From contig JANYDB010000068.1 in assembly GCA_025359985.1 (NCBI GenBank), positions 1-64,000 on the forward strand: a DNA stretch of 64,000 bases. The letters run 5' to 3'. The notes under the pieces were generated by a model. That model made no database searches, was not told where the DNA came from, and saw only the letters and a list, made by a program, of their open reading frames with translations. Source of the stretch: Burkholderiales bacterium (GTDB taxonomy: Bacteria > Pseudomonadota > Gammaproteobacteria > Burkholderiales > Usitatibacteraceae). Shown piece by piece: positions 1 through 64,000 of this stretch. The stretch's first letter is position 1; each line of letters opens with the position of its first letter. Position numbers and translations under genes: made by a program.

Positions 1-322
1 CGTTGCCGCTTGTGCCGCCCGCGCCGCCGCTGGTGGCGCTGAGGGTGGCGGTGTTGTTGGGGGGCTGCACATACGTGAGCGGGCTTGCGGGGGTGCTGGT
101 GAGGCCGGTGATGGTTTGGCTCATGGTGCCGCCAACGGTGATGGTGAAGGATTGGCTCACGGCGGGGGCGGCGTTGTAGTTGACGTTACCGGGTTGGTTG
201 GCGCGGATGGTACAGGTGCCTGCGGTTTGGATCGTCGCTGAGCGCACAAGCGCCCTGTCCTTCATGGGAACTCGATGTGGTCGCTGTGCGCGGATGTGCT
301 GATTTGCAGATGCTGGCATCAT
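1..322 (-). CDS. Partial fragment of a large repetitive surface/secreted protein (Ig-like 'TCTIRANQPGNVNYNAAPAVSQSFTITVGG' module), running off the left edge
   Basis: Open minus frame to position 1; translation ...TIQTAGTCTIRANQPGNVNYNAAPAVSQSFTITVGGTMSQTITGLTSTPASPLTYVQPPNNTATLSATSGG. Apparent start ~265-322 falls mid-domain, so it may be a truncated remnant. Confidence 0.45.
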   Translation of the reverse strand, partial: MMPASANQHIRAQRPHRVPMKDRALVRSATIQTAGTCTIRANQPGNVNYNAAPAVSQSFTITVGGTMSQTITGLTSTPASPLTYVQPPNNTATLSATSGGAGGTSGN

Positions 323-365
323 TGTGCGGTTGAAAAACGATGTTTTTTCATTGGTTTAAGTTACA

Positions 366-431
366 AAACCCTAGCACTGGCGCGGCGTTTTGGACATAAA
401 TGCCTTAAAGCGCTCTCTGGTGCTAGGGTTT
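366..431. repeat. Dispersed palindromic repeat family, copy A
   Basis: Perfect 12-bp arms aaaccctagcac / gtgctagggttt around core ggcgttttggacataaatgcc. Confidence 0.75.
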
Positions 432-560
432 GTGGATTCATTTTGTGATGGCAACCGTTTTGTTAATGCGTTAATGCGTGGGCTGATGATACTTGGTAAC
501 CGTTCGCCTAACACTGTTGTATCGCAGCTTAAGAAGTATCGTCAGGCTACGTATCAAATT

Positions 561-580
561 AATGGAGTCTGACCCCATTT
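561..580 (+). repeat. REP-like motif aatggagtctgaccccattt (left bracket of ATPase gene)
   Basis: Exact reverse complement of 3382-3401; core GGAGTCTGACCCC recurs around the RAYT gene. Confidence 0.8.
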
Positions 581-604
581 ATGCACATCCTTGAAAAATA
601 ATTA

Positions 605-3232
605 TTAAGCAGTGGCACGAGCTTTAAATTCAGCAATCCAGTTTGCCATGCCAATTACGTCTGCCGACAACTCGTCTGGTGTCGGTAAGACGATTGGAGT
701 TTCATTGGATTGCGAGTGTTCAAAGCAGGAATAACGAGTCATCAGCGTATCAATGAAATTGCAATCATTTGTCGTGATTTTTGATAATTCGCCTAGCTTT
801 CCATATGTCTGAAGTGAACGCCGAAAGCGCGATACAACATCATTCAGCAAGATTTTTTCAACACATCTTTCAATCAAAATCCGAAAATCACTGCATGTGG
901 CCTTTGCATGAATTTCATAACTATCTACATCACCATCGGTGTAGAATTTTCGGAGATTGGGTAAAATGTGATCACGAATTTTGTTGATTGCAGATTCCAA
1001 TTTATTTTCACGAATTTTCAAATCATTGACGATTCCAATGTTTGCACCTATGCGATGCAGCCCCGTTAAGGTTATTGATATCGGAGGTTGACTTTTTGCA
1101 TCAGCAGCCTTTGCATACCGTTGTACGGCATCATCTAGCAACGTCAGCAATGAAAGCCGATGAGTGAATACAATCACTTGTCGTGTTTTGGAAAGTTCAA
1201 TCAACCGTTCAACAACCTTTTCTTCGAAATCTTGATCGAGCGACGAGATAGGATCATCAAAGACAAATGGTGTTGGTTGTCCAGAACCCATCATGTCAGC
1301 AAGGAATGCAGCCAAGGATACTATTCTGGTTTCGCCTTCACTCAATATAAGGTTAGTGGCAACTGCTTTTTTTGCACCGACCAGTTTCAATTCGAATTTG
1401 ATTTTCCCTTTTCCTTCAAGAACAGAAGTCGGTTCAACTGGAATTCGCTCACCACCAAGATATTTAAGTTCATCAGAAAATCTTTTCTGATATCCAAGCG
1501 ATAATTCCTCGTCGGTCAGTTCATTCTTTTTAGTTGTAAGGGCATTCGTTTTGCACAAGGTTTCAGCACCTTCAATTTTTTTGATTGACTGCTTACGAAG
1601 AATTTCCTTTTCAATAGCTGCTCTATTTTGAGTCAGCCATTCTTTTGCTTTCCATTCGTTTAATTTCTTTTCAGCTTCTTTTCGCTTGTCGGCTTGCTGC
1701 AATTCGGTGAGTGTCTTTTCTCCCATAATGACTTGCTCTTCATATTTGGCGATTGATTTTTCAAGATCATCCCAAACGATGACATTCAATTTTCCGATTT
1801 CCGATATGCCAGTAATTAAGCCATGTCTAGCAACGATGGCATTGAACATGGCTTCACCAATCGCAGTGTCCACCTTCAATAATTCAATCTTGGTATTCCA
1901 TTCTTCCGTTTTAATCAAAGATGGAAAGGCTTCGATTTCTTCCTTGAGTAAATTTTCAGCTTTGATTGCTGAAGCCTCAAGCGAACCTTTGACAAATTTT
2001 TCAAATCCGGTCAGCCGTTCTTTCGCATGCTTATCAAGTTCTTGAAGGCACAGAACACATCGGCTTTCATCACCAATTACCGGAAAGTGGTCATCAGCAT
2101 AAGCAAGTTCGTCCGAGTATTTCCGTGCCGCTTCCCACATCAATTTCCAAGAATCTTCACCAACACCTGATAGCGATGCATTGGCAAATATTTTTTTGGC
2201 GTCCTCAGTCGCAACCTTTCGCTTATCCTTTGCATCCTTGCGAAGTGCAATTAACTGTTTGAATTTGTCGTCAGCCAATCCATTTTTCAATGTGGTAAAT
2301 TCGGTTTTGAGTTGGGTAATTCGCTGTTTGGTTTGAACAAATCCCTTGAGCTTGCCAGCAACATCGGTTTGCTGCATTAATAATTCAAGCCGACCTTTTT
2401 CTTCAACGTCTTCAGGGGTGATGACACATGCCTTATCAATTGCCAATTTCAATGTTCCATGACTTAACGAACTGATGAATGACTTGACAGTGGTTAATGC
2501 GAATTCAACGGGCAATATTGGCATTGCACTTACGAGGGCATTTTTTTGGACACCTAACGACTCGGAAACTCGATCACAAATTGCAACGAGCGCAGAAATG
2601 AATCGCATCCTACGAGGTTCATAACTCGCTTCATTTTTGCCATTGACATATGAAGCGGCTGTATGGCTATCAAAAATATGCACATGCCGTAATTCTTGCA
2701 CGGCACCTGATGGTAATGACCACTGCAAATTTTTTATTGAACCAGATACCGAGATTTTGATTTCAACAGATGGATTTACGTTGGTGGATGAAAATACATT
2801 CGGCTGTAAGTCCAATTTCATCAACGAGCCACATGCATGCTTCAATAATCGGGCATATCCAGATTTACCTGACCCGTTACCACCATACACGACATGCAAA
2901 TTTGATTGGCCGAAAGGGAGCTTGGCACCAGAAGTGATTGCATTGACACCGACGACATTATCAAGCTGTTCAATTCGCATCATTGCTGATGTCGGTGTTT
3001 GGGTAAATGAACCAGGTGGAACCGTCTTGAAGACCGTACCAGGCGTTTTCAAAGCCTCATTGGTACAAAGTGCTACCAGCACTTTCAAAGCTGCATCATC
3101 GGGTGTCTTTTGATCTTGGAGCAGGTTAGCGGCTGCTGTTTGTAACCATTGAGGTCTTCCAGATAGCCATGCCTCAAAATCCAAGAGACTATTCGGGGTT
3201 AGTTTCGGTGATGCAGCTTTTGTAGTAGTCAT
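605..3232 (-). CDS. AAA_13-type ABC ATPase with zinc-hook-like CxxC and C-terminal HEPN-like Rx5H; RloC/PrrC-like anticodon nuclease candidate
   Basis: Walker A YGGNGSGKSGYA; signature LSEGETRIVSLAAFLADM; Walker B PFVFDDPISSLD; H-loop VIVFTHR; CVLC in coiled-coil region; C-terminal RYSCFEH. ORF opens at 3277; MTTTKAASPK start at 3232 looks better. Confidence 0.7.
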   Translation of the reverse strand: MTTTKAASPKLTPNSLLDFEAWLSGRPQWLQTAAANLLQDQKTPDDAALKVLVALCTNEALKTPGTVFKTVPPGSFTQTPTSAMMRIEQLDNVVGVNAITSGAKLPFGQSNLHVVYGGNGSGKSGYARLLKHACGSLMKLDLQPNVFSSTNVNPSVEIKISVSGSIKNLQWSLPSGAVQELRHVHIFDSHTAASYVNGKNEASYEPRRMRFISALVAICDRVSESLGVQKNALVSAMPILPVEFALTTVKSFISSLSHGTLKLAIDKACVITPEDVEEKGRLELLMQQTDVAGKLKGFVQTKQRITQLKTEFTTLKNGLADDKFKQLIALRKDAKDKRKVATEDAKKIFANASLSGVGEDSWKLMWEAARKYSDELAYADDHFPVIGDESRCVLCLQELDKHAKERLTGFEKFVKGSLEASAIKAENLLKEEIEAFPSLIKTEEWNTKIELLKVDTAIGEAMFNAIVARHGLITGISEIGKLNVIVWDDLEKSIAKYEEQVIMGEKTLTELQQADKRKEAEKKLNEWKAKEWLTQNRAAIEKEILRKQSIKKIEGAETLCKTNALTTKKNELTDEELSLGYQKRFSDELKYLGGERIPVEPTSVLEGKGKIKFELKLVGAKKAVATNLILSEGETRIVSLAAFLADMMGSGQPTPFVFDDPISSLDQDFEEKVVERLIELSKTRQVIVFTHRLSLLTLLDDAVQRYAKAADAKSQPPISITLTGLHRIGANIGIVNDLKIRENKLESAINKIRDHILPNLRKFYTDGDVDSYEIHAKATCSDFRILIERCVEKILLNDVVSRFRRSLQTYGKLGELSKITTNDCNFIDTLMTRYSCFEHSQSNETPIVLPTPDELSADVIGMANWIAEFKARATA

Positions 3233-3381
3233 GTTGTGAAATTGATATCGTTCATGAGCCGAGCTTCCACATATCACGACTGTTTTGGATTAGCTGTCGG
3301 CAATATTTTCCTCTCCGATCATACCATTGGTTAACTTTCCGTATAACTGGTAGTTTTAACAGGTGCGAGAAAAAATGAAAA

Positions 3382-3401
3382 AAATGGGGTCAGACTCCAT
3401 T
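3382..3401 (-). repeat. REP-like motif, inverted copy (right bracket of ATPase gene)
   Basis: aaatggggtcagactccatt = reverse complement of 561-580. Confidence 0.8.
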
Positions 3402-3428
3402 TATGACTGTGACCCCATTTATGACTGA

Positions 3429-3494
3429 GAACAAAACAAGAACAAAACAAGAACAAAACAAAAACAAAACAAGAACAAAACAAGAACAAAACAG
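3429..3494. repeat. Tandem repeat, 6 x 11 bp (gaacaaaacaa)
   Basis: Six consecutive 11-bp units with minor substitutions, upstream of the ATPase gene. Confidence 0.9.
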
Positions 3495-3611
3495 TAATGA
3501 AAGTCTTAGCGCCGAGATATGACAGTTTTACTAAAATCTGTTTCGGATTAGGCAATACGTCATCTTGGCATCCATGAACGCGCAAAGACCAAGCCATCGA
3601 TGTTATGGGTG

Positions 3612-4079
3612 TTATTGATGTTTCGCTGCAAACTCGCGCATATAAGCCACCAACGTCTCAACGGCGACTAACGAGACCGCGTTATAAATCGAGGCTCGCA
3701 TTCCGCCAACTGCCTTATGCCCCTTCAAACCGACCAGACCGGCTACTTCTGCGCCTTGCAAGAATGCAGCGTTATGCTGCTCGTTGCGCAGGAAAAACAC
3801 GACGTTCATTTGGGATCGATCCGTTACAGCCACGTGGTTATGATAAAAACCGTTCGAGCCATCGATTGTTTGGTAGAGTAGCGCCGCTTTTGCCGCATTG
3901 ATCTTACCCATCGCGGCGACACCGCCTTGTTGCTTGAGCCATTTGAAGGTCAATCCGGCGAGATAGACTACAAATGTCGGCGGTGTGTTGAGCATCCAGT
4001 CATGCTGGGCTTGCTGGGTATAGTCGAAAACCGAGGGGGTCATGGGATGGGGATGGCCAAGCAAGTCTTCAGAAATAAA
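3612..4079 (-). pseudogene. serC: 3' fragment of phosphoserine aminotransferase (SerC)
   Basis: Translation [19 protein letters not shown]...[25 protein letters not shown]...SQMNVVFFL...[38 protein letters not shown] matches only the C-terminal part of SerC; homology stops at the REP-like motif. Confidence 0.8.
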
Positions 4080-4096
4080 TGAAGTCAGACTCCATT
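4079..4096 (-). repeat. REP-like motif (gaagtcagactccatt), left end of RAYT unit
   Basis: Inverted relative to the copy at 4891-4914; contains the RAYT stop codon and abuts the serC breakpoint. Confidence 0.7.
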
Positions 4097-4822
4097 TTCC
4101 CTCTTTTCGCTCTTCAATTCATGCACACGCGGCCTCCCCCGCCCTTTCGACACTGCACGTCGCGCCGACAATGCCTCAATCTCGGCTGCAAATCGGTCGC
4201 TACCCAGCGCCCAACCCTTGTTGGTCGCATCGCGGATCGTTTTCAGTTCATCTTCCGTCGTGATGGTCTTAAACGTCTTAAACAGTTGCCGGTAAGCCAA
4301 ACGCCGGTCTTCGTCTGTGGCCGCCAGCGCCAAATACTGCTGATGCGGTTCCAGCCAGACGCTGTTTGCGCCCGCGTCTCCATCCGCATAACGGCGAAAG
4401 CTCGACCACGCATAGGCACGGGGGTGCGCGACCATGTTGGCGCGTACCGGGTTCATGTCGATGTAGTGCATCAGTTTCAACAAGTAACTTTCGCTATCCA
4501 CCACGGTGGCGCGGTAGCGGCCTTCCCACAGGGTGCCGGTGCGTTTATAGGTGTCGTTAAAATATTGAACATAGCGCCGCCCGACCGATTGCAGCGTTTT
4601 GCCGATGCTGTCGGCATACAGTGGGCTTGCTAATAGGTGAATGTGATTAGTCATCAACACATAACCATGAATCGCCAGGCCAAACCGCCCGGCTGCTTCG
4701 ACTAATGCATCGCGAAAGAACTGATAGTCCGCCTCACGAGCGAAAACGGTCTGTCGGTTGTTACCGCGCTGAATAATATGCTGCGGTTGGCCGGGGATAG
4801 CAAAACGTGGAAGACGGGCCAT
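4085..4822 (-). mobile_element. REP-associated tyrosine transposase (RAYT / TnpA_REP, Y1 family)
   Basis: MARLPRFAIPGQPQHIIQRGNNRQ, HUH motif NHIHLL, catalytic-Tyr region MHYIDMNPVRANMV, ARAYAWSSF. Confidence 0.9.
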
Positions 4823-4890
4823 GGGTACGTTGTTGACAAGAATAAAAAGTCGTTGGGATGATTGTGACTATGATTAGTGGTAACTATTTA

Positions 4891-4914
4891 TATCAAATTA
4901 ATGGAGTCTGACCC
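4891..4914 (+). repeat. REP-like motif tatcaaattaatggagtctgaccc
   Basis: 24-bp identical direct repeat of 552-575. Confidence 0.8.
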
Positions 4915-5000
4915 TGCGGTTTCCTCTATATGTGCACTATTAACGTGAGACTTGTTAACTAATCGCATGATTCATAAGGACTATTCGAGGGGATACCTCA

Positions 5001-5090
5001 GAGTCTGACCCCATTTTTCATTTTTTTAAAATTAATGGAGTCTGACCCCATTTTTTCCTTTTCCATTTTTTCCTTTTTTTATGACCCCAT
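5001..5090 (+). repeat. Cluster of REP-like motif copies (gagtctgacccc, aatggagtctgacccc, partial atgaccccat)
   Basis: Copies at 5001-5014, 5031-5052 and a partial copy at 5081-5090, separated by T-rich spacer. Confidence 0.7.
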
Positions 5091-5605
5091 TTTTTTACTC
5101 GAGTTGCTATTGAACTGTCCTGGAGCCAAATAGCTGCACCCCGTGCGCAATATGACCCCGTGCGCAATACAAATTCGTTTCAATTTCCCCACCTCTCAAT
5201 ATCGACATCTATTACAACTTAAAGCTCCAAATGGCAAGTCATTTGCCAACGCCGCATAATTCCACGTCGCAGCAGGCAACATACTTCCAAAATTTGCAAC
5301 TAGCGAAATGGGCCAACGTCAATTGTTTTGCGAAACTATGCGCCCTGCCCCGTTTATTGCTGACCCGTTTAGTGAACCACGACGCGAAGGCGCACCGCGG
5401 CGATTTTTGCCTAGACGCGGTTTTTGGAAATGCGGATTGCAATTGCATGAGGTGAAGCATAGCAGGAGAGATGGATTTTTATTCAGCTACCGATTCCGTC
5501 AAGGGCGCGCGCAGCGCGGCACAGCAAACCCTTGTCCAACGGGGATTTCCTTCGGTCACGGCCACGAAGAGAACACGCTCAGACCTGCGCGCGAATCAAA
5601 TGCAC

Positions 5606-5671
5606 AAACTCTAGCACTGGTGGGCTTCATGGCGGCATTTTGGCCCAAACGCCGCACCAATACGGTTGTTT
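5606..5671. repeat. Dispersed palindromic repeat family, copy B
   Basis: aaactctagcactggt...ggcattttggcccaaacgccgcaccaatacggttgttt; abuts the yaeQ stop codon. Confidence 0.55.
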
Positions 5672-6215
5672 AAACCGCTGATTTGTAAGTAACCAACTCC
5701 ACCGAAACCATTTCTGCATCGCTTGAAAACATCATCGCGCCATCCTGAATGCTGGCGCTAAATGACATATTGCGTTCGGCTAATTTGGCGAGGGCTTTGC
5801 TGGTTTCTTGCGGCACGTTGTACACCGTCAAATTATTCAATCTCGCGACAAGTGATTCGTTTTGCTTCCACCACATCTCGGCAGCGCTGCCGCCGTAGGT
5901 GTAGAGCGTGACCGCGGTTGAGCGTCCGCAGGCTTTGCGTAACCATTTCTCGTCTGGCAGGCCGACATCGATCCAATCCTGAATCGCACCGGTAAAATCT
6001 TTGCGCCACAGGGTGGGCTCATGATCGGTGGAAATGCCTTTGGCGAATTCCAGATATTCCTCGGCATGTAGTGCAAACGCAATCACCCGCACCATCATGC
6101 GCTCGTCGGTTTCGGAGGGATGCCGCGCTATGGTCAGCTCATGCGTCGCATAATAGCCGCGATCCATATCGGAGACGGCCAGCTCGGCTTTAAAGATCGT
6201 GGATTTAATCGCCAT
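5670..6215 (-). CDS. yaeQ: YaeQ family protein
   Basis: MAIKSTIFKAELAVSDMDRGYYATHELTIARHPSETDERMMVR...DGAMMFSSDAEMVSVEL. Confidence 0.9.
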   Translation of the reverse strand: MAIKSTIFKAELAVSDMDRGYYATHELTIARHPSETDERMMVRVIAFALHAEEYLEFAKGISTDHEPTLWRKDFTGAIQDWIDVGLPDEKWLRKACGRSTAVTLYTYGGSAAEMWWKQNESLVARLNNLTVYNVPQETSKALAKLAERNMSFSASIQDGAMMFSSDAEMVSVELVTYKSAV

Positions 6216-6236
6216 GAGATTTTCTTGATTTCCTTA

Positions 6237-6464
6237 TTAACTACCCTTCGGCGCCAACACAAAAATCCTCGCGCCTTGATAGCGCACGACCTGTCCCGCC
6301 CGAATCTTGTTGCGTTTGCGCGATTCAGGTTTGCCATCCACGGTGACTAAACCCTGCACCACCAGTGCCGAGCCGCCGCCGCCGCTTGCGGCAAAGCCGG
6401 CCAACTTCAGTAAATGATTTAGCTCAATATATTCTTCGGTGAGGTAATACTCGACATCGTTCAT
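6237..6464 (-). CDS. S4-domain RNA-binding protein (YbcJ-like)
   Basis: Short S4 domain: YIELNHLLKLAGFAASGGGGSALVVQGLVTVDGKPESRKRNKIRAGQVV. Confidence 0.85.
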   Translation of the reverse strand: MNDVEYYLTEEYIELNHLLKLAGFAASGGGGSALVVQGLVTVDGKPESRKRNKIRAGQVVRYQGARIFVLAPKGS

Positions 6465-6514
6465 GAGCGTTCCTTGATTCCGTAAACGTAATTATTGTGA
6501 TTGCAGCAAATAAA

Positions 6515-6922
6515 TTAGGGATGTTCACCATCAACATAAAACCAGCAGCCTTGTTCGCGAATAAAGTGGCTGACTTCATGCATGCGTTCCGCGCGTTTTC
6601 CAAGCCTGCCGCCGATTTTAAAGCGGGCAACAAATTCAACGATGGCACTATCGTTATCTGCTGCGTTGACCACATGCCGCTTGATGTCCAGCCCCAGCCA
6701 TTGAGTGGTGGCTGCATGATCAAGCTGCAAGCTGGCGGGGCGCGTACTTTTATGCCAAGTGGAAAGCAAATAAACCTCATGTCGCAACACATATGCACTG
6801 TAGCGCGAGCGCATCAGCGCTTCAGCGGTGGGTGCATGCTCATCATTTTCTATAAAACGACCACAGCATGGCGCATAAAATTTGCCACTATCACAACAGC
6901 AAACGCGGCTGGCAACCGTCAT
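6515..6922 (-). CDS. YchJ family protein (UPF0225, SEC-C-like N-terminus)
   Basis: [18 protein letters not shown]...[17 protein letters not shown]. Confidence 0.88.
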
Positions 6923-8601
6923 GTACCCAGCTTCACCGCATGCTCACGGGTGGTGTGAAATTTTAGTTTCGGCCAGCGTTCTTCGGTGAGCTGCAGGTTC
7001 ACATTATTCGGCGCAAGATAAGCTAGATTATGCGCAGCATCGTAGGCAACATTGTGCGCAAGCGCATCTTCAAAATCTGCGAGCAAGCGTTTGTCGTCGC
7101 CCGTCACCCAGCGCGCGCAGGTTGTGCCGGTACCTTCAAACACGGCGTCGACGCCGTACTCATTCTGCAATCGACTGGCGACGACTTCAAACTGCAGCAC
7201 ACCGACCGCGCCCAATATCAAATCGCCGCCGCTGACTGGCTTGAATACCTGCACGGCACCTTCTTCGCCTAGCTGCTGCAAACCCTTGTGCAACTGTTTG
7301 ACCTTGAGTGGATTACGAATCCGCACCGCGCGGAAAAAATCCGGCGCGAAGTAGGGGATGCCGGTGAATTGCAAAGGCTCGCCTTCGGAGAATGAATCGC
7401 CAATCTGCATATTGCCGTGATTGGGCAGGCCAATAATATCGCCCGCATAAGCGACTTCCACCTGCTCTCGGCTAGCCGCCATAAAGGTGACGACGTTGCT
7501 GACGCGAATCTCGCGATTGATGCGCAGATGATTGATCTTCATGCCGCGTTCAAATTTGCCCGAGCATACCCGCAGGAAGGCGATCCGGTCGCGGTGCGAG
7601 GGATCCATGTTCGCCTGAATTTTAAACACAAAGCCTGCGAACGGCGCTTCAGCCGGGCCAACCGTGCGAATCGTCGCATCGCGCGGGCGCGGTGCAGGTG
7701 CCCAATCGAGCAGCGCTTTTAAAATCTCGCGCACCCCAAAATTGTTAATGGCTGAACCAAAAAAAACCGGCGTTTGTTTACCCGCCAAAAACTGCTCAAG
7801 ATCGTAAGGATGCGACGCTCCCTTAACTAATTCCACCTGCATTTTCAGCTCTTCAATTTCCATCGGGAACATCGCGGCCAGGCGCGGATTATCAATGCCC
7901 TTGATGATTTCAAACTCACCGGTATTGCGATCCTCGCCCGCTTCGAACAGCATAATTTCATCACGCAACAAATGATAAACGCCGCGGAAAGTCTTGCCCA
8001 TGCCAATCGGCCAAGTCACCGGCGCGCATTCAATCTTCAGCACCGATTCCACCTCGTCCAGCAATTCCAGCGGGTCGCGCGTCTCGCGATCCATTTTGTT
8101 CATGAAAGTAATGATCGGCGTGGCGCGCATGCGGCATACATTCAGCAGCTTGATCGTTTGGGTTTCCACACCTTTGGCGGCGTCGATCACCATCAGCGCC
8201 GAATCCACCGCCGTCAACACACGATACGTATCTTCCGAGAAATCCTGGTGGCCCGGGGTGTCCAGCAGATTGACGACGTGATCCTGGTATTCAAACTGCA
8301 TCACCGAGCTGGCCACCGAAATGCCGCGCTGCTTCTCGATTTCCATCCAATCCGAAGTCGCATGACGCGAACTTTTTCGCGCCTTCACCGTACCCGCCTG
8401 CTGAATCGCGCCGGAAAACAGCAGCAGCTTTTCAGTCAGCGTGGTTTTACCCGCATCAGGGTGCGAGATGATGCCGAAGGTGCGACGGCGTGCCACTTCT
8501 TTCGTGATGTTGGCGATATCACGTGCGGTTTCGTTGCTGGCTTCGGCAATGGTTTCGGGTGCAGCCGACGAAACGGCGGGGCGGGAGAAATCGGTAGACA
8601 T
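6919..8601 (-). CDS. prfC: Peptide chain release factor 3
   Basis: [66 protein letters not shown]; start chosen at MSTDFSRP. Confidence 0.97.
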
Positions 8602-8678
8602 GGGTACGCAATCAAACAATCAAGTGTGAGCCCATGATTTTACTGTCTATGACAGCCTAAGTCGAATCCGATTACGAT

Positions 8679-9386
8679 GTGTCTGATCGGGAGCGCCTTT
8701 ATAATTCAGACTTTCTACACACTGCTCCTTCATTTTCGTTGTTTACATCCGCTCCTATTTGGACTCATATGCCGACGCTAGATGCTCTAAAAATCACTCC
8801 GGAAATCATCACCGCTGAGACTGTCATCGCCCCAACAGTCGCGGTCGAGACTGTTATCATCGAAACCGTTCAGTGGCTTGAGAAGGCCGTTATGGGTCTC
8901 AATCTTTGCCCCTTTGCCAAAGCGGTGTATGTTAAAAAACAGATTCGCTATGTGGTGAGCGAGGCGACTTCGCCCGACGCATTATGCGAAACCCTGCTCA
9001 TTGAACTGCGGCTGCTCGCCGATGCCAACCCGGATGAAATCGACACCACTTTGCTGATTCACCCGCACACATTGGGCCTCGGCGAATTTCTGGATTACAA
9101 CGATTTTCTCGATGTTGCCCAAGCCGCACTTCAAGAGCTATCGCTCGAAGGAGAAATCCAGATCGCCAGCTTTCACCCCGAATATCAGTTCGCCGGAACA
9201 GCGCCCGATGACATCACCCACTACACCAACCGATCACCCTACCCAATGCTGCATTTGCTACGCGAAGCCAGTGTCGAAAAAGCCGTCGCCGCCTTCCCGG
9301 CAGCCGCGATGATCTTCGAAAAAAATATCGAGACACTGAGAGCCTTGGGAAAGGACGGTTGGGAAAAGCTGTTTATTCAAAAATAG
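8679..9386 (+). CDS. DUF1415 family protein
   Basis: ETVQWLEKAVMGLNLCPFAKAV...SFHPEYQFAGTAPDDITHYTNRSPYPMLHLLRE. Confidence 0.88.
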   Translation: MSDRERLYNSDFLHTAPSFSLFTSAPIWTHMPTLDALKITPEIITAETVIAPTVAVETVIIETVQWLEKAVMGLNLCPFAKAVYVKKQIRYVVSEATSPDALCETLLIELRLLADANPDEIDTTLLIHPHTLGLGEFLDYNDFLDVAQAALQELSLEGEIQIASFHPEYQFAGTAPDDITHYTNRSPYPMLHLLREASVEKAVAAFPAAAMIFEKNIETLRALGKDGWEKLFIQK

Positions 9387-9453
9387 AAGTCTAGCAAAGA
9401 CGGCGCTTTCGAAGCATTTATGCTTCAAGAGTGCCGCCGATATTGGAGTTTTT
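9386..9453. repeat. Dispersed palindromic repeat family, copy D
   Basis: gaagtctagc...cggcgctttcgaagcatttatgcttcaagagtgccg...ggagttttt immediately after the DUF1415 stop. Confidence 0.5.
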
Positions 9454-9514
9454 AGCTTAAAACGCAATACCGTAGCTCATGTTGCGACGCTACCTGACAA
9501 TTTGCTTAAACAAC

Positions 9515-10939
9515 TCAAATAACCTTGCCCGGATTCATAATATTCAGCGGGTCTAGCGCCTTTTTGATGGCGCGCATCATGTCTAGTTCTACGGTGCTTT
9601 TATGGCGCGTAATTTCATCGCGTTTCATTTGGCCGAGGCCGTGCTCGGCACTAATGGAGCCATGCATTTCGTCGAGCAAGCCGTAAACAATGTTGTTAGC
9701 CGCGCGGGTTTGGTCAAGCGTTGGTGCGGCTCCGGGGAAGCTTAAGTTGTAATGCAGATTGCCGTCACCGATGTGGCCGAAACAGATCACCTCAGCCGTC
9801 GGGAATGCGTTTTTGAGCTGAGGCCCGGCAAGGTTGATGAATGCGCCGATGCGCGAAATGGGCAGTGAAATATCGTGCTTCACGCTTTTGCCGTCGAGCT
9901 TTTCGGCTTCGGGTATTTGTTCACGGATGTTCCACATTGCGGCTGCCTGCGCTTCGCTCGTGGCAATGATGGCGTCACGCACCAGGCCGCTGTCGAACGC
10001 GGGTATAAGTGCGCCGGACAATGCGTCATCAAGTGGGGATTCGTGCATCGTGTCGCCGAGCTCAATCAATACCTGCCAATTGTGGCGAGCGCTGAAGGGC
10101 TCAATGGTGGCCGGGAAATATTTGATCACGCTGTCAATGCATACTCTCGACATCAACTCAAACCCGGTGAGGCGATCACCAAGCGCATCGCGAATCATTT
10201 TGAGCAGTGCAACCGAATCCTGCGCTTTGGCGATCGCGATCATCGCGGTGCAGGTGCGCTGCGGTATGGGATACAGCTTCAGCACGGCGCCGGTGATGAT
10301 GCCGAGCGTACCTTCAGCGCCCATCAGCAGGTGTTTCAAATCATAGCCGGTGTTGTCCTTACGCAGTGCTTTCAGGCCATGCCAGATGCTTCCGTCAGGC
10401 GTGACAGTCTCAATGCCCAACACCAGATCGCGGGTGTTACCGTAACGCAGTACGGTCGTGCCGCCAGCATTGGTGGAGAGATTGCCGCCAATGGTGCAGG
10501 TGCCTTCAGCCGCGAGCGAGAGCGGAAAAAATTGCTGATGTTCGCGTGCGGCCTCTTGTACGGTTTGCAAAATACAGCCTGCATCAACGGTGATGGCGCT
10601 GTTAATCAGATCGATCTCCCGGATGCGATTCATGCGGCGTAGCGACAAGATGATGGCGCGTCCACTGTTGTCCGGGATGCCGCCGCCGACCAGCCCGGTG
10701 TTGCCCCCCTGAGGAACGATCGGGGTGCGGGTAGCGGCACAAATCTTTACAACAGCCGCAACTTCCAGGGTGCTGGCGGGCCGCACGACGGCGAGCGCTT
10801 GACCGGTGTAATTGCCGCGCCAATCGGTCAGGTACGATGCCATGTCGGCCTGCTGGGTGATGAGGCCCAAGTCGCCGACAATGGCACGCAAATTTTCAAT
10901 AAACGCCGTCGCTGTAACCTTTGATACGACGTTCGACAT
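9515..10939 (-). CDS. FAD-binding oxidoreductase (GlcD / D-2-hydroxyacid dehydrogenase-like)
   Basis: VVRPASTLEVAAVVKICAATRTPIVPQGGNTGLVGGGIPD...SAEHGLGQMKRDEI...IKKALDPLNIMNPGKVI. Confidence 0.92.
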   Translation of the reverse strand: MSNVVSKVTATAFIENLRAIVGDLGLITQQADMASYLTDWRGNYTGQALAVVRPASTLEVAAVVKICAATRTPIVPQGGNTGLVGGGIPDNSGRAIILSLRRMNRIREIDLINSAITVDAGCILQTVQEAAREHQQFFPLSLAAEGTCTIGGNLSTNAGGTTVLRYGNTRDLVLGIETVTPDGSIWHGLKALRKDNTGYDLKHLLMGAEGTLGIITGAVLKLYPIPQRTCTAMIAIAKAQDSVALLKMIRDALGDRLTGFELMSRVCIDSVIKYFPATIEPFSARHNWQVLIELGDTMHESPLDDALSGALIPAFDSGLVRDAIIATSEAQAAAMWNIREQIPEAEKLDGKSVKHDISLPISRIGAFINLAGPQLKNAFPTAEVICFGHIGDGNLHYNLSFPGAAPTLDQTRAANNIVYGLLDEMHGSISAEHGLGQMKRDEITRHKSTVELDMMRAIKKALDPLNIMNPGKVI

Positions 10940-10942
10940 GAT

Positions 10943-11428
10943 CTACTTTTGCAGCGCGCGAATTTTGGCGAGCGTGGCGGTGGTGGAGCGTTCAAACTGG
11001 AAATTGATCGCCTCTACGCTGCCCCCCCAGGATCGCACTTCAGTGCCGCCGATAATTTTATCAAGCGCCCAATCGCCGCCTTTTACCAGCACCTCAGGTC
11101 GCGCTTCGAGGATGCGTTGCAGTGGCGTATCTTCTTCAAACCAGGTAACCAAACTCACGCACTCCAGGGCCGCAATCACGGCCATGCGATCTTCCAGCGT
11201 GTTGATGGGGCGGTCATCGCCTTTGCCGAGGCGTTTGACGGAAGCGTCTGAATTCAGCGCCACGATCAGCGACGCGCCCAAGGTGCTGGCTTCGGCTAAA
11301 TAGCTAACATGGCCGCGATGCAGCACATCGAACACACCATTGGTGAAGACGAGTTTTGAGGGCAATGATCGAGCGCGTATCGCCAGAGCGACAGGCTCAC
11401 AAAATTTATGTTCAAAAGAAGGGCGCAT
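10943..11428 (-). CDS. rfaE2: D-glycero-beta-D-manno-heptose 1-phosphate adenylyltransferase
   Basis: LVFTNGVFDVLHRGHVSYLAEASTLGASLIVALNSDASVKRLGKGDDRPIN...VLVKGGDW. Confidence 0.92.
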   Translation of the reverse strand: MRPSFEHKFCEPVALAIRARSLPSKLVFTNGVFDVLHRGHVSYLAEASTLGASLIVALNSDASVKRLGKGDDRPINTLEDRMAVIAALECVSLVTWFEEDTPLQRILEARPEVLVKGGDWALDKIIGGTEVRSWGGSVEAINFQFERSTTATLAKIRALQK

Positions 11429-11510
11429 GGTGAAAGTTTACGCGATGGCAGATGAGGATGCACCGTAGCGCTTTGGGGCGCAAAGTTAAGAATGTTTAAT
11501 ATAAATAAGC

Positions 11511-11576
11511 AAACCCCGCTTCCAGAGAGGCGTTTAGAGCAAAAATGCCTGGAACGCCGCTCTGGAAGCGGGGTTT
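11511..11576. repeat. Dispersed palindromic repeat family, copy C (best-preserved palindrome)
   Basis: Perfect 17-bp arms aaaccccgcttccagag / ctctggaagcggggttt around ggcgtttagagcaaaaatgcctggaacgcc. Confidence 0.85.
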
Positions 11577-11598
11577 AAATTTTGTAAATTAAATCAAC

Positions 11599-12528
11599 TT
11601 AGGTAGCATGCGGGAGAATCAATGCAGGCGGCGCGGAAGTCGCGGCGGCTGCAGTGGCGGCCAGGCGTGCAATCAATTCCTTGCGAAAGCGATTCAGATC
11701 AGTTGAGGTTTCAAATGATCGATCAAACAAATTTGACATCTGTTTCAGGATGCCGCCCACGACGCGGCTTTCCCACACCTTATCAAAGTTAATCTGCGTA
11801 TCAAGCCAGCGCTCCAGCCATTCCGGATCGGGCAATCTTGACTGCACAGTATCGTTGGGAAACAGGCTTTGATTGACATGCAAATTGGTTGGGTGCAGCG
11901 GCTTGCCGCTTTTACCTGAGCTGGCCATCAGCACGCCAATTTTCGCGAACGCAATTTGTGCTTCGGTACCGACCTTGCCGATGGCGCGCTTCATGTAACG
12001 GAAATACGCACCCGCATGGCGAGCTTCGTCTTTCGAAATGGTATCGTAAATTTTCTTGATAACCGGTTCGGTATGCCATTCGGAAGCGCGACGATACCAC
12101 TGTGTTAAACGGATCTCACCGCAAAAATGCAGCATCAGCGTCTCCAGCGCTGGGGCTGGATCGAAGGTGAAGCGCACCGCGTGCAGCTCTTCTTCTTTCG
12201 GTACCAGATCGGGACGGAAGCGCTTTAAATATTCCATCAACACCAGCGAATGCTTTTGTTCTTCATAAAACCAGATCGACATGAAGGCAGAAAAATCGCT
12301 ATCGTCCTGATTGTCGCGTAAAAACATTTCAGTCGCCGGCAGGGCAGACCATTCAGTAATCGCGTTCATCTTGATCGTGATGGCCTGCTCATCCGTAAGC
12401 AGCGCCGGATTGAATGAATCCCACGGAATATCACGTTCCATATTCCAGCGTGATTTTTCAAGATCACGAAACAACTCGGGGTACAACATGGGCTGCATGG
12501 GGTTGGCTTGCATAGTTTTAATATCCAT
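11599..12528 (-). CDS. Ferritin-like diiron protein (acyl-desaturase-like)
   Basis: Two carboxylate motif sets: EWSALPATEM...EEQKH and EIRLTQWYRR...KDEARHAG. Confidence 0.75.
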   Translation of the reverse strand: MDIKTMQANPMQPMLYPELFRDLEKSRWNMERDIPWDSFNPALLTDEQAITIKMNAITEWSALPATEMFLRDNQDDSDFSAFMSIWFYEEQKHSLVLMEYLKRFRPDLVPKEEELHAVRFTFDPAPALETLMLHFCGEIRLTQWYRRASEWHTEPVIKKIYDTISKDEARHAGAYFRYMKRAIGKVGTEAQIAFAKIGVLMASSGKSGKPLHPTNLHVNQSLFPNDTVQSRLPDPEWLERWLDTQINFDKVWESRVVGGILKQMSNLFDRSFETSTDLNRFRKELIARLAATAAAATSAPPALILPHAT

Positions 12529-12983
12529 CTGATTTGAACCTGAAATTACGAAAATTTTGTGAAATAGTCATACCGTCGGTTGACGTCTATTCCTATTGTG
12601 GCATCGATTGCTGCATCTATTCTTGTGGATGGTGCGTAACAATTTCCACTGACAGAACCGCTTACGCCTTTTTAGCGTCTCCTGAACGTATAGAAACAGC
12701 AATAATTTCACCAAGATTAACGCACAATTAAGTCGCTTGGTTGTTACTGGCCATACAGAGCCTTCTTTGGGTATATTCGTAAGCTTGATAGCAGTGAGGT
12801 TATGGGCTCGATAATTGGTTAGTTAATGGTGAAGTTGATGCGGGTTGCTAAGCGGGACAGATCTTTCAATGATTTGATCATCAATATTTATTACTATCTG
12901 TCCTATTAATGCTGTTAATACGCAGCCAGAACAACGCTGGATGCGATCAATTCACCCTGAAATTATCCGAACAAAATATATAG

Positions 12984-14348
12984 ATGAAAATTGCGGTTAT
13001 AGGTTCAGGAATTGCCGGCATTTCGACCGCTTGGCTGCTCAGTCAGCATGCCGGTGGGGCAAACCACGTTACCCTGTTCGAGCAAAACGACTATCTGGGC
13101 GGGCATACCAACACAGTGGACGTCACCCTTGATGGGCTGACTTATCCGGTTGATACCGGCTTTCTGGTGTTCAACGACTGGACTTATCCCAATTTAATCG
13201 CCCTATTCAAGCATCTCGGTGTTGAGGATGCGCTATCCGATATGTCGTTTAGCGTGAAGCTCACGGATGCGTCAGGCGCTAGCCGGCTTGAATGGTCGGG
13301 ATGTAATTTAGCAACCGTATTTGCGCAACCTGGCAATTTATTCAAACCCAAATTCTGGATGATGCTGAAAGATATTGTCCGGTTCAATCGCGCCGCAACT
13401 GCGCTGGCGTTGCAAACCTCAACCATGCCCGGCAGCGTCGGTGCGTATCTCGATGCGAATCATTACAGCCAGCCATTTCGGGATTGGTATTTAGCACCGA
13501 TGGCGGCCTGTATCTGGTCAACGCCGACGCAAAAAATCAATGACTTTCCGCTTGCCACCTTCCTCACTTTTTGCCATAACCACGGCCTGCTGTCGGTCAG
13601 CAATCGGCCACAGTGGCGCACCGTGAAAGGCGGCGCCCGTACTTATATTGAAAAGATGAAAACGGCTATAGCCGAGATCCGGCTTAACGCGGGTGTAACG
13701 CGGGTCACGAGAGCAAAAAACACCGTTTCGGTTGAATCGAAAAATACGAAGGAAATATTTGATCATGTCGTGTTCGCGTGTCATACCGATCAGATTTTGA
13801 AATTGCTGGATGACGCTTCAGAGACCGAATCACGCGTACTGAGTGCGATTCCTTATCAACCCAACACCGCCATTTTGCATACTGATCAACGCCTGCTGCC
13901 GGATCGCAGGCGCGCATGGGCGGCCTGGAATTATCTGGCGCCCTTTGCTGAGGATGAAACAACGGTTACCCGACACGGCGTGGCGCTTTCCTATCTGATC
14001 AACCGTCTGCAGCCGCTGCCGTTTAAAACCCCGGTCATCGTCACGCTCAATCCGCTACAAATGCCGGATCCGAAAACCGTGATTAAAACCATTACCTACG
14101 AGCACCCGGTTTTTTTGACCGAGAGCATCGTCGCCAAGCGCGGGCTGCGTACCCTCCAAGGGGAACGCAACACCTGGTACGCAGGAGCCTGGACGCGCTA
14201 TGGCTTTCATGAGGACGGGCTGATGTCAGGGATTGCCGTGGCCAAGGCGCTTGGTGCAACGGTGCCATGGCCCACCCAGGTGCCTGCCGCCAATGATTTG
14301 ATGCGCGAGTATCCCGGTGTGGATGAGCCCAAAGTTGTGGGCGGCTAG
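12984..14348 (+). CDS. FAD-dependent amine-oxidase-like protein (COG2907 type)
   Basis: MKIAVIGSGIAGISTAWLLSQ...VTLFEQNDYLGGHTNTVDV...FVFNDWTYPNLIALF. Confidence 0.9.
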   Translation: MKIAVIGSGIAGISTAWLLSQHAGGANHVTLFEQNDYLGGHTNTVDVTLDGLTYPVDTGFLVFNDWTYPNLIALFKHLGVEDALSDMSFSVKLTDASGASRLEWSGCNLATVFAQPGNLFKPKFWMMLKDIVRFNRAATALALQTSTMPGSVGAYLDANHYSQPFRDWYLAPMAACIWSTPTQKINDFPLATFLTFCHNHGLLSVSNRPQWRTVKGGARTYIEKMKTAIAEIRLNAGVTRVTRAKNTVSVESKNTKEIFDHVVFACHTDQILKLLDDASETESRVLSAIPYQPNTAILHTDQRLLPDRRRAWAAWNYLAPFAEDETTVTRHGVALSYLINRLQPLPFKTPVIVTLNPLQMPDPKTVIKTITYEHPVFLTESIVAKRGLRTLQGERNTWYAGAWTRYGFHEDGLMSGIAVAKALGATVPWPTQVPAANDLMREYPGVDEPKVVGG

Positions 14349-14354
14349 AGCAAG

Positions 14355-15164
14355 ATGGCGATGACCTGGATTCCACAACACAGCGCAGAGCTTTGCGTCG
14401 GACGGGTGATGCATAAGCGCTTGCGCCCGGTGGTGCATCCGTTTTCGTATGGGGTATTTTTTTTGCGCATCACGGTTTCGCGTTTTAATGAAATCGGCAA
14501 CCGCTGGTTGTCGCGCGATCGTTTTAATTTGCTGTCGGTGATGACTCGCGATTACGGCCCCCGTGACGGCTCAGATCTTGAGATATGGGCGCGTGAGCTA
14601 TTGATGCGGGAAGGTATTAGCGAGGCCGATGGAGCCATCGTCTTGCAGGCGTTTCCGCGCGTGCTGGGCTATGTATTTAATCCTATCAGTATCTGGTATT
14701 GCTTTGATCGGATAGGCCTGCTGCGCGCGGCGATTTGCGAAGTCAATAATACTTTCGGTGAACGGCATAATTATCTGGTGGCCCATCCGGATCAACGCCC
14801 GATTCAGCCCGGCGATGGGCTGATCGCAAAAAAAGTATTTTATGTTTCACCATTTTGCGAGGTGAAGGGCTATTACCGTTTTCGTTTTGAACAAACTGGT
14901 GAAAAAGCGTTTGCGCAAATTGATTATTACGAGGGTGATGTTGAAGTTGTCGATAAAGACGAGGATGACAAGCTGCTCGTTACCACCGTGTTTGGCAAGC
15001 CGCAGGCATTAACCGCCGCCATTGCATTATCCGCATTCATAACCCATCCGTTGATGACTTTTGGCGTGGTTGCGCGTATTCACTGGCAGGCCTTAAAGCT
15101 GTGGCTCAAGCGGGTGAAATTTATTTCCCGACCAAAACCTCCGACAATTGAAACCACTCGTTGA
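14355..15164 (+). CDS. DUF1365 family protein
   Basis: GRVMHKRLRPVVHPFSYGVFFLRI...LQAFPRVLGYVFNPISIWYCFDR...EVNNTFGERHNYLV. Confidence 0.92.
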   Translation: MAMTWIPQHSAELCVGRVMHKRLRPVVHPFSYGVFFLRITVSRFNEIGNRWLSRDRFNLLSVMTRDYGPRDGSDLEIWARELLMREGISEADGAIVLQAFPRVLGYVFNPISIWYCFDRIGLLRAAICEVNNTFGERHNYLVAHPDQRPIQPGDGLIAKKVFYVSPFCEVKGYYRFRFEQTGEKAFAQIDYYEGDVEVVDKDEDDKLLVTTVFGKPQALTAAIALSAFITHPLMTFGVVARIHWQALKLWLKRVKFISRPKPPTIETTR

Positions 15165-15207
15165 TGTAAACCGTAGCTCATTATTCGAAGACAACCTGCA
15201 AGGCAAT

Positions 15208-16440
15208 ATGAATACCCGAAATTTTACCGTTCAAACCCATGAGGACTCACTTTCCACCGCCGCGAAAACCTTTTATGCGGTGATGCGGCGTCTCGATACC
15301 GGCGTCCTCACTTTCACCTCGCCTGAAGGGGTCACCACGCAATTCAGAGGTGCGCATGATGGGCCGCATGCTGATTTGCGCTTCACGGATTGGGGTGTGG
15401 CGGGTGAGGCGCTGAAGTCTGCTGAGATCGGTTTGGCTGAATGCTATCGTGACCATCGTCTGCTGACCTCGAACCTGACGACTTTTCTTGAGCTCTGCGC
15501 CGCCAACCAGCGAGCGTTGGAGCAGGTGTTTTACGGCAAGCCGTTAGTCGCATTCTTTTTTCGCATTAAACATATGCTGCGCTCGAATACCAAAGCTAAT
15601 TCGAAGAAAAATATTCAGGCGCACTACGATTTGTCGAACAATTTTTACAAGCTGTGGCTTGATCAAACGATGACTTATTCCAGCGCGGTTTTCAATGGCG
15701 ATTTTGCGCTGTCGACGGCGGACGCACAGACCGCCAAATATGAACGTATTTTGCAGGTATTAAACCCGCAGGCAGGTCAGACAATGCTTGAAATCGGCTG
15801 TGGTTGGGGTGGTTTTGCCGAGCATGCAGCGCGTACGCGCGGCGTAAAAATTCACGGCATTACACTTTCCAAAGAGCAGCTCGCATTCGCGACTGAGCGC
15901 ATTGCCAAGGCAGGTCTGGCCGAGCACGCTACCTTTGAATATATTGACTATCGGGATGTCACCGCTAGCTACGATTATGTTGTGTCGATTGAAATGTTTG
16001 AAGCGGTGGGCGAGCGTTACTGGCCAACCTATTTCAGTAGCGTGCATGATCGCTTGAAGCCCTGCGGGCGGGCAGTGATTCAGGCGATTACCATTGATGA
16101 TAAGGCTTTCCCCCGCTATCGTGCGACCAGTGATTTTATTCGTGAGTATATTTTTCCAGGCGGCATGCTGGCACCGGTGGATCGTTTTATCAGTGATGCC
16201 AAAAAGGCCGGATTAAATGCGGGCGAGCCGTATCGTTTCGGCCTGGATTATGCTGAAACCCTCAGGCGCTGGCATCATAGCGTTAACGCCGCAGTGGCCG
16301 AGATCAAGACCCTCGGCTTTGACGATAAATTTTTACAAATCTGGCGATTCTATCTCTGTTACTGTGAAGCGGGGTTTCGTGCGGGCCGTACCGATGTCAT
16401 GCAAATTGAGCTCAGCCGACGAGATAGCGCTAATATTTAA
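15208..16440 (+). CDS. cfa: Cyclopropane-fatty-acyl-phospholipid synthase family methyltransferase
   Basis: NIQAHYDLSNNFYKLWLDQTMTYSSAVF...MLEIGCGWGGFAEHAA...SIEMFEAVGERYWPTYF. Confidence 0.93.
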   Translation: MNTRNFTVQTHEDSLSTAAKTFYAVMRRLDTGVLTFTSPEGVTTQFRGAHDGPHADLRFTDWGVAGEALKSAEIGLAECYRDHRLLTSNLTTFLELCAANQRALEQVFYGKPLVAFFFRIKHMLRSNTKANSKKNIQAHYDLSNNFYKLWLDQTMTYSSAVFNGDFALSTADAQTAKYERILQVLNPQAGQTMLEIGCGWGGFAEHAARTRGVKIHGITLSKEQLAFATERIAKAGLAEHATFEYIDYRDVTASYDYVVSIEMFEAVGERYWPTYFSSVHDRLKPCGRAVIQAITIDDKAFPRYRATSDFIREYIFPGGMLAPVDRFISDAKKAGLNAGEPYRFGLDYAETLRRWHHSVNAAVAEIKTLGFDDKFLQIWRFYLCYCEAGFRAGRTDVMQIELSRRDSANI

Positions 16441-16484
16441 CTAGCAGTTGTTTATCAGGCACTTTAGACGAGGTCAGCACCGAT

Positions 16485-17087
16485 ATGAAAATATTATCAA
16501 GCCCCACTTTCGGGATCATCATCTTGATGGCAGGCATGAGCTTGATTAGCACCGTTGGCGCTGCCACGGCCAGCACCATAACGACTGGCGTCACGGCGAT
16601 TGCCGCTCCACCTACGCTGCCCGAACCGGTGCTAAAAGAAATCGCCAAAGACGCACCGAATCTTGCGCGTCGCGGCGAGGCGGTCATGCGATTTATCGGT
16701 ATTAAAGTTTATGATATTCGCCTCTGGACAGCCAGTATGATCCATACATACAGCGAGCCGTTCGCGCTTGAACTGGTCTACGATCTGGGGTTCAAAGGCA
16801 AGGATATAGCCGACCGCAGCGTGACGGAAATGCGCAAGCAGGGCTATAACGATGAAACCAAATTAAAGCGCTGGGGTGAGATGATGGGGCGTATTTTTCC
16901 GGATATTAGAAAAGGCGATACGCTGATTGGCGTATCGATTCCGGGCAAGGAAATCCGCTTTTATACGCGTGAAAAATTCATTGCGGCTGAATCGGATATG
17001 GAATTCGCAAAGGCATTTTTTGATATATGGTTGTCTGAAAAAACCAGCGAGCCCAAGTTGCGTCAACGCTTATTGGGATTAAATTAG
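16485..17087 (+). CDS. Chalcone isomerase-like secreted protein
   Basis: VMRFIGIKVYDIRLWTAS...FALELVYDLGFKGKDIADRSVTEMRKQG...GDTLIGVSIPGKEIRFY. Confidence 0.8.
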   Translation: MKILSSPTFGIIILMAGMSLISTVGAATASTITTGVTAIAAPPTLPEPVLKEIAKDAPNLARRGEAVMRFIGIKVYDIRLWTASMIHTYSEPFALELVYDLGFKGKDIADRSVTEMRKQGYNDETKLKRWGEMMGRIFPDIRKGDTLIGVSIPGKEIRFYTREKFIAAESDMEFAKAFFDIWLSEKTSEPKLRQRLLGLN

Positions 17088-17180
17088 CCGCTCATTCGGT
17101 CGCCCGGTATGTGATTGACATGTTCGGATTTAAATCAGGCGGGACTTACTAGGGTCACGTTTTTTTAAGCGGAGCCTGCG

Positions 17181-18545
17181 TTGGCAGACACTTTTATCGG
17201 AACCAACAAAACGACGAAAATATCAGCCTGGCGGCTTATTGCTTATGGATTGACGTCCATTCCGCTTGCTATGGCGGCGTTGCCTATCTACGTACACGTA
17301 CCCAAATTTTACGCCGACACCATGGGGCTGAATCTTATGGCGATTGGAGTGCTGTTGCTCGCAGCAAGATTTTTTGATGCGATACAGGATCCGCTTTTGG
17401 GTTACTGGAGTGATCTCACCAGAGACAAATCGGCCGGCCGCTTTATTTGGGTGGCGATTGGCGCCCCGTTGCTCGCGATCGGTATGCTCGGACTATTTAA
17501 TCCGCCGCATTTCAGGGCAGATTTAGCAGGGTGGTGGCTGTTCGCCATGCTAATGGTCGTTTATACCTCTTTTAGCATGATGCAGATCAGCTATCAGGCC
17601 TACGGCGCAGAAATATCCATGAATCCACTTGAGCGTACGCGGGTTACGGCGTTTCGTGAAGGCATGGGCTTGGCCGGCGTTTTTTTGGCAGCTGCCTTGC
17701 CGCAAATGTTGTCCGAGCAGCACGGCATGCGCGAAGGCTATGCCCTGTACAGTTTTATTTTTATCCCGCTGGTGCTGGTGTTGACGATGGCAACCATCGC
17801 GCTGGCACCCAAAGCCGCCACCGCTGTGCATGCAGTGCAAGCGGCCCAAGCTCACACCCAGAGCGCTCTCACGGCGATGATGAAACCGCTAAAAAATCGA
17901 TTGTTTAATCGTCTCCTGATCGTGTTTGTTTTTAACGGTATCGCTGCTTCGATTCCGGCGACCCTGCTACTATTTTTTATTGAGGATGTATTGAAAGCAC
18001 CGCAAATTGCGGCCTGGAGTCTGGTGGCTTATTTTGCGGCGGGTGCGGCTGGAATGCCGCTCTGGGTATGGCTTTCCGCCCGATTGGGCAAAGCGCGAGC
18101 GTGGTTTGTGGGGATGGTGGTATCCATCATTGCCTTTATCTGGGCTTATACCCTGGGTGCTGGCGACACGACGGCGTTTCTGCTCATCTGCGTTTTGTCG
18201 GGATTGGGCTTGGGTGCTGATTTAGCGTTGCCGCCTTCAATCCTCGCCGATGTGATTGATGATGATGAAAAGCGTGGGGTAGGGCGTAATGAAGGGGCGT
18301 ACTTTGGTTTGTGGAATCTGGTCACCAAGATGAATCTGGCGCTGGCGGCGGGCGTTGCATTGCCAGCGTTGGCCTTGTTTGGGTATCAGCCCAGTGCGGC
18401 CAATTCTCCGCAGTCACTGAATTATCTGGCGGCTATTTACGCGCTGTTGCCGTGTTTATTAAAGGCGTTGGCGGCGATCGCGCTGGTGTATTCACCGTTC
18501 TTCAAATCGGATACTGCGATCGTAGAATCAACCATGGTTAATTAG
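17181..18545 (+). CDS. MFS transporter (glycoside-pentoside-hexuronide-like)
   Basis: 12-TM-like; RFFDAIQDPLLGYWSDLT; AYGAEISMNPLERTRVTAFREGMGL. Confidence 0.88.
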   Translation: MADTFIGTNKTTKISAWRLIAYGLTSIPLAMAALPIYVHVPKFYADTMGLNLMAIGVLLLAARFFDAIQDPLLGYWSDLTRDKSAGRFIWVAIGAPLLAIGMLGLFNPPHFRADLAGWWLFAMLMVVYTSFSMMQISYQAYGAEISMNPLERTRVTAFREGMGLAGVFLAAALPQMLSEQHGMREGYALYSFIFIPLVLVLTMATIALAPKAATAVHAVQAAQAHTQSALTAMMKPLKNRLFNRLLIVFVFNGIAASIPATLLLFFIEDVLKAPQIAAWSLVAYFAAGAAGMPLWVWLSARLGKARAWFVGMVVSIIAFIWAYTLGAGDTTAFLLICVLSGLGLGADLALPPSILADVIDDDEKRGVGRNEGAYFGLWNLVTKMNLALAAGVALPALALFGYQPSAANSPQSLNYLAAIYALLPCLLKALAAIALVYSPFFKSDTAIVESTMVN

Positions 18546-18554
18546 GAAATCAAC

Positions 18555-19151
18555 ATGAGGTACAGCATGAAACAAAGCATGAACATAAATATGAAACGCC
18601 ACATTAAACAATTGACTCACGCGCTGCTGACAGGGCCACTACTAATGACTGCGCTGCTGCTAACCGGTTGCGCGTCGCTATCGTCGCTGTCCCCACAAGA
18701 CTACGCCACTGAAACGCCCAAGCTTGATCTTGCCCGATACTTCAATGGCAAGGTCGATGGCTGGGGCATGATTCAGGATCGGTCAGGCAAAGTGATTCGC
18801 CGCATGACGGTAGAAATGGAATGCACCTGGGTAGGTAATGAGGGCACACTCGATGAATCATTTACCTGGTCGGATGGTAAAAAAGAAAAGCGCATCTGGA
18901 AGATCAGCAAGCGCGGTGATAGCTATACCGGCACGGCAGGCGATATTGTCGGCCAGGCAGTAGGTGAGGCCGCGGGCAACACGCTGCGCTGGACCTACAC
19001 TCTGGCATTGCCTGCTGACCAAGGCGGCTATCACATGAGCATGGATGACTGGATGTGGCAGCTCGATGATAAGACGCTCGCCAATCGCACCAGGATGAGC
19101 AAGTTTGGTGTGCAGTTTGCCGAAATTTCGATATTTTTCAGGAAGCGTTAA
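18555..19151 (+). CDS. DUF3833 lipoprotein
   Basis: Lipobox LLTGCASL; LDLARYFNGKVDGWGMIQDRSGKVIRRMTVEM. Confidence 0.87.
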   Translation: MRYSMKQSMNINMKRHIKQLTHALLTGPLLMTALLLTGCASLSSLSPQDYATETPKLDLARYFNGKVDGWGMIQDRSGKVIRRMTVEMECTWVGNEGTLDESFTWSDGKKEKRIWKISKRGDSYTGTAGDIVGQAVGEAAGNTLRWTYTLALPADQGGYHMSMDDWMWQLDDKTLANRTRMSKFGVQFAEISIFFRKR

Positions 19152-19153
19152 CC

Positions 19154-19948
19154 ATGTCGCTCAATACCAAAATTACCGATTGGTCAAAAAAGCGCGTATG
19201 GATTATCGGCGCCTCAACAGGCATGGGTGCGGCACTCGCAGATGCGCTGCATTCTCGTAACGCCAAGGTAGCGATGTCAGCGCGCAGTGCGGATAAGCTC
19301 GCCGCGCTAGTCACCAAATTTGGTGCGTCACGCGCCATGTCGCTGCCGCTGGATATTACCAAGGTGGAAACAATTGCCGCCGCCGAGAAGGAATTAATTG
19401 AAGCATGGGGCGGCTATGATCTGGTGGTATTCATGGCGGGTGACTATACGGCCATGCGCGCATGGGAGCTGGATTTAAAAGTGGCGAAGCAAATGGTGGA
19501 TGTTAACTGGGGCGGTTTTTTGAACGGCTTGTCGGTGGTCATCCCGCACTTTATGGCGTCCGGCGTGGACGGCACCCGTGCAGGCGGTATTGCTCTGGTG
19601 TCGAGCGTGGCGGGGTATCGGGGCCTGCCGAAATCGCTGGTCTATGGGCCAACTAAGGCCGCACTCATCAATCTGGCTGAAACGCTTTATATTGATTTGA
19701 AAGAAAAAGGCCTGGATGTTTATGTGATCAATCCGGGTTTTGTTAAAACCCCGATGACGGATAAAAATGATTTTAAAATGCCGTCATTGATCACGCCTGA
19801 AGAAGCCGCGCTGGAAATCATCAGCGGTTTTGAAAACGGTGAGTTTGAAATCCATTTTCCAAAGGGCTTCACGCGGGTGATGAAGGTGTTGCGACATTTG
19901 CCGTATTCGCTGTATTTTCCCGCGATCAAAAAATCAACCAAAGTTTGA
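19154..19948 (+). CDS. Short-chain dehydrogenase/reductase
   Basis: VWIIGASTGMGAALADAL...LVSSVAGYRGLPKSLVYGPTKAALINLAETLYIDL. Confidence 0.92.
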   Translation: MSLNTKITDWSKKRVWIIGASTGMGAALADALHSRNAKVAMSARSADKLAALVTKFGASRAMSLPLDITKVETIAAAEKELIEAWGGYDLVVFMAGDYTAMRAWELDLKVAKQMVDVNWGGFLNGLSVVIPHFMASGVDGTRAGGIALVSSVAGYRGLPKSLVYGPTKAALINLAETLYIDLKEKGLDVYVINPGFVKTPMTDKNDFKMPSLITPEEAALEIISGFENGEFEIHFPKGFTRVMKVLRHLPYSLYFPAIKKSTKV

Positions 19949-19979
19949 GTTTCAGCTATCAGCATGCACAACCATCATC

Positions 19980-20408
19980 ATGAGTGAAGTGGCGCTCGCA
20001 TCATTAAAGAACTATTTTGAAACCCTCACCCTGGCGGGCGTAGCAACGATCGGCCAGCACTATACGGAGGATGCGTATTTTCGTGATCCCTTTAATGAGG
20101 TGCGTGATCTGGCATCACTGCAGCATATTTTCAGCGATATGTTTGAGAGGCTGCATGAGCCGCAGTTTAAGATCATAGAAACCATCCATGACGCAGAGAG
20201 CGCGGTTCTGATATGGGATTTTTCGTTTCGCATCAAAGCCTTGAAGCCGACGCAGCAACGCCGCATCCACGGCTTATCACATATTCGTTTTGCGGCGGAT
20301 GGACGAGTCAATTATCACCGTGATTATTGGGACGCCGCCGGCGAACTGTATGAACAGTTCCCGGTGATTGGCGGGTTGATGCGTTGGTTAAAAAAGCGCG
20401 CGCAATAA
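19980..20408 (+). CDS. NTF2/SnoaL-like protein
   Basis: YTEDAYFRDPFNEVRDLASLQHIFSDMFERL...YHRDYWDAAGELYEQFPVIGGLMRWLKKR. Confidence 0.8.
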   Translation: MSEVALASLKNYFETLTLAGVATIGQHYTEDAYFRDPFNEVRDLASLQHIFSDMFERLHEPQFKIIETIHDAESAVLIWDFSFRIKALKPTQQRRIHGLSHIRFAADGRVNYHRDYWDAAGELYEQFPVIGGLMRWLKKRAQ

Positions 20409-20484
20409 TAAAAAAGCCGGAAATCGGGAGCTTAGATCATTACGCTTAACGCTTAGCGTCTAACGCGCGGGCACTTTTATCGGT

Positions 20485-21039
20485 TTATTCAAACACTTTC
20501 ACTACGCGTGCTACACCACTGGTCGTGCGGGCAATTTCGGCGGCGGCATCGCTTTCTTCTCGGTTCAGGATGCCCATCAAAAACACCACCCCGTTTTCAG
20601 TCACTACTTTCACATGATTGGGTGAGACTTTGCCGTTGTTGATGAGGCGTGCTTTGACATTAGTGGTAATCAGTGAATCATTGCTGCGTGAGGTAAAAGA
20701 AGTATTGCCACTCACATTGATTTCATTGGTCACGTTGCGCACACTGGGGATCGCGCGGATCATGTCAGCGACATCCTTCTTTGCCTGCTCGGACGGCGCT
20801 TCACCTGTAATCAGTACGGACAGGTTATAACTGGTTACATTGACATGCACATCCTTGTGCCGGTCGATCAAACGAGCGCGTGCTTTCCATTCGATATTTT
20901 CATCTTCGATATACATGCCGGTGGAACGACGATCATCTAGAACCAGCGCGGTTGCACCCACTCCGACCGCCGCCAACGGAAAACAGCCTTGTATCAGCAC
21001 CGCGGTTAACGCCATCAATAAGACCAGAATATTACGCAT
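20485..21039 (-). CDS. BON-domain lipoprotein (DolP/YraP/OsmY-like)
   Basis: MRNILVLLMALTAVLIQGCFPLAAVGVGATALVLDDRRSTGMYIEDENIEWKA; start moved to 21039 to give a lipoprotein signal. Confidence 0.88.
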   Translation of the reverse strand: MRNILVLLMALTAVLIQGCFPLAAVGVGATALVLDDRRSTGMYIEDENIEWKARARLIDRHKDVHVNVTSYNLSVLITGEAPSEQAKKDVADMIRAIPSVRNVTNEINVSGNTSFTSRSNDSLITTNVKARLINNGKVSPNHVKVVTENGVVFLMGILNREESDAAAEIARTTSGVARVVKVFE

Positions 21040-21163
21040 GAGCAGACTCCTGAAATATTTAAACAAAGTGGCGCTACTGTACGCCGCCTGATGACAAATT
21101 ACGCATAGCAATTGCAAGCCGCATTTGCATTTGGCATATGCACGCGGCATATGCACTGGCGTT

Positions 21164-21562
21164 TCAAGCCGAAAATGCATCCTTGATCCATTCGATTCGC
21201 TCGCCTGATAAATCGTTTAATAACACCGCGTCAAACCGGCACGGCGGCAGCGCGCGCATGCCGCTTAGGTAGTGTTGTGCGGCGGCGATGATGCGCTGCT
21301 GTTTGGCTATACCGATACTCGCGGCAGCACCGCCAAAATCACGATTTTTACGCAAGCGTACTTCGGCAAATACCAATGTCTTTTCAGCGCTGCGGGAGCC
21401 GCCTTCTTCATGCAAAATCAAATCAATTTCGCCAAAGCGACAGCGATAATTGCGATCAATGCAACGCAGTCCATTTTTTTGCAAAAAACGTTCAGCAATG
21501 CGCTCGGCTTCGTCGCCCGTTTCTTTTTTACTGCTTATTTTCTGGATGAGACGTGCCAGCAT
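21164..21562 (-). CDS. yraN: YraN family (UPF0102) endonuclease-like protein
   Basis: GDEAERIAERFLQKNGLRCIDRNYRCRFGEIDLI...LVFAEVRLR. Confidence 0.92.
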   Translation of the reverse strand: MLARLIQKISSKKETGDEAERIAERFLQKNGLRCIDRNYRCRFGEIDLILHEEGGSRSAEKTLVFAEVRLRKNRDFGGAAASIGIAKQQRIIAAAQHYLSGMRALPPCRFDAVLLNDLSGERIEWIKDAFSA

Positions 21563-21587
21563 ATTGATCCATTATTCGACAGGGTCA

Positions 21588-22886
21588 TCAATTTATCGGG
21601 CTAATTTGCAACGGCGGCGAAGGCTGCAAAAGCTGCGGTAAACCATCGCGCATTTCAACGGCGGTTAGCGTACGCACAAATTGTGCGCCTTCCAGATTAA
21701 GGCGGCCGGTTACGCCATCCAGCGGCATGATATTGCGTGGTTTAGCCGCCTTGAGAATCGACTGCATCACGCGCCATGCATCGATTCCCAGCGCATACAG
21801 GCGTTCATAATCAAGCGGCATGGGTGCGAGAGGCTTGGCGTAGGCCATGACGGCAGGATGATCTTTTTCTACAAACCACGGCATTTCCAAAAAACGCACG
21901 CTGTCGAGATCCAGGTTTTCTACCGCGCCAGCTCGCGCATCCAAGGCGTGTGAGGTTGCAAATACGGGCATGCCTACGGGAATAAACGGGCGGGCCAGCC
22001 GTGCGGCTTTAACATCGGCGGCGATAAACACAAAATCAGTCTGACTTTTCCCCCTGGCTTTCTCCAACGCTTTTTGCAGCCTAATGGCATCGGTAATATC
22101 GCCATTGAAGGTAATACTCTCAGTCACGGTGCCGCCGAGCCGAACCCATTCTTTTTCAAAACTATCCTGAATCCGTTTGCTCAATGCGGTGGCGCTGGTT
22201 AAGACCGCCACATTATGCAGGCCCGCCAGCAATGCCTCGCGGGCCACGCTGCGCGCTTCGGCATCCAGGTTCAGAGAAATATAAAAAAATCGATCCGGCA
22301 AATCTGTTTCAGTCGGCGCATTCAGGGCCAGCGTGGGAATGTAGCCCGCCTCTTTAACCATCAGATTAGTGCCGTCACGCGTTACGCCGCCAATAATTGC
22401 GATCGCTCCGTCCTGTATCGCTTTGCGATATTGCGTACCTAACGAGGCCGATTCATCATCTCGTGCGTAAATGCGATATGGGGTGGCTTGTTTGCCGTCA
22501 ACGGTGGCAGCAGCGATGAAACCCTGTTTGATCGCATCAGCGACTGCGCCAAAGGCTTTCGAGTGGAGGGGGATAATTAGAGCAATATGCGGTGTGGGGT
22601 CGTCTTTTTTTTCAATCAGTTTTTCAGCCGCTTTCTCCACTAACTTGAGTTGTTCGGCAACCGGCGCGTTGATGAGAGTGCTGGTAGGTGGTGTAGACAA
22701 GATGAGCGGAAAGGGTGTGGTGACCGTAGAAGCTGTGGTTGGCAGCGTCGCAGGGTTTGGGTTAGTCTGCGCTACAGCAAGCCAGCTTGAACCTAGCATG
22801 GCCATACCCCATGCAGCACCTGAAAAGGCTTTTGCAAAATGCCTGCCAGGATTCGCACCGCTACCCGAAAAATTATCTAAGTGCAT
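21588..22886 (-). CDS. Penicillin-binding protein activator (LpoA/YraM-like)
   Basis: HIALIIPLHSKAFGAVADAIKQGFIAAA...; divergent from rsmI and next to yraN and dolP. Confidence 0.88.
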   Translation of the reverse strand: MHLDNFSGSGANPGRHFAKAFSGAAWGMAMLGSSWLAVAQTNPNPATLPTTASTVTTPFPLILSTPPTSTLINAPVAEQLKLVEKAAEKLIEKKDDPTPHIALIIPLHSKAFGAVADAIKQGFIAAATVDGKQATPYRIYARDDESASLGTQYRKAIQDGAIAIIGGVTRDGTNLMVKEAGYIPTLALNAPTETDLPDRFFYISLNLDAEARSVAREALLAGLHNVAVLTSATALSKRIQDSFEKEWVRLGGTVTESITFNGDITDAIRLQKALEKARGKSQTDFVFIAADVKAARLARPFIPVGMPVFATSHALDARAGAVENLDLDSVRFLEMPWFVEKDHPAVMAYAKPLAPMPLDYERLYALGIDAWRVMQSILKAAKPRNIMPLDGVTGRLNLEGAQFVRTLTAVEMRDGLPQLLQPSPPLQISPIN

Positions 22887-22906
22887 AAAAGAATAGAGCC
22901 CGCATC

Positions 22907-23779
22907 GTGTCCGAAAAAATCATAAACGCATTATATGTGGTCGCCACACCGATCGGGAATCTGGGCGATATTACCCATCGTGCGCTTGATATTTTACGCA
23001 ACGTTAATGTGGTAGCCGCAGAAGACACGCGCATGACAAAATCATTGCTCGCCCATTTTGGCATCGGCGCCAAATTGATTGCGGTGCACGAGCACAACGA
23101 ACGCCATGCTGCCGATGGTATTGTCAAACTATTGAGTGAAGGCCAATCGACAGCGTTGGTGACGGATGCAGGTACGCCGGCGGTCAGTGACCCTGGCGCG
23201 CAAGTAGTAGCCGCAGTCCGCGCTGCCGGGTTCACGGTCATACCGATCCCCGGCGCCAGCGCTTTGGTGGCGGCTATTTCAGCCAGCGGCGAGGGTGAGC
23301 ACGGATTTTTATTTCACGGTTTTTTACCGGTTAAAGAAGGTGATCGCAGGCGCCAACTTGAAAGCTTGAAAGAGTCGCCTTACGCGATCGTGCTCTATGA
23401 ATCCCCGCACCGGGTCATCGATTCAGTGACCACCATTGCGGCAGTGATGGGCGACAGTCGCGAGCTGGTTATTTGTCGGGAGCTGACCAAAAAATTCGAA
23501 ACCATTGTGAGATTAAAACTTAGCGAAGCGGTTCCTTGGCTGGAATCAGACGATAACAACCAGCGTGGCGAATTTGTGCTGATATTATCAAACCCTAGCG
23601 TAGGAGCTAGTTTAGAGCCAGAAATGGCTCAAACACAATTGCTGGAGCGGACTTTGTCTATTTTATTAACCGAACTGCCGCTGAAGCAAGCAGTAGGTCT
23701 CGCCGTTAAATTAACCGGCGAGAAAAAAAATCGGGTTTATGCGAAGGCGTTGTCTTTGACTATAAAAGCAGCAGGCTAA
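22907..23779 (+). CDS. rsmI: 16S rRNA (cytidine1402-2'-O)-methyltransferase
   Basis: LYVVATPIGNLGDITHRALDILRNVNVVAAEDTRMTKSLLAHFGI...VTDAGTPAVSDPGAQVV. Confidence 0.97.
   Translation: MSEKIINALYVVATPIGNLGDITHRALDILRNVNVVAAEDTRMTKSLLAHFGIGAKLIAVHEHNERHAADGIVKLLSEGQSTALVTDAGTPAVSDPGAQVVAAVRAAGFTVIPIPGASALVAAISASGEGEHGFLFHGFLPVKEGDRRRQLESLKESPYAIVLYESPHRVIDSVTTIAAVMGDSRELVICRELTKKFETIVRLKLSEAVPWLESDDNNQRGEFVLILSNPSVGASLEPEMAQTQLLERTLSILLTELPLKQAVGLAVKLTGEKKNRVYAKALSLTIKAAG
23590..23655. repeat. Dispersed palindromic repeat family, copy E, within rsmI coding sequence
   Basis: aaaccctagcgtaggagc...gtttagagccagaaatggctcaaac...gctggagcggacttt. Confidence 0.5.
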
Positions 23780-23793
23780 CTGATGTTAACCGT

Positions 23794-25050
23794 TCAGCGC
23801 GGCGCACGCACTTCACGCTTGCTCATTATCATTAGCCAGCCATAGCCGCATATACCCGCCACCACAGAAGCGACCAGAACCGCCATCTTTGAGGCATTAA
23901 TCTCGGCCGCGCTGGTGGCAAAAGCAAGTTGGGTGATGAAGATCGACATCGTAAAACCAATACCGCCGAGCATTCCTGCACCCATGATATGTCGCCAGTT
24001 CAAGCCCGCCGGCAAGCGACACCAGCCGATTCCAACGGCCACGTAGCAGAGCGCCATAACGCCCAGCGGCTTGCCCAGGACCAGGCCTGCCATGATGCCC
24101 ATGCTGTTTACACTGGACATGCTCGTCAGCCAGCCAGCATCCACGACAACGCCCGTATTGGCCAGCGCAAAAATCGGCAGAATCATAAAGGCAACCGGCT
24201 TGTGTAAAAAATGTTCGAGCCGATATGACGGCGACTCGACATTGCTATCTTTGGCGGCAAATGGAATGATGAACGCCAGCACCACGCCAGCAATGGTTGC
24301 GTGAACACCTGATTTCAGCATCAGAAACCATAACAGCGCGCCACCCAGTAAATAAGGCGTGAGCCACATCACCCGCAACTTGCGATTGAGTGTCACCAAC
24401 GTTAAGCTAACGATGATCGCACCTCCTAAATAGACAAGCGAAATTTGTGCTGTGTAAAAAACGGCAATGACGATGATCGCGCCCAGATCATCAATCACCG
24501 CAAACGCCACCACCAATATTTTTAAGGAGGGCGGAATGCGCTTTCCCAGCAACGCCAGCGCTGCAATGGCAAACGCAATATCGGTTGCCATCGGGATCCC
24601 GAATCCCGGCTGCGTGGGCGTACCCGCGTTTAGGGCATAGTGAATCAGTGCGGGGGCCAACATGCCACCAATGGCCGCAAACACCGGCAGTAACCCATTC
24701 TGCACGCTAGATAATTCGCCCACATAAAGCTCACGTTTCAACTCTAAACCGATCAGCAGAAAAAAGATTGCCATCAGTGCATCGTTTACCCAATGCTCAA
24801 TTTTTAGCGGCCCGAGATCGCCATGCCAAAAGTTTAGGTAGCCCTGACCTGCCGGTGAGTTTGTAATCGCGAGTGATAAAACGGTGCAGACGACGAGCAC
24901 TATCCCGCCCGCCCGCTCCGACTCGAAAAATTGGCTGAAAGTATTTGATAATGCTGGAATGGCTTTACACATGATGGGTGGCCAATAAGAAAAATAATTT
25001 AGTTTAAAGCAGCGTTTTGCGCAAGCGGGATAGGTTAAAAATAAAAGCAA
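23794..25050 (-). CDS. nhaA: Na+/H+ antiporter NhaA
   Basis: HWVNDALMAIFFLLIGLELKRELYVGELSS...MATDIAFAIAALALLGKRIPPSLKILVVAFAVIDDLGAIIVIA. Confidence 0.97.
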   Translation of the reverse strand: MLLFLTYPACAKRCFKLNYFSYWPPIMCKAIPALSNTFSQFFESERAGGIVLVVCTVLSLAITNSPAGQGYLNFWHGDLGPLKIEHWVNDALMAIFFLLIGLELKRELYVGELSSVQNGLLPVFAAIGGMLAPALIHYALNAGTPTQPGFGIPMATDIAFAIAALALLGKRIPPSLKILVVAFAVIDDLGAIIVIAVFYTAQISLVYLGGAIIVSLTLVTLNRKLRVMWLTPYLLGGALLWFLMLKSGVHATIAGVVLAFIIPFAAKDSNVESPSYRLEHFLHKPVAFMILPIFALANTGVVVDAGWLTSMSSVNSMGIMAGLVLGKPLGVMALCYVAVGIGWCRLPAGLNWRHIMGAGMLGGIGFTMSIFITQLAFATSAAEINASKMAVLVASVVAGICGYGWLMIMSKREVRAPR

Positions 25051-25133
25051 AACGACATCAAAAAGAAAGCAGTCAACAACGCTAACAAGCGCCGACTTTT
25101 ATATTTACAGGTTCCACCATTTATAATAGTGAT

Positions 25134-26165
25134 ATGACTAAATTAATCATGACCCGTCCCGATGATTGGCATTTGCATGTGCGCGATGGCGCCGCGCTGG
25201 CGGCCGTACTGCCTGATACGGTGCGTCAATTTGCCCGTGCCATTATCATGCCTAATTTGAAACCGCCGGTGCGAAGCGTTGATGAGGCTGGCGCGTATCG
25301 CAATCGGATTATGGCGGCCCTTCCTGAAGGCGCTTCGTTTGAACCGCTGATGACGCTGTATTTAACCGATAACACGCAGCCGCACGAAATCATCAATGCC
25401 AAGCAAAGCGGATTTGTGAAAGCGGTGAAGTATTACCCCGCTGGCGCGACAACTAATTCAGATTCCGGTGTTACCGATATGCGCAAATGCGATGCGGTGT
25501 TTGAAGCGATGCAGGCGGCGGGTATGCCACTATTGCTGCATGGCGAAGTAACCGATAGCCAGATTGATATTTTTGACCGCGAAAAAGTATTCATCGAAAA
25601 GCATCTCATTCCGCTGACGCTGCGTTTTCCCGCATTGCGTATCGTGTTTGAGCACATCACGACGGCAGACGCGGTCAAGTTTGTACTAGCCGCGAGCGAT
25701 TATGTTGCGGCTACCATTACTGCGCATCATTTACTTTATAACCGCAGCGATATTTTCAAGGGCGGCATTCGTCCGCATTATTATTGCTTGCCGGTATTAA
25801 AGCGTGAAGAGCATCGCGTGGCCTTATTGAAAGCGGCGACTAGCGGTAATCCAAAGTTTTTTCTCGGCACCGATAGTGCGCCGCATGCTAAAAATTCCAA
25901 GGAAACAAGCTGTGGCTGCGCAGGTTGTTATACTGCTCTGCATGCGATGGAGCTTTATGCGGAGGCGTTCGAGAGCGTGAACGCGCTGGATAAACTAGAA
26001 GGGTTTGCGAGTTTTTTCGGCGCCGATTTTTATCGTCTGCCGCGCAATACTGGCACCATCACGCTTGAAAAATCCGCATGGCAAATTCCCGAAGAGCTAG
26101 CCTATGCCGATGCAAGCCTGGTGCCCTTGCGCGCGGGCGAAACGATTCAATGGCGGATGATTTAA
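25134..26165 (+). CDS. pyrC: Dihydroorotase
   Basis: [23 protein letters not shown]...[16 protein letters not shown]...[14 protein letters not shown]. Confidence 0.97.
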
Positions 26166-26169
26166 TCGG

Positions 26170-26988
26170 GTGCAACAGCTTTCCTGGCAGGATGCCAAGC
26201 TGCGTTTTTCCGCTCATGGTTTTGATGCAGTGCGCGCGGCAATCGCAGCGCTGAATCACGATGAATGGCCAGCGCTAGATGCGATCAATCAGATTGCCAC
26301 ACTGCGCGGGCTGATAAATTATCGCCAGCAGCCACTTCAATTTATCGCGCCTAATGATAGCCATATCAAAACCATGCATTATGAAACCCTGATTGCTGAA
26401 CGAGGCGAAATCGCGACGCGAAAAAATTGGCACGACTTTTTTAATGCCTTGCAGTGGCTGACTTTTCCGCAAGCTAAAGCCGCCATCAGCGAAATGCACA
26501 CTCGCTTGCTCGCCGCATATCCACCAGAAACCAAAGTGCGCTCCATCGCGCGTGATGTGCTGACGCTGTTTGACGAAGCCAGCGTCATCGTGGCGTCGAG
26601 TGACACCACGCTGCTGGACCTAATCCGAAATTTTCAGTGGCGCACATTATTTGTGGAACGTCGCGCCGAGGTGATAGCGGATATGCACTTTTACCTGGCC
26701 GGGCATTCCGTACTTGAAAAAATGCTTGACCCGTTCATCGGCATTACCGCAAAAGCGCTGTTGCTGGAGGTCGATAAAACATTTACAGCACGACCCTATA
26801 GCGCACAAATCATCGAGCTGGATGCGCGTGCACGTGATTGGCTGATGGTGCCTGAAAATCTGACCAGCACCCGACATCTGCATCCATTGCCGATACTCGG
26901 CATTCCGGGCTGGGATGCGCGAAACGAGGCGGTATCTTTTTATGCTGATACGCATTACTTCCGCAGCGGTCGCATCAAAGACCGGTAG
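26170..26988 (+). CDS. DUF3025 family protein
   Basis: WHDFFNALQWLTFPQAKAAISEMH...LTLFDEASVIVASSD; alternative start codon. Confidence 0.85.
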   Translation: MQQLSWQDAKLRFSAHGFDAVRAAIAALNHDEWPALDAINQIATLRGLINYRQQPLQFIAPNDSHIKTMHYETLIAERGEIATRKNWHDFFNALQWLTFPQAKAAISEMHTRLLAAYPPETKVRSIARDVLTLFDEASVIVASSDTTLLDLIRNFQWRTLFVERRAEVIADMHFYLAGHSVLEKMLDPFIGITAKALLLEVDKTFTARPYSAQIIELDARARDWLMVPENLTSTRHLHPLPILGIPGWDARNEAVSFYADTHYFRSGRIKDR

Positions 26989-27040
26989 CAACAAGGTCCA
27001 TGCAAGCCGATGCAAGTACCCGCATGCGATAATACACGTG

Positions 27041-27354
27041 GAAGCTCATCAGACGGTCGCTGTGTATTTTATGTGCATAGAGGAAAGTCCGGACTCCATC
27101 GGGCAGGGTAGTGGGTAACACCCATCCATCGTGAGGTGAGGATTAGAGCTACAGAGACGAGCCAGTTAAGTCTGGGTGAAACGAGCAATCTCTACCTGGA
27201 GCAATACCAAATAGGCAGGTGCTGACGTGGCCCACGGAGCCTGCGGGTAGGTAGCTAGAGGCGGGCGGTAACGCACGTCCCAGATGAATGACCGTCATAG
27301 CGCGAGGGGCAACCCAAACGCCGTAACAGAATCCGGCTTATCGGTGAGCTTCCA
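27041..27354 (+). ncRNA. rnpB: RNase P RNA, bacterial type A
   Basis: gaagctcatcagacggtcgc 5' end; GAGGAAAGTCCGGACTCCATCGGGCAG; cgcgaggggcaacccaaacg; ACAGAATCCGGCTTAT; gagcttcc pairs with the 5' gaagctc. Confidence 0.95.
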
Positions 27355-27835
27355 CTTATTCGGAATTTCGGCCTTCATTCGACTGACTGGCGGGGATCGT
27401 TAATCAAAAACCGCGGTATTTGCTGGTTGATACGCGGCTTATTTGCGCTACTTAAATTGACGGAATGGGCGAATTTCTTCTATGGCCGAATTTTTTATAT
27501 TCCACCGCTACAGAGCCAATAATTCATTTGTTAAACAATCAACGAAAGCCAATTCCTGCTAAACAAGGCTTTGCATTCATAATTTGAAAAATCACTGAAA
27601 CAAATTGCGGAACCGCAGCACCTCTTTCAGGATTTACTAACTGACGATGCGCCTTCCCTCAACTTTGTTTCTATGTAATCAGCTTCGACGAAATCGATAG
27701 CGTTAAATTATGCCTAAAACCTCCGAAAGCACTTTAACTTCAAACTCTAAATTACTAATTATCAACAAAGTTTTCCACAGGCGAACTACTTAAGCAATCG
27801 TACGTAAGTCCCTGACGCAAAAGAAAAAAATCTCT

Positions 27836-27860
27836 AAACCCGCTTGACTGCGGGTTTTTT
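27836..27860 (+). terminator. Rho-independent-terminator-like hairpin upstream of mraZ
   Basis: aaacccgc-ttgact-gcgggtttttt. Confidence 0.6.
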
Positions 27861-27879
27861 GTTGCCTATAGTGTCCACA

Positions 27880-27900
27880 AGTGGTGAAAAGTGGGATTTT
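27880..27900 (+). promoter_or_regulatory. Putative MraZ-binding direct repeats
   Basis: aGTGGTGaaaaGTGGGAtttt: two TGGNN boxes at 10-bp period upstream of mraZ. Confidence 0.5.
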
Positions 27901-27945
27901 GCGCAAATCCGGCTTTTTTCCTATCAAAGCAAACGAGGAGAAGTC

Positions 27946-28389
27946 GTGTTTCAAGGTGCGTCACAGATCAATTTGGATGTGAAGGGTCGACTTGCCGTCC
28001 CGGTCAAACATCGTGACCCGCTGGCTGCCCCCAGCGCGGGGAAATTGGTGTTGACAGCGCATCCTGAGGGCTGCCTGCTGCTGTATCCGCTGCAAGCGTG
28101 GGAGCCGATTCGCGACAAGGCGATGAAATTTCCCAGCCTTGATCGCACCGCCAGTTTGTGGAAGCGTCTGCTAATTGGTTTTGCCGAAGAAATGACGCTC
28201 GATAACGCGGGCCGCATTCTGGTGTCACCGGAGCTTCGTCAATACGCGGGAATCGAAAAACAGATTATGTTGGTCGGGCAAGGCAGCCACTTTGAGGTAT
28301 GGAATTTAAACGCGTGGGGCGAGCAGCTGAATGCGCTCAAATCCGGTACGGCAGGCTTGCCACCGGGAACCGAAAATTTTTCTCTCTGA
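27946..28389 (+). CDS. mraZ: Transcriptional regulator MraZ
   Basis: VFQGASQINLDVKGRLAVPVKHRD...LIGFAEEMTLDNAGRILVSPELRQYAGIEKQIMLVGQGSHFEVW; GTG start. Confidence 0.96.
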   Translation: MFQGASQINLDVKGRLAVPVKHRDPLAAPSAGKLVLTAHPEGCLLLYPLQAWEPIRDKAMKFPSLDRTASLWKRLLIGFAEEMTLDNAGRILVSPELRQYAGIEKQIMLVGQGSHFEVWNLNAWGEQLNALKSGTAGLPPGTENFSL

Positions 28390-28398
28390 CCGAGCACT

Positions 28399-29397
28399 GT
28401 GAATGAATCCTCTCCGCCGTCAGCACACATTACCGTCCTGCTTCGTGAGGCGGTTGATGAGCTGTCGGTGCAAGCCCAACCGGATGGGGTGTTCATTGAT
28501 TGCACCTTTGGGCGTGGCGGGCACAGCCGTGAAATTTTGTCGCGGCTGGGGCCCAATGGAAAACTGATTGCGATTGATCGCGACGAGGCGGCGATTAAAA
28601 GCTGCACCATTGTCGATCAAAGATTCATCCTGGTGCATGCGGCGATGAGTGATATTGCCGAGGTTTTAAAGCAGCAAAAAATTATCGCAGCAGATGGGGT
28701 ATTGGCTGATTTTGGGGTGTCGTCCCCGCAGTTGGATGTGGCGGAACGCGGGTTCAGTTTTCGGTTTGATGCGCCGCTCGACATGCGCATGGATCAAACC
28801 CAGGGTGAGACTGTGGCTGCTTGGCTAGAACGCGCAGAAGAGCGCGATATTGGGGAGGTTATTTGGCGCTATGGTGAAGAACGGTTTGCTAAATCAATTG
28901 CAAGGAAGATTGTTGAGGCAAGGAGCGGCAGAGGTATTCGGACCACGCGCGAGCTTGCCCAGCTCGTGGCTGAAACCGTCCGCACGCGCGAGCCGGGCCA
29001 GCACCCCGCAACCCGCACGTTTCAAGCTTTTCGGATTTTCATCAATCAAGAGCTTGAAGAGATAGAAAAAGTTTTACCGCGAGCTGTGCAGTGCCTGCGG
29101 ACCGGAGGAAGATTGGTTGCTATCAGTTTCCACTCGCTGGAAGATCGCATCGTGAAGCGCTTCATGCAAGCGGCTTCTAGGGCGGACCGACTCCCCTCAA
29201 ATTTCCCGATTCGTGCAGGTGAAATCAACGAGGCCACGCTCAGTTTGCGGGGGCGTGCGCAAAAGCCGGGCGATGCTGAAATCTCGGCGAATCCGCGCGC
29301 CCGTTCAGCCGTGATGCGCGTGGCTGAACGAACGGCACTCAATGCGGCGGCTGGTATGCGTGAACCAACCGTGCACTTATCGAGTGAGCCACTATGA
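28399..29397 (+). CDS. rsmH: 16S rRNA (cytosine1402-N4)-methyltransferase
   Basis: [15 protein letters not shown]...[16 protein letters not shown]...[31 protein letters not shown]. Confidence 0.97.
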
Positions 29398-29708
29398 CCA
29401 GGCTCAATATGATCCTGTTAATCACCCTCGTCGGTTGCGCGTTATCGGTGGTTACCTCACAGCATAAAGCGCGCAAATTATTTATGGAATTGCAAAGCGA
29501 GCACGATCGCGAACGCAAGACCGATCAGGAGTGGCGGGAATTACAAATCGAATCCCAAACCCTGGGCACCGGTAAACGTATTGAGCAAAAAGCGCAGCGT
29601 GATTTAGGTATGGTGGTCCCCGATGCGAAAAAAACCGTGATCGTGGTGCTGGACGTCAATATCAACGCCAACGTCAATACCAAAGCGGCAGACGAGGCGG
29701 GCAAATGA
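29394..29708 (+). CDS. ftsL: Cell division protein FtsL
   Basis: Small N-terminal TM plus coiled-coil protein between rsmH and fts[37 protein letters not shown]. Confidence 0.9.
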
Positions 29709-31540
29709 ATTTTTCCTCCAAACGCCTCGCGTCTCCGGAGATGCGTTTAAAGCTCGAAAGCTGGCGCTCGCGGATGGTGTTAATAGGCTGCTTTGGAGCC
29801 TTCGCGCTGCTGATGGGACGTGCGTTTTATCTACAGGGATTGAACAACGATTTTTTGCAGGCCAAAGGTGATGCGCGGTTCGTGCGCGTGATCGATATGC
29901 CCGCTTCGCGCGGTGCGTTAATGGATCGCAACGGCAGGGCGCTGGCTATTTCGGCACCGGTTGAGTCCATCTGGGCCGCACCTGCAGATATGGAAGTCCT
30001 CGACCAAGGACAGCTCGGCAAACTCGCCAGCGCGCTGGGGCTGGATAAAAAAACCCTCGCGGACAAACTCACCAGCACCGACAAAAATTTTATTTGGCTG
30101 AAGCGCCAGTTGGCACCGGATCAGGCGTTACGCGTGATGGCACTTAAAATCCCCGGGGTGTTTCAGCAGCGCGAGTTTCGCCGCTTTTACCCGGCTGGGG
30201 ACGTCACGGCACATGTGATTGGCTTTACCAGCGTAGAAGATCAGGGCCAAGAAGGTATTGAGCTGGCACAACAGGCGTCGCTGGCGGGCTCGCCTGGCCA
30301 GCGCCGGGTGATCAAGGATCGCAAAGGTCGCATTGTTGAAGATGTGGAAAGCCTGAAAGTGCCACGTGAAGGCAGGCCATTGAGCCTGTCAATTGATGAA
30401 CGTCTGCAATATATCGCCCATCGGGAATTGAAGGCCGCGGTTGAAGCGAACAAGGCTAAAAGCGGCGCGCTGGTGATGTTGGATGCGCACACGGGCGAGG
30501 TGTTAGCGCTGGTCAACCAGCCGGACTTTAATCCCAATAATCGCACCCATGTGCAAATCGCACAGATGCGTAATCGCAGCGTGACTGATACCTTTGAGCC
30601 TGGCTCAACTTTTAAACCGTTTGCGGTATCTGCCGCGCTGGAAGCGGGCATTGTGAAGCCCGAGACGATCATCACCACCGGCAATGGACTAACCATCGGC
30701 ACGAAAACGATCACCGATACTCATCCTGCGAATCAAATGACGGTGGCCGAAATTATCCAGAAATCGAGCAATATTGGCACCGCGAAATTAGCCCTGCAAT
30801 TGCCATCGGAAACGCTTTGGAATTTATATAACGAACTAGGCTTTGGATTAGTGCCCAGGACGGGTTTTCCTGGTGAAGCTTCAGGGCGCTTGCGCTCGGT
30901 AAATACATGGAAGCCTATTGAACAGGCGACCATGGGGTACGGTTATGGTATCTCGGTCAGCGCCATTCAATTAGCCCGGGCCTATACCGTTTTCACCAAC
31001 GACGGGGTGTTGTTGCCGGTCACGTTTCTGAAGCGCAGCGGTGATGTGATTGGCAAGCAAATTATCTCCGCTAAAACCGCGCGCGCGATGTCGCAGATGC
31101 TGGAAACTGTGACCGAGTTGGCCGCCACCAAAGGCCAAGTACCGGGTTATCGAGTGGCTGGTAAAACCGGCACGGCCTACAAGCTGGTGAATGGTCGCTA
31201 TCAAGAAAATTTGTATCTGGCGTCTTTTGTGGGCTATGGGCCAGTCTCGAACCCGCGTTATATTTTGGCTATCACCATTGACGAGCCGTCCGCCGGTAAA
31301 CACTACGGCGCAGAGGTTTCGGCCCCCGTATTTTCAAACGTCATGTCGCAGGCGTTACGGATGGCGGGTGTACCGCCCGATGCGCCAAACTTGGCGCTCA
31401 CCACTTCGCCAAACTTGGCGCTTACCGCTACGCCAGTTTTGGCAAAAGAAAACTCGGCAACAACGCCAACAGTGGCGCGAGAAAACGCGGCACCGAACCC
31501 GGCATCATCGGTGGTGGCGCTGGTGAAAGCGCGAGGCTGA
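29705..31540 (+). CDS. ftsI: Peptidoglycan transpeptidase FtsI (PBP3)
   Basis: EPGSTFKPFAVSAALEAG; SSNIGTAKLA; KTGTAYKL. Confidence 0.97.
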   Translation: MNFSSKRLASPEMRLKLESWRSRMVLIGCFGAFALLMGRAFYLQGLNNDFLQAKGDARFVRVIDMPASRGALMDRNGRALAISAPVESIWAAPADMEVLDQGQLGKLASALGLDKKTLADKLTSTDKNFIWLKRQLAPDQALRVMALKIPGVFQQREFRRFYPAGDVTAHVIGFTSVEDQGQEGIELAQQASLAGSPGQRRVIKDRKGRIVEDVESLKVPREGRPLSLSIDERLQYIAHRELKAAVEANKAKSGALVMLDAHTGEVLALVNQPDFNPNNRTHVQIAQMRNRSVTDTFEPGSTFKPFAVSAALEAGIVKPETIITTGNGLTIGTKTITDTHPANQMTVAEIIQKSSNIGTAKLALQLPSETLWNLYNELGFGLVPRTGFPGEASGRLRSVNTWKPIEQATMGYGYGISVSAIQLARAYTVFTNDGVLLPVTFLKRSGDVIGKQIISAKTARAMSQMLETVTELAATKGQVPGYRVAGKTGTAYKLVNGRYQENLYLASFVGYGPVSNPRYILAITIDEPSAGKHYGAEVSAPVFSNVMSQALRMAGVPPDAPNLALTTSPNLALTATPVLAKENSATTPTVARENAAPNPASSVVALVKARG

Positions 31541-31541
31541 G

Positions 31542-33089
31542 ATGGTGGATGCGCCGCTCAATTCAATGGTGATGCGTGGTGCGGAGGCGATCACCAGCGC
31601 GCTCGATCAACTGCCCGCGCTCATTGCCGAGGCGACGGCAAGTAGCCGGGAAGCCAAGCGGGGCGGGGTGTTTCTGGCTTATCCGGGGGCCACGCGTGAT
31701 GGTCGCGAGTTTATTGGCGACGCTGTTGTGCGGGGCGCATCGGCCGTTTTGTATGAAGCGGATTTCGCCTGGGATGCCGATTGGAAAGTCCCGCATATTG
31801 CGGTAGAAAATCTTAAAACTCATGCAAGCTTGATTGCCGGTTATGTTTATAAAAACCCGTCCCGGCAATTGTGGATGATCGGCGTAACCGGCACCAACGG
31901 TAAAACTTCGGTCTCGCAATGGATTGCGCGAGCACTCGAGGCGGCGGGACAAAAATCAGCCGTGCTGGGCACCATTGGCAACGGCTTGGTCGGCCAGCTT
32001 GTCGTCTCGGACAACACTACGCCCGATGCGGTGGTGCTGCAACGCCTCCTGCGGGAATATGCCAACGCCGGTGCAGCCGCATGCGCGATGGAAGTGTCCA
32101 GTCACGGCCTCGATCAAGGCCGGGTCGCCGAGATTAAATTTGATGTCGCGGTGTTTACCAACCTAACGCGTGATCATCTTGATTATCACGGCACGATGGA
32201 AGCGTACGGCACGGCCAAAGCCAAATTATTCGCAGCGCAGGGATTAAAAACAGCGGTTATCAATGTGGATGACCCGTTTGGTCGCATCTTGGCAGATCAA
32301 GTTGCTGCCAAGGGTATTGCGGTGACTCGATTCGCCTGCAATGGCGGCAGTAAATATGCGAATTTAATCGGCACGGATTTAGCCGTGTCGCCGAGCGGTT
32401 TATCGTTCACGGTACGTCGTCTGGACGGCGCAACTAGAAATATAAAAAACGAAGCGCAGGTTGAAAGCGCAATTCTGGGCGCATTCAATATTTCGAATTT
32501 ACTGGCGGTGATGGGAGTGCTCTTGGCGAGCGGTATTGAGCTGGAATCTGCAGCGCGAATCGTCAGTGAATTAAAGCCGGTGCCTGGCCGCATGCAGACG
32601 GTGCGCAGCCGTGGCGATAGCAACAAACCGCTGGTGGTGGTGGATTACGCACATACCCCCGATGCGTTGGAAAAAGCACTTTCTACCCTCGCGGCGATCG
32701 TGCCGGATAAAGGTCGACTGATTTCGGTGTTCGGTTGCGGCGGTGATCGCGATCGCGGCAAACGCCCGCTGATGGGTGCCATCTCGGCTAAGTACGCCGA
32801 CCTCAATTTTGTGACCTCCGATAATCCGCGCACCGAAAATCCGTTGCGCATTATTGCTGATATCGAGCAGGGACTCGGTGGGGTAAATAAGGGTGTGCAG
32901 AGCCACATCGTGCCGGATCGGAAACTCGCTATTTATGAAGCGCTGAATGCGGCGCATGCAAACGATATTGTCTTGATCGCCGGTAAAGGGCACGAGGACT
33001 ATCAAATTATAGGCGACACCAAACATCATTTCAGCGATGTGGAAGTGGCCCAGGATGCGCTTGCACAGTGGAAAGGTCTGCAATCATGA
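31542..33089 (+). CDS. murE: UDP-MurNAc-tripeptide synthetase (MurE)
   Basis: GVTGTNGKTSVSQWIARAL; LTRDHLDYHGTM; DNPRTENP (DNPR motif of meso-DAP-adding MurE). Confidence 0.96.
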   Translation: MVDAPLNSMVMRGAEAITSALDQLPALIAEATASSREAKRGGVFLAYPGATRDGREFIGDAVVRGASAVLYEADFAWDADWKVPHIAVENLKTHASLIAGYVYKNPSRQLWMIGVTGTNGKTSVSQWIARALEAAGQKSAVLGTIGNGLVGQLVVSDNTTPDAVVLQRLLREYANAGAAACAMEVSSHGLDQGRVAEIKFDVAVFTNLTRDHLDYHGTMEAYGTAKAKLFAAQGLKTAVINVDDPFGRILADQVAAKGIAVTRFACNGGSKYANLIGTDLAVSPSGLSFTVRRLDGATRNIKNEAQVESAILGAFNISNLLAVMGVLLASGIELESAARIVSELKPVPGRMQTVRSRGDSNKPLVVVDYAHTPDALEKALSTLAAIVPDKGRLISVFGCGGDRDRGKRPLMGAISAKYADLNFVTSDNPRTENPLRIIADIEQGLGGVNKGVQSHIVPDRKLAIYEALNAAHANDIVLIAGKGHEDYQIIGDTKHHFSDVEVAQDALAQWKGLQS

Positions 33090-34483
33090 GTGCGGCCATC
33101 ATGATGACGGCGGCTGAAGCGGCGACGCTGCTAGGCGCGGCCTGTCTAAATCCTGATGCCGCCGATTCAGGTTTTACCGGGGTGTCCACTGACAGCCGCA
33201 GTATTGCGCGAGGTGAATTATTTGTCGCCCTTGAAGGTGAAAATTTTGATGGTCATGCTTATCTGGAACAGGCATTAGCCCGTGGTGCGGCAGCGGCGCT
33301 GGTTTCGCAGGAAATTAAAACGTCCGTGCCGATTGCGCAAATCAGAGTCGCCGATACGCTGCTTGGGCTGGGCCAGTTAGCAAAAATCTGGCGTGCCCGA
33401 TTTGCCATTCCGATGCTGGCATTGACCGGCAGTAATGGCAAAACCACCGTCAAGGAAATGTTGCGCGCCATTTTGATTGCACATTACGGCAGCGCAAATA
33501 AGGTGTTGGCCACAGACGGCAATCTAAATAATAATATTGGCGTGCCGTTGATGATGCTGCGTTTGAACCCAGCACATCAGGTGGCCGTATTCGAGATGGG
33601 CATGAACCATCTGCGGGAAATCGATTATTTAACGCGGCTGGTCACACCAGATGTAGCGCTTTTGATTCAGGCTGGCACGGCGCACATTGGCGAGCTCGGC
33701 AGCCGTGAAGCGATCGCACAGGCGAAAGGGGAAATTTTTGAGGGACTGCCACCGCACGGCACCGCGGTGATCAATATGCACGATCGCTTTGGTTCGTATT
33801 GGCATGGCCTGGCTTCAGTGCGCAGCAAACGTGTGATCGGCTTTGGCATTGCTGCCGAGGATAATGTGATGGGCGAATTTTCTGCCGACGCACTGATCAT
33901 TCGGCATGCTGATGAAGCCGTAACAGTGCATTTACTAGTGGCGGGTGAACATAACCAGCGCAATGCATTGGCCGCGGCAGCGGGCGCGATTGCAATGGGC
34001 GTGTCGCTTCGTACCATCCGCGACGGACTGGAAGATTTTAGAGGCGTGGCGGGACGATTGCGTGCGTATGAGGGCCACCAAAAAGCCACCATCATTGATG
34101 ATACTTATAACGCCAATCCGGATTCGGTTCGTGCCGCTATTGATGTACTGCGGAGCCTGCCCGGCAAGCGCCTGCTTGTGCTGGGCGATATGGGCGAGCT
34201 GGGCAGCAGCGCTATGGAAATGCATGGTGACGTCGGCACTTACGCGAAGCAGGCCAATCTTGATGGGGTATACGCACTGGGCAAATTAACCGAGGCTACA
34301 GTCATGGCAATGGGCGCTCGTGGTTGGCATTTTGAAAACGTTGATGCCTTGGTTGAAGTCATAAAACCACAACTTGGCATCAACGTAACTGTGCTGGTCA
34401 AGGGCTCGCGTTTCATGAAGATGGAGCGCGTGGTGCAAAAACTCGTTGCCGATTTTCCATCTCACGCTGGAGCCTCTCACTAA
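33086..34483 (+). CDS. murF: UDP-MurNAc-tripeptide:D-Ala-D-Ala ligase MurF
   Basis: [36 protein letters not shown]. Confidence 0.97.
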
Positions 34484-35574
34484 TGCTGCTACAAATCTTT
34501 GAATGGTTAGCCAGGGATATGAACATCCGTGCTTTCAATGTGTTTTCGTACATCACACTGCGCACCGTGCTGGCCGCGATGACCGCGCTGACGATTTCGT
34601 TCGTGATGGGACCATGGATGATTCGCAAATTGACCGCGCTGAAAATCGGTCAGTCGATCCGTAGCGATGGGCCGCAAAGTCATCTGGTGAAAGCGGGTAC
34701 GCCGACCATGGGCGGCGCGCTGATTCTCGCGGCGGTTGCCGTTACCACCCTGCTTTGGGCTGATTTACAGAACCGTTATGTGTGGGCCTGCCTGGTGACC
34801 ACGATTGGCTTCGGCGCGATTGGTTGGATTGATGACTATCGCAAGGTGGTTCACAAAAACCCGAAAGGCATTTCGGCGGGCACCAAATTTTTCTGGCAAA
34901 CCGTGATCGCGGCGCTCGCACTCTCCTATCTTGCGTATCGCACTAACCTGCCGCAGCAGACAGATTTGATAGTGCCGTTTTTTAAAACCATCGCGATCCC
35001 GTTGGGCACGATTGGGTTTATTATCCTCGGCTGGTTTGTAGTAGTCGGATTCTCAAATGCCGTCAATTTAACCGATGGCCTCGATGGCTTGGCGATTATG
35101 CCGACCGTCATGGTGGCCTCCGCCCTGGCGATTTTTGCTTACGTTGCCGGTAACAAAGTGTTCGCCACTTATCTAGGCGTGCCGCATATCGCCGGTGCGG
35201 GCGAGCTGGCGATTTTCTGCGGTGCGATTGCGGGCGCCGGTCTGGCATTTCTCTGGTTCAACGCTTATCCGGCTGAAGTATTTATGGGTGATGTCGGCGC
35301 GTTGGCACTCGGTGGTGCGCTCGGTTTAATCGCTGTGATTTGTCGTCAGGAAATCGTGCTCATCATCATGGGTGGGGTGTTCGTGGTGGAGACGCTCTCG
35401 GTGATGATTCAGGTGGCTTCATTCAAGCTCACCGGCAAGCGGGTGTTTCGCATGGCACCGCTGCATCACCACTATGAATTAAAAGGCTGGAAGGAGAATC
35501 AGGTGGTCGTCAGGTTTTGGATTATCACCATGATGCTGGTGCTGTTCGGCCTTTCCACGCTCAAGCTCCGATGA
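34483..35574 (+). CDS. mraY: Phospho-MurNAc-pentapeptide transferase MraY
   Basis: [47 protein letters not shown]. Confidence 0.98.
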
Positions 35575-35598
35575 AAAAATGATGATTATAAAAAATAT

Positions 35599-35664
35599 AA
35601 ACACTAGCATTAGAGCTGTAATTGAGTCATTTTTGCCTCGAAAGCCGCTCCAGTGCTTGTGTTT
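35599..35664. repeat. Dispersed palindromic repeat family, copy G (mraY-murD intergenic)
   Basis: Imperfect 18-bp arms aaacactagcattagagc / gctccagtgcttgtgttt around gagtcatttttgcctcgaa. Confidence 0.7.
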
Positions 35665-35673
35665 AATTTTTGA

Positions 35674-37143
35674 ATGGCAGGTGAGGGAGTGAACTGGCAT
35701 GACAAAAAAATACTTGTTCTGGGTGCGGGAGACACCGGACTCTCGGTCGTCCGATGGGGGCAACGCGTGGGCGCTCGTGTGCGACTCGCCGACAGTCGAA
35801 ACCCTGAGGCCATCGCCAGCAGTGTCGACTATCTGCAACGAAATTTCCCCGATGTCGAATGCTGCTTCGGGCCTTGGAGCGCCGCTCGCTTTGATGAGTG
35901 GACAAGCCACGCCGAACTCATTGTCGCAAGCCCGGGCGTGGCCGTTGCGGGGCCCGCGTGTGACCCGGCCATCGCGCGCGCCATCGCGCAAGGCAAAAAA
36001 ATCGTTGGGGACATCGAGCTTTTCGCGCTCCACCAAAATTCGCTGATTGAGAAAAATGGAAAGAAACCTAAAGTGATCGGCATCACCGGCTCCAATGGCA
36101 AATCCACCGTGACCGCCATGGCGGGTGCGATGTGCGCGGCGGCCGGATTGAAAACCATGGTGGCGGGCAATATTGGTTTGCCGGTGCTTGATGCGTTAGC
36201 CAGCGCGGCGGTAGTTGGCGAGCCCGATGTGTATGTGCTGGAATTATCCAGCTTTCAGTTGGAGACAACTTACAGTTTGCATTTGGATGCGGCGGCGATG
36301 TTGAATCTGTCACAGGATCATCTTGATCGCTATCGATTGATGGATGATTACGCTAAAGCCAAAAAACGAATTTTTGCGCACGCGGACTGTCAGGTGCTGA
36401 ATCGTGAGGACTTGGCCAGCATGAAGATGCGTTTGGCTGATCGTAGTGTGGCTACCTTTGGCACCGATGCGGCGCCGACATCGAATGATTTCGGTCTGAA
36501 CCAACATGCATTATCGGCGGGCGAAGAAATGCTGCTGTCCGTTGACGCCATGCCGATCGCGGGCTTGCATAATGCCGCGAATGCGCTCGCGGCGTTTGCA
36601 CTGTGTCGAGCGGTAAGTGCGGATACGACAAAATTAATTGAGGGCCTGAAAAGTTTTAAAGGCTTGCCGCATCGTCTGGAGAAAGTTGGCATCATTAACG
36701 GCGTTACTTTTTATGATGATTCAAAAGGTACTAACGTCGGCTCGACCGTTGCTGCGCTCAATGGCATGACCGTGCCCGTTATCCTGATCGCGGGCGGCGA
36801 AGGCAAGGCGCAGGATTTTTCACCCTTGGCCGAACCGATTCGCAAACGTGCAAAAGTGGTGGTGCTGATCGGCAAAGATGCGCGCTCAATTGAAAGCGCG
36901 ATTACCAGCGCGCGGGTTACCAGTATTCATGCCGTAACAATGGCTGATGCCGTCGAGAGCGCCTATTTACAGGCATCTCCGGGCGATGCCGTGCTTTTGT
37001 CGCCAGCCTGCGCCAGCTTTGATATGTTCAAAAATTATAAACATCGTGGGGATGTTTTTGCGCAATCGGTGCACGCGCTAAAAAATAAAATTGACAGCGC
37101 TGACACCGCAGCATTCACCGGCGAGGTTCGAGATGCTGTATAG
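35674..37143 (+). CDS. murD: UDP-MurNAc-L-alanine:D-glutamate ligase MurD
   Basis: [46 protein letters not shown]. Confidence 0.96.
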
Positions 37144-38341
37144 CCCCGCTGCACCCCGCGCCGAGCTTGATCTCGCCATTTTTTGGAGTGTCCTGCTGTT
37201 GTTGGCGATCGGCTTGGTGATGGTGTACTCATCATCGATTGCCATGGCTGAAGCCGAAAAAATGACGGGCTTTCGCGCGCATTATTTTCTGGTGCGGCAT
37301 GCAATTTTTCTGGGCATTGGTTTCCTGGCGGCGTGCATGGCGTTCCAGATTCCGATGGCGATGTGGCAGCGACTGGCACCCTGGTTGTTTATTGGCTGCG
37401 CATTCTTGCTGGTGTTGGTGCTCATACCAGGCATTGGTCGCAAAGTGAACGGCAGCAGTCGCTGGATTTCTTTTGGATTCACCACCATGCAACCGTCGGA
37501 GCTGATGAAGCTGTTGGTGATTTTGTATGCGGCCGATTACACCGTCCGTAAAGTTGCGCTGATGCATGATTTGAAGCGTGGCTTCTTGCCCATGGCGGGC
37601 GTGATGGTGTTTGTCGGCGCATTGCTGCTACGCGAGCCCGACTATGGCGCGCTCGTCGTGGTGACTATTATTGCCATGACGATCCTGTTTTTAGGCGGGC
37701 TTAACTGGCGCGTGCTGGTAGGCTTAATCATTTCGCTTGCGCTCTCATTCACGGTGCTGGTCATGACACAGCCATACCGTCTGGAGCGTATCCGTGGATT
37801 TATAGATCCATGGTCTGATCCCTATGGCAAAAGCTATCAGCTCACGCATTCATTGATTGCATTTGGACGTGGTGAATGGATCGGTGTCGGCCTCGGTGCC
37901 AGTGTAGAGAAACTTTTTTATCTGCCCGAAGCACATACCGATTTTCTATTGGCCGTGATTGCCGAAGAGCTGGGCTTTGTTGGCGTGGCGCTCATTATTG
38001 GTTTGTTTGCGCTGTTCATCCACCGGGCGTTCGCCGTGGGGCGTGAATCGATGATGCGTGAAAAATATTTTGCCGCATTGGTCGCCCAAGGCATCGCGGT
38101 GTGGATTACGGCGCAGGCGTTCATCAATATGGGCGTGAACATGGGCCTGCTGCCCACTAAAGGTTTGACGCTGCCGTTTCTTTCGTTCGGCGGCACCGGC
38201 ATTTTGGTGAATTGCGTGGCCGTGGCTATTTTGTTGCGCATCGATTATGAGAACCGTGCCCAAACTCGAACTCAGGCGCGCACCGTAGTGCGCACCCCAA
38301 CCGGCCCCCGCACTGCGATCTCAACGGTGCATCAATCATGA
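37133..38341 (+). CDS. ftsW: SEDS glycosyltransferase FtsW
   Basis: [63 protein letters not shown]. Confidence 0.97.
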
Positions 38342-39468
38342 CACCGCTGAACATAGAGCGGCCTGCGAAAACAGCGCTGATCATGGCGGCTGGCACCGGC
38401 GGTCACATCTATCCCGGTCTGGCGATTGCCGAGGTACTAGTCGCGCACGGGTGGCATATCGTGTGGATGGCAACTCCGGCGGGCATGGAGCACAAGCTGG
38501 TGGGCAAGGTCGGCTATGAAATTTTCGTGGTCAATATGTCCGGCGTGCGTAGCAAAGGCGCGCTTGCCTGGTTCATGATGCCGTTTAAATTATTGCGTGC
38601 TTGCTGGCAGTCCCTAAAAATCATTCAGCGGGTGCAGCCGAATGTGGTGATTTCCATGGGCGGCTATATTGCATTTCCCGGCGGCTTGATGGCGGTGCTG
38701 CTCGGCAAACCGCTGCTGGTGCACGAGCCCGGTGCGCACGCAGGGCTGACCAATCGGGTGCTGGCGCTGATCGCGGATCGAGTGCTGGTGGGTTTCCCTG
38801 ATACCTTCGCGCAAGTGTCCAAGAACGCCATTGCAAAATATTTACCGCAGCCTAAAAAAGTCGAATGGCTGGGAACGCCGGTACGCGGCTCCATCGCTGC
38901 GCTGCCTGCGCCGGCCGAGCGCATGGCGAATCGCGCAGGCCCGCTTCGTCTGCTGATTGTGGGCGGCAGCCTGGGCGCTCAAACGCTAAATGATTTAGTC
39001 GTCGCGTCCTTGGCTACCCTCACAACCGGGCAGCGCCCCGAGGTAATACATCAGTCAGGTGAAAAAAATTACGATCAATTAGTGGCGTCATATCGCGCCG
39101 CCAATGTGTGCGCAAAGGTGCTGCCCTTCATCGACGGTATGGATGAGATGTACGCATGGTGCGATGTGATGTTATGCCGCTCCGGTGCCATCACGGTGGC
39201 CGAATTAGCAGCCGCCGGTGTGGCCAGTGTGCTGGTGCCGCTACCTTATTTTGTCGCCGAAGAGCAGGACGCAAACGCGCATTTTTTGATGGATGCCGGT
39301 GCGGGGGTCCTGGTGAAGCAGCTTGAAACTACGCCCGAAAAATTGGCTGAACTGCTCGTCTCGTTTACGCGTGAGCAATTACAAAAAATGGCGACAATCG
39401 CCCGCACGCTGGGCAAGCCCGGCGCGACCGCAGCATGCGCTGGCGTCTGTATGGATATTTCAATATGA
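38338..39468 (+). CDS. murG: UDP-GlcNAc transferase MurG
   Basis: [60 protein letters not shown]. Confidence 0.97.
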
Positions 39469-39478
39469 AACACAAAGC

Positions 39479-40903
39479 ATGAAACATAAAATCAAGCACC
39501 TTCACTTTATCGGCATTGGTGGCTCCGGCATGTCCGGCATCGCTGAAGTCCTGCTCAATCTTGGCTATCACGTCAGCGGCTCTGATTTGGCCGAGAACGC
39601 CTCGGCCAAGCGGCTCAAAACCCTCGGTGCGACGGTGGTGATCGGCCATGTCGCGACCAATATTGCAGGCGCCGATGTCGTGGTGATTTCGAGCGCCGTG
39701 AAGGCAGATAACCCTGAAGTCGTTGCAGCGAAAGCCGCCCGCGTACCGGTGGTGCCGCGAGCGATCATGCTGGCTGAGTTGATGCGTTTCAAACAAGGCA
39801 TTGCGATTGCGGGCACTCATGGCAAAACCACGACGACCAGTTTGATCTCGCATGTGCTTGGCGAGGCCGGGCTCGATCCTACTTGTGTAATCGGGGGGCG
39901 CTTGAATTCGATTGGCACCAATGCACGTTTGGGGCAAGGCGAATATCTGGTGGCAGAAGCGGATGAATCTGACGCCTCGTTTTTATATTTGCAGCCAATC
40001 ATGGCCGTGGTCACCAATATCGACCAGGATCATATGGAAACGTATGAACATGATTTTTCGAAACTGAAAAACGCGTTCGTGGAATTTTTGGAACACTTGC
40101 CGTTTTACGGGCTCGCCGTGCTGTGCGCAGACGACGCCAATGTGCGCGAAATCATGTCACGTCTTTCCAAGCCGACGCTGACTTATGGCCTGAGCGAGCA
40201 TGCAGAATTGCGTGCGGTTAATATCAAAGCGGTAAATGCGCAAATGCATTTCACGGCGATCTCGGCACACGATAAAAAGGTGATGGATATTGTGCTGAAT
40301 TTACCCGGCCTGCATAACGTCGCCAACGCGTTATCGGTGATTGCGATTGCACGAGAAATTGGCGTAAGTGATGAACATATTGTACGTGGGCTGGCCAGCT
40401 TCGCAGGCGTCGGACGACGCTTCCAGCGCTACGGCGAAATCGGGATTGCGGCAGGTGGCAGGTACACCTTGATTGATGATTACGGTCATCACCCGGTCGA
40501 GATGGCGGCCACACTGGCTGCCGCCAAGGGCGCCTTCCCTGGAAGGCGCGTCCTGCTTGCCTTCCAGCCGCATCGCTACACTCGCACGCGAGATTTATTC
40601 GAAGATTTTGTCAAGGTACTTTCAACCGCTGACGAACTGGTGTTGGCGGACGTGTATCCCGCCGGTGAAACGCCCATTGTGGCGGCAGATGGCCGTGCTT
40701 TGACGCGCGCCATTCGGCTCGTCGGCAAGGTTGAGCCGCTATTCGTGAACACGGTAGATGAAATTGCCGATGCGGTTGAAAGCCGTGTACGCGATGGTGA
40801 TGTAGTGATCACCATGGGTGCGGGCTCGGTAGGTGGTGTGGCGCCGCGCCTGGCTGCTGGCGTCGGCAACGGCGGCGGCGTTGGTGGTGGAGGGGTGGAA
40901 TGA
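39479..40903 (+). CDS. murC: UDP-MurNAc:L-alanine ligase MurC
   Basis: [58 protein letters not shown]. Confidence 0.97.
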
Positions 40904-41811
40904 ATAGGGCCGCCATGCATACGCTACAGCGCGGCGAATTGAGGCTTAACGAGCCGATGTCAAAGCACGTCTCATGGCGAGCAGGCGGTGTGGCTAAACA
41001 GTTTTATAAGCCGGCTGATCTGGCTGACCTGCAGTTTTTTTTGCCAAGCCTGGCCCTCGATGAGGCGATTTTATTTGTCGGCTTGGGCAGTAATTTACTG
41101 GTGCGCGATGGCGGCTTTGACGGCACCGTGATACTCGTAGCACCTGCCCTTTCGGGCTTGGCTATTGATGAGGCTGCGCCCACTATCGTGACCGCGGGGG
41201 CCGGGGTTGCCTCGCCGCATGTCGCAAAATTCGCTGCCAAAAATCATCTGGCCGCAGCCGAGTGGCTAGCAGGCGTACCAGGTACGGTAGGCGGTGCATT
41301 GGCGATGAATGCCGGCTGCTATGGCACCGAAACTTGGGATCAGATCGAAAGTGCGCTCACGATCGATCGTGCGGGCGCGTTGCACACGCGGACCAAAGCC
41401 GATTTTGATATTAGCTACCGACATGTTGCAGCACTTGATCATGCTGAGGAGTGGTTTGTATCGGCACGCTTTTGTTTTGTGCCAGGGGACGCTATCACGG
41501 CGCAGGCGCGCATCAAGGATTTACTGGCCAGACGCATGGCTTCGCAGCCGCTGGATAAGCCGAATGCAGGTTCAACCTTTCGTAATCCGCCAAACGACCA
41601 TGCGGCACGTTTGATTGAGTCGTGCGGGCTCAAAGGTTTTACGATGGGCGGTGCGCAGGTATCAACGCGGCACGCCAATTTCATTATCAATCTAGGCCAT
41701 GCCAGCGCGGCCGATATTGAATCGACGATCACGCATATGCAGGATACGGTTCGTGCCCAAACCGGGGCTGAGCTTGTGCGCGAAGTAAAGATTGTTGGGA
41801 GGCCATCATGA
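40900..41811 (+). CDS. murB: UDP-N-acetylenolpyruvoylglucosamine reductase MurB
   Basis: [46 protein letters not shown]. Confidence 0.96.
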
Positions 41812-42734
41812 CTTCTGACATCAAAAATTTAGGCAAGGTGGCCGTGCTAATGGGAGGCCCCTCGGCCGAGCGCGAAATTTCATTGTTATCCGGCCACGGT
41901 GTGCTGGCGGCGCTGCGCGAAAAAGGCGTTGATGCCTATGCATTTGATCCGGCTGTGCAATCGCTGTTTGCTCTGTCGCGTGAAAAATTTGATCGGGTCT
42001 TCATCGCCCTGCATGGCCGTTTTGGTGAAGATGGCACTGTGCAGGGCGTGTTGGAAACGCTGAAGATTCCTTACACCGGTAGCGGGGTGATGGCGAGTGC
42101 GCTGGCCATGGATAAATGGCGTACCAAGCTGGTCTGGCAGGCAGCGGATATCCCGACACCGCGCTATCACCTGCTGGATAAAAGTAGCAACTGGGTACAG
42201 GTAATTGATGAGTTGAAATTGCCTTTAATCGTCAAACCTGCGCGCGAAGGTTCTAGCATCGGCGTCACTAAAGTCAACACCGCCGCCGAGTTGCAATTTG
42301 CGTTTGAACTTGCAGTCAAGCTTGATCCTTTGGTGCTGGCAGAAGAGTTTATCGCTGGCCAGGAATTAACCGCATCGGTGGTAAATGATGAGGTACTGTC
42401 GCTAATTCGCATTGAGGCTCCGGAGGGAAAGTACGACTACGCCAATAAATATTTTGAAAATGTCGTCAAGTATCACTGCCCGTCAGGCATTCGTGCGGAA
42501 ACCGAGGTCCGCATTCGCGCCGACACCTTGAGAGCATTCCGGGTTTTGGGCTGCTCCGGCTGGGGTCGCGCCGATGTGATGCTGCAGCCGGATGGCCGCT
42601 ACGCATTTTTGGAAATGAATACCGCGCCCGGCATGACTAGCCATTCACTGGTGCCGATGGCGGGGCGTGCGGCGGGTTTGAGTTACGCCGATTTATGCGT
42701 GCAGATTCTGCATTCAGCATCGTTGAAAAGTTAA
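41808..42734 (+). CDS. ddl: D-alanine--D-alanine ligase
   Basis: VAVLMGGPSAEREISLLSG; IALHGRFGEDGTVQGVLE; FLEMNTAPGMTSHSLVP. Confidence 0.97.
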   Translation: MTSDIKNLGKVAVLMGGPSAEREISLLSGHGVLAALREKGVDAYAFDPAVQSLFALSREKFDRVFIALHGRFGEDGTVQGVLETLKIPYTGSGVMASALAMDKWRTKLVWQAADIPTPRYHLLDKSSNWVQVIDELKLPLIVKPAREGSSIGVTKVNTAAELQFAFELAVKLDPLVLAEEFIAGQELTASVVNDEVLSLIRIEAPEGKYDYANKYFENVVKYHCPSGIRAETEVRIRADTLRAFRVLGCSGWGRADVMLQPDGRYAFLEMNTAPGMTSHSLVPMAGRAAGLSYADLCVQILHSASLKS

Positions 42735-42743
42735 TCCCTGAAT

Positions 42744-43727
42744 ATGGCCAGCACTGACAATCAGGCAACCCCGTTTTTCCGCCAGCGCATCGTGGTGATT
42801 GTGGTGAGTCTGCTCGCCATGCTGTCGGCCACGGCGGCGGTATGGCTGGCATGGCGTGCATGGCCCGAGATGCCGGTACGCGAGGTGGTGTTTGTGAATG
42901 TTTCCGCCGCACCATTCGTACATTTAAAAACTGAAGAGCTGACCCAGGTTGCGGGTGCGATTGCCACCGCTAAAGTAAATTTGCTGCATGCTGATTTAAA
43001 CGAAATCAAGACCGTGGTTGAGCAGGTGGCATGGGTGCGCAGCGCCAATGTGCGCCGTCGCCTGCCAGGCAAAATCGAAGTCAGCATTGAAGAGCATGTG
43101 CCGTTTGGGATATGGCGCACCGGTGAAAAATCGGTAGCGGTAGCGGCAATGGTTAATGCTGCTGTCAGTAAAGAGAGCAGTGCAGAAAATAATACCGCTA
43201 CTGGCGAGCCTGCTAACCAATCCGCTAGCGAACCTGCCAACGAATCTGCCGCAGCTGCCAACGCGCTCATCAATACTTTTGGCGAAGTATTTAAAGCAAC
43301 TTTGCCAAAAGAAGCTCAAGCGATGCTGCCGGTTTTGGGTGGCCCACTGGATTCGTCCAAAGAAGTGATAGTGACCTTTGATCAATTCAGAAAGCAGCTT
43401 GCGGCGATAGAGCGCAAGCCGGGCGAGGTGCAGCTTTCGGTACGCAGGGCCTGGACTATCAAGCTCGATAACGGCATAACCCTGGAACTCGGCCGCAATG
43501 ATGCGGAACAGCGGCTGCAGCGTTTCATCCGCGCTTATGCGCAGATTGCGGACCTGCAAACTACGGGCATAAATGTGGATCTACGTTATGCCTCGGGCCT
43601 GGCGCTGCGGCGTTCATCATCGAGTCGACTCCCCGTATTCACTAGCACTAGCACGCGGGTCAAGCCAGCACCTCAGTCCAAAACGCCGCCGCGTATAAAA
43701 AAAGCGCAGAAAGCCAAAAGAATATGA
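42744..43727 (+). CDS. ftsQ: Cell division protein FtsQ
   Basis: POTRA-type VREVVFVNVSAAPFVHLKTEELTQV...VEQVAWVRSANVRRRLPGKIEVSIEEHVPFGIW; position between ddl and ftsA. Confidence 0.93.
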   Translation: MASTDNQATPFFRQRIVVIVVSLLAMLSATAAVWLAWRAWPEMPVREVVFVNVSAAPFVHLKTEELTQVAGAIATAKVNLLHADLNEIKTVVEQVAWVRSANVRRRLPGKIEVSIEEHVPFGIWRTGEKSVAVAAMVNAAVSKESSAENNTATGEPANQSASEPANESAAAANALINTFGEVFKATLPKEAQAMLPVLGGPLDSSKEVIVTFDQFRKQLAAIERKPGEVQLSVRRAWTIKLDNGITLELGRNDAEQRLQRFIRAYAQIADLQTTGINVDLRYASGLALRRSSSSRLPVFTSTSTRVKPAPQSKTPPRIKKAQKAKRI

Positions 43728-43752
43728 ACAATATCTATCTCTGGGGTCGACT

Positions 43753-44991
43753 ATGAATAAGCCGCGTGAAACCAAAAATTTGCTGGTCGCACTTGATATC
43801 GGCACCTCAAAAATTATTGCCATAGTCGCTGAAATAAATGATGACGGCGGCATTGAGGTGCTGGGTCTGGGGCAACATCCTTCAAAGGGATTAAAGAAAG
43901 GTGTGGTCGTCAATATCGAGTCCACTGTCCATGGCATTCAACGTGCCCTTGAAGAAGCAGAGTTGATGGCTGATTGCAAAATTCGCGATGTGCTGACTGG
44001 CATCGCGGGCTCCCATATTAAAAGCTTCAACTCACATGGCATGGTGGCTATTAAGGATAAAGAAGTTTCGCAATTCGATGTTGACCGCGTGATCGAAACC
44101 GCGCGTGCGGTGAATATTCCGATGGACCAACAAATATTGCATATCCTCACCCAGGAATTTATTATCGATGGCCAGGAAGATGTGCGTGAGCCCGTCGGCA
44201 TGAGCGGGGTGCGGCTTGAAGTTAAAGTGCATATCGTTACTGGCGCCGTCAGCGCGGCGCAAAACATCATGAAATGTGTGCGTCGCTGCGGGCTTGAGGT
44301 GCGTGATCTGGTATTGCAGCCACTGGCTTCAGCGATTGCCGTGTTATCGCAGGATGAAAAAGACTTGGGCGTTTGTCTGGTCGATATAGGCGGCGGCACC
44401 ACCGATATCGCGGTGTTTACCGGAGGCTCGATTCGCCACACCGCCGTAATTCCGATTGCCGGTGATCAAATCACCAACGATATTGCGATGGCATTGCGCA
44501 CGCCGACCAAAGATGCTGAAGATATCAAAATGGCCCATGGCTGTGCGCTGCGGCAGATGGCGAGCGTCAATGATGTGATCGAAGTACCTGGTGTGGGCGA
44601 TCGCGAGCCGCGCCAGTTATCTCGTCAGACCCTTGCCGAGGTAATTGAACCGCGCGTGGAAGAGCTGTATTCGCTGATTCAGCGCGAGTTACGGGCCAGC
44701 GGGTTTGAAGAATTATTATCTAGCGGCATTGTCTTGACTGGCGGCAGTGCTGCGATGCAGGGCATGGTTGAGTTGGGCGAAGAGGTATTCCACATGCCAG
44801 TGCGATTAGGCGTACCGAACTATACGGGTGGCTTGTCCGAAGTGGTGCGCAATCCGCGTTTTTCGACGGTGGTGGGCTTGCTGCTTTCGGGGCTGGAACA
44901 GAAAAAACGTGATGAGCATGTGCGTTTGCACTCGGCCAATTTCAAGAGCGTGTTCGACAAAATGGCTTCATGGTTTAAAGGAAATTTCTAA
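43753..44991 (+). CDS. ftsA: Cell division protein FtsA
   Basis: LLVALDIGTSKIIAIVAEI; DIGGGTTDIAVFTGGSIRHTAVIPIAGDQITNDIA; GIVLTGGSAAMQG. Confidence 0.98.
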   Translation: MNKPRETKNLLVALDIGTSKIIAIVAEINDDGGIEVLGLGQHPSKGLKKGVVVNIESTVHGIQRALEEAELMADCKIRDVLTGIAGSHIKSFNSHGMVAIKDKEVSQFDVDRVIETARAVNIPMDQQILHILTQEFIIDGQEDVREPVGMSGVRLEVKVHIVTGAVSAAQNIMKCVRRCGLEVRDLVLQPLASAIAVLSQDEKDLGVCLVDIGGGTTDIAVFTGGSIRHTAVIPIAGDQITNDIAMALRTPTKDAEDIKMAHGCALRQMASVNDVIEVPGVGDREPRQLSRQTLAEVIEPRVEELYSLIQRELRASGFEELLSSGIVLTGGSAAMQGMVELGEEVFHMPVRLGVPNYTGGLSEVVRNPRFSTVVGLLLSGLEQKKRDEHVRLHSANFKSVFDKMASWFKGNF

Positions 44992-45142
44992 GGAAATTTC
45001 TAAGGAAATTGCTAGGGACATTTCTGATGAAACGCTAAATAAAATTTTTGAAAATAATTTAGGCCGTAAAAAATTTTTTGTTTGAAGTGTTGTTTTTTAT
45101 TTAAGTTGTTTTTTTGTTTCACCACAGCAGAGGAGATTTAAA

Positions 45143-46327
45143 ATGATTGAGCTAATTGATGCAGAACAGCCGGAGGCCATTATCAAGGTCATCGGTGTCG
45201 GTGGCTGCGGCGGCAATGCAGTTGACCACATGATCGGCCATGGTGTGGCTGGCGTGGAATTCATTTGCGCGAATACGGATGCACAGGCGCTAAAACGTAA
45301 CCAGGCCAAAACGGTCATGCAGTTGGGCGGCACCACCACGCGCGGTTTGGGCGCAGGTGCTAACCCCGAAATTGGTCGTCTGGCTGCGATCGAAGATCGT
45401 GAACGTATCGCTGAGATGATCCAGGGTGCGGATATGCTCTTTATCACTGCCGGTATGGGCGGCGGTACGGGTACCGGTGCCGCACCTATCGTGGCTGAAA
45501 TCGCGCGCGAAATGGGTGTGTTGACGGTGGCCGTGGTTACCAAACCATTCGCGTTTGAAGGAAAGCGCATGAAAGCGGCAAACGCCGGTATTGAGGCGCT
45601 GAAGCAGCATGTTGATTCGCTCATCATCATCCCGAATGATCGGCTGATGGAAGTTCTAGGCGAAGATGCGACCTTTGAAGATGGTTTCAAAGCTGCCAAT
45701 GATGTGCTGCACGGCGCGGTTGCCGGCATTGCTGAAATCATTAACTGTCCCGGTATTGTGAACGTCGATTTTGCTGACGTGCGCACCGTGATGAGCGAAA
45801 ACGGTGTAGCGATGATGGGCTCCGCCATGGCATCCGGTCCAGACCGTGCGCAGGTAGCTGCCGAGCGTGCCGCGGCCTCGCCACTGCTCGAAGATGTAAA
45901 TTTGACGGGTGCGCGCGGAGTGTTGGTGAACATCACCGCCAATCGTTCACTCAAGCTAAAAGAAGTTCATGAAGTCATGAACACGATCCGCAGTTTCACC
46001 GCCGAAGATGCTACCGTGATTTTTGGTAGCGTGTTTGACGAAGAGATGGGCGATCAGCTTCGCGTGACGATTGTCGCTACTGGCCTGGGCGGCTCTGTGT
46101 CCAAGAAGCAGCCGCAAATGGTGTATTCAGCGCCGGTCATGCAGCGTACCGGCACTGACGATGCCGTCGGTGCGATGATGTCTTCACCGGCTGGTGCGAT
46201 TAACTATGCGGATCTGGATACGCCTGCTGTCACGCGCCGTCGGCGTGATGCCACCGTCTCGGCCATGCAGCAATCAGGTGTCGAGATGTACGACATTCCT
46301 GCGTTTTTGCGGAAGCAGGCAGACTAA
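45143..46327 (+). CDS. ftsZ: Cell division GTPase FtsZ
   Basis: IKVIGVGGCGGNAVDHMI; GMGGGTGTGAAPIVAEIA; C-terminal YDIPAFLRKQAD. Confidence 0.99.
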   Translation: MIELIDAEQPEAIIKVIGVGGCGGNAVDHMIGHGVAGVEFICANTDAQALKRNQAKTVMQLGGTTTRGLGAGANPEIGRLAAIEDRERIAEMIQGADMLFITAGMGGGTGTGAAPIVAEIAREMGVLTVAVVTKPFAFEGKRMKAANAGIEALKQHVDSLIIIPNDRLMEVLGEDATFEDGFKAANDVLHGAVAGIAEIINCPGIVNVDFADVRTVMSENGVAMMGSAMASGPDRAQVAAERAAASPLLEDVNLTGARGVLVNITANRSLKLKEVHEVMNTIRSFTAEDATVIFGSVFDEEMGDQLRVTIVATGLGGSVSKKQPQMVYSAPVMQRTGTDDAVGAMMSSPAGAINYADLDTPAVTRRRRDATVSAMQQSGVEMYDIPAFLRKQAD

Positions 46328-46354
46328 GTTTCAATCCTGGTTTAGCTTATAAAA

Positions 46355-46396
46355 AATATCCAGCCCGGCGAACCTCTGCCGTTCGGGCTGGATATT
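46355..46396 (+). terminator. Strong hairpin between ftsZ and lpxC
   Basis: aatatccagcccggcgaac-ctctgcc-gttcgggctggatatt followed by a modest T-rich tail. Confidence 0.6.
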
Positions 46397-46539
46397 TGTC
46401 TTTGTCATTTGTGCTTGAGGAAGAATGATCATGTTGCATGGATCATGCGCATTAGCCTTCATCAGGCTTGAAACTGCTAAAATCGTAGCAATTTAGTTTT
46501 AACTTGTCTGCTCATTCTCATAAAGCTATCAGTCGTTTC

Positions 46540-47460
46540 ATGATCAAACAACGTACCCTCAAAAATAAAGTTCGCGCTACCGGTGTAGGCGTGCATCTGG
46601 GCCATCGGGTCGAGATGATGCTGCGTCCGGCAGCGCCTGATACAGGCATTGTTTTTTGTCGCACCGATATGCTCGGCGCGCCGATGGTGCGGGCGCATGC
46701 GTTAAATGTAAATGACACACGGCTTTCAACCCGGATTGAAAATCCCTTATCAGGTGCGCGGGTGTCTACTGTTGAGCACTTAATGTCGGCCTTTGCCGGT
46801 TTGGGTATTGATAACGCTTACATCGATTTGTCGGCTGAAGAAGTGCCAATTATGGACGGCAGCGCGGGGCCCTTTGTATTTTTGCTCCAATCGGCAGGCA
46901 TCGAAGAGCAGGCCCGAGCAAAGCGTTTTATTCGGGTCAAAAAAACGCTTGAGCTAAAGGATAAAGACCGTCTGGTGCGGCTTGAACCTTTTAATGGATT
47001 CAAGCTGAAGTTTGCAATTGATTTCGACCACCCGGTGTTTGATGGTTCCGCTTCCGAAATTGAAATTGATTTTGCTGAGGTTTCTTTTATTAAGGAAGTC
47101 GCCCGTGCGCGCACTTTCGGCTTCACGCATGAAGTTGAAGCGATGCGTTCGATGGGTCTCGGTCGCGGCGGTTCGCTCGACAACGCGATAGTAATTGATG
47201 ATTTTCGGGTGCTGAACGAAGGCGGTTTACGTTTTGATGATGAGTTCGTTAAACATAAAGCGCTTGATGCGGTGGGCGATCTTTATATGTTGGGACATCC
47301 GTTGATAGGCGCTTTTTATGGCGTGAAATCAGGCCACGCGATGAACAATCAGCTAGTGCGCGCTTTATTGGCTGATGAAACCGCATGGGAATTTGTTACT
47401 TTCGACAAGCGCGACGCCTTGCCGAGAGCGTTTGGCAATATGTCGTTGGCGACTATTTAG
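46540..47460 (+). CDS. lpxC: UDP-3-O-acyl-N-acetylglucosamine deacetylase
   Basis: [60 protein letters not shown]. Confidence 0.98.
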
Positions 47461-47470
47461 GATTATTGCC

Positions 47471-47656
47471 ATGCTGATTGGTGTTCGACTATTGCTACTT
47501 GTGGCGGGATTCGCGATCTCGGTCACGTTCCTCGGATATCTCTTTACCAAGAACCCAAAACTACTGCGACTGACTCTAACCATTATTAAAGTAACGCTTG
47601 GTTTCGCGGCTTTAATTGCGGTGCTTTATATACTCGAAAGACTTTTGTTTATATAG
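47471..47656 (+). CDS. Small predicted membrane protein
   Basis: 61 aa with two hydrophobic segments directly after lpxC. Confidence 0.6.
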   Translation: MLIGVRLLLLVAGFAISVTFLGYLFTKNPKLLRLTLTIIKVTLGFAALIAVLYILERLLFI

Positions 47657-47662
47657 TGCGGC

Positions 47663-48172
47663 TCATTTCGTAGACTTATTACTATTTGTTAGCGTGCGCT
47701 CACGTCGGGTTTGGATGCGCTTAAGTGTTTCTTTTAAAGGGGAATCTCTAAGCGTTGTGGTCAACTGACTAAGTATTTCAACGGGCATTGACGTTGTAGG
47801 GATCAACCTTCGCTTGACAGGTTTTGGTTCTATATCTAATCCAAAATACTCGGGTTGCACCAGTACCCTAATTACTGTAACCTCTTGTTCCTGCTTTTTA
47901 TTTTCATTAATTTTCTCAAGTAAGCGCGGCAACATTTGTTTCAAACTTGTCGCAACGGCCCCGTTGGCCACCGCAATAATTAGCGCCGTTCCTTCAACTG
48001 CAGCAATTCGACTTGTTGATTTCAAGTGTGCGGGGATGGTGTTGACATAGGTTTGTTGAAGGCGAGAGATAAGCGCCACTTTGCGCATCATGGGCGCAAT
48101 CTCTTCGTTCTCGCTCATCAGTGTACGAATAGGTTTAAAACCGCTTTTTTTACCCGCACCCGTTGGTTTCAT
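47663..48172 (-). CDS. DciA-like DUF721 protein
   Basis: IPAHLKSTSRIAAVEGTALIIAVANGAVATSLKQMLPRLLEKIN; typical location between lpxC and M23/secA. Confidence 0.75.
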   Translation of the reverse strand: MKPTGAGKKSGFKPIRTLMSENEEIAPMMRKVALISRLQQTYVNTIPAHLKSTSRIAAVEGTALIIAVANGAVATSLKQMLPRLLEKINENKKQEQEVTVIRVLVQPEYFGLDIEPKPVKRRLIPTTSMPVEILSQLTTTLRDSPLKETLKRIQTRRERTLTNSNKSTK

Positions 48173-48238
48173 ACGGAACTTCGCTTTTTTATGGACGGTG
48201 GTTGTGACGTGGACGGCATGTGATCTAGAAGGTTTTGC

Positions 48239-49201
48239 ATGAATATTATTCTGGTTTCAGATAGTCTGGCTAAAAGCCGCATTGTTACGATCTCGCAATC
48301 GCAGATTATCATGGCGGTGATGGGGTTCGTAAGCGCAGGTTTTATGTTCGCGCTAGGCACCTATTGGATCACCATGAAATATGCGGTGGATATCCAGAAC
48401 CCGTTTATCCAGAGCCTCATCTCGACCCTCACACAGCAGCAGACTGCTGAAGCCGAGAAAGATATGCGTGAGCAGCTTAGCTCACTGGCGGTCAAATTAG
48501 GTGAGCTGCAGGCACGCTTGATGCGTCTGGACGCGTTTGGCGATCGTCTGGGTAAAGCGGCCGGCGTTAAGTCAGAGGAATTCCGTTTTTCCGAATCACC
48601 GGGTCGCGGTGGGCCTATCCCCTCAGAAGCTTTATCCGGTGAAATCTCGCGTAAAGAGTTTCAAATCCGTTTAAGTGAAATCTCCCGTGCGCTGGATGAT
48701 CGCGCCGACAAGCTCGGTGTGCTCGATTCTATTTTGATGGATGGTCGGCTCGCCGCCAAAGCCATTCCCACCACCATGCCGGTTGAAACGGGCTACTACT
48801 CGTCCAACTTTGGTTATCGCATTGATCCGTTCAATGGTCGCAGCACTTTTCATACCGGTATCGATTTTACCGCTGCACCAGGTTCACCTATTCTGGCCGC
48901 CGCCGGCGGGGTAGTGGCCGTTGCTGAGCTACACAGTGAATATGGGCAGATGATCGATATTAATCACGATAATGGCTTGACCACACGCTATGCGCACCTT
49001 TCCAAAATGCGTGTCAAAGCGGGCGATATTGTGCTCAAAGGTCAGCTTATCGGTGATTTGGGTTCTACCGGGCGCGCCACCGGCCCGCATCTGCATTTCG
49101 AAGTTCGCGAAAATAGCGTTCCACTGAATCCCAACCGGTTTCTTAACTTCGCCCGTGCGCAGCAGCCTGCTCAGGCCACCAAAACCGCGCACGCCCCGTA
49201 A
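48239..49201 (+). CDS. M23 family metallopeptidase
   Basis: SNFGYRIDPFNGRSTFHTGIDFTAAPGSPILAAAGGVV...GRATGPHLHFEVREN. Confidence 0.95.
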   Translation: MNIILVSDSLAKSRIVTISQSQIIMAVMGFVSAGFMFALGTYWITMKYAVDIQNPFIQSLISTLTQQQTAEAEKDMREQLSSLAVKLGELQARLMRLDAFGDRLGKAAGVKSEEFRFSESPGRGGPIPSEALSGEISRKEFQIRLSEISRALDDRADKLGVLDSILMDGRLAAKAIPTTMPVETGYYSSNFGYRIDPFNGRSTFHTGIDFTAAPGSPILAAAGGVVAVAELHSEYGQMIDINHDNGLTTRYAHLSKMRVKAGDIVLKGQLIGDLGSTGRATGPHLHFEVRENSVPLNPNRFLNFARAQQPAQATKTAHAP

Positions 49202-49408
49202 ATTGCTGGTCGCATCCATGCAGCCCCTGCCCGTGATGGGCAGGACCGCCGTGCTTGCGTTTGCTCCAAATAGTCCCCATATCAAGAACGTCGCGGGTAC
49301 TTAATTTGCGTGCAAAAAATCAAACACTGCGCAAACCTCACTATTTCATAAAACTAAAAAACGACTCATTTGCTTAACATCGAGTCGGCAACTGACTGAA
49401 AGTACCTC

Positions 49409-52159
49409 ATGTTTGATACCTTTTTAAAAGCTATTTTTGGCAGCCGTAATGAACGCTTGTTAAAGCAATATCGCAAACGCGTCATCACCATCAATGCGCT
49501 TGAGCCTGCGATGGAAAAATTAAGCGATGCCGAATTGCGCGCCAAGACCGATGAATTTAAAGAGCGTCATGCCAAAGGTGAAACTCTCGACGCGTTATTG
49601 CCCGAAGCTTTCGCCACCGTACGCGAAGCCGGTAAACGTGCTCTCGGCATGCGCCATTTTGATGTGCAGCTGGTCGGCGGGATGGTATTGAATGATGGCA
49701 AGATTGCCGAGATGCGCACGGGCGAAGGTAAAACCCTGATGGCTACATTGCCCTCATACCTTAACGCCATCAGCGGCAAAGGTGTGCATGTGGTGACGGT
49801 AAATGATTATCTCGCCAAACGCGATTCTGAGTGGATGGGCCGCTTGCACGGCTTTCTCGGCCTCACCGTGGGCTGTAATCTTTCGCAAATGCAGCATGAT
49901 GAAAAACAGCAAGCTTTCGCCGCCGATATTACCTATGGCACCAATAATGAATTCGGCTTCGATTATTTGCGCGACAACATGGTCACCAATAAGGCTGAGC
50001 GTGTTATGCGCGGGCTTAATTTCGGCATTATCGATGAGGTTGATTCGATCTTGATCGATGAGGCGCGTACCCCGCTTATCATTTCCGGTCAGGCCGAAGA
50101 TTCAGCGGCGATGTACGTCAAAATCAACAAACTGATCCCGAGTTTGAAGCCGCAGGAAACCGAAGAAGGCGAGGGCGATTTTTGGGTTGATTTGAAACAG
50201 CATCAAGTTACCTTGTCTGAAACCGGCCATGAAAATGCTGAACAGCTGATGACCGAACATGGTCTTTTGCCGGATGGCGCATCGCTCTACGATCCCGCCA
50301 ACATCATGCTTATGCACCATCTGTATGCGGCGGTGCGCGCGCATGCGCTCTACCATCGTGATCAGCATTATGTGGTGCAGGATGATGAAGTCGTGATCGT
50401 GGATGAATTCACCGGCCGTATGATGTCGGGCCGTCGCTGGTCTGAAGGTTTACATCAGGCGGTTGAAGCCAAAGAAGGTGTGAAGATTCAAAATGAATCA
50501 CAAACCCTGGCTTCCATCACCTTCCAGAATTATTTTAGGCTATACAGCAAACTCTCTGGCATGACGGGTACGGCAGATACTGAAGCATTCGAATTTCAGT
50601 CAATTTACAACCTCGAAACCGTCATCATTCCGCCGAACAAGCCGATGGTTCGCCATGACACCAATGATCTGGTTTACATCACCGCCAATGAAAAACATAA
50701 AGCGCTAGTGACGGATATTAAAGATTGTTTTGAACGCGGCCAACCGGTATTGCTTGGCACCACCTCGATTGAAAATTCTGAACTGCTGTCAGAACTGCTT
50801 AAAAAAGAGCAGCTCCCGCATCAGGTGCTGAACGCCAAGCAGCATGCGCGTGAAGCTGATATTGTCGCGCAGGCAGGCGCACTTAAGGCGATTACGATCG
50901 CAACCAATATGGCCGGTCGTGGTACTGATATTGTGCTGGGCGGCAATCCCGAAAGCAGTATTCATGCGATTGAAACAGACGAGGCGCTCAACGAACCGGA
51001 AAAGCAGGCCAAGGTTGCCGACATCAAAGCGGGCTGGCAAGCGCTGCATGATGAGGTGGTCGCCGCGGGCGGCCTGCATATTGTCGGCTCCGAGCGGCAT
51101 GAATCACGCCGTATCGACAACCAGTTGCGCGGCCGTGCTGGCCGCCAGGGCGATCCGGGCTCATCACGATTTTATCTTTCGTTTGAAGACCCGCTGCTGA
51201 AAATTTTTGCGGGTGATCGCCTCAAAGCCATCATGGCACGCCTGAAAATTCCGGAAGGTGAAGCCATTGAAGCCGGCATGGTTTCACGCGCCATCGAGAA
51301 CGCGCAGCGTAAAGTGGAAGCGCGCAATTTTGATATCCGTAAACAGTTGCTCGAGTACGATGATGTCGCCAACGACCAGCGTAAAGTAATTTACACCCAG
51401 CGCAACGAGCTACTCGATGCGCAGGACATTTCCGAAACTACAGCCGCCATGCGCGGTGATGTGTTGCGAGAAACGGTACAACTGCATGTGCCCGCAGACA
51501 GCGTCGAAGAGCAATGGGATGTGGTCGGTTTAAAGCGCGTGCTTGAAGCCGATTTTAATATCGTGGCGCCGATAGATGACTGGCTTAAAAACGACGGTGA
51601 GCTCGACAGTGAAAAAATTGCCGAGCGCGTCACTGCGCAGGCGGATACCGAATACATCGCCAAATTTGCCAATGTTGAACCGCCGTTGCTGCATCAATAC
51701 GAGCGCGCCGTCATGCTGCAGGCCATTGATTCACATTGGCGTGAGCACCTTTCGTCACTCGACTATTTGCGCCAGGGCATTCACTTGCGCGGCTACGCCC
51801 AAAAGCAGCCCAAGCAAGAATACAAACGCGAAGCGTTCGAGCTGTTCAGCGGCATGCTGGATGGCATCAAACGTCAGGTCACGCAGATTCTGGTCAACGT
51901 CCGCGTCGAAACCCAGGAGCAAATTGAGGCCGCGGAAAAAGTCGCTGAAGAAGCGCTCACCGCATCAGCAACCAATATTCAATACACCCATGCGGACTTT
52001 AATGAAGCCGCTGATGGCGGCGCAGATGACAGCACCGCGCCCGCTGAGCTTCAAACTTCCACACCGTTCGTCAGGGATGGGGTCAAGATTGGTCGTAATG
52101 ATCCATGCTGGTGTGGCAGCGGCAAAAAATACAAACAGTGCCACGGCAAATTATCGTAA
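49409..52159 (+). CDS. secA: Preprotein translocase ATPase SecA
   Basis: [42 protein letters not shown]-terminal zinc motif [14 protein letters not shown]. Confidence 0.99.
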
Positions 52160-52895
52160 ATCAACTCACGATCAGGGGCAGGTCATGTTGCAAAGCCAGG
52201 CGACTTTCTCTTGATGATGTGAGCCGCGATAGCGTCTTGTAAGTTCGTGACCGGTATTATTTAACAACGCTGCGTTAGTAAAATTTCGAGTACATCTATA
52301 CGCAGTCAATATCTAATTCGCGCTGACACTTGATCGGCAGCACGATTATCTGATCACGATCCGCGCCGAATCGATACAGCGCGACGTAGCTTGTACTCAC
52401 ACGCGCACCCACGCGCGCGCATGCGAGATCATCCGTTCGCGCAATCATTACTCAACGATTCTTCCTGCTAGCAGGTGGCGCGCTAGATGCGCGATGGCAT
52501 CGCTTAAAACGACGCTGGTTATACGATGCGCAGCTTCAAATTTTTAGCAAGTTTTGAGGTGGTGGCGATAGCCATTTTTTGCCGTTATGCATCCATCTAT
52601 CGCCATACCTCATCGCACCGTGAGTGCATCAAACGGTTGGATATAAGCAAACATCAGCGCCAGCGTACTGACGTGCCCGCCCGCACTTATCGTTACGGAC
52701 TGCGAAAGTGCGGCGCCAAGACTAAGCGCAACGCGACCCTTCTTCCAATCATCGCGGCGTTAGGTTATTGAATTAAATTCAGTGGTGCTCAGCCTGGTCG
52801 CGGGCTCAACGCAATTACCAACATAGCCCTATGAGCTTTAGCGTGGTGAGTAAATCAGGTTCGGGCCAAGCAAAGGCGCTCACGATAATGATGTC

Positions 52896-52962
52896 AAAAC
52901 TCCGCTACAAGCTTGCCGTTTAGAGCATTTTTGCTTCAAAACACCCGTTAATAGGGCACTTT
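52896..52962. repeat. Dispersed palindromic repeat family, copy H (degenerate)
   Basis: aaaactccgctacaagc...ccgtttagagcatttttgcttcaaaac...gggcacttt. Confidence 0.5.
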
Positions 52963-52975
52963 GGTATAAACATAA

Positions 52976-53341
52976 TCACACCAAGACCGTATCTTCATCC
53001 GCATAGGCCGGGCTACACGCGCATAAAATTTTGAGCGCGACGGCCCCCGTGTTGGTCACGCAGTGCTGCGTTCCCGGCACGATCACGACCGTGTCACCAG
53101 TGGCAATATCGAATGTTTTATCGCCTAGTACCATGCGTCCAACGCCCGCGGTGATGTAATAAATCTCCTCTGCCGTTTTATGGTGATGCAGCAGTGTCGT
53201 GGCACCCGGCTCAACGATGGCTTCGGCCAAGCTTTGTGCGCGCGCGCCCAACGCTGCGTGTGGAATAGGATGCATCAGCTCACGGATGGTTGAGCCATCT
53301 TTGGTGATGAAGGCGGGTACGGTTTGATAGCTTGTTTTCAT
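52976..53341 (-). CDS. Cupin-domain protein
   Basis: EAIVEPGATTLLHHHKTAEEIYYITAGVGRMVLGDKTFDIATGDTVVIVPGTQHCVTNTG; start set at MKTSYQTV. Confidence 0.9.
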   Translation of the reverse strand: MKTSYQTVPAFITKDGSTIRELMHPIPHAALGARAQSLAEAIVEPGATTLLHHHKTAEEIYYITAGVGRMVLGDKTFDIATGDTVVIVPGTQHCVTNTGAVALKILCACSPAYADEDTVLV

Positions 53342-53419
53342 GTTGTTACATTCCTGTTGGAGGGCAAGCATTGTTCCGTGCCATAATTTTGCACGATAAT
53401 TTTCTCTAGGTGTAACGCA

Positions 53420-54649
53420 ATGGCCGTCAATTACAAAACTCCTACTGCTGCTTCCCTGCTGCCCGTGCTTGGTGTCATGCTCGGCTGTGCCGAGGCGCAT
53501 ATTCGCAAACCGAACCGCAAGGATATGTTGCTGATTACGCTTGAACCCGGTTCACGCGCGGCAGGAGTGTTTACGCAAAACCGTTTTTGCGCCGCGCCGG
53601 TGACGCTGTGTCGCCATTATCTCGAATACACGATGGAAACACGCGCGCTGATCATCAACACCGGCTGCGCGAACGCGGGTACGGGGGATGAAGGCATGCT
53701 CAACGCCCGCGCCACCACCAAAGCAGTCGCCGATGCGCTCGCTATCAAAGTGCAGCAGGTGCTGCCCTTTTCAACCGGCGTGATCCTGGAGCATCTGCCG
53801 ATGGATCGGCTACTCGCCGGCATTCCACTATGCTTGGCGAATCTGCGCGAGGATGGCTGGTTTGATGCGGCCCACGCGATCATGACCACCGATACGGTAC
53901 CGAAAGCGATATCAAAACAAATCCAGATTCAGGGTAAAACGGTGACTATTACTGGCATCTCAAAGGGAGCAGGCATGATCCAGCCCAACATGGCCACCAT
54001 GCTCGGTTTTATCGCCACCGACGCCGCCGTAGGCCCCGATGTATTGCAAGACATGGTGCGTAACGCAGCCGATGCCTCGTTTAATTCCATCACCATTGAT
54101 GGTGACACTTCAACCAATGATTCGTTTGTGTTGGTGGCCACCGGCAAGGCCGGTCATCCCCAAATAAATGGTGAAGGCACCGCCGAATACGGCCAATTGC
54201 AATTGGCGGTGACCGATGTGGCGATTCAGTTAGCGCAAGCCATTGTGCGTGATGGCGAGGGCGCTACAAAATTTATCACGATCAAAGTAGAAGGCGGAAA
54301 AACCTATGGTGAATGCATGAAAATTGCGAAGGCCATTGGTCATTCGCCGTTGGTAAAAACCGCGTTCTTTGCGAGCGATCCTAATCTCGGTCGCATACTG
54401 GCCGCAATCGGTTATGCCGGCGTAAACGATCTTGATCCTGCCTTGCTCAAGCTCTATCTCGGTGATGTATTGGTGGCCGAAAACGGCGGCCGAGCCGTCA
54501 GTTACGAGGAAACAGACGGCGTGCGCGTGATGAAAGAGGCAGAAATTTTAGTCCGTGTCGAGCTTAACCGCGGACGCGAAAGGGCTACATTATGGACCTG
54601 CGATTTTTCCTACGATTACGTCAAAATCAACGCCGACTATAGATCGTAA
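53420..54649 (+). CDS. argJ: Bifunctional ornithine acetyltransferase / N-acetylglutamate synthase ArgJ
   Basis: [79 protein letters not shown]. Confidence 0.97.
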
Positions 54650-54663
54650 TTTAAAGGCTGTCC

Positions 54664-55692
54664 ATGTTCGGGAAACTCGAATCATCTTTGGTAAAAACCC
54701 TTGATCGTGTCGATAAGCTGATGGATCGGCTCGAAACATTGTTGCCGCTCTTGCCGCCCACCCTTCCCGTTAACGATTGGACTGCCATCGCTTATCGTTG
54801 GCGCAGACATCGTGGAGCGGGGCGTGGTTTCTTGCAGACGGTCGCGCATCCGCATGTGATTCGGTTTGAAGATTTAAAAGATATTGATGCGCAAAAAAAT
54901 CGGCTTGACGCAAACACGCAACAGTTTGTTGCTGGCCGCGCAGCCAATAATGTGCTGCTGACGGGCGCTCGCGGAACCGGCAAATCGTCACTGGTAAAAG
55001 CGGCACTGCATCGCTATGCCAACCAGGGTTTACGCCTGGTGGAAGTTGATAAAGCCGATCTGATTGATTTGCCCGAAATCGCTGATCTGCTCGCCACGCG
55101 TAAAGAGCGCTTCATTATTTTCAGCGATGATCTTTCGTTCGAAGCGAACGATCCTGGCTACAAAGCGTTGAAGTCGGTACTCGATGGCGGTATCGCCGCC
55201 ATCAACGACAATATGCTCGTCTATGCCACCAGTAATCGCCGCCATTTGATGCCGGAAAAAATGAGCGAAAACGAAGACGCCAAACACACGTCCGATGGTG
55301 AAATTCATCCCGGTGAATCCACCGAAGAAAAAATTTCGCTGTCAGAACGCTTTGGTTTATGGCTGTCGTTTTATCCGTTCGGGCAAGAGCAATATCTGGA
55401 TATTGCGAGGCATTGGGTTACGGTGCTGGCGCCGCAGATTAAAATAAATTCGATTAATGCCCAGGACAAATTGCGCCGCGCTGCACTGCTGTGGGCGCTG
55501 GAGCGTGGCTCGCGCAGCGGTCGCGTTGCCTACCAGTTTGCGCGAGATTGGGTGGGCAATGTGCCGCTAGCAGCACCCACAATGCCACCGATGGCACCAC
55601 CTAAAGCATCACAACGGCTGCCTAAAAAACGTGCAGCGCGTGCTTCGCCTCACACTTCTCGTTCAGTTCGCGCTCCTCGCTCAGCGAAATGA
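54664..55692 (+). CDS. DUF815 AAA+ ATPase
   Basis: NNVLLTGARGTGKSSLVKAAL...ERFIIFSDDLSFEANDPGYKALKSVLDGG...VYATSNRRHLMPE. Confidence 0.92.
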   Translation: MFGKLESSLVKTLDRVDKLMDRLETLLPLLPPTLPVNDWTAIAYRWRRHRGAGRGFLQTVAHPHVIRFEDLKDIDAQKNRLDANTQQFVAGRAANNVLLTGARGTGKSSLVKAALHRYANQGLRLVEVDKADLIDLPEIADLLATRKERFIIFSDDLSFEANDPGYKALKSVLDGGIAAINDNMLVYATSNRRHLMPEKMSENEDAKHTSDGEIHPGESTEEKISLSERFGLWLSFYPFGQEQYLDIARHWVTVLAPQIKINSINAQDKLRRAALLWALERGSRSGRVAYQFARDWVGNVPLAAPTMPPMAPPKASQRLPKKRAARASPHTSRSVRAPRSAK

Positions 55693-56651
55693 AAATCACC
55701 GAAGTCGCTGTCGCGGTTTTCTTGAAACCTGACGGCACGTTTCTGCTATCTTCGCGCCCAGAAGGCAAGCCCTACGCAGGCTATTGGGAATTCCCTGGGG
55801 GCAAAATCGAAATGGGAGAATCGATACGCGATGCGTTAGTGCGCGAGCTGATTGAAGAATTAAATGTCACCATCATGCGCACCACGCCGTGGTTCACTTT
55901 CATGATGCACTACACCCACGCCACGGTGCGGCTGCATTGCTGGCGCGTCACCGCATGGCAGGGCGAGATGCGCGGCATGGAGCGTCAACAATTCGCTTGG
56001 CAGCAGTTTAATGCCAACCAAGATCTGACCGTTACGCCCACCTTGCCAGGCTGTGTGCCAATCTTCAAGGCGCTGGCGCTGCCGTTGATATATGGTCGAG
56101 CTGATCCTGGCGAAATGAGTACGGAATTATACCTCCAACATCTACGGCTTTCCTGGAGCCATAATGCCTCGAACGCCGCGCCAGGGCTAGAGTTTAAGTC
56201 ATCAAACACCAGGCCAATGATTCAACTTCACGTAAATAATTTGTCGGTGGTAATGGGCGCAACGCACGCAGCATTTGCCGAGCGTGTGCAGAAGCTGGCG
56301 CAAGATGCGGGCGTCAAGATGTTGATCAGCGGTGATATTTCACGGGCCAAAAATATCGGCGCTGACGGTGTGCAGCTTAACGCAACACAGCTCTATAGCC
56401 TGACCGAGCGCCCCGACTTTGCATTAGTAGGCGCTACGGTGAGTACACGGGAAGAGCTTCTACTAGCGGCTAAATGGCGATGTGATTTTGCGGTGGTGGA
56501 ATTAGCCGATACGTCAGTCATTAATTGGCCCGCGTTTGTAGAATTAACCCAGGCAACACCATTGCCCTGCTACGCATCAGGCGCACTCACGACCAATGAT
56601 TTAGGCATCGCTATTACCCACGGCGCACACGGGATCGTTGCGCCGCAGTGA
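55689..56651 (+). CDS. Nudix (MutT-like) hydrolase fused to a thiamine-phosphate-synthase-like (ThiE/TenI) domain
   Basis: Nudix box GGKIEMGESIRDALVRELIEELNV; C-terminal GADGVQLNATQLYSL...ALTTNDLGIAITHGAHGIVAPQ. Confidence 0.9.
   Translation: MKITEVAVAVFLKPDGTFLLSSRPEGKPYAGYWEFPGGKIEMGESIRDALVRELIEELNVTIMRTTPWFTFMMHYTHATVRLHCWRVTAWQGEMRGMERQQFAWQQFNANQDLTVTPTLPGCVPIFKALALPLIYGRADPGEMSTELYLQHLRLSWSHNASNAAPGLEFKSSNTRPMIQLHVNNLSVVMGATHAAFAERVQKLAQDAGVKMLISGDISRAKNIGADGVQLNATQLYSLTERPDFALVGATVSTREELLLAAKWRCDFAVVELADTSVINWPAFVELTQATPLPCYASGALTTNDLGIAITHGAHGIVAPQ
56138..56195. repeat. Dispersed palindromic repeat family, copy F, within the Nudix-ThiE linker coding sequence
   Basis: Reverse complement aaactctagccctggcgcggcgttcgaggcattatggctccagg closely matches copy A aaaccctagcactggcgcggcgtttt. 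Confidence 0.65.
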
Positions 56652-56835
56652 TCAATGACATATTCTTTTGACGCGTATTTTTGTCCAGAAATTGCATTTG
56701 CGATAAGACGACTTAAATCTAAATTTTTTTAATTTTAAAATACATTGACGAATCAATTGTCATGACGTGACTAGTTAACTGTTGTTAAATAATTAAGTTC
56801 TATGCGGGAATTAAGTTAAGCATTTAGTATTTGAC

Positions 56836-56882
56836 GTTTAAGCGTTTAAGCGTTTAAGCGTTTAAGGGTTTAAGCGATTAAG
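56836..56882. repeat. 8-bp tandem repeat (gtttaagc)n
   Basis: gtttaagc x3, gtttaagg, gtttaagc, gattaag. Confidence 0.9.
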
Positions 56883-56983
56883 AAAAATGCAGAAAAAATT
56901 ATATTTCTTGTTTTGCCACTCCGTCGCAATACAGAAAAATCAAATAAGTTACATTTTTATTTCGTAATAAAGAGGATTTTTTT

Positions 56984-57388
56984 ATGCACAATTTGATTCA
57001 TGTCCGAAGAATTAACCAAGCAATAGTTCTAAGCTTGATAATTACTGCAATTGCTCCCGCATTCGCAGATTCAGATCTCCCAACAGACACAATCTGGCTA
57101 TATAACTCTACTTCAGATAACCAATCTTTCAACTCCATATTAGGCGCGATGACCGAGCCTGATTTAAGTGGCCCCGCTCGGCCTAAAATTGATAGTGCCC
57201 TATTAGGGTGAGTTGGAGCCGAGTATCAAAAATGGGTTGATGCTGGCAGCACGGCTTATGACGATGCTTACAAAGTTATAGTCGTATGGTCGTGGGGCGG
57301 GATTGATTATCGCGACACTTACATTATTTCGGTTGATGACAATCGCAAAGTTAGCGTCGATTTTATTTTGCGTGGCGTACCGACATAA
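56984..57388 (+). pseudogene. Secreted protein gene interrupted by an in-frame TGA
   Basis: MHNLIHVRRINQAIVLSLIITAIAPAFADSD...SALLG* followed in the same frame by VGAEYQKWVDAGSTAYDDAYKVIVVWSWGGIDYRDTYIISVDDNRKVSVDFILRGVPT*. Confidence 0.6.
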
Positions 57389-57440
57389 ATCAACCCTAAT
57401 TTTAATTTTATAGATTCTAAATTTCACGAAGGAGTGCAAT

Positions 57441-57800
57441 ATGAAAAGCAAATTGTTCTGCGCGGTGTCACTTGTATTTTTAATGACATTAAGCTCAGTA
57501 TCTGGCGCTGAAACCGAAGTTATTCCGCAAGCTCGTAAGTACACTGAGCAATACACACCTGCAGGCGAAAAATGTACTAAAGAGGCAGACGAAAAGGGCT
57601 TGATTTCGCACGAATGGCGAAAATTTATGGCGGTTTGCATGCGGCAGAACCGATCCGCTAGGCCTTATGAGAAAGAAGTGGAGTTTTGCTTTAAACAAAG
57701 AGACGGTATTTCTAGCACTGAAAAACACGAGGTTTTAAAAAAATGCTTGGCAAGTATTGATTACTCAAAAAAATTGCCTCAACAAAAAGCAGCAGAGTAG
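57441..57800 (+). CDS. Secreted PsiF-repeat-like protein
   Basis: Signal peptide, then cysteine motifs KCTKEADEKGLISHEWRKFMAVCMRQ and EFCFKQRDG...LKKCL resembling PsiF repeats. Confidence 0.55.
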   Translation: MKSKLFCAVSLVFLMTLSSVSGAETEVIPQARKYTEQYTPAGEKCTKEADEKGLISHEWRKFMAVCMRQNRSARPYEKEVEFCFKQRDGISSTEKHEVLKKCLASIDYSKKLPQQKAAE

Positions 57801-57842
57801 CTAAAAATTTTCAGTTTAAAGCGGGATTTTTTTAAGATAAAG

Positions 57843-58387
57843 TTGTTAACATCAATAGCGAGGGCCACTTTTTTTCTGCTAACTTTTGCAGGTTGTGCGA
57901 CGTCAAAGCTGCCTGACGAGCCCAATATAGTCATCTCAATCGCTGACCAGACGCTAATTCTGAAAATGGGAAAAGTAGTCCTAAAACGTACCCAATCTCC
58001 TCTGGAAAGGCCGGAGTGGGAGAAGAGTTGGATTCGGACAAAACTCCAAGAGGAATGCATTACGTTGCAGACATGGTTGGAAAAGATATTCCTTTAGGAA
58101 TGGTGCTTGTGGATCGCATACCAACAGGAGAGATTGTGCAGTCGCACATCCCTGGCAGATGGCCGGTTACTACTAGGGTGATTAGACTGGGCGGATTAGA
58201 GCAGACAAACATGAATACTTTTGAAAGAAATATTTATATTCACGGTACTCCGTTAGAACACTTGCTTGGTAAGCCTGCAAGCGGTGGTTGTATAAGGATG
58301 AAAGCAATCGATGTGATTGAGTTGTTTGACGCAATAAAAGTTGGAACAAAGATATATATATCTGAAACATCATTTGCACAACTTTAG
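57843..58387 (+). pseudogene. L,D-transpeptidase (YkuD) lipoprotein gene with an apparent frameshift
   Basis: Frame 1 gives lipobox LTFAGC and IVISIADQTLILKMGKVVLK; the next frame continues YPISSGKAGVGEELDSDKTPRGMHYVADMVG...HGTPLEHLLGKPASGGCIRM (YkuD catalytic motif). Confidence 0.75.
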
Positions 58388-58643
58388 GATTTGTTGGATT
58401 ACACCGCAGTCATTAAAGCGGCACAGATCATTAACCATCCTTGAAAATTCGAGTGGGTTAGCCTGAGTGACAACCGCGAAATGGATGATTTAATTCGTGC
58501 AACCTATTTGGCATTCGCACTGTACGTTGTATATGCCCAGATTATGCAAGAACTTTTACAGTAAATAGGTATATGGAGCCTAATTAGTAATAATTAGTAA
58601 TATTTTACCGGTCAAAAACACGTGTCAGGGGCTGGAATGTTTT

Positions 58644-58844
58644 GCTGAATGGCAATGTGATTTTGCGGTGGTGGAATTAGCCGATACGTTCCCCTTCAAC
58701 TGGCCTGCATTTGCCGAAATAACCCAGGCCACACCATTGCCCTATTACGCATCACGCGTGCTCACGACCAATGATTTAGCCATCGCCATCGCCATTACCC
58801 ACTGCGCCCACTGCGCCCACGGGATCGTCATAGCGCAGCAATGA
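58644..58844 (+). pseudogene. Duplicated, diverged 3' end of the Nudix-ThiE gene
   Basis: AEWQCDFAVVELADTFPFNWPAFAEITQATPLPYYASRVLTTNDLAIAIAITHCAHCAHGIVIAQQ* versus AKWRCDFAVVELADTSVINWPAFVELTQATPLPCYASGALTTNDLGIAITHGAHGIVAPQ*. Confidence 0.88.
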
Positions 58845-58904
58845 GTAAATCAGGTTCGGGATTGGCAAAACGCTACCTGACTTCGTACGGGTTGTATAAA
58901 TAAA

Positions 58905-58938
58905 ATCAGGTTGCTTCCTGTAAAAAAAGCAACCTGAT
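58905..58938. repeat. Perfect 12-bp inverted repeat (hairpin) downstream of hsp20
   Basis: atcaggttgctt / aagcaacctgat. Confidence 0.75.
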
Positions 58939-58997
58939 CAATGCGCAAATAACTAGGTTAACGCGCTCATTAGCGCCTGACTTTTAAATGCGTGACT

Positions 58998-59459
58998 TTA
59001 GGCTGCATGACGATCCAGAAACTGCACATTGTCGCTGCCGTTAATCGAAATTTTGCGGGGCTTTAATGTCTCCGGAATTTCGCGTACGAGTTCGATATTC
59101 AACAAGCCATTATCGAGTGATGCGCTCACGACTTTGACGTGGTCGGCGAGCTGGAAGCGATGTTCAAAACTGCGCGCTGCGATGCCGCGATGCAGGTAGG
59201 TCTTTGCATCCGCCTCTTTTTCTTTACGGCCAATAATTTTCAGGGTGTCGCGTTCGGTTTCCAGATCAAGTTCGGAGCAGTCAAACCCGGCGACAGCCAT
59301 GGCGATGCGATAGCGATTTTCAGACACCAGCTCAATGTTATAAGGTGGATAGCTCGGCTGTGCATTGCCTTCGTTGACCTGGGCGGCATCAAATAATTGT
59401 GCCAGACGATCAAAGCCGATGGCAGAGCGATACAGAGGGGAAAAATCAAGAGTACGCAT
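58998..59459 (-). CDS. Small heat shock protein, Hsp20/IbpA family
   Basis: LDFSPLYRSAIGFDRLAQLFD...YPPYNIELVSENRYRIAMAVAGF...YLHRGIAARSFEHRFQLADHVKV. Confidence 0.95.
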   Translation of the reverse strand: MRTLDFSPLYRSAIGFDRLAQLFDAAQVNEGNAQPSYPPYNIELVSENRYRIAMAVAGFDCSELDLETERDTLKIIGRKEKEADAKTYLHRGIAARSFEHRFQLADHVKVVSASLDNGLLNIELVREIPETLKPRKISINGSDNVQFLDRHAA

Positions 59460-59540
59460 AAAATATCCTTTAAAAATAAGCGATAGGTTAATGAAAATGA
59501 ACTACAAATTAGTAAGCCTCAATTGAGCGCCTACATTAAA

Positions 59541-59570
59541 GAAATGGGAGCCAGTCACCATCATTTCAAG
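59541..59570 (-). promoter_or_regulatory. Putative sigma-32 (RpoH) promoter of hsp20
   Basis: Minus strand CTTGAAA-13 bp-CTCCCATTTC, close to CTTGAAA / CCCCATNT. Confidence 0.65.
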
Positions 59571-59949
59571 AGCGTCCGTCTAATCTTTTTAGAAGCTTTT
59601 TTCCCTATTTTTTATGCGTTCCCAAAACTCTCCCGACGCACCCACTAACGCCCAAAAAATGAAACCGTTTCAGATGATGCGTTTTTGGCTTATTTAAGGT
59701 GCCAACTTTGGTTGCCGCTATCGTTTGTCGACAAACTGTCATTAAGTGCGCGTATATTGCGATGAGGTCAAAGTGTTGCGATAAAAATCGTGTCATTTTC
59801 ATGCGTGTCATGCGTTCCATAGGCGCTACAAGTGGCTAAAACGCCTTAAGCACTATTAGCACCAGCAGCACCCTTCAACGCACATCGATGCGCGTCTTCA
59901 ACGCGCATAAATAGGCGTCAATAAGTGTGAATCACCGAGGAGATGAAAA

Positions 59950-62808
59950 ATGCAATTTCGCTATTTGCGCGGGTTAGTGAAGTCGTTGGGTTTGTCGACT
60001 GTATTGGCAATGGCAGGTTTGAACAGTGTGTTTGCCGTAGACCCTGATCATCGCGAGTTTGAGGCTACGCTGCATGTGCCTTTCCGTGGGGAGGCAGTTT
60101 CATCTGCTCGTACGATAGGCTCGCCCGAGGCGCGGGTTTTCACGCTGAGTTTTGAATACCCGACAGTCGAGCGCGCGCAGGTGGTAGCGTGGCGGCTTGA
60201 GCTGGTGGATCGCGACGGAAAAATTTTAAACCGCTGGCATGGTACTGAAAATCTTCTCGCCCATGCGGTGACGGTTCAGGTGCCGTGGTCGGGCTTGATT
60301 AACGGCGCGGCATTGCCGGCGGGGCAATATCGGGTGCGTATGCTAGCGAACGCTAACGACGCTACGGCTATTGCCAACAAGCTCGGGAATCAGCGCGCCA
60401 TTGAATTTTCAAGCCGACAAAATTCAGTCAATCGTGGCGCCATGGTTGATGATATTTTGAGCGATGCGGACAATACCGAAGTCGTTGATCAAACCTGGTC
60501 AATAAGGGTGGGAAATCCGGCGATGCCGACGATGCCAGAATTTGTGGCGCTACCGACCTCGCGTAATACTAGCGCGGAGATGAGCAATTTAGGTTCGGCG
60601 AATTCAAACAAGCGCGTAGAGAAGGCGCAGCTTCAATCGCAAGCCGCTACCAGTGCCTTGCCTTATACGGTCTATTACGGCAATTTGCATAGCCAAACAA
60701 ATCACAGCGACGGCGGCGGCAATGTCAGCAGCTGTACCGGCGCGCAGGCTCCGCAGGCAGGGCCGTTCGGGCCGAGCGATGCGTATCTGTTTGCATCAAA
60801 CCAGGGCCTCGATTTTTTGATGACATCTGAACATAATCATTTGTTTGATGGCTCAACCAGCACCAATGCGTCGGCCAATCCGGTCGCCGTCAAAGCGCTT
60901 TACCAGTCCGGCATTACCGCCATGAATAATTTTAATGGCGCGAACCCGAATTTTTTAGCCCTTTATGGCATGGAGTGGGGCGTTATTAGTAACGGCGGTC
61001 ATCTTAATATTTTTAATTCTGATGAATTGCTGGGTTGGGAATCAAATAGCAGCGGTCAATTGCTGGCTGATACGCTCACTCCAAAAGGTGATTACGCCGG
61101 GCTGTACACGCTGATGAATCAGCGCGGTTTGGTGGGCCAGTTTAATCACCCGGCCACAACAGCACAATTTAATGCCAATGGTGTTGATTTGGGTTATACC
61201 GCCGATGGCGATGCGGTCATGGCGTTATGCGAGGTGTTGAATACTTCTGCTTTTTCCAGCAACACCACCGAAACAGAAACCTCGCGCTCAACCTATGAAT
61301 CAGCGTGCCAGAAATTTCTTGAGGCGGGCTATCACGTTGCGTTCACCACCGATCAGGATAACCATTGCGCCAACTGGGGTGCGTCTTACACTAACCGTAC
61401 CGGCGTGTTGCTGGCGAACGGCACGACGCTGAATCGCACTAATTTTGTTAGCGCGTTAAAAGCACGCCGCGTATTTGCCAGCATGGACAAAAATTCGCAA
61501 TTGATATTGACCGCGAATGGCCGTCTGATGGGCGAGCGTTTTACCAATGCTGGCCCAGTCACACTGGTGACCAACTTTGCCAATTCAGCGGGCCGCACGG
61601 TCGCATCGGTACAAGTGCTCGAAGGTGTGCCGGGCCGCAATGGCACAGTGACCACTTTGTCTAATACGGCCACTACCACTATTACCCCCAGCATTGGCGA
61701 GCATTTTTATTACGCCAAAGTAACTCAGGACGACGGCAAAATTCTGTGGTCTGCACCCATCTGGGTAACGCAGTCGAACGGTACTGGCGACACTACGTCG
61801 CCCTCCGTATCCGCAAGTGAGGCAGGCTCCAGCGGCACCATTACCTTGTCCGCCAGCGCCAGCGATAATGTAGGCGTGACTAATGTGGAATTCTATGTGG
61901 ACGGCGCATTGAAAGGCAGCAAGGCTACGGCGCCTTATTCCATCACGCTGGATTCCACTACGTTGACAAACGGTGCACACAGTCTTATCGCCAAAGCTTT
62001 TGATGCAGCCAATAATTCTGCCAGTTCAGCAGCGGTCAGTTTTTCGGTGAGCAATGTGGTGAGTGACATTACACCGCCAACCGTATCGGCGAGTGAAGCC
62101 GGTAGCAGCGGCACCATTACCTTGTCCGCCAGCGCCAGCGATAATGTAGGCGTGACTAATGTGGAATTCTATGTGGACGGCGCATTGAAAGGCAGCAAGG
62201 CTACGGCGCCTTATTCGATCACGCTCGATTCAACGACCTTAACAAACGGCACACACAGCCTGATTGCCAAAGCTTTCGATGCGGCCAATAATTCAGCCAG
62301 TTCAGCGGCAGTTAGTTTTTCGGTAAGCAATATCATCGTGACCAGCAAAGAGTTAATGATCAACGGGGGTTTTGAATCTGGCATCACGGGTTGGACCGGC
62401 ACAACGGGCGATATTGGCAGCTTTAGCGGAGAAACTGCATTCCAGGGAACCCGGAATGCCTGGATGGGCGGCAACGGTTCTGCGATTACCGAAACACTGG
62501 CTCAAACGCTCACCATCCCCATAGCCAGCACCTCAGCCATCCTGAGTTTCTACCTTCACATTGACACTGCCGAAAGCGGCTCCACCGCCTACGACAAGCT
62601 GCAGGTGCAAGTCAGAAACACCAGCGGTACCGTGTTGAAAACCTTGGCCACTTACAGCAACGTCAATGCCGCCACAGGGTATCAGCAACGCACCTTTGAT
62701 CTCATTGCTTATAAAGGCCAGACCGTTCAGATTTATTTCACAGAGACCGAAGATGCGTCACTGCAGACTTCGTTTGTACTGGACAACGTGAGCCTGATCA
62801 GCAAGTAA
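59950..62808 (+). CDS. Secreted PHP-domain (CehA/McbA-like) metallohydrolase with two tandem bacterial Ig-like domains and a C-terminal jelly-roll-like domain
   Basis: YYGNLHSQTNHSDGGGN; LDFLMTSEHNH; GQFNHPA; FTTDQDNHCANWG; tandem DNVGVTNVEFYVDGALKGSKATAPYSITLDSTTLTNG. Confidence 0.82.
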   Translation: MQFRYLRGLVKSLGLSTVLAMAGLNSVFAVDPDHREFEATLHVPFRGEAVSSARTIGSPEARVFTLSFEYPTVERAQVVAWRLELVDRDGKILNRWHGTENLLAHAVTVQVPWSGLINGAALPAGQYRVRMLANANDATAIANKLGNQRAIEFSSRQNSVNRGAMVDDILSDADNTEVVDQTWSIRVGNPAMPTMPEFVALPTSRNTSAEMSNLGSANSNKRVEKAQLQSQAATSALPYTVYYGNLHSQTNHSDGGGNVSSCTGAQAPQAGPFGPSDAYLFASNQGLDFLMTSEHNHLFDGSTSTNASANPVAVKALYQSGITAMNNFNGANPNFLALYGMEWGVISNGGHLNIFNSDELLGWESNSSGQLLADTLTPKGDYAGLYTLMNQRGLVGQFNHPATTAQFNANGVDLGYTADGDAVMALCEVLNTSAFSSNTTETETSRSTYESACQKFLEAGYHVAFTTDQDNHCANWGASYTNRTGVLLANGTTLNRTNFVSALKARRVFASMDKNSQLILTANGRLMGERFTNAGPVTLVTNFANSAGRTVASVQVLEGVPGRNGTVTTLSNTATTTITPSIGEHFYYAKVTQDDGKILWSAPIWVTQSNGTGDTTSPSVSASEAGSSGTITLSASASDNVGVTNVEFYVDGALKGSKATAPYSITLDSTTLTNGAHSLIAKAFDAANNSASSAAVSFSVSNVVSDITPPTVSASEAGSSGTITLSASASDNVGVTNVEFYVDGALKGSKATAPYSITLDSTTLTNGTHSLIAKAFDAANNSASSAAVSFSVSNIIVTSKELMINGGFESGITGWTGTTGDIGSFSGETAFQGTRNAWMGGNGSAITETLAQTLTIPIASTSAILSFYLHIDTAESGSTAYDKLQVQVRNTSGTVLKTLATYSNVNAATGYQQRTFDLIAYKGQTVQIYFTETEDASLQTSFVLDNVSLISK
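61831..62215 (+). repeat. Near-identical intragenic direct repeat (276-bp period)
   Basis: agcggcaccattaccttgtccgccagcgcc...gctacggcgccttattc at 61831-61939 and again at 62107-62215. Confidence 0.9.
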
Positions 62809-62835
62809 TTAGCCAATGATGGTGCTCCACACTAA

Positions 62836-62866
62836 AATGCCCCGGATCATCCGGGGCATTTTTTTT
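62836..62866. terminator. Rho-independent terminator
   Basis: aatgccccggatcatccggggcattttttttgg. Confidence 0.85.
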
Positions 62867-62882
62867 GGATGAGTTTTTTTAA

Positions 62883-63359
62883 TTACTTTTGCTTATTTTT
62901 ATCCTGGCCAATCGCTTCAACTTTCATGCGGATCAATTTTTTGTCGGTGCCTTCAAAGGTGAGTGTCATGGGTACTCTGTCTCCGTTCTTGATAGGTTTC
63001 TTCACTTGCATTAGCATGACATGTAGACCACCCGGTTTAAGCTCAACCATTTTATGTGCCGGTACATCAACGCCATCAACCGCGTTCATTTCCATCACGT
63101 CACCGTTCATTTGCATATTGTGGATTTCAACCATGTTGGCTGCGGCGGTCTCGACTTTGATCAACTTGATGTTTTGGTTTGACTGGATTTGCATATAGGC
63201 TGCCGAAACGGCGCTACCGGGTATGCTTGTTTTGGCCCATACATGGGAAACAATAATGGGTGATGGTAGCGACGGTTTTTCAGCAAACGTGATGCTGGCG
63301 AAACCGCACAGCGCTACGCACGTAATCAGAGAGACCGTAATAGATTTTTTTTTCATCAT
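62883..63359 (-). CDS. Periplasmic copper chaperone PCu(A)C
   Basis: MVEIHNMQMNGDVMEMNAVDGVDVPAHKMVELKPGGLHVMLMQVKKPIKNGDRVPMTLTFE (HxnMx20HxM layout). Confidence 0.92.
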   Translation of the reverse strand: MMKKKSITVSLITCVALCGFASITFAEKPSLPSPIIVSHVWAKTSIPGSAVSAAYMQIQSNQNIKLIKVETAAANMVEIHNMQMNGDVMEMNAVDGVDVPAHKMVELKPGGLHVMLMQVKKPIKNGDRVPMTLTFEGTDKKLIRMKVEAIGQDKNKQK

Positions 63360-63376
63360 AAAGCTAAGCCCATTTT

Positions 63377-64000
63377 TTAAAGTAAAGAATTGATGTGCAA
63401 ATACGCGGCTGCCGCAATCGGGGGCGCAAGTATATTTTCAGACGCCAGTATGCAGGGAATGGTTCCCAGCCAGGGTGCAGACAGCATTGATTGCAGCGTC
63501 GCAATATTTCCATCCAGTCTGTGCATCGGCGTTGCCGAAACCACATTTGCCACCCAGCCTGCTAGCCGATAGCCGCGCGTGCGAATGGCTTCTGCCGTGA
63601 GCAAGGCATGATTCAGGCAGCCCAGCCGCATGCCAACCACCAGAATCACCTCCAAACTAAGTAATGCCGGTATATCTGCCATGGAATGCGTGGCATTGAG
63701 TGGGACCAAAAAGCCGCCTGCGCCTTCGACCAATACGCATTCACTTTGTGCGGCAAGCCTGTCGAACGCGGCGCGAATTACCTGGGCATCCATCACAATA
63801 TTTTCATGCGTGGCGGCCAGATGGGGCGCAATCGCTTCACGCAGGCAATAGGGGTTGACGTCGCGTGATTCAAACCGATTTTGGGTAATCGCCTGCAGAG
63901 CAGCAACATCATCGTTGACAGCGTGGCCATCGATATCTATGGTTCCCGCGGCGACCGGTTTCATCGGCGCAACCTTGAGCCCACGCGCTTGCAACACATG
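63377..64000 (-). CDS. bioD: Dethiobiotin synthase, 5' end beyond window
   Basis: LKVAPMKPVAAGTIDIDGHAVNDDVAAL...CVLVEGAGGFLVPLNATHSMADIPALL; N-terminal P-loop lies past position 64000. Confidence 0.92.
   Translation of the reverse strand, partial: HVLQARGLKVAPMKPVAAGTIDIDGHAVNDDVAALQAITQNRFESRDVNPYCLREAIAPHLAATHENIVMDAQVIRAAFDRLAAQSECVLVEGAGGFLVPLNATHSMADIPALLSLEVILVVGMRLGCLNHALLTAEAIRTRGYRLAGWVANVVSATPMHRLDGNIATLQSMLSAPWLGTIPCILASENILAPPIAAAAYLHINSLL

Follow-up and report, generated by a model that had tools for sequence, protein, structure and literature searches.

Has the ATPase gene at this locus been carried as cargo by a neighboring RAYT transposase, or does it lie between repeats for another reason? 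In the window (the whole stretch of DNA that was analyzed, 64,000 nucleotides), the 20-bp motif AATGGAGTCTGACCCCATTT was matched exactly at 561-580 on the plus strand and at 3382-3401 on the minus strand. The two copies are inverted relative to each other, and the ATPase was the only gene-like open reading frame between them. The motif match and the list of reading frames therefore bore out this part of the initial annotation, which had further proposed that the ATPase was a cargo unit mobilized by the RAYT or was captured by recombination through the repeats. Below, M+ denotes AATGGAGTCTGACCCCATTT on the plus strand, and M- denotes its reverse complement. The features of the locus were as follows.

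220-584, no strand assigned: left flank shared at ~97% identity with the Rhizobacter MAG contig L060, with the motif at its right end.
561-580, plus strand: left motif copy (M+), exact, about 25 bp past the ATPase stop codon.
605-3277, minus strand: intact ATPase gene of the PADLOC PDC-S06 family, 890 aa as called, assigned by profile match and homolog alignment.
3382-3401, minus strand: right motif copy (M-), exact, interpreted as the outermost member, on the left, of the RAYT array.
3404-3416, plus strand: degenerate motif copy (M+) with 3 mismatches, which pairs with 3382-3401 as a small M-/M+ dimer.
3612-4064, minus strand: 3' fragment of serC (phosphoserine aminotransferase) with the 5' part missing, matching TIGR01364 at model positions 210-358.
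4077-4093, minus strand: motif copy (M-, 13-mer at 4081) with 2 mismatches, overlapping the RAYT stop codon.
4085-4822, minus strand: RAYT gene, encoding a RAYT/TIRYT-type Y1 (HUH) transposase of 245 aa, matched by PF01797 and by NF047646 below its cut-off.
4899-4915, plus strand: motif copy (M+, 13-mer at 4903) with 1 mismatch, upstream of the RAYT gene.
5000-5012, plus strand: motif copy (M+) with 1 mismatch.
5034-5053, plus strand: motif copy (M+, 13-mer at 5037), exact.

The motif was clearly enriched at this locus and in its genome. With up to 2 mismatches, the 13-mer GGAGTCTGACCCC matched 6 times across the 64-kb window, where 0.51 matches would be expected; all 6 were confined to 564-5049. 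A 17-mer form, likewise with up to 2 mismatches, showed 8 copies in the whole 3.43-Mb genome, compared with 0 for the reversed control. Bracketing by chance was rejected on these window and genome counts. The initial annotation had raised genome-wide abundance as a possible explanation of the bracket; the repeat is indeed multicopy and enriched, but because the genome holds only 8 copies, repeats on both sides of a gene are not trivially expected from density, and clustering near the RAYT gene must be invoked. The exact 20-mer was present in 49 stretches of the genome collection, ranging from beta- and gammaproteobacteria to Gemmatimonadaceae, Nitrospirae, and others, with copy numbers that rose to 53 in one genome of the Gemmatimonadaceae and to 27 in one of the Burkholderiaceae. 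Among 274 genomes of the class, the exact motif was found in its own genome only. The motif, the RAYT, and the ATPase were also sought in viral contigs, and none was found. Among the papers listed by a literature search, no longer form of the motif appeared, only the short TGGGGTCAG in unrelated work. These results document the GGGGTCAGACTCC repeats as a palindromic family with members in several phyla. A short tandem repeat of AACAAAACAAG-like units was also observed at 3430-3492, adjoining the right motif.

The shape of the motif affects how the bracket should be read. When the 21-mer AAATGGGGTCAGACTCCATTT is set against its reverse complement, only 3 positions disagree, one of which is the unpaired center, and the near-palindrome is laid out as AAATGGGGTC-A-GACTCCATTT. 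Self-complementarity as good as this was found in just 2 of 20,000 random 21-mers from the window. Because the motif itself is nearly palindromic, any two copies are approximately inverted repeats of each other, and the label "inverted repeat" is therefore little evidence that two copies delimit a unit. Hairpin folding was unequal between the strands of the motif, at -5.0 versus -2.9 kcal/mol.

The initial annotation had also placed the motif around the RAYT gene, and this held, with copies at 4081 (minus, 2 mismatches), 4903 (plus, 1 mismatch), 5000 (plus, 1 mismatch), and 5037 (plus, 0 mismatches). From 3382 to 5053, the order was M-, M-, RAYT, M+, M+, M+, and the inverted copies at 4081 and 4903 that immediately flank the gene belong to the repeat dispersed in 8 copies through the genome. 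TATCAAATTAATGGAGTCTGACCC was common to the 4899-4915 copy and the left bracket. The protein carries a Y1_Tnp domain (PF01797, 44.8 bits), the only domain found by Pfam, with NHIHLL and YIDMNP corresponding to the HUH and Y---NP motifs. It scored 64 bits against NCBIfam REP_Tyr_transpos (NF047646), under the curated cut-off of 80, and showed no match to solved structures. The gene is the sole near-full-length close copy of its type in the genome. RAYT relatives were located inside M-...M+ at L046 (48% identity), L073 (47%), and a Gemmatimonadaceae locus, L186 (52%), and beside M+ copies at L045 (76%) and L041 (37%). This recurrent placement in other lineages indicates, on the evidence of gene context, that the motif is the cognate repeat of this transposase family. 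Accordingly, the most natural reading of the right bracket at 3382 is that it is the outermost repeat, on the left, of the array belonging to the RAYT.

We then compared the orientation of motif pairs. Adjacent pairs within 150 bp, taken across 49 contigs, had the order M-/M+ in 21 cases, M+/M+ in 7, M-/M- in 5, and M+/M- in 0, and exact pairs within 3 kb in five whole genomes were M-/M+ in 20 cases and M+/M- in 0. Four M-/M+ dimers of the Burkholderiaceae genome formed long, REPIN-like hairpins when folded. In this genome (FW300_bin.58; L037, L051, L057, and L076), the dimers had a near-constant spacing of 62 to 63 bp, and their spacer sequences were unrelated. The ATPase bracket has the order M+...M-, the reverse of the RAYT-bracketing and dimer pairs, and a composite transposon was rejected on this orientation. 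Elsewhere, the M+...M- order was found only between separate elements, as on L066 from a Deltaproteobacteria bin. There, a search for other genes within inverted motif copies, as the initial annotation had advised, recovered housekeeping genes: uvrB, uvrC, and hflX (names assigned from their sequences) each lie within M+...gene...M-, with spans of 1.7 to 2.0 kb. These brackets arise because every intergenic space in this region holds a dimer, successive M-/M+ dimers filling the spaces around the three genes from 337 to 6397. Since uvrB, uvrC, and hflX are core genes, M+...M- bracketing is no sign of a mobile unit. For such loci in this repeat family, M-...M+ can be taken as the arrangement around a transposase or in dimers, and M+...M- as the arrangement between separate elements, even around housekeeping genes.

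The idea that the ATPase and its two terminal repeats form a non-autonomous cargo unit mobilized by the RAYT has to be judged against this rule. Exact 20-bp copies on both sides, a RAYT gene 0.7 kb away, and an ATPase that was not found in 12 congeners all agree with it. However, the bracket is oriented opposite to all RAYT-bracketing and dimer pairs, core genes are bracketed alike in L066, the genome holds a single ATPase copy, and five homolog loci on plasmids lack flanking motifs. In addition, PMC6006769 describes REPtrons as elements that do not move as a unit. We consider mobilization as a RAYT cargo extremely unlikely, and the tempting claim of RAYT-borne defense cargo was removed as unsupported.

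The ATPase itself is a good match to a defense family. Residues 33-888 aligned with positions 7-860 of the 862-position PADLOC model PDC-S06 (PDLC04893) at 1049.6 bits, which agrees with the earlier view of the gene as a defense gene, at the level of a candidate. An alignment of 9 homologs places the probable true start at the ATG near 3235. These 9 homologs conserve Walker A, CVLC, the SEGE signature, and DDPISSLD (or DDPVSSLD), together with R-x3-E and H at the C terminus. Pfam AAA_13 (PF13166) scored 27.8 bits, below its cut-off of 36, and comparison with solved structures gave weak matches to the ABC-ATPase core only. Judged from the conserved residues, the protein probably works in the way of RloC/PrrC, as a sensor ATPase of SMC/RecN-like type in which the CxxC resembles a zinc hook and the R...E...H at the C terminus resembles an RNase site. 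No further defense genes were recognized in the first 9 kb of the window.

In 12 congeners, no ATPase was detected apart from one weak match to the ATPase core, and just 2 of 273 other genomes of the class had a strong homolog, at 29% identity. Homologs of ~42 to 44% identity were located on plasmids of Paraburkholderia, Pseudomonas, Aeromonas, and Moellerella. No flanking motif was seen at the five plasmid homolog loci when 6 kb on each side was read; a lone two-mismatch motif match on L132 lies inside the ATPase homolog gene. A second ATPase copy was not found in the own genome, nor was the ATPase found in phage records. We regard the gene as a candidate for phage defense that was acquired horizontally.

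The left flank of the ATPase showed how the left repeat behaves in other genomes. The left motif and about 360 bp of flank recur in the Rhizobacter MAG contig L060, where a Sel1-repeat gene comes next and the ATPase is absent, and the window diverges abruptly from L060 after 584. The congener contig G011:C21 matches 431-575 at 93% and has an HTH gene next, again without the ATPase; G304:C33 matches 135-584 of the window. The presence of this flank and motif elsewhere without the ATPase shows that the ATPase and the left repeat are independent features. Moreover, the shared flank ends 4 bp past the motif in L060 and within it in G011, which marks the motif as a real junction and not a random neighbor. 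In these sequences, the left motif is a site where unrelated DNA has joined, and recombination at this site is possible. The 430-600 flank had no match in plasmids. Comparison with an empty site, which the initial annotation had called for, succeeded on one side: the left flank with its motif was seen without the ATPase in L060 and G011, but the right flank was not found in congeners. Beyond 3402, only the serC fragment and RAYT-like stretches were matched in congeners, and 3402-3600 was found in no genome compared. A clean empty site is therefore not reconstructable.

Some further observations concern this flank and its relatives. Positions 1-220 of the window matched contig C32 of G011 at 99.5 to 100% identity, against 77 to 82% for the core genes of these genomes; the match reflects either a binning artifact or RHS-related DNA that was exchanged recently. 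A repeat of ~67 bp at 365-431, with the inverted ends CCCTAGCAC...GTGCTAGGG, had many matches in nearly all congeners and probably represents a MITE or REP-like family that is specific to the genus and has no relation to the RAYT motif. In G011, yaeQ is flanked by smpB and TonB; in the own genome, smpB is on contig C103 with no TonB homolog beside it.

These joins raise the possibility that recombination or illegitimate joining brought in the ATPase at the existing left repeat, which would have acted as a junction hotspot with no defined unit being mobilized. The flank 220-584 with its motif is joined to the ATPase here and to a Sel1-repeat gene in L060, and its 431-575 part to an HTH gene in G011; the near-identical RHS-related DNA farther left (1-220) is also consistent with recent exchange across genomes. 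However, the right flank (3402-3600) has no counterpart in any genome, and the compared genomes are fragmented drafts or MAGs, in which joins at repeats can be artifacts. Of the earlier suggestion of capture through the repeats, the left motif as a junction with unrelated genes in two genomes has stood, and the notion of two motifs delimiting a unit has not. We regard capture at the left repeat as a reasonable possibility that falls short of probable. It is compatible with our main explanation, for which it would supply the arrival step.

Another explanation for the left copy is that it has been kept for a function, as a transcript-end hairpin of the ATPase. Its position about 25 bp beyond the stop codon fits this function, and the better-folding strand of the left copy, with DNA parameters, is the ATPase-sense strand (-4.0 versus -1.9 kcal/mol). 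REPs are reported in PMC3733652 to lie mostly downstream of coding regions, which also agrees with such a role. Because the left copy also adjoins unrelated genes, retention for this function seems unlikely.

Motif copies were also found next to truncated genes. The serC fragment ends a few base pairs from the motif at 4077, and it is closer to the serC of G011 (78%) than to the second serC match in its own genome (71%). On contig C129 of the own genome (L006, 591-1526), putA is truncated and its reading frame ends within the motif; on C37 (end of L001), an IS66-like transposase tail, identified by eye from the translation, abuts the motif. In G011 C61 (L009), an RHS gene is truncated at the motif. 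Since the genomes are draft assemblies, such abutment may be real or an assembly artifact. Because motif copies abut truncated genes, one can imagine that RAYT/TIRYT repeat ends are junctions for one-ended or imprecise transposition, with outside DNA joined to the M+ end. Neighbor genes, including the defense ATPase, would thereby be collected, and the truncated serC, putA, IS66, and RHS genes would be left at the joins. We consider this account very unlikely; the junction pattern at the repeats is nevertheless documented here and is amenable to long-read data.

The explanation that we strongly favor is that the locus holds two independent neighbors. The RAYT/TIRYT gene lies in its own repeat array, the acquired PDC-S06 ATPase lies between the 3382 repeat of this array and the solitary repeat at 561, and the bracket is very probably a by-product of repeat placement. 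This explanation draws on what was observed of motif identity, the orientation rule, the RAYT association in several lineages, the housekeeping brackets, and the left motif without the ATPase elsewhere. As a mechanism, the repeat, single-stranded and folded into a hairpin, is presumably the substrate of the RAYT, which would generate M-...M+ dimers, preferentially near its own gene. In this explanation, repeats pile up in the intergenic space on either side of the ATPase, and the gene is bracketed because of this accumulation and not as a unit with repeat ends. Recombination at the left repeat, or insertion there, may have brought in the ATPase. Overall, the locus is an ordinary RAYT/TIRYT array beside a horizontally acquired defense candidate.

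Finally, we compared the two neighbors with known systems. The locus shares with the RAYT/REPtrons with GTAG REPs (Nunvar et al. 2010, PMC2817692) inverted palindromic repeats around the gene, repeats dispersed in the genome and clustered by the gene, and the HUH and Y---NP motifs. It differs from them in lacking a GT[AG]G foot and in its REP_Tyr_transpos score below the cut-off; GTAG and GTGG were looked for at the flanks of the exact copies in the own genome and were absent. The repeats of TIRYTs have instead the consensus GGGGWSAS (PMC3733652; also PMC6006769). GGGGTCAG, which fits this consensus, was present in every exact motif copy, and the site was degenerate in the two copies nearest the RAYT gene (GAAGTCAG at 4081 and AGGGTCAG at 4903). 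As in the TIRYT/TIRtron system (Di Nocera et al. 2013, PMC3733652), a RAYT-superfamily Y1 HUH transposase lies between GGGGWSAS inverted repeats, and the repeats occur as singles, dimers, and clusters; in contrast to that system, the repeat here is a near-perfect palindrome. The system is probably subclass 2.1 of Quentin et al. 2018, whose TIRYTs have a C-terminal helix-turn-helix-like domain (PMC6006769). The FW300_bin.58 dimers differ from typical REPIN families in their unrelated spacers. The ATPase resembles the RloC/PrrC anticodon nucleases in its ABC-type ATPase, mid-region CxxC, and C-terminal R-x3-E and H. These residues would fit the RloC/PrrC design, in which a zinc hook and a ribonuclease tail accompany the sensor ATPase; we take this as a likeness rather than membership, and the R-to-H spacing of the protein is presumably unlike that of PrrC. 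With PDC-S06 of PADLOC, the match extends over the full length, with no notable difference.
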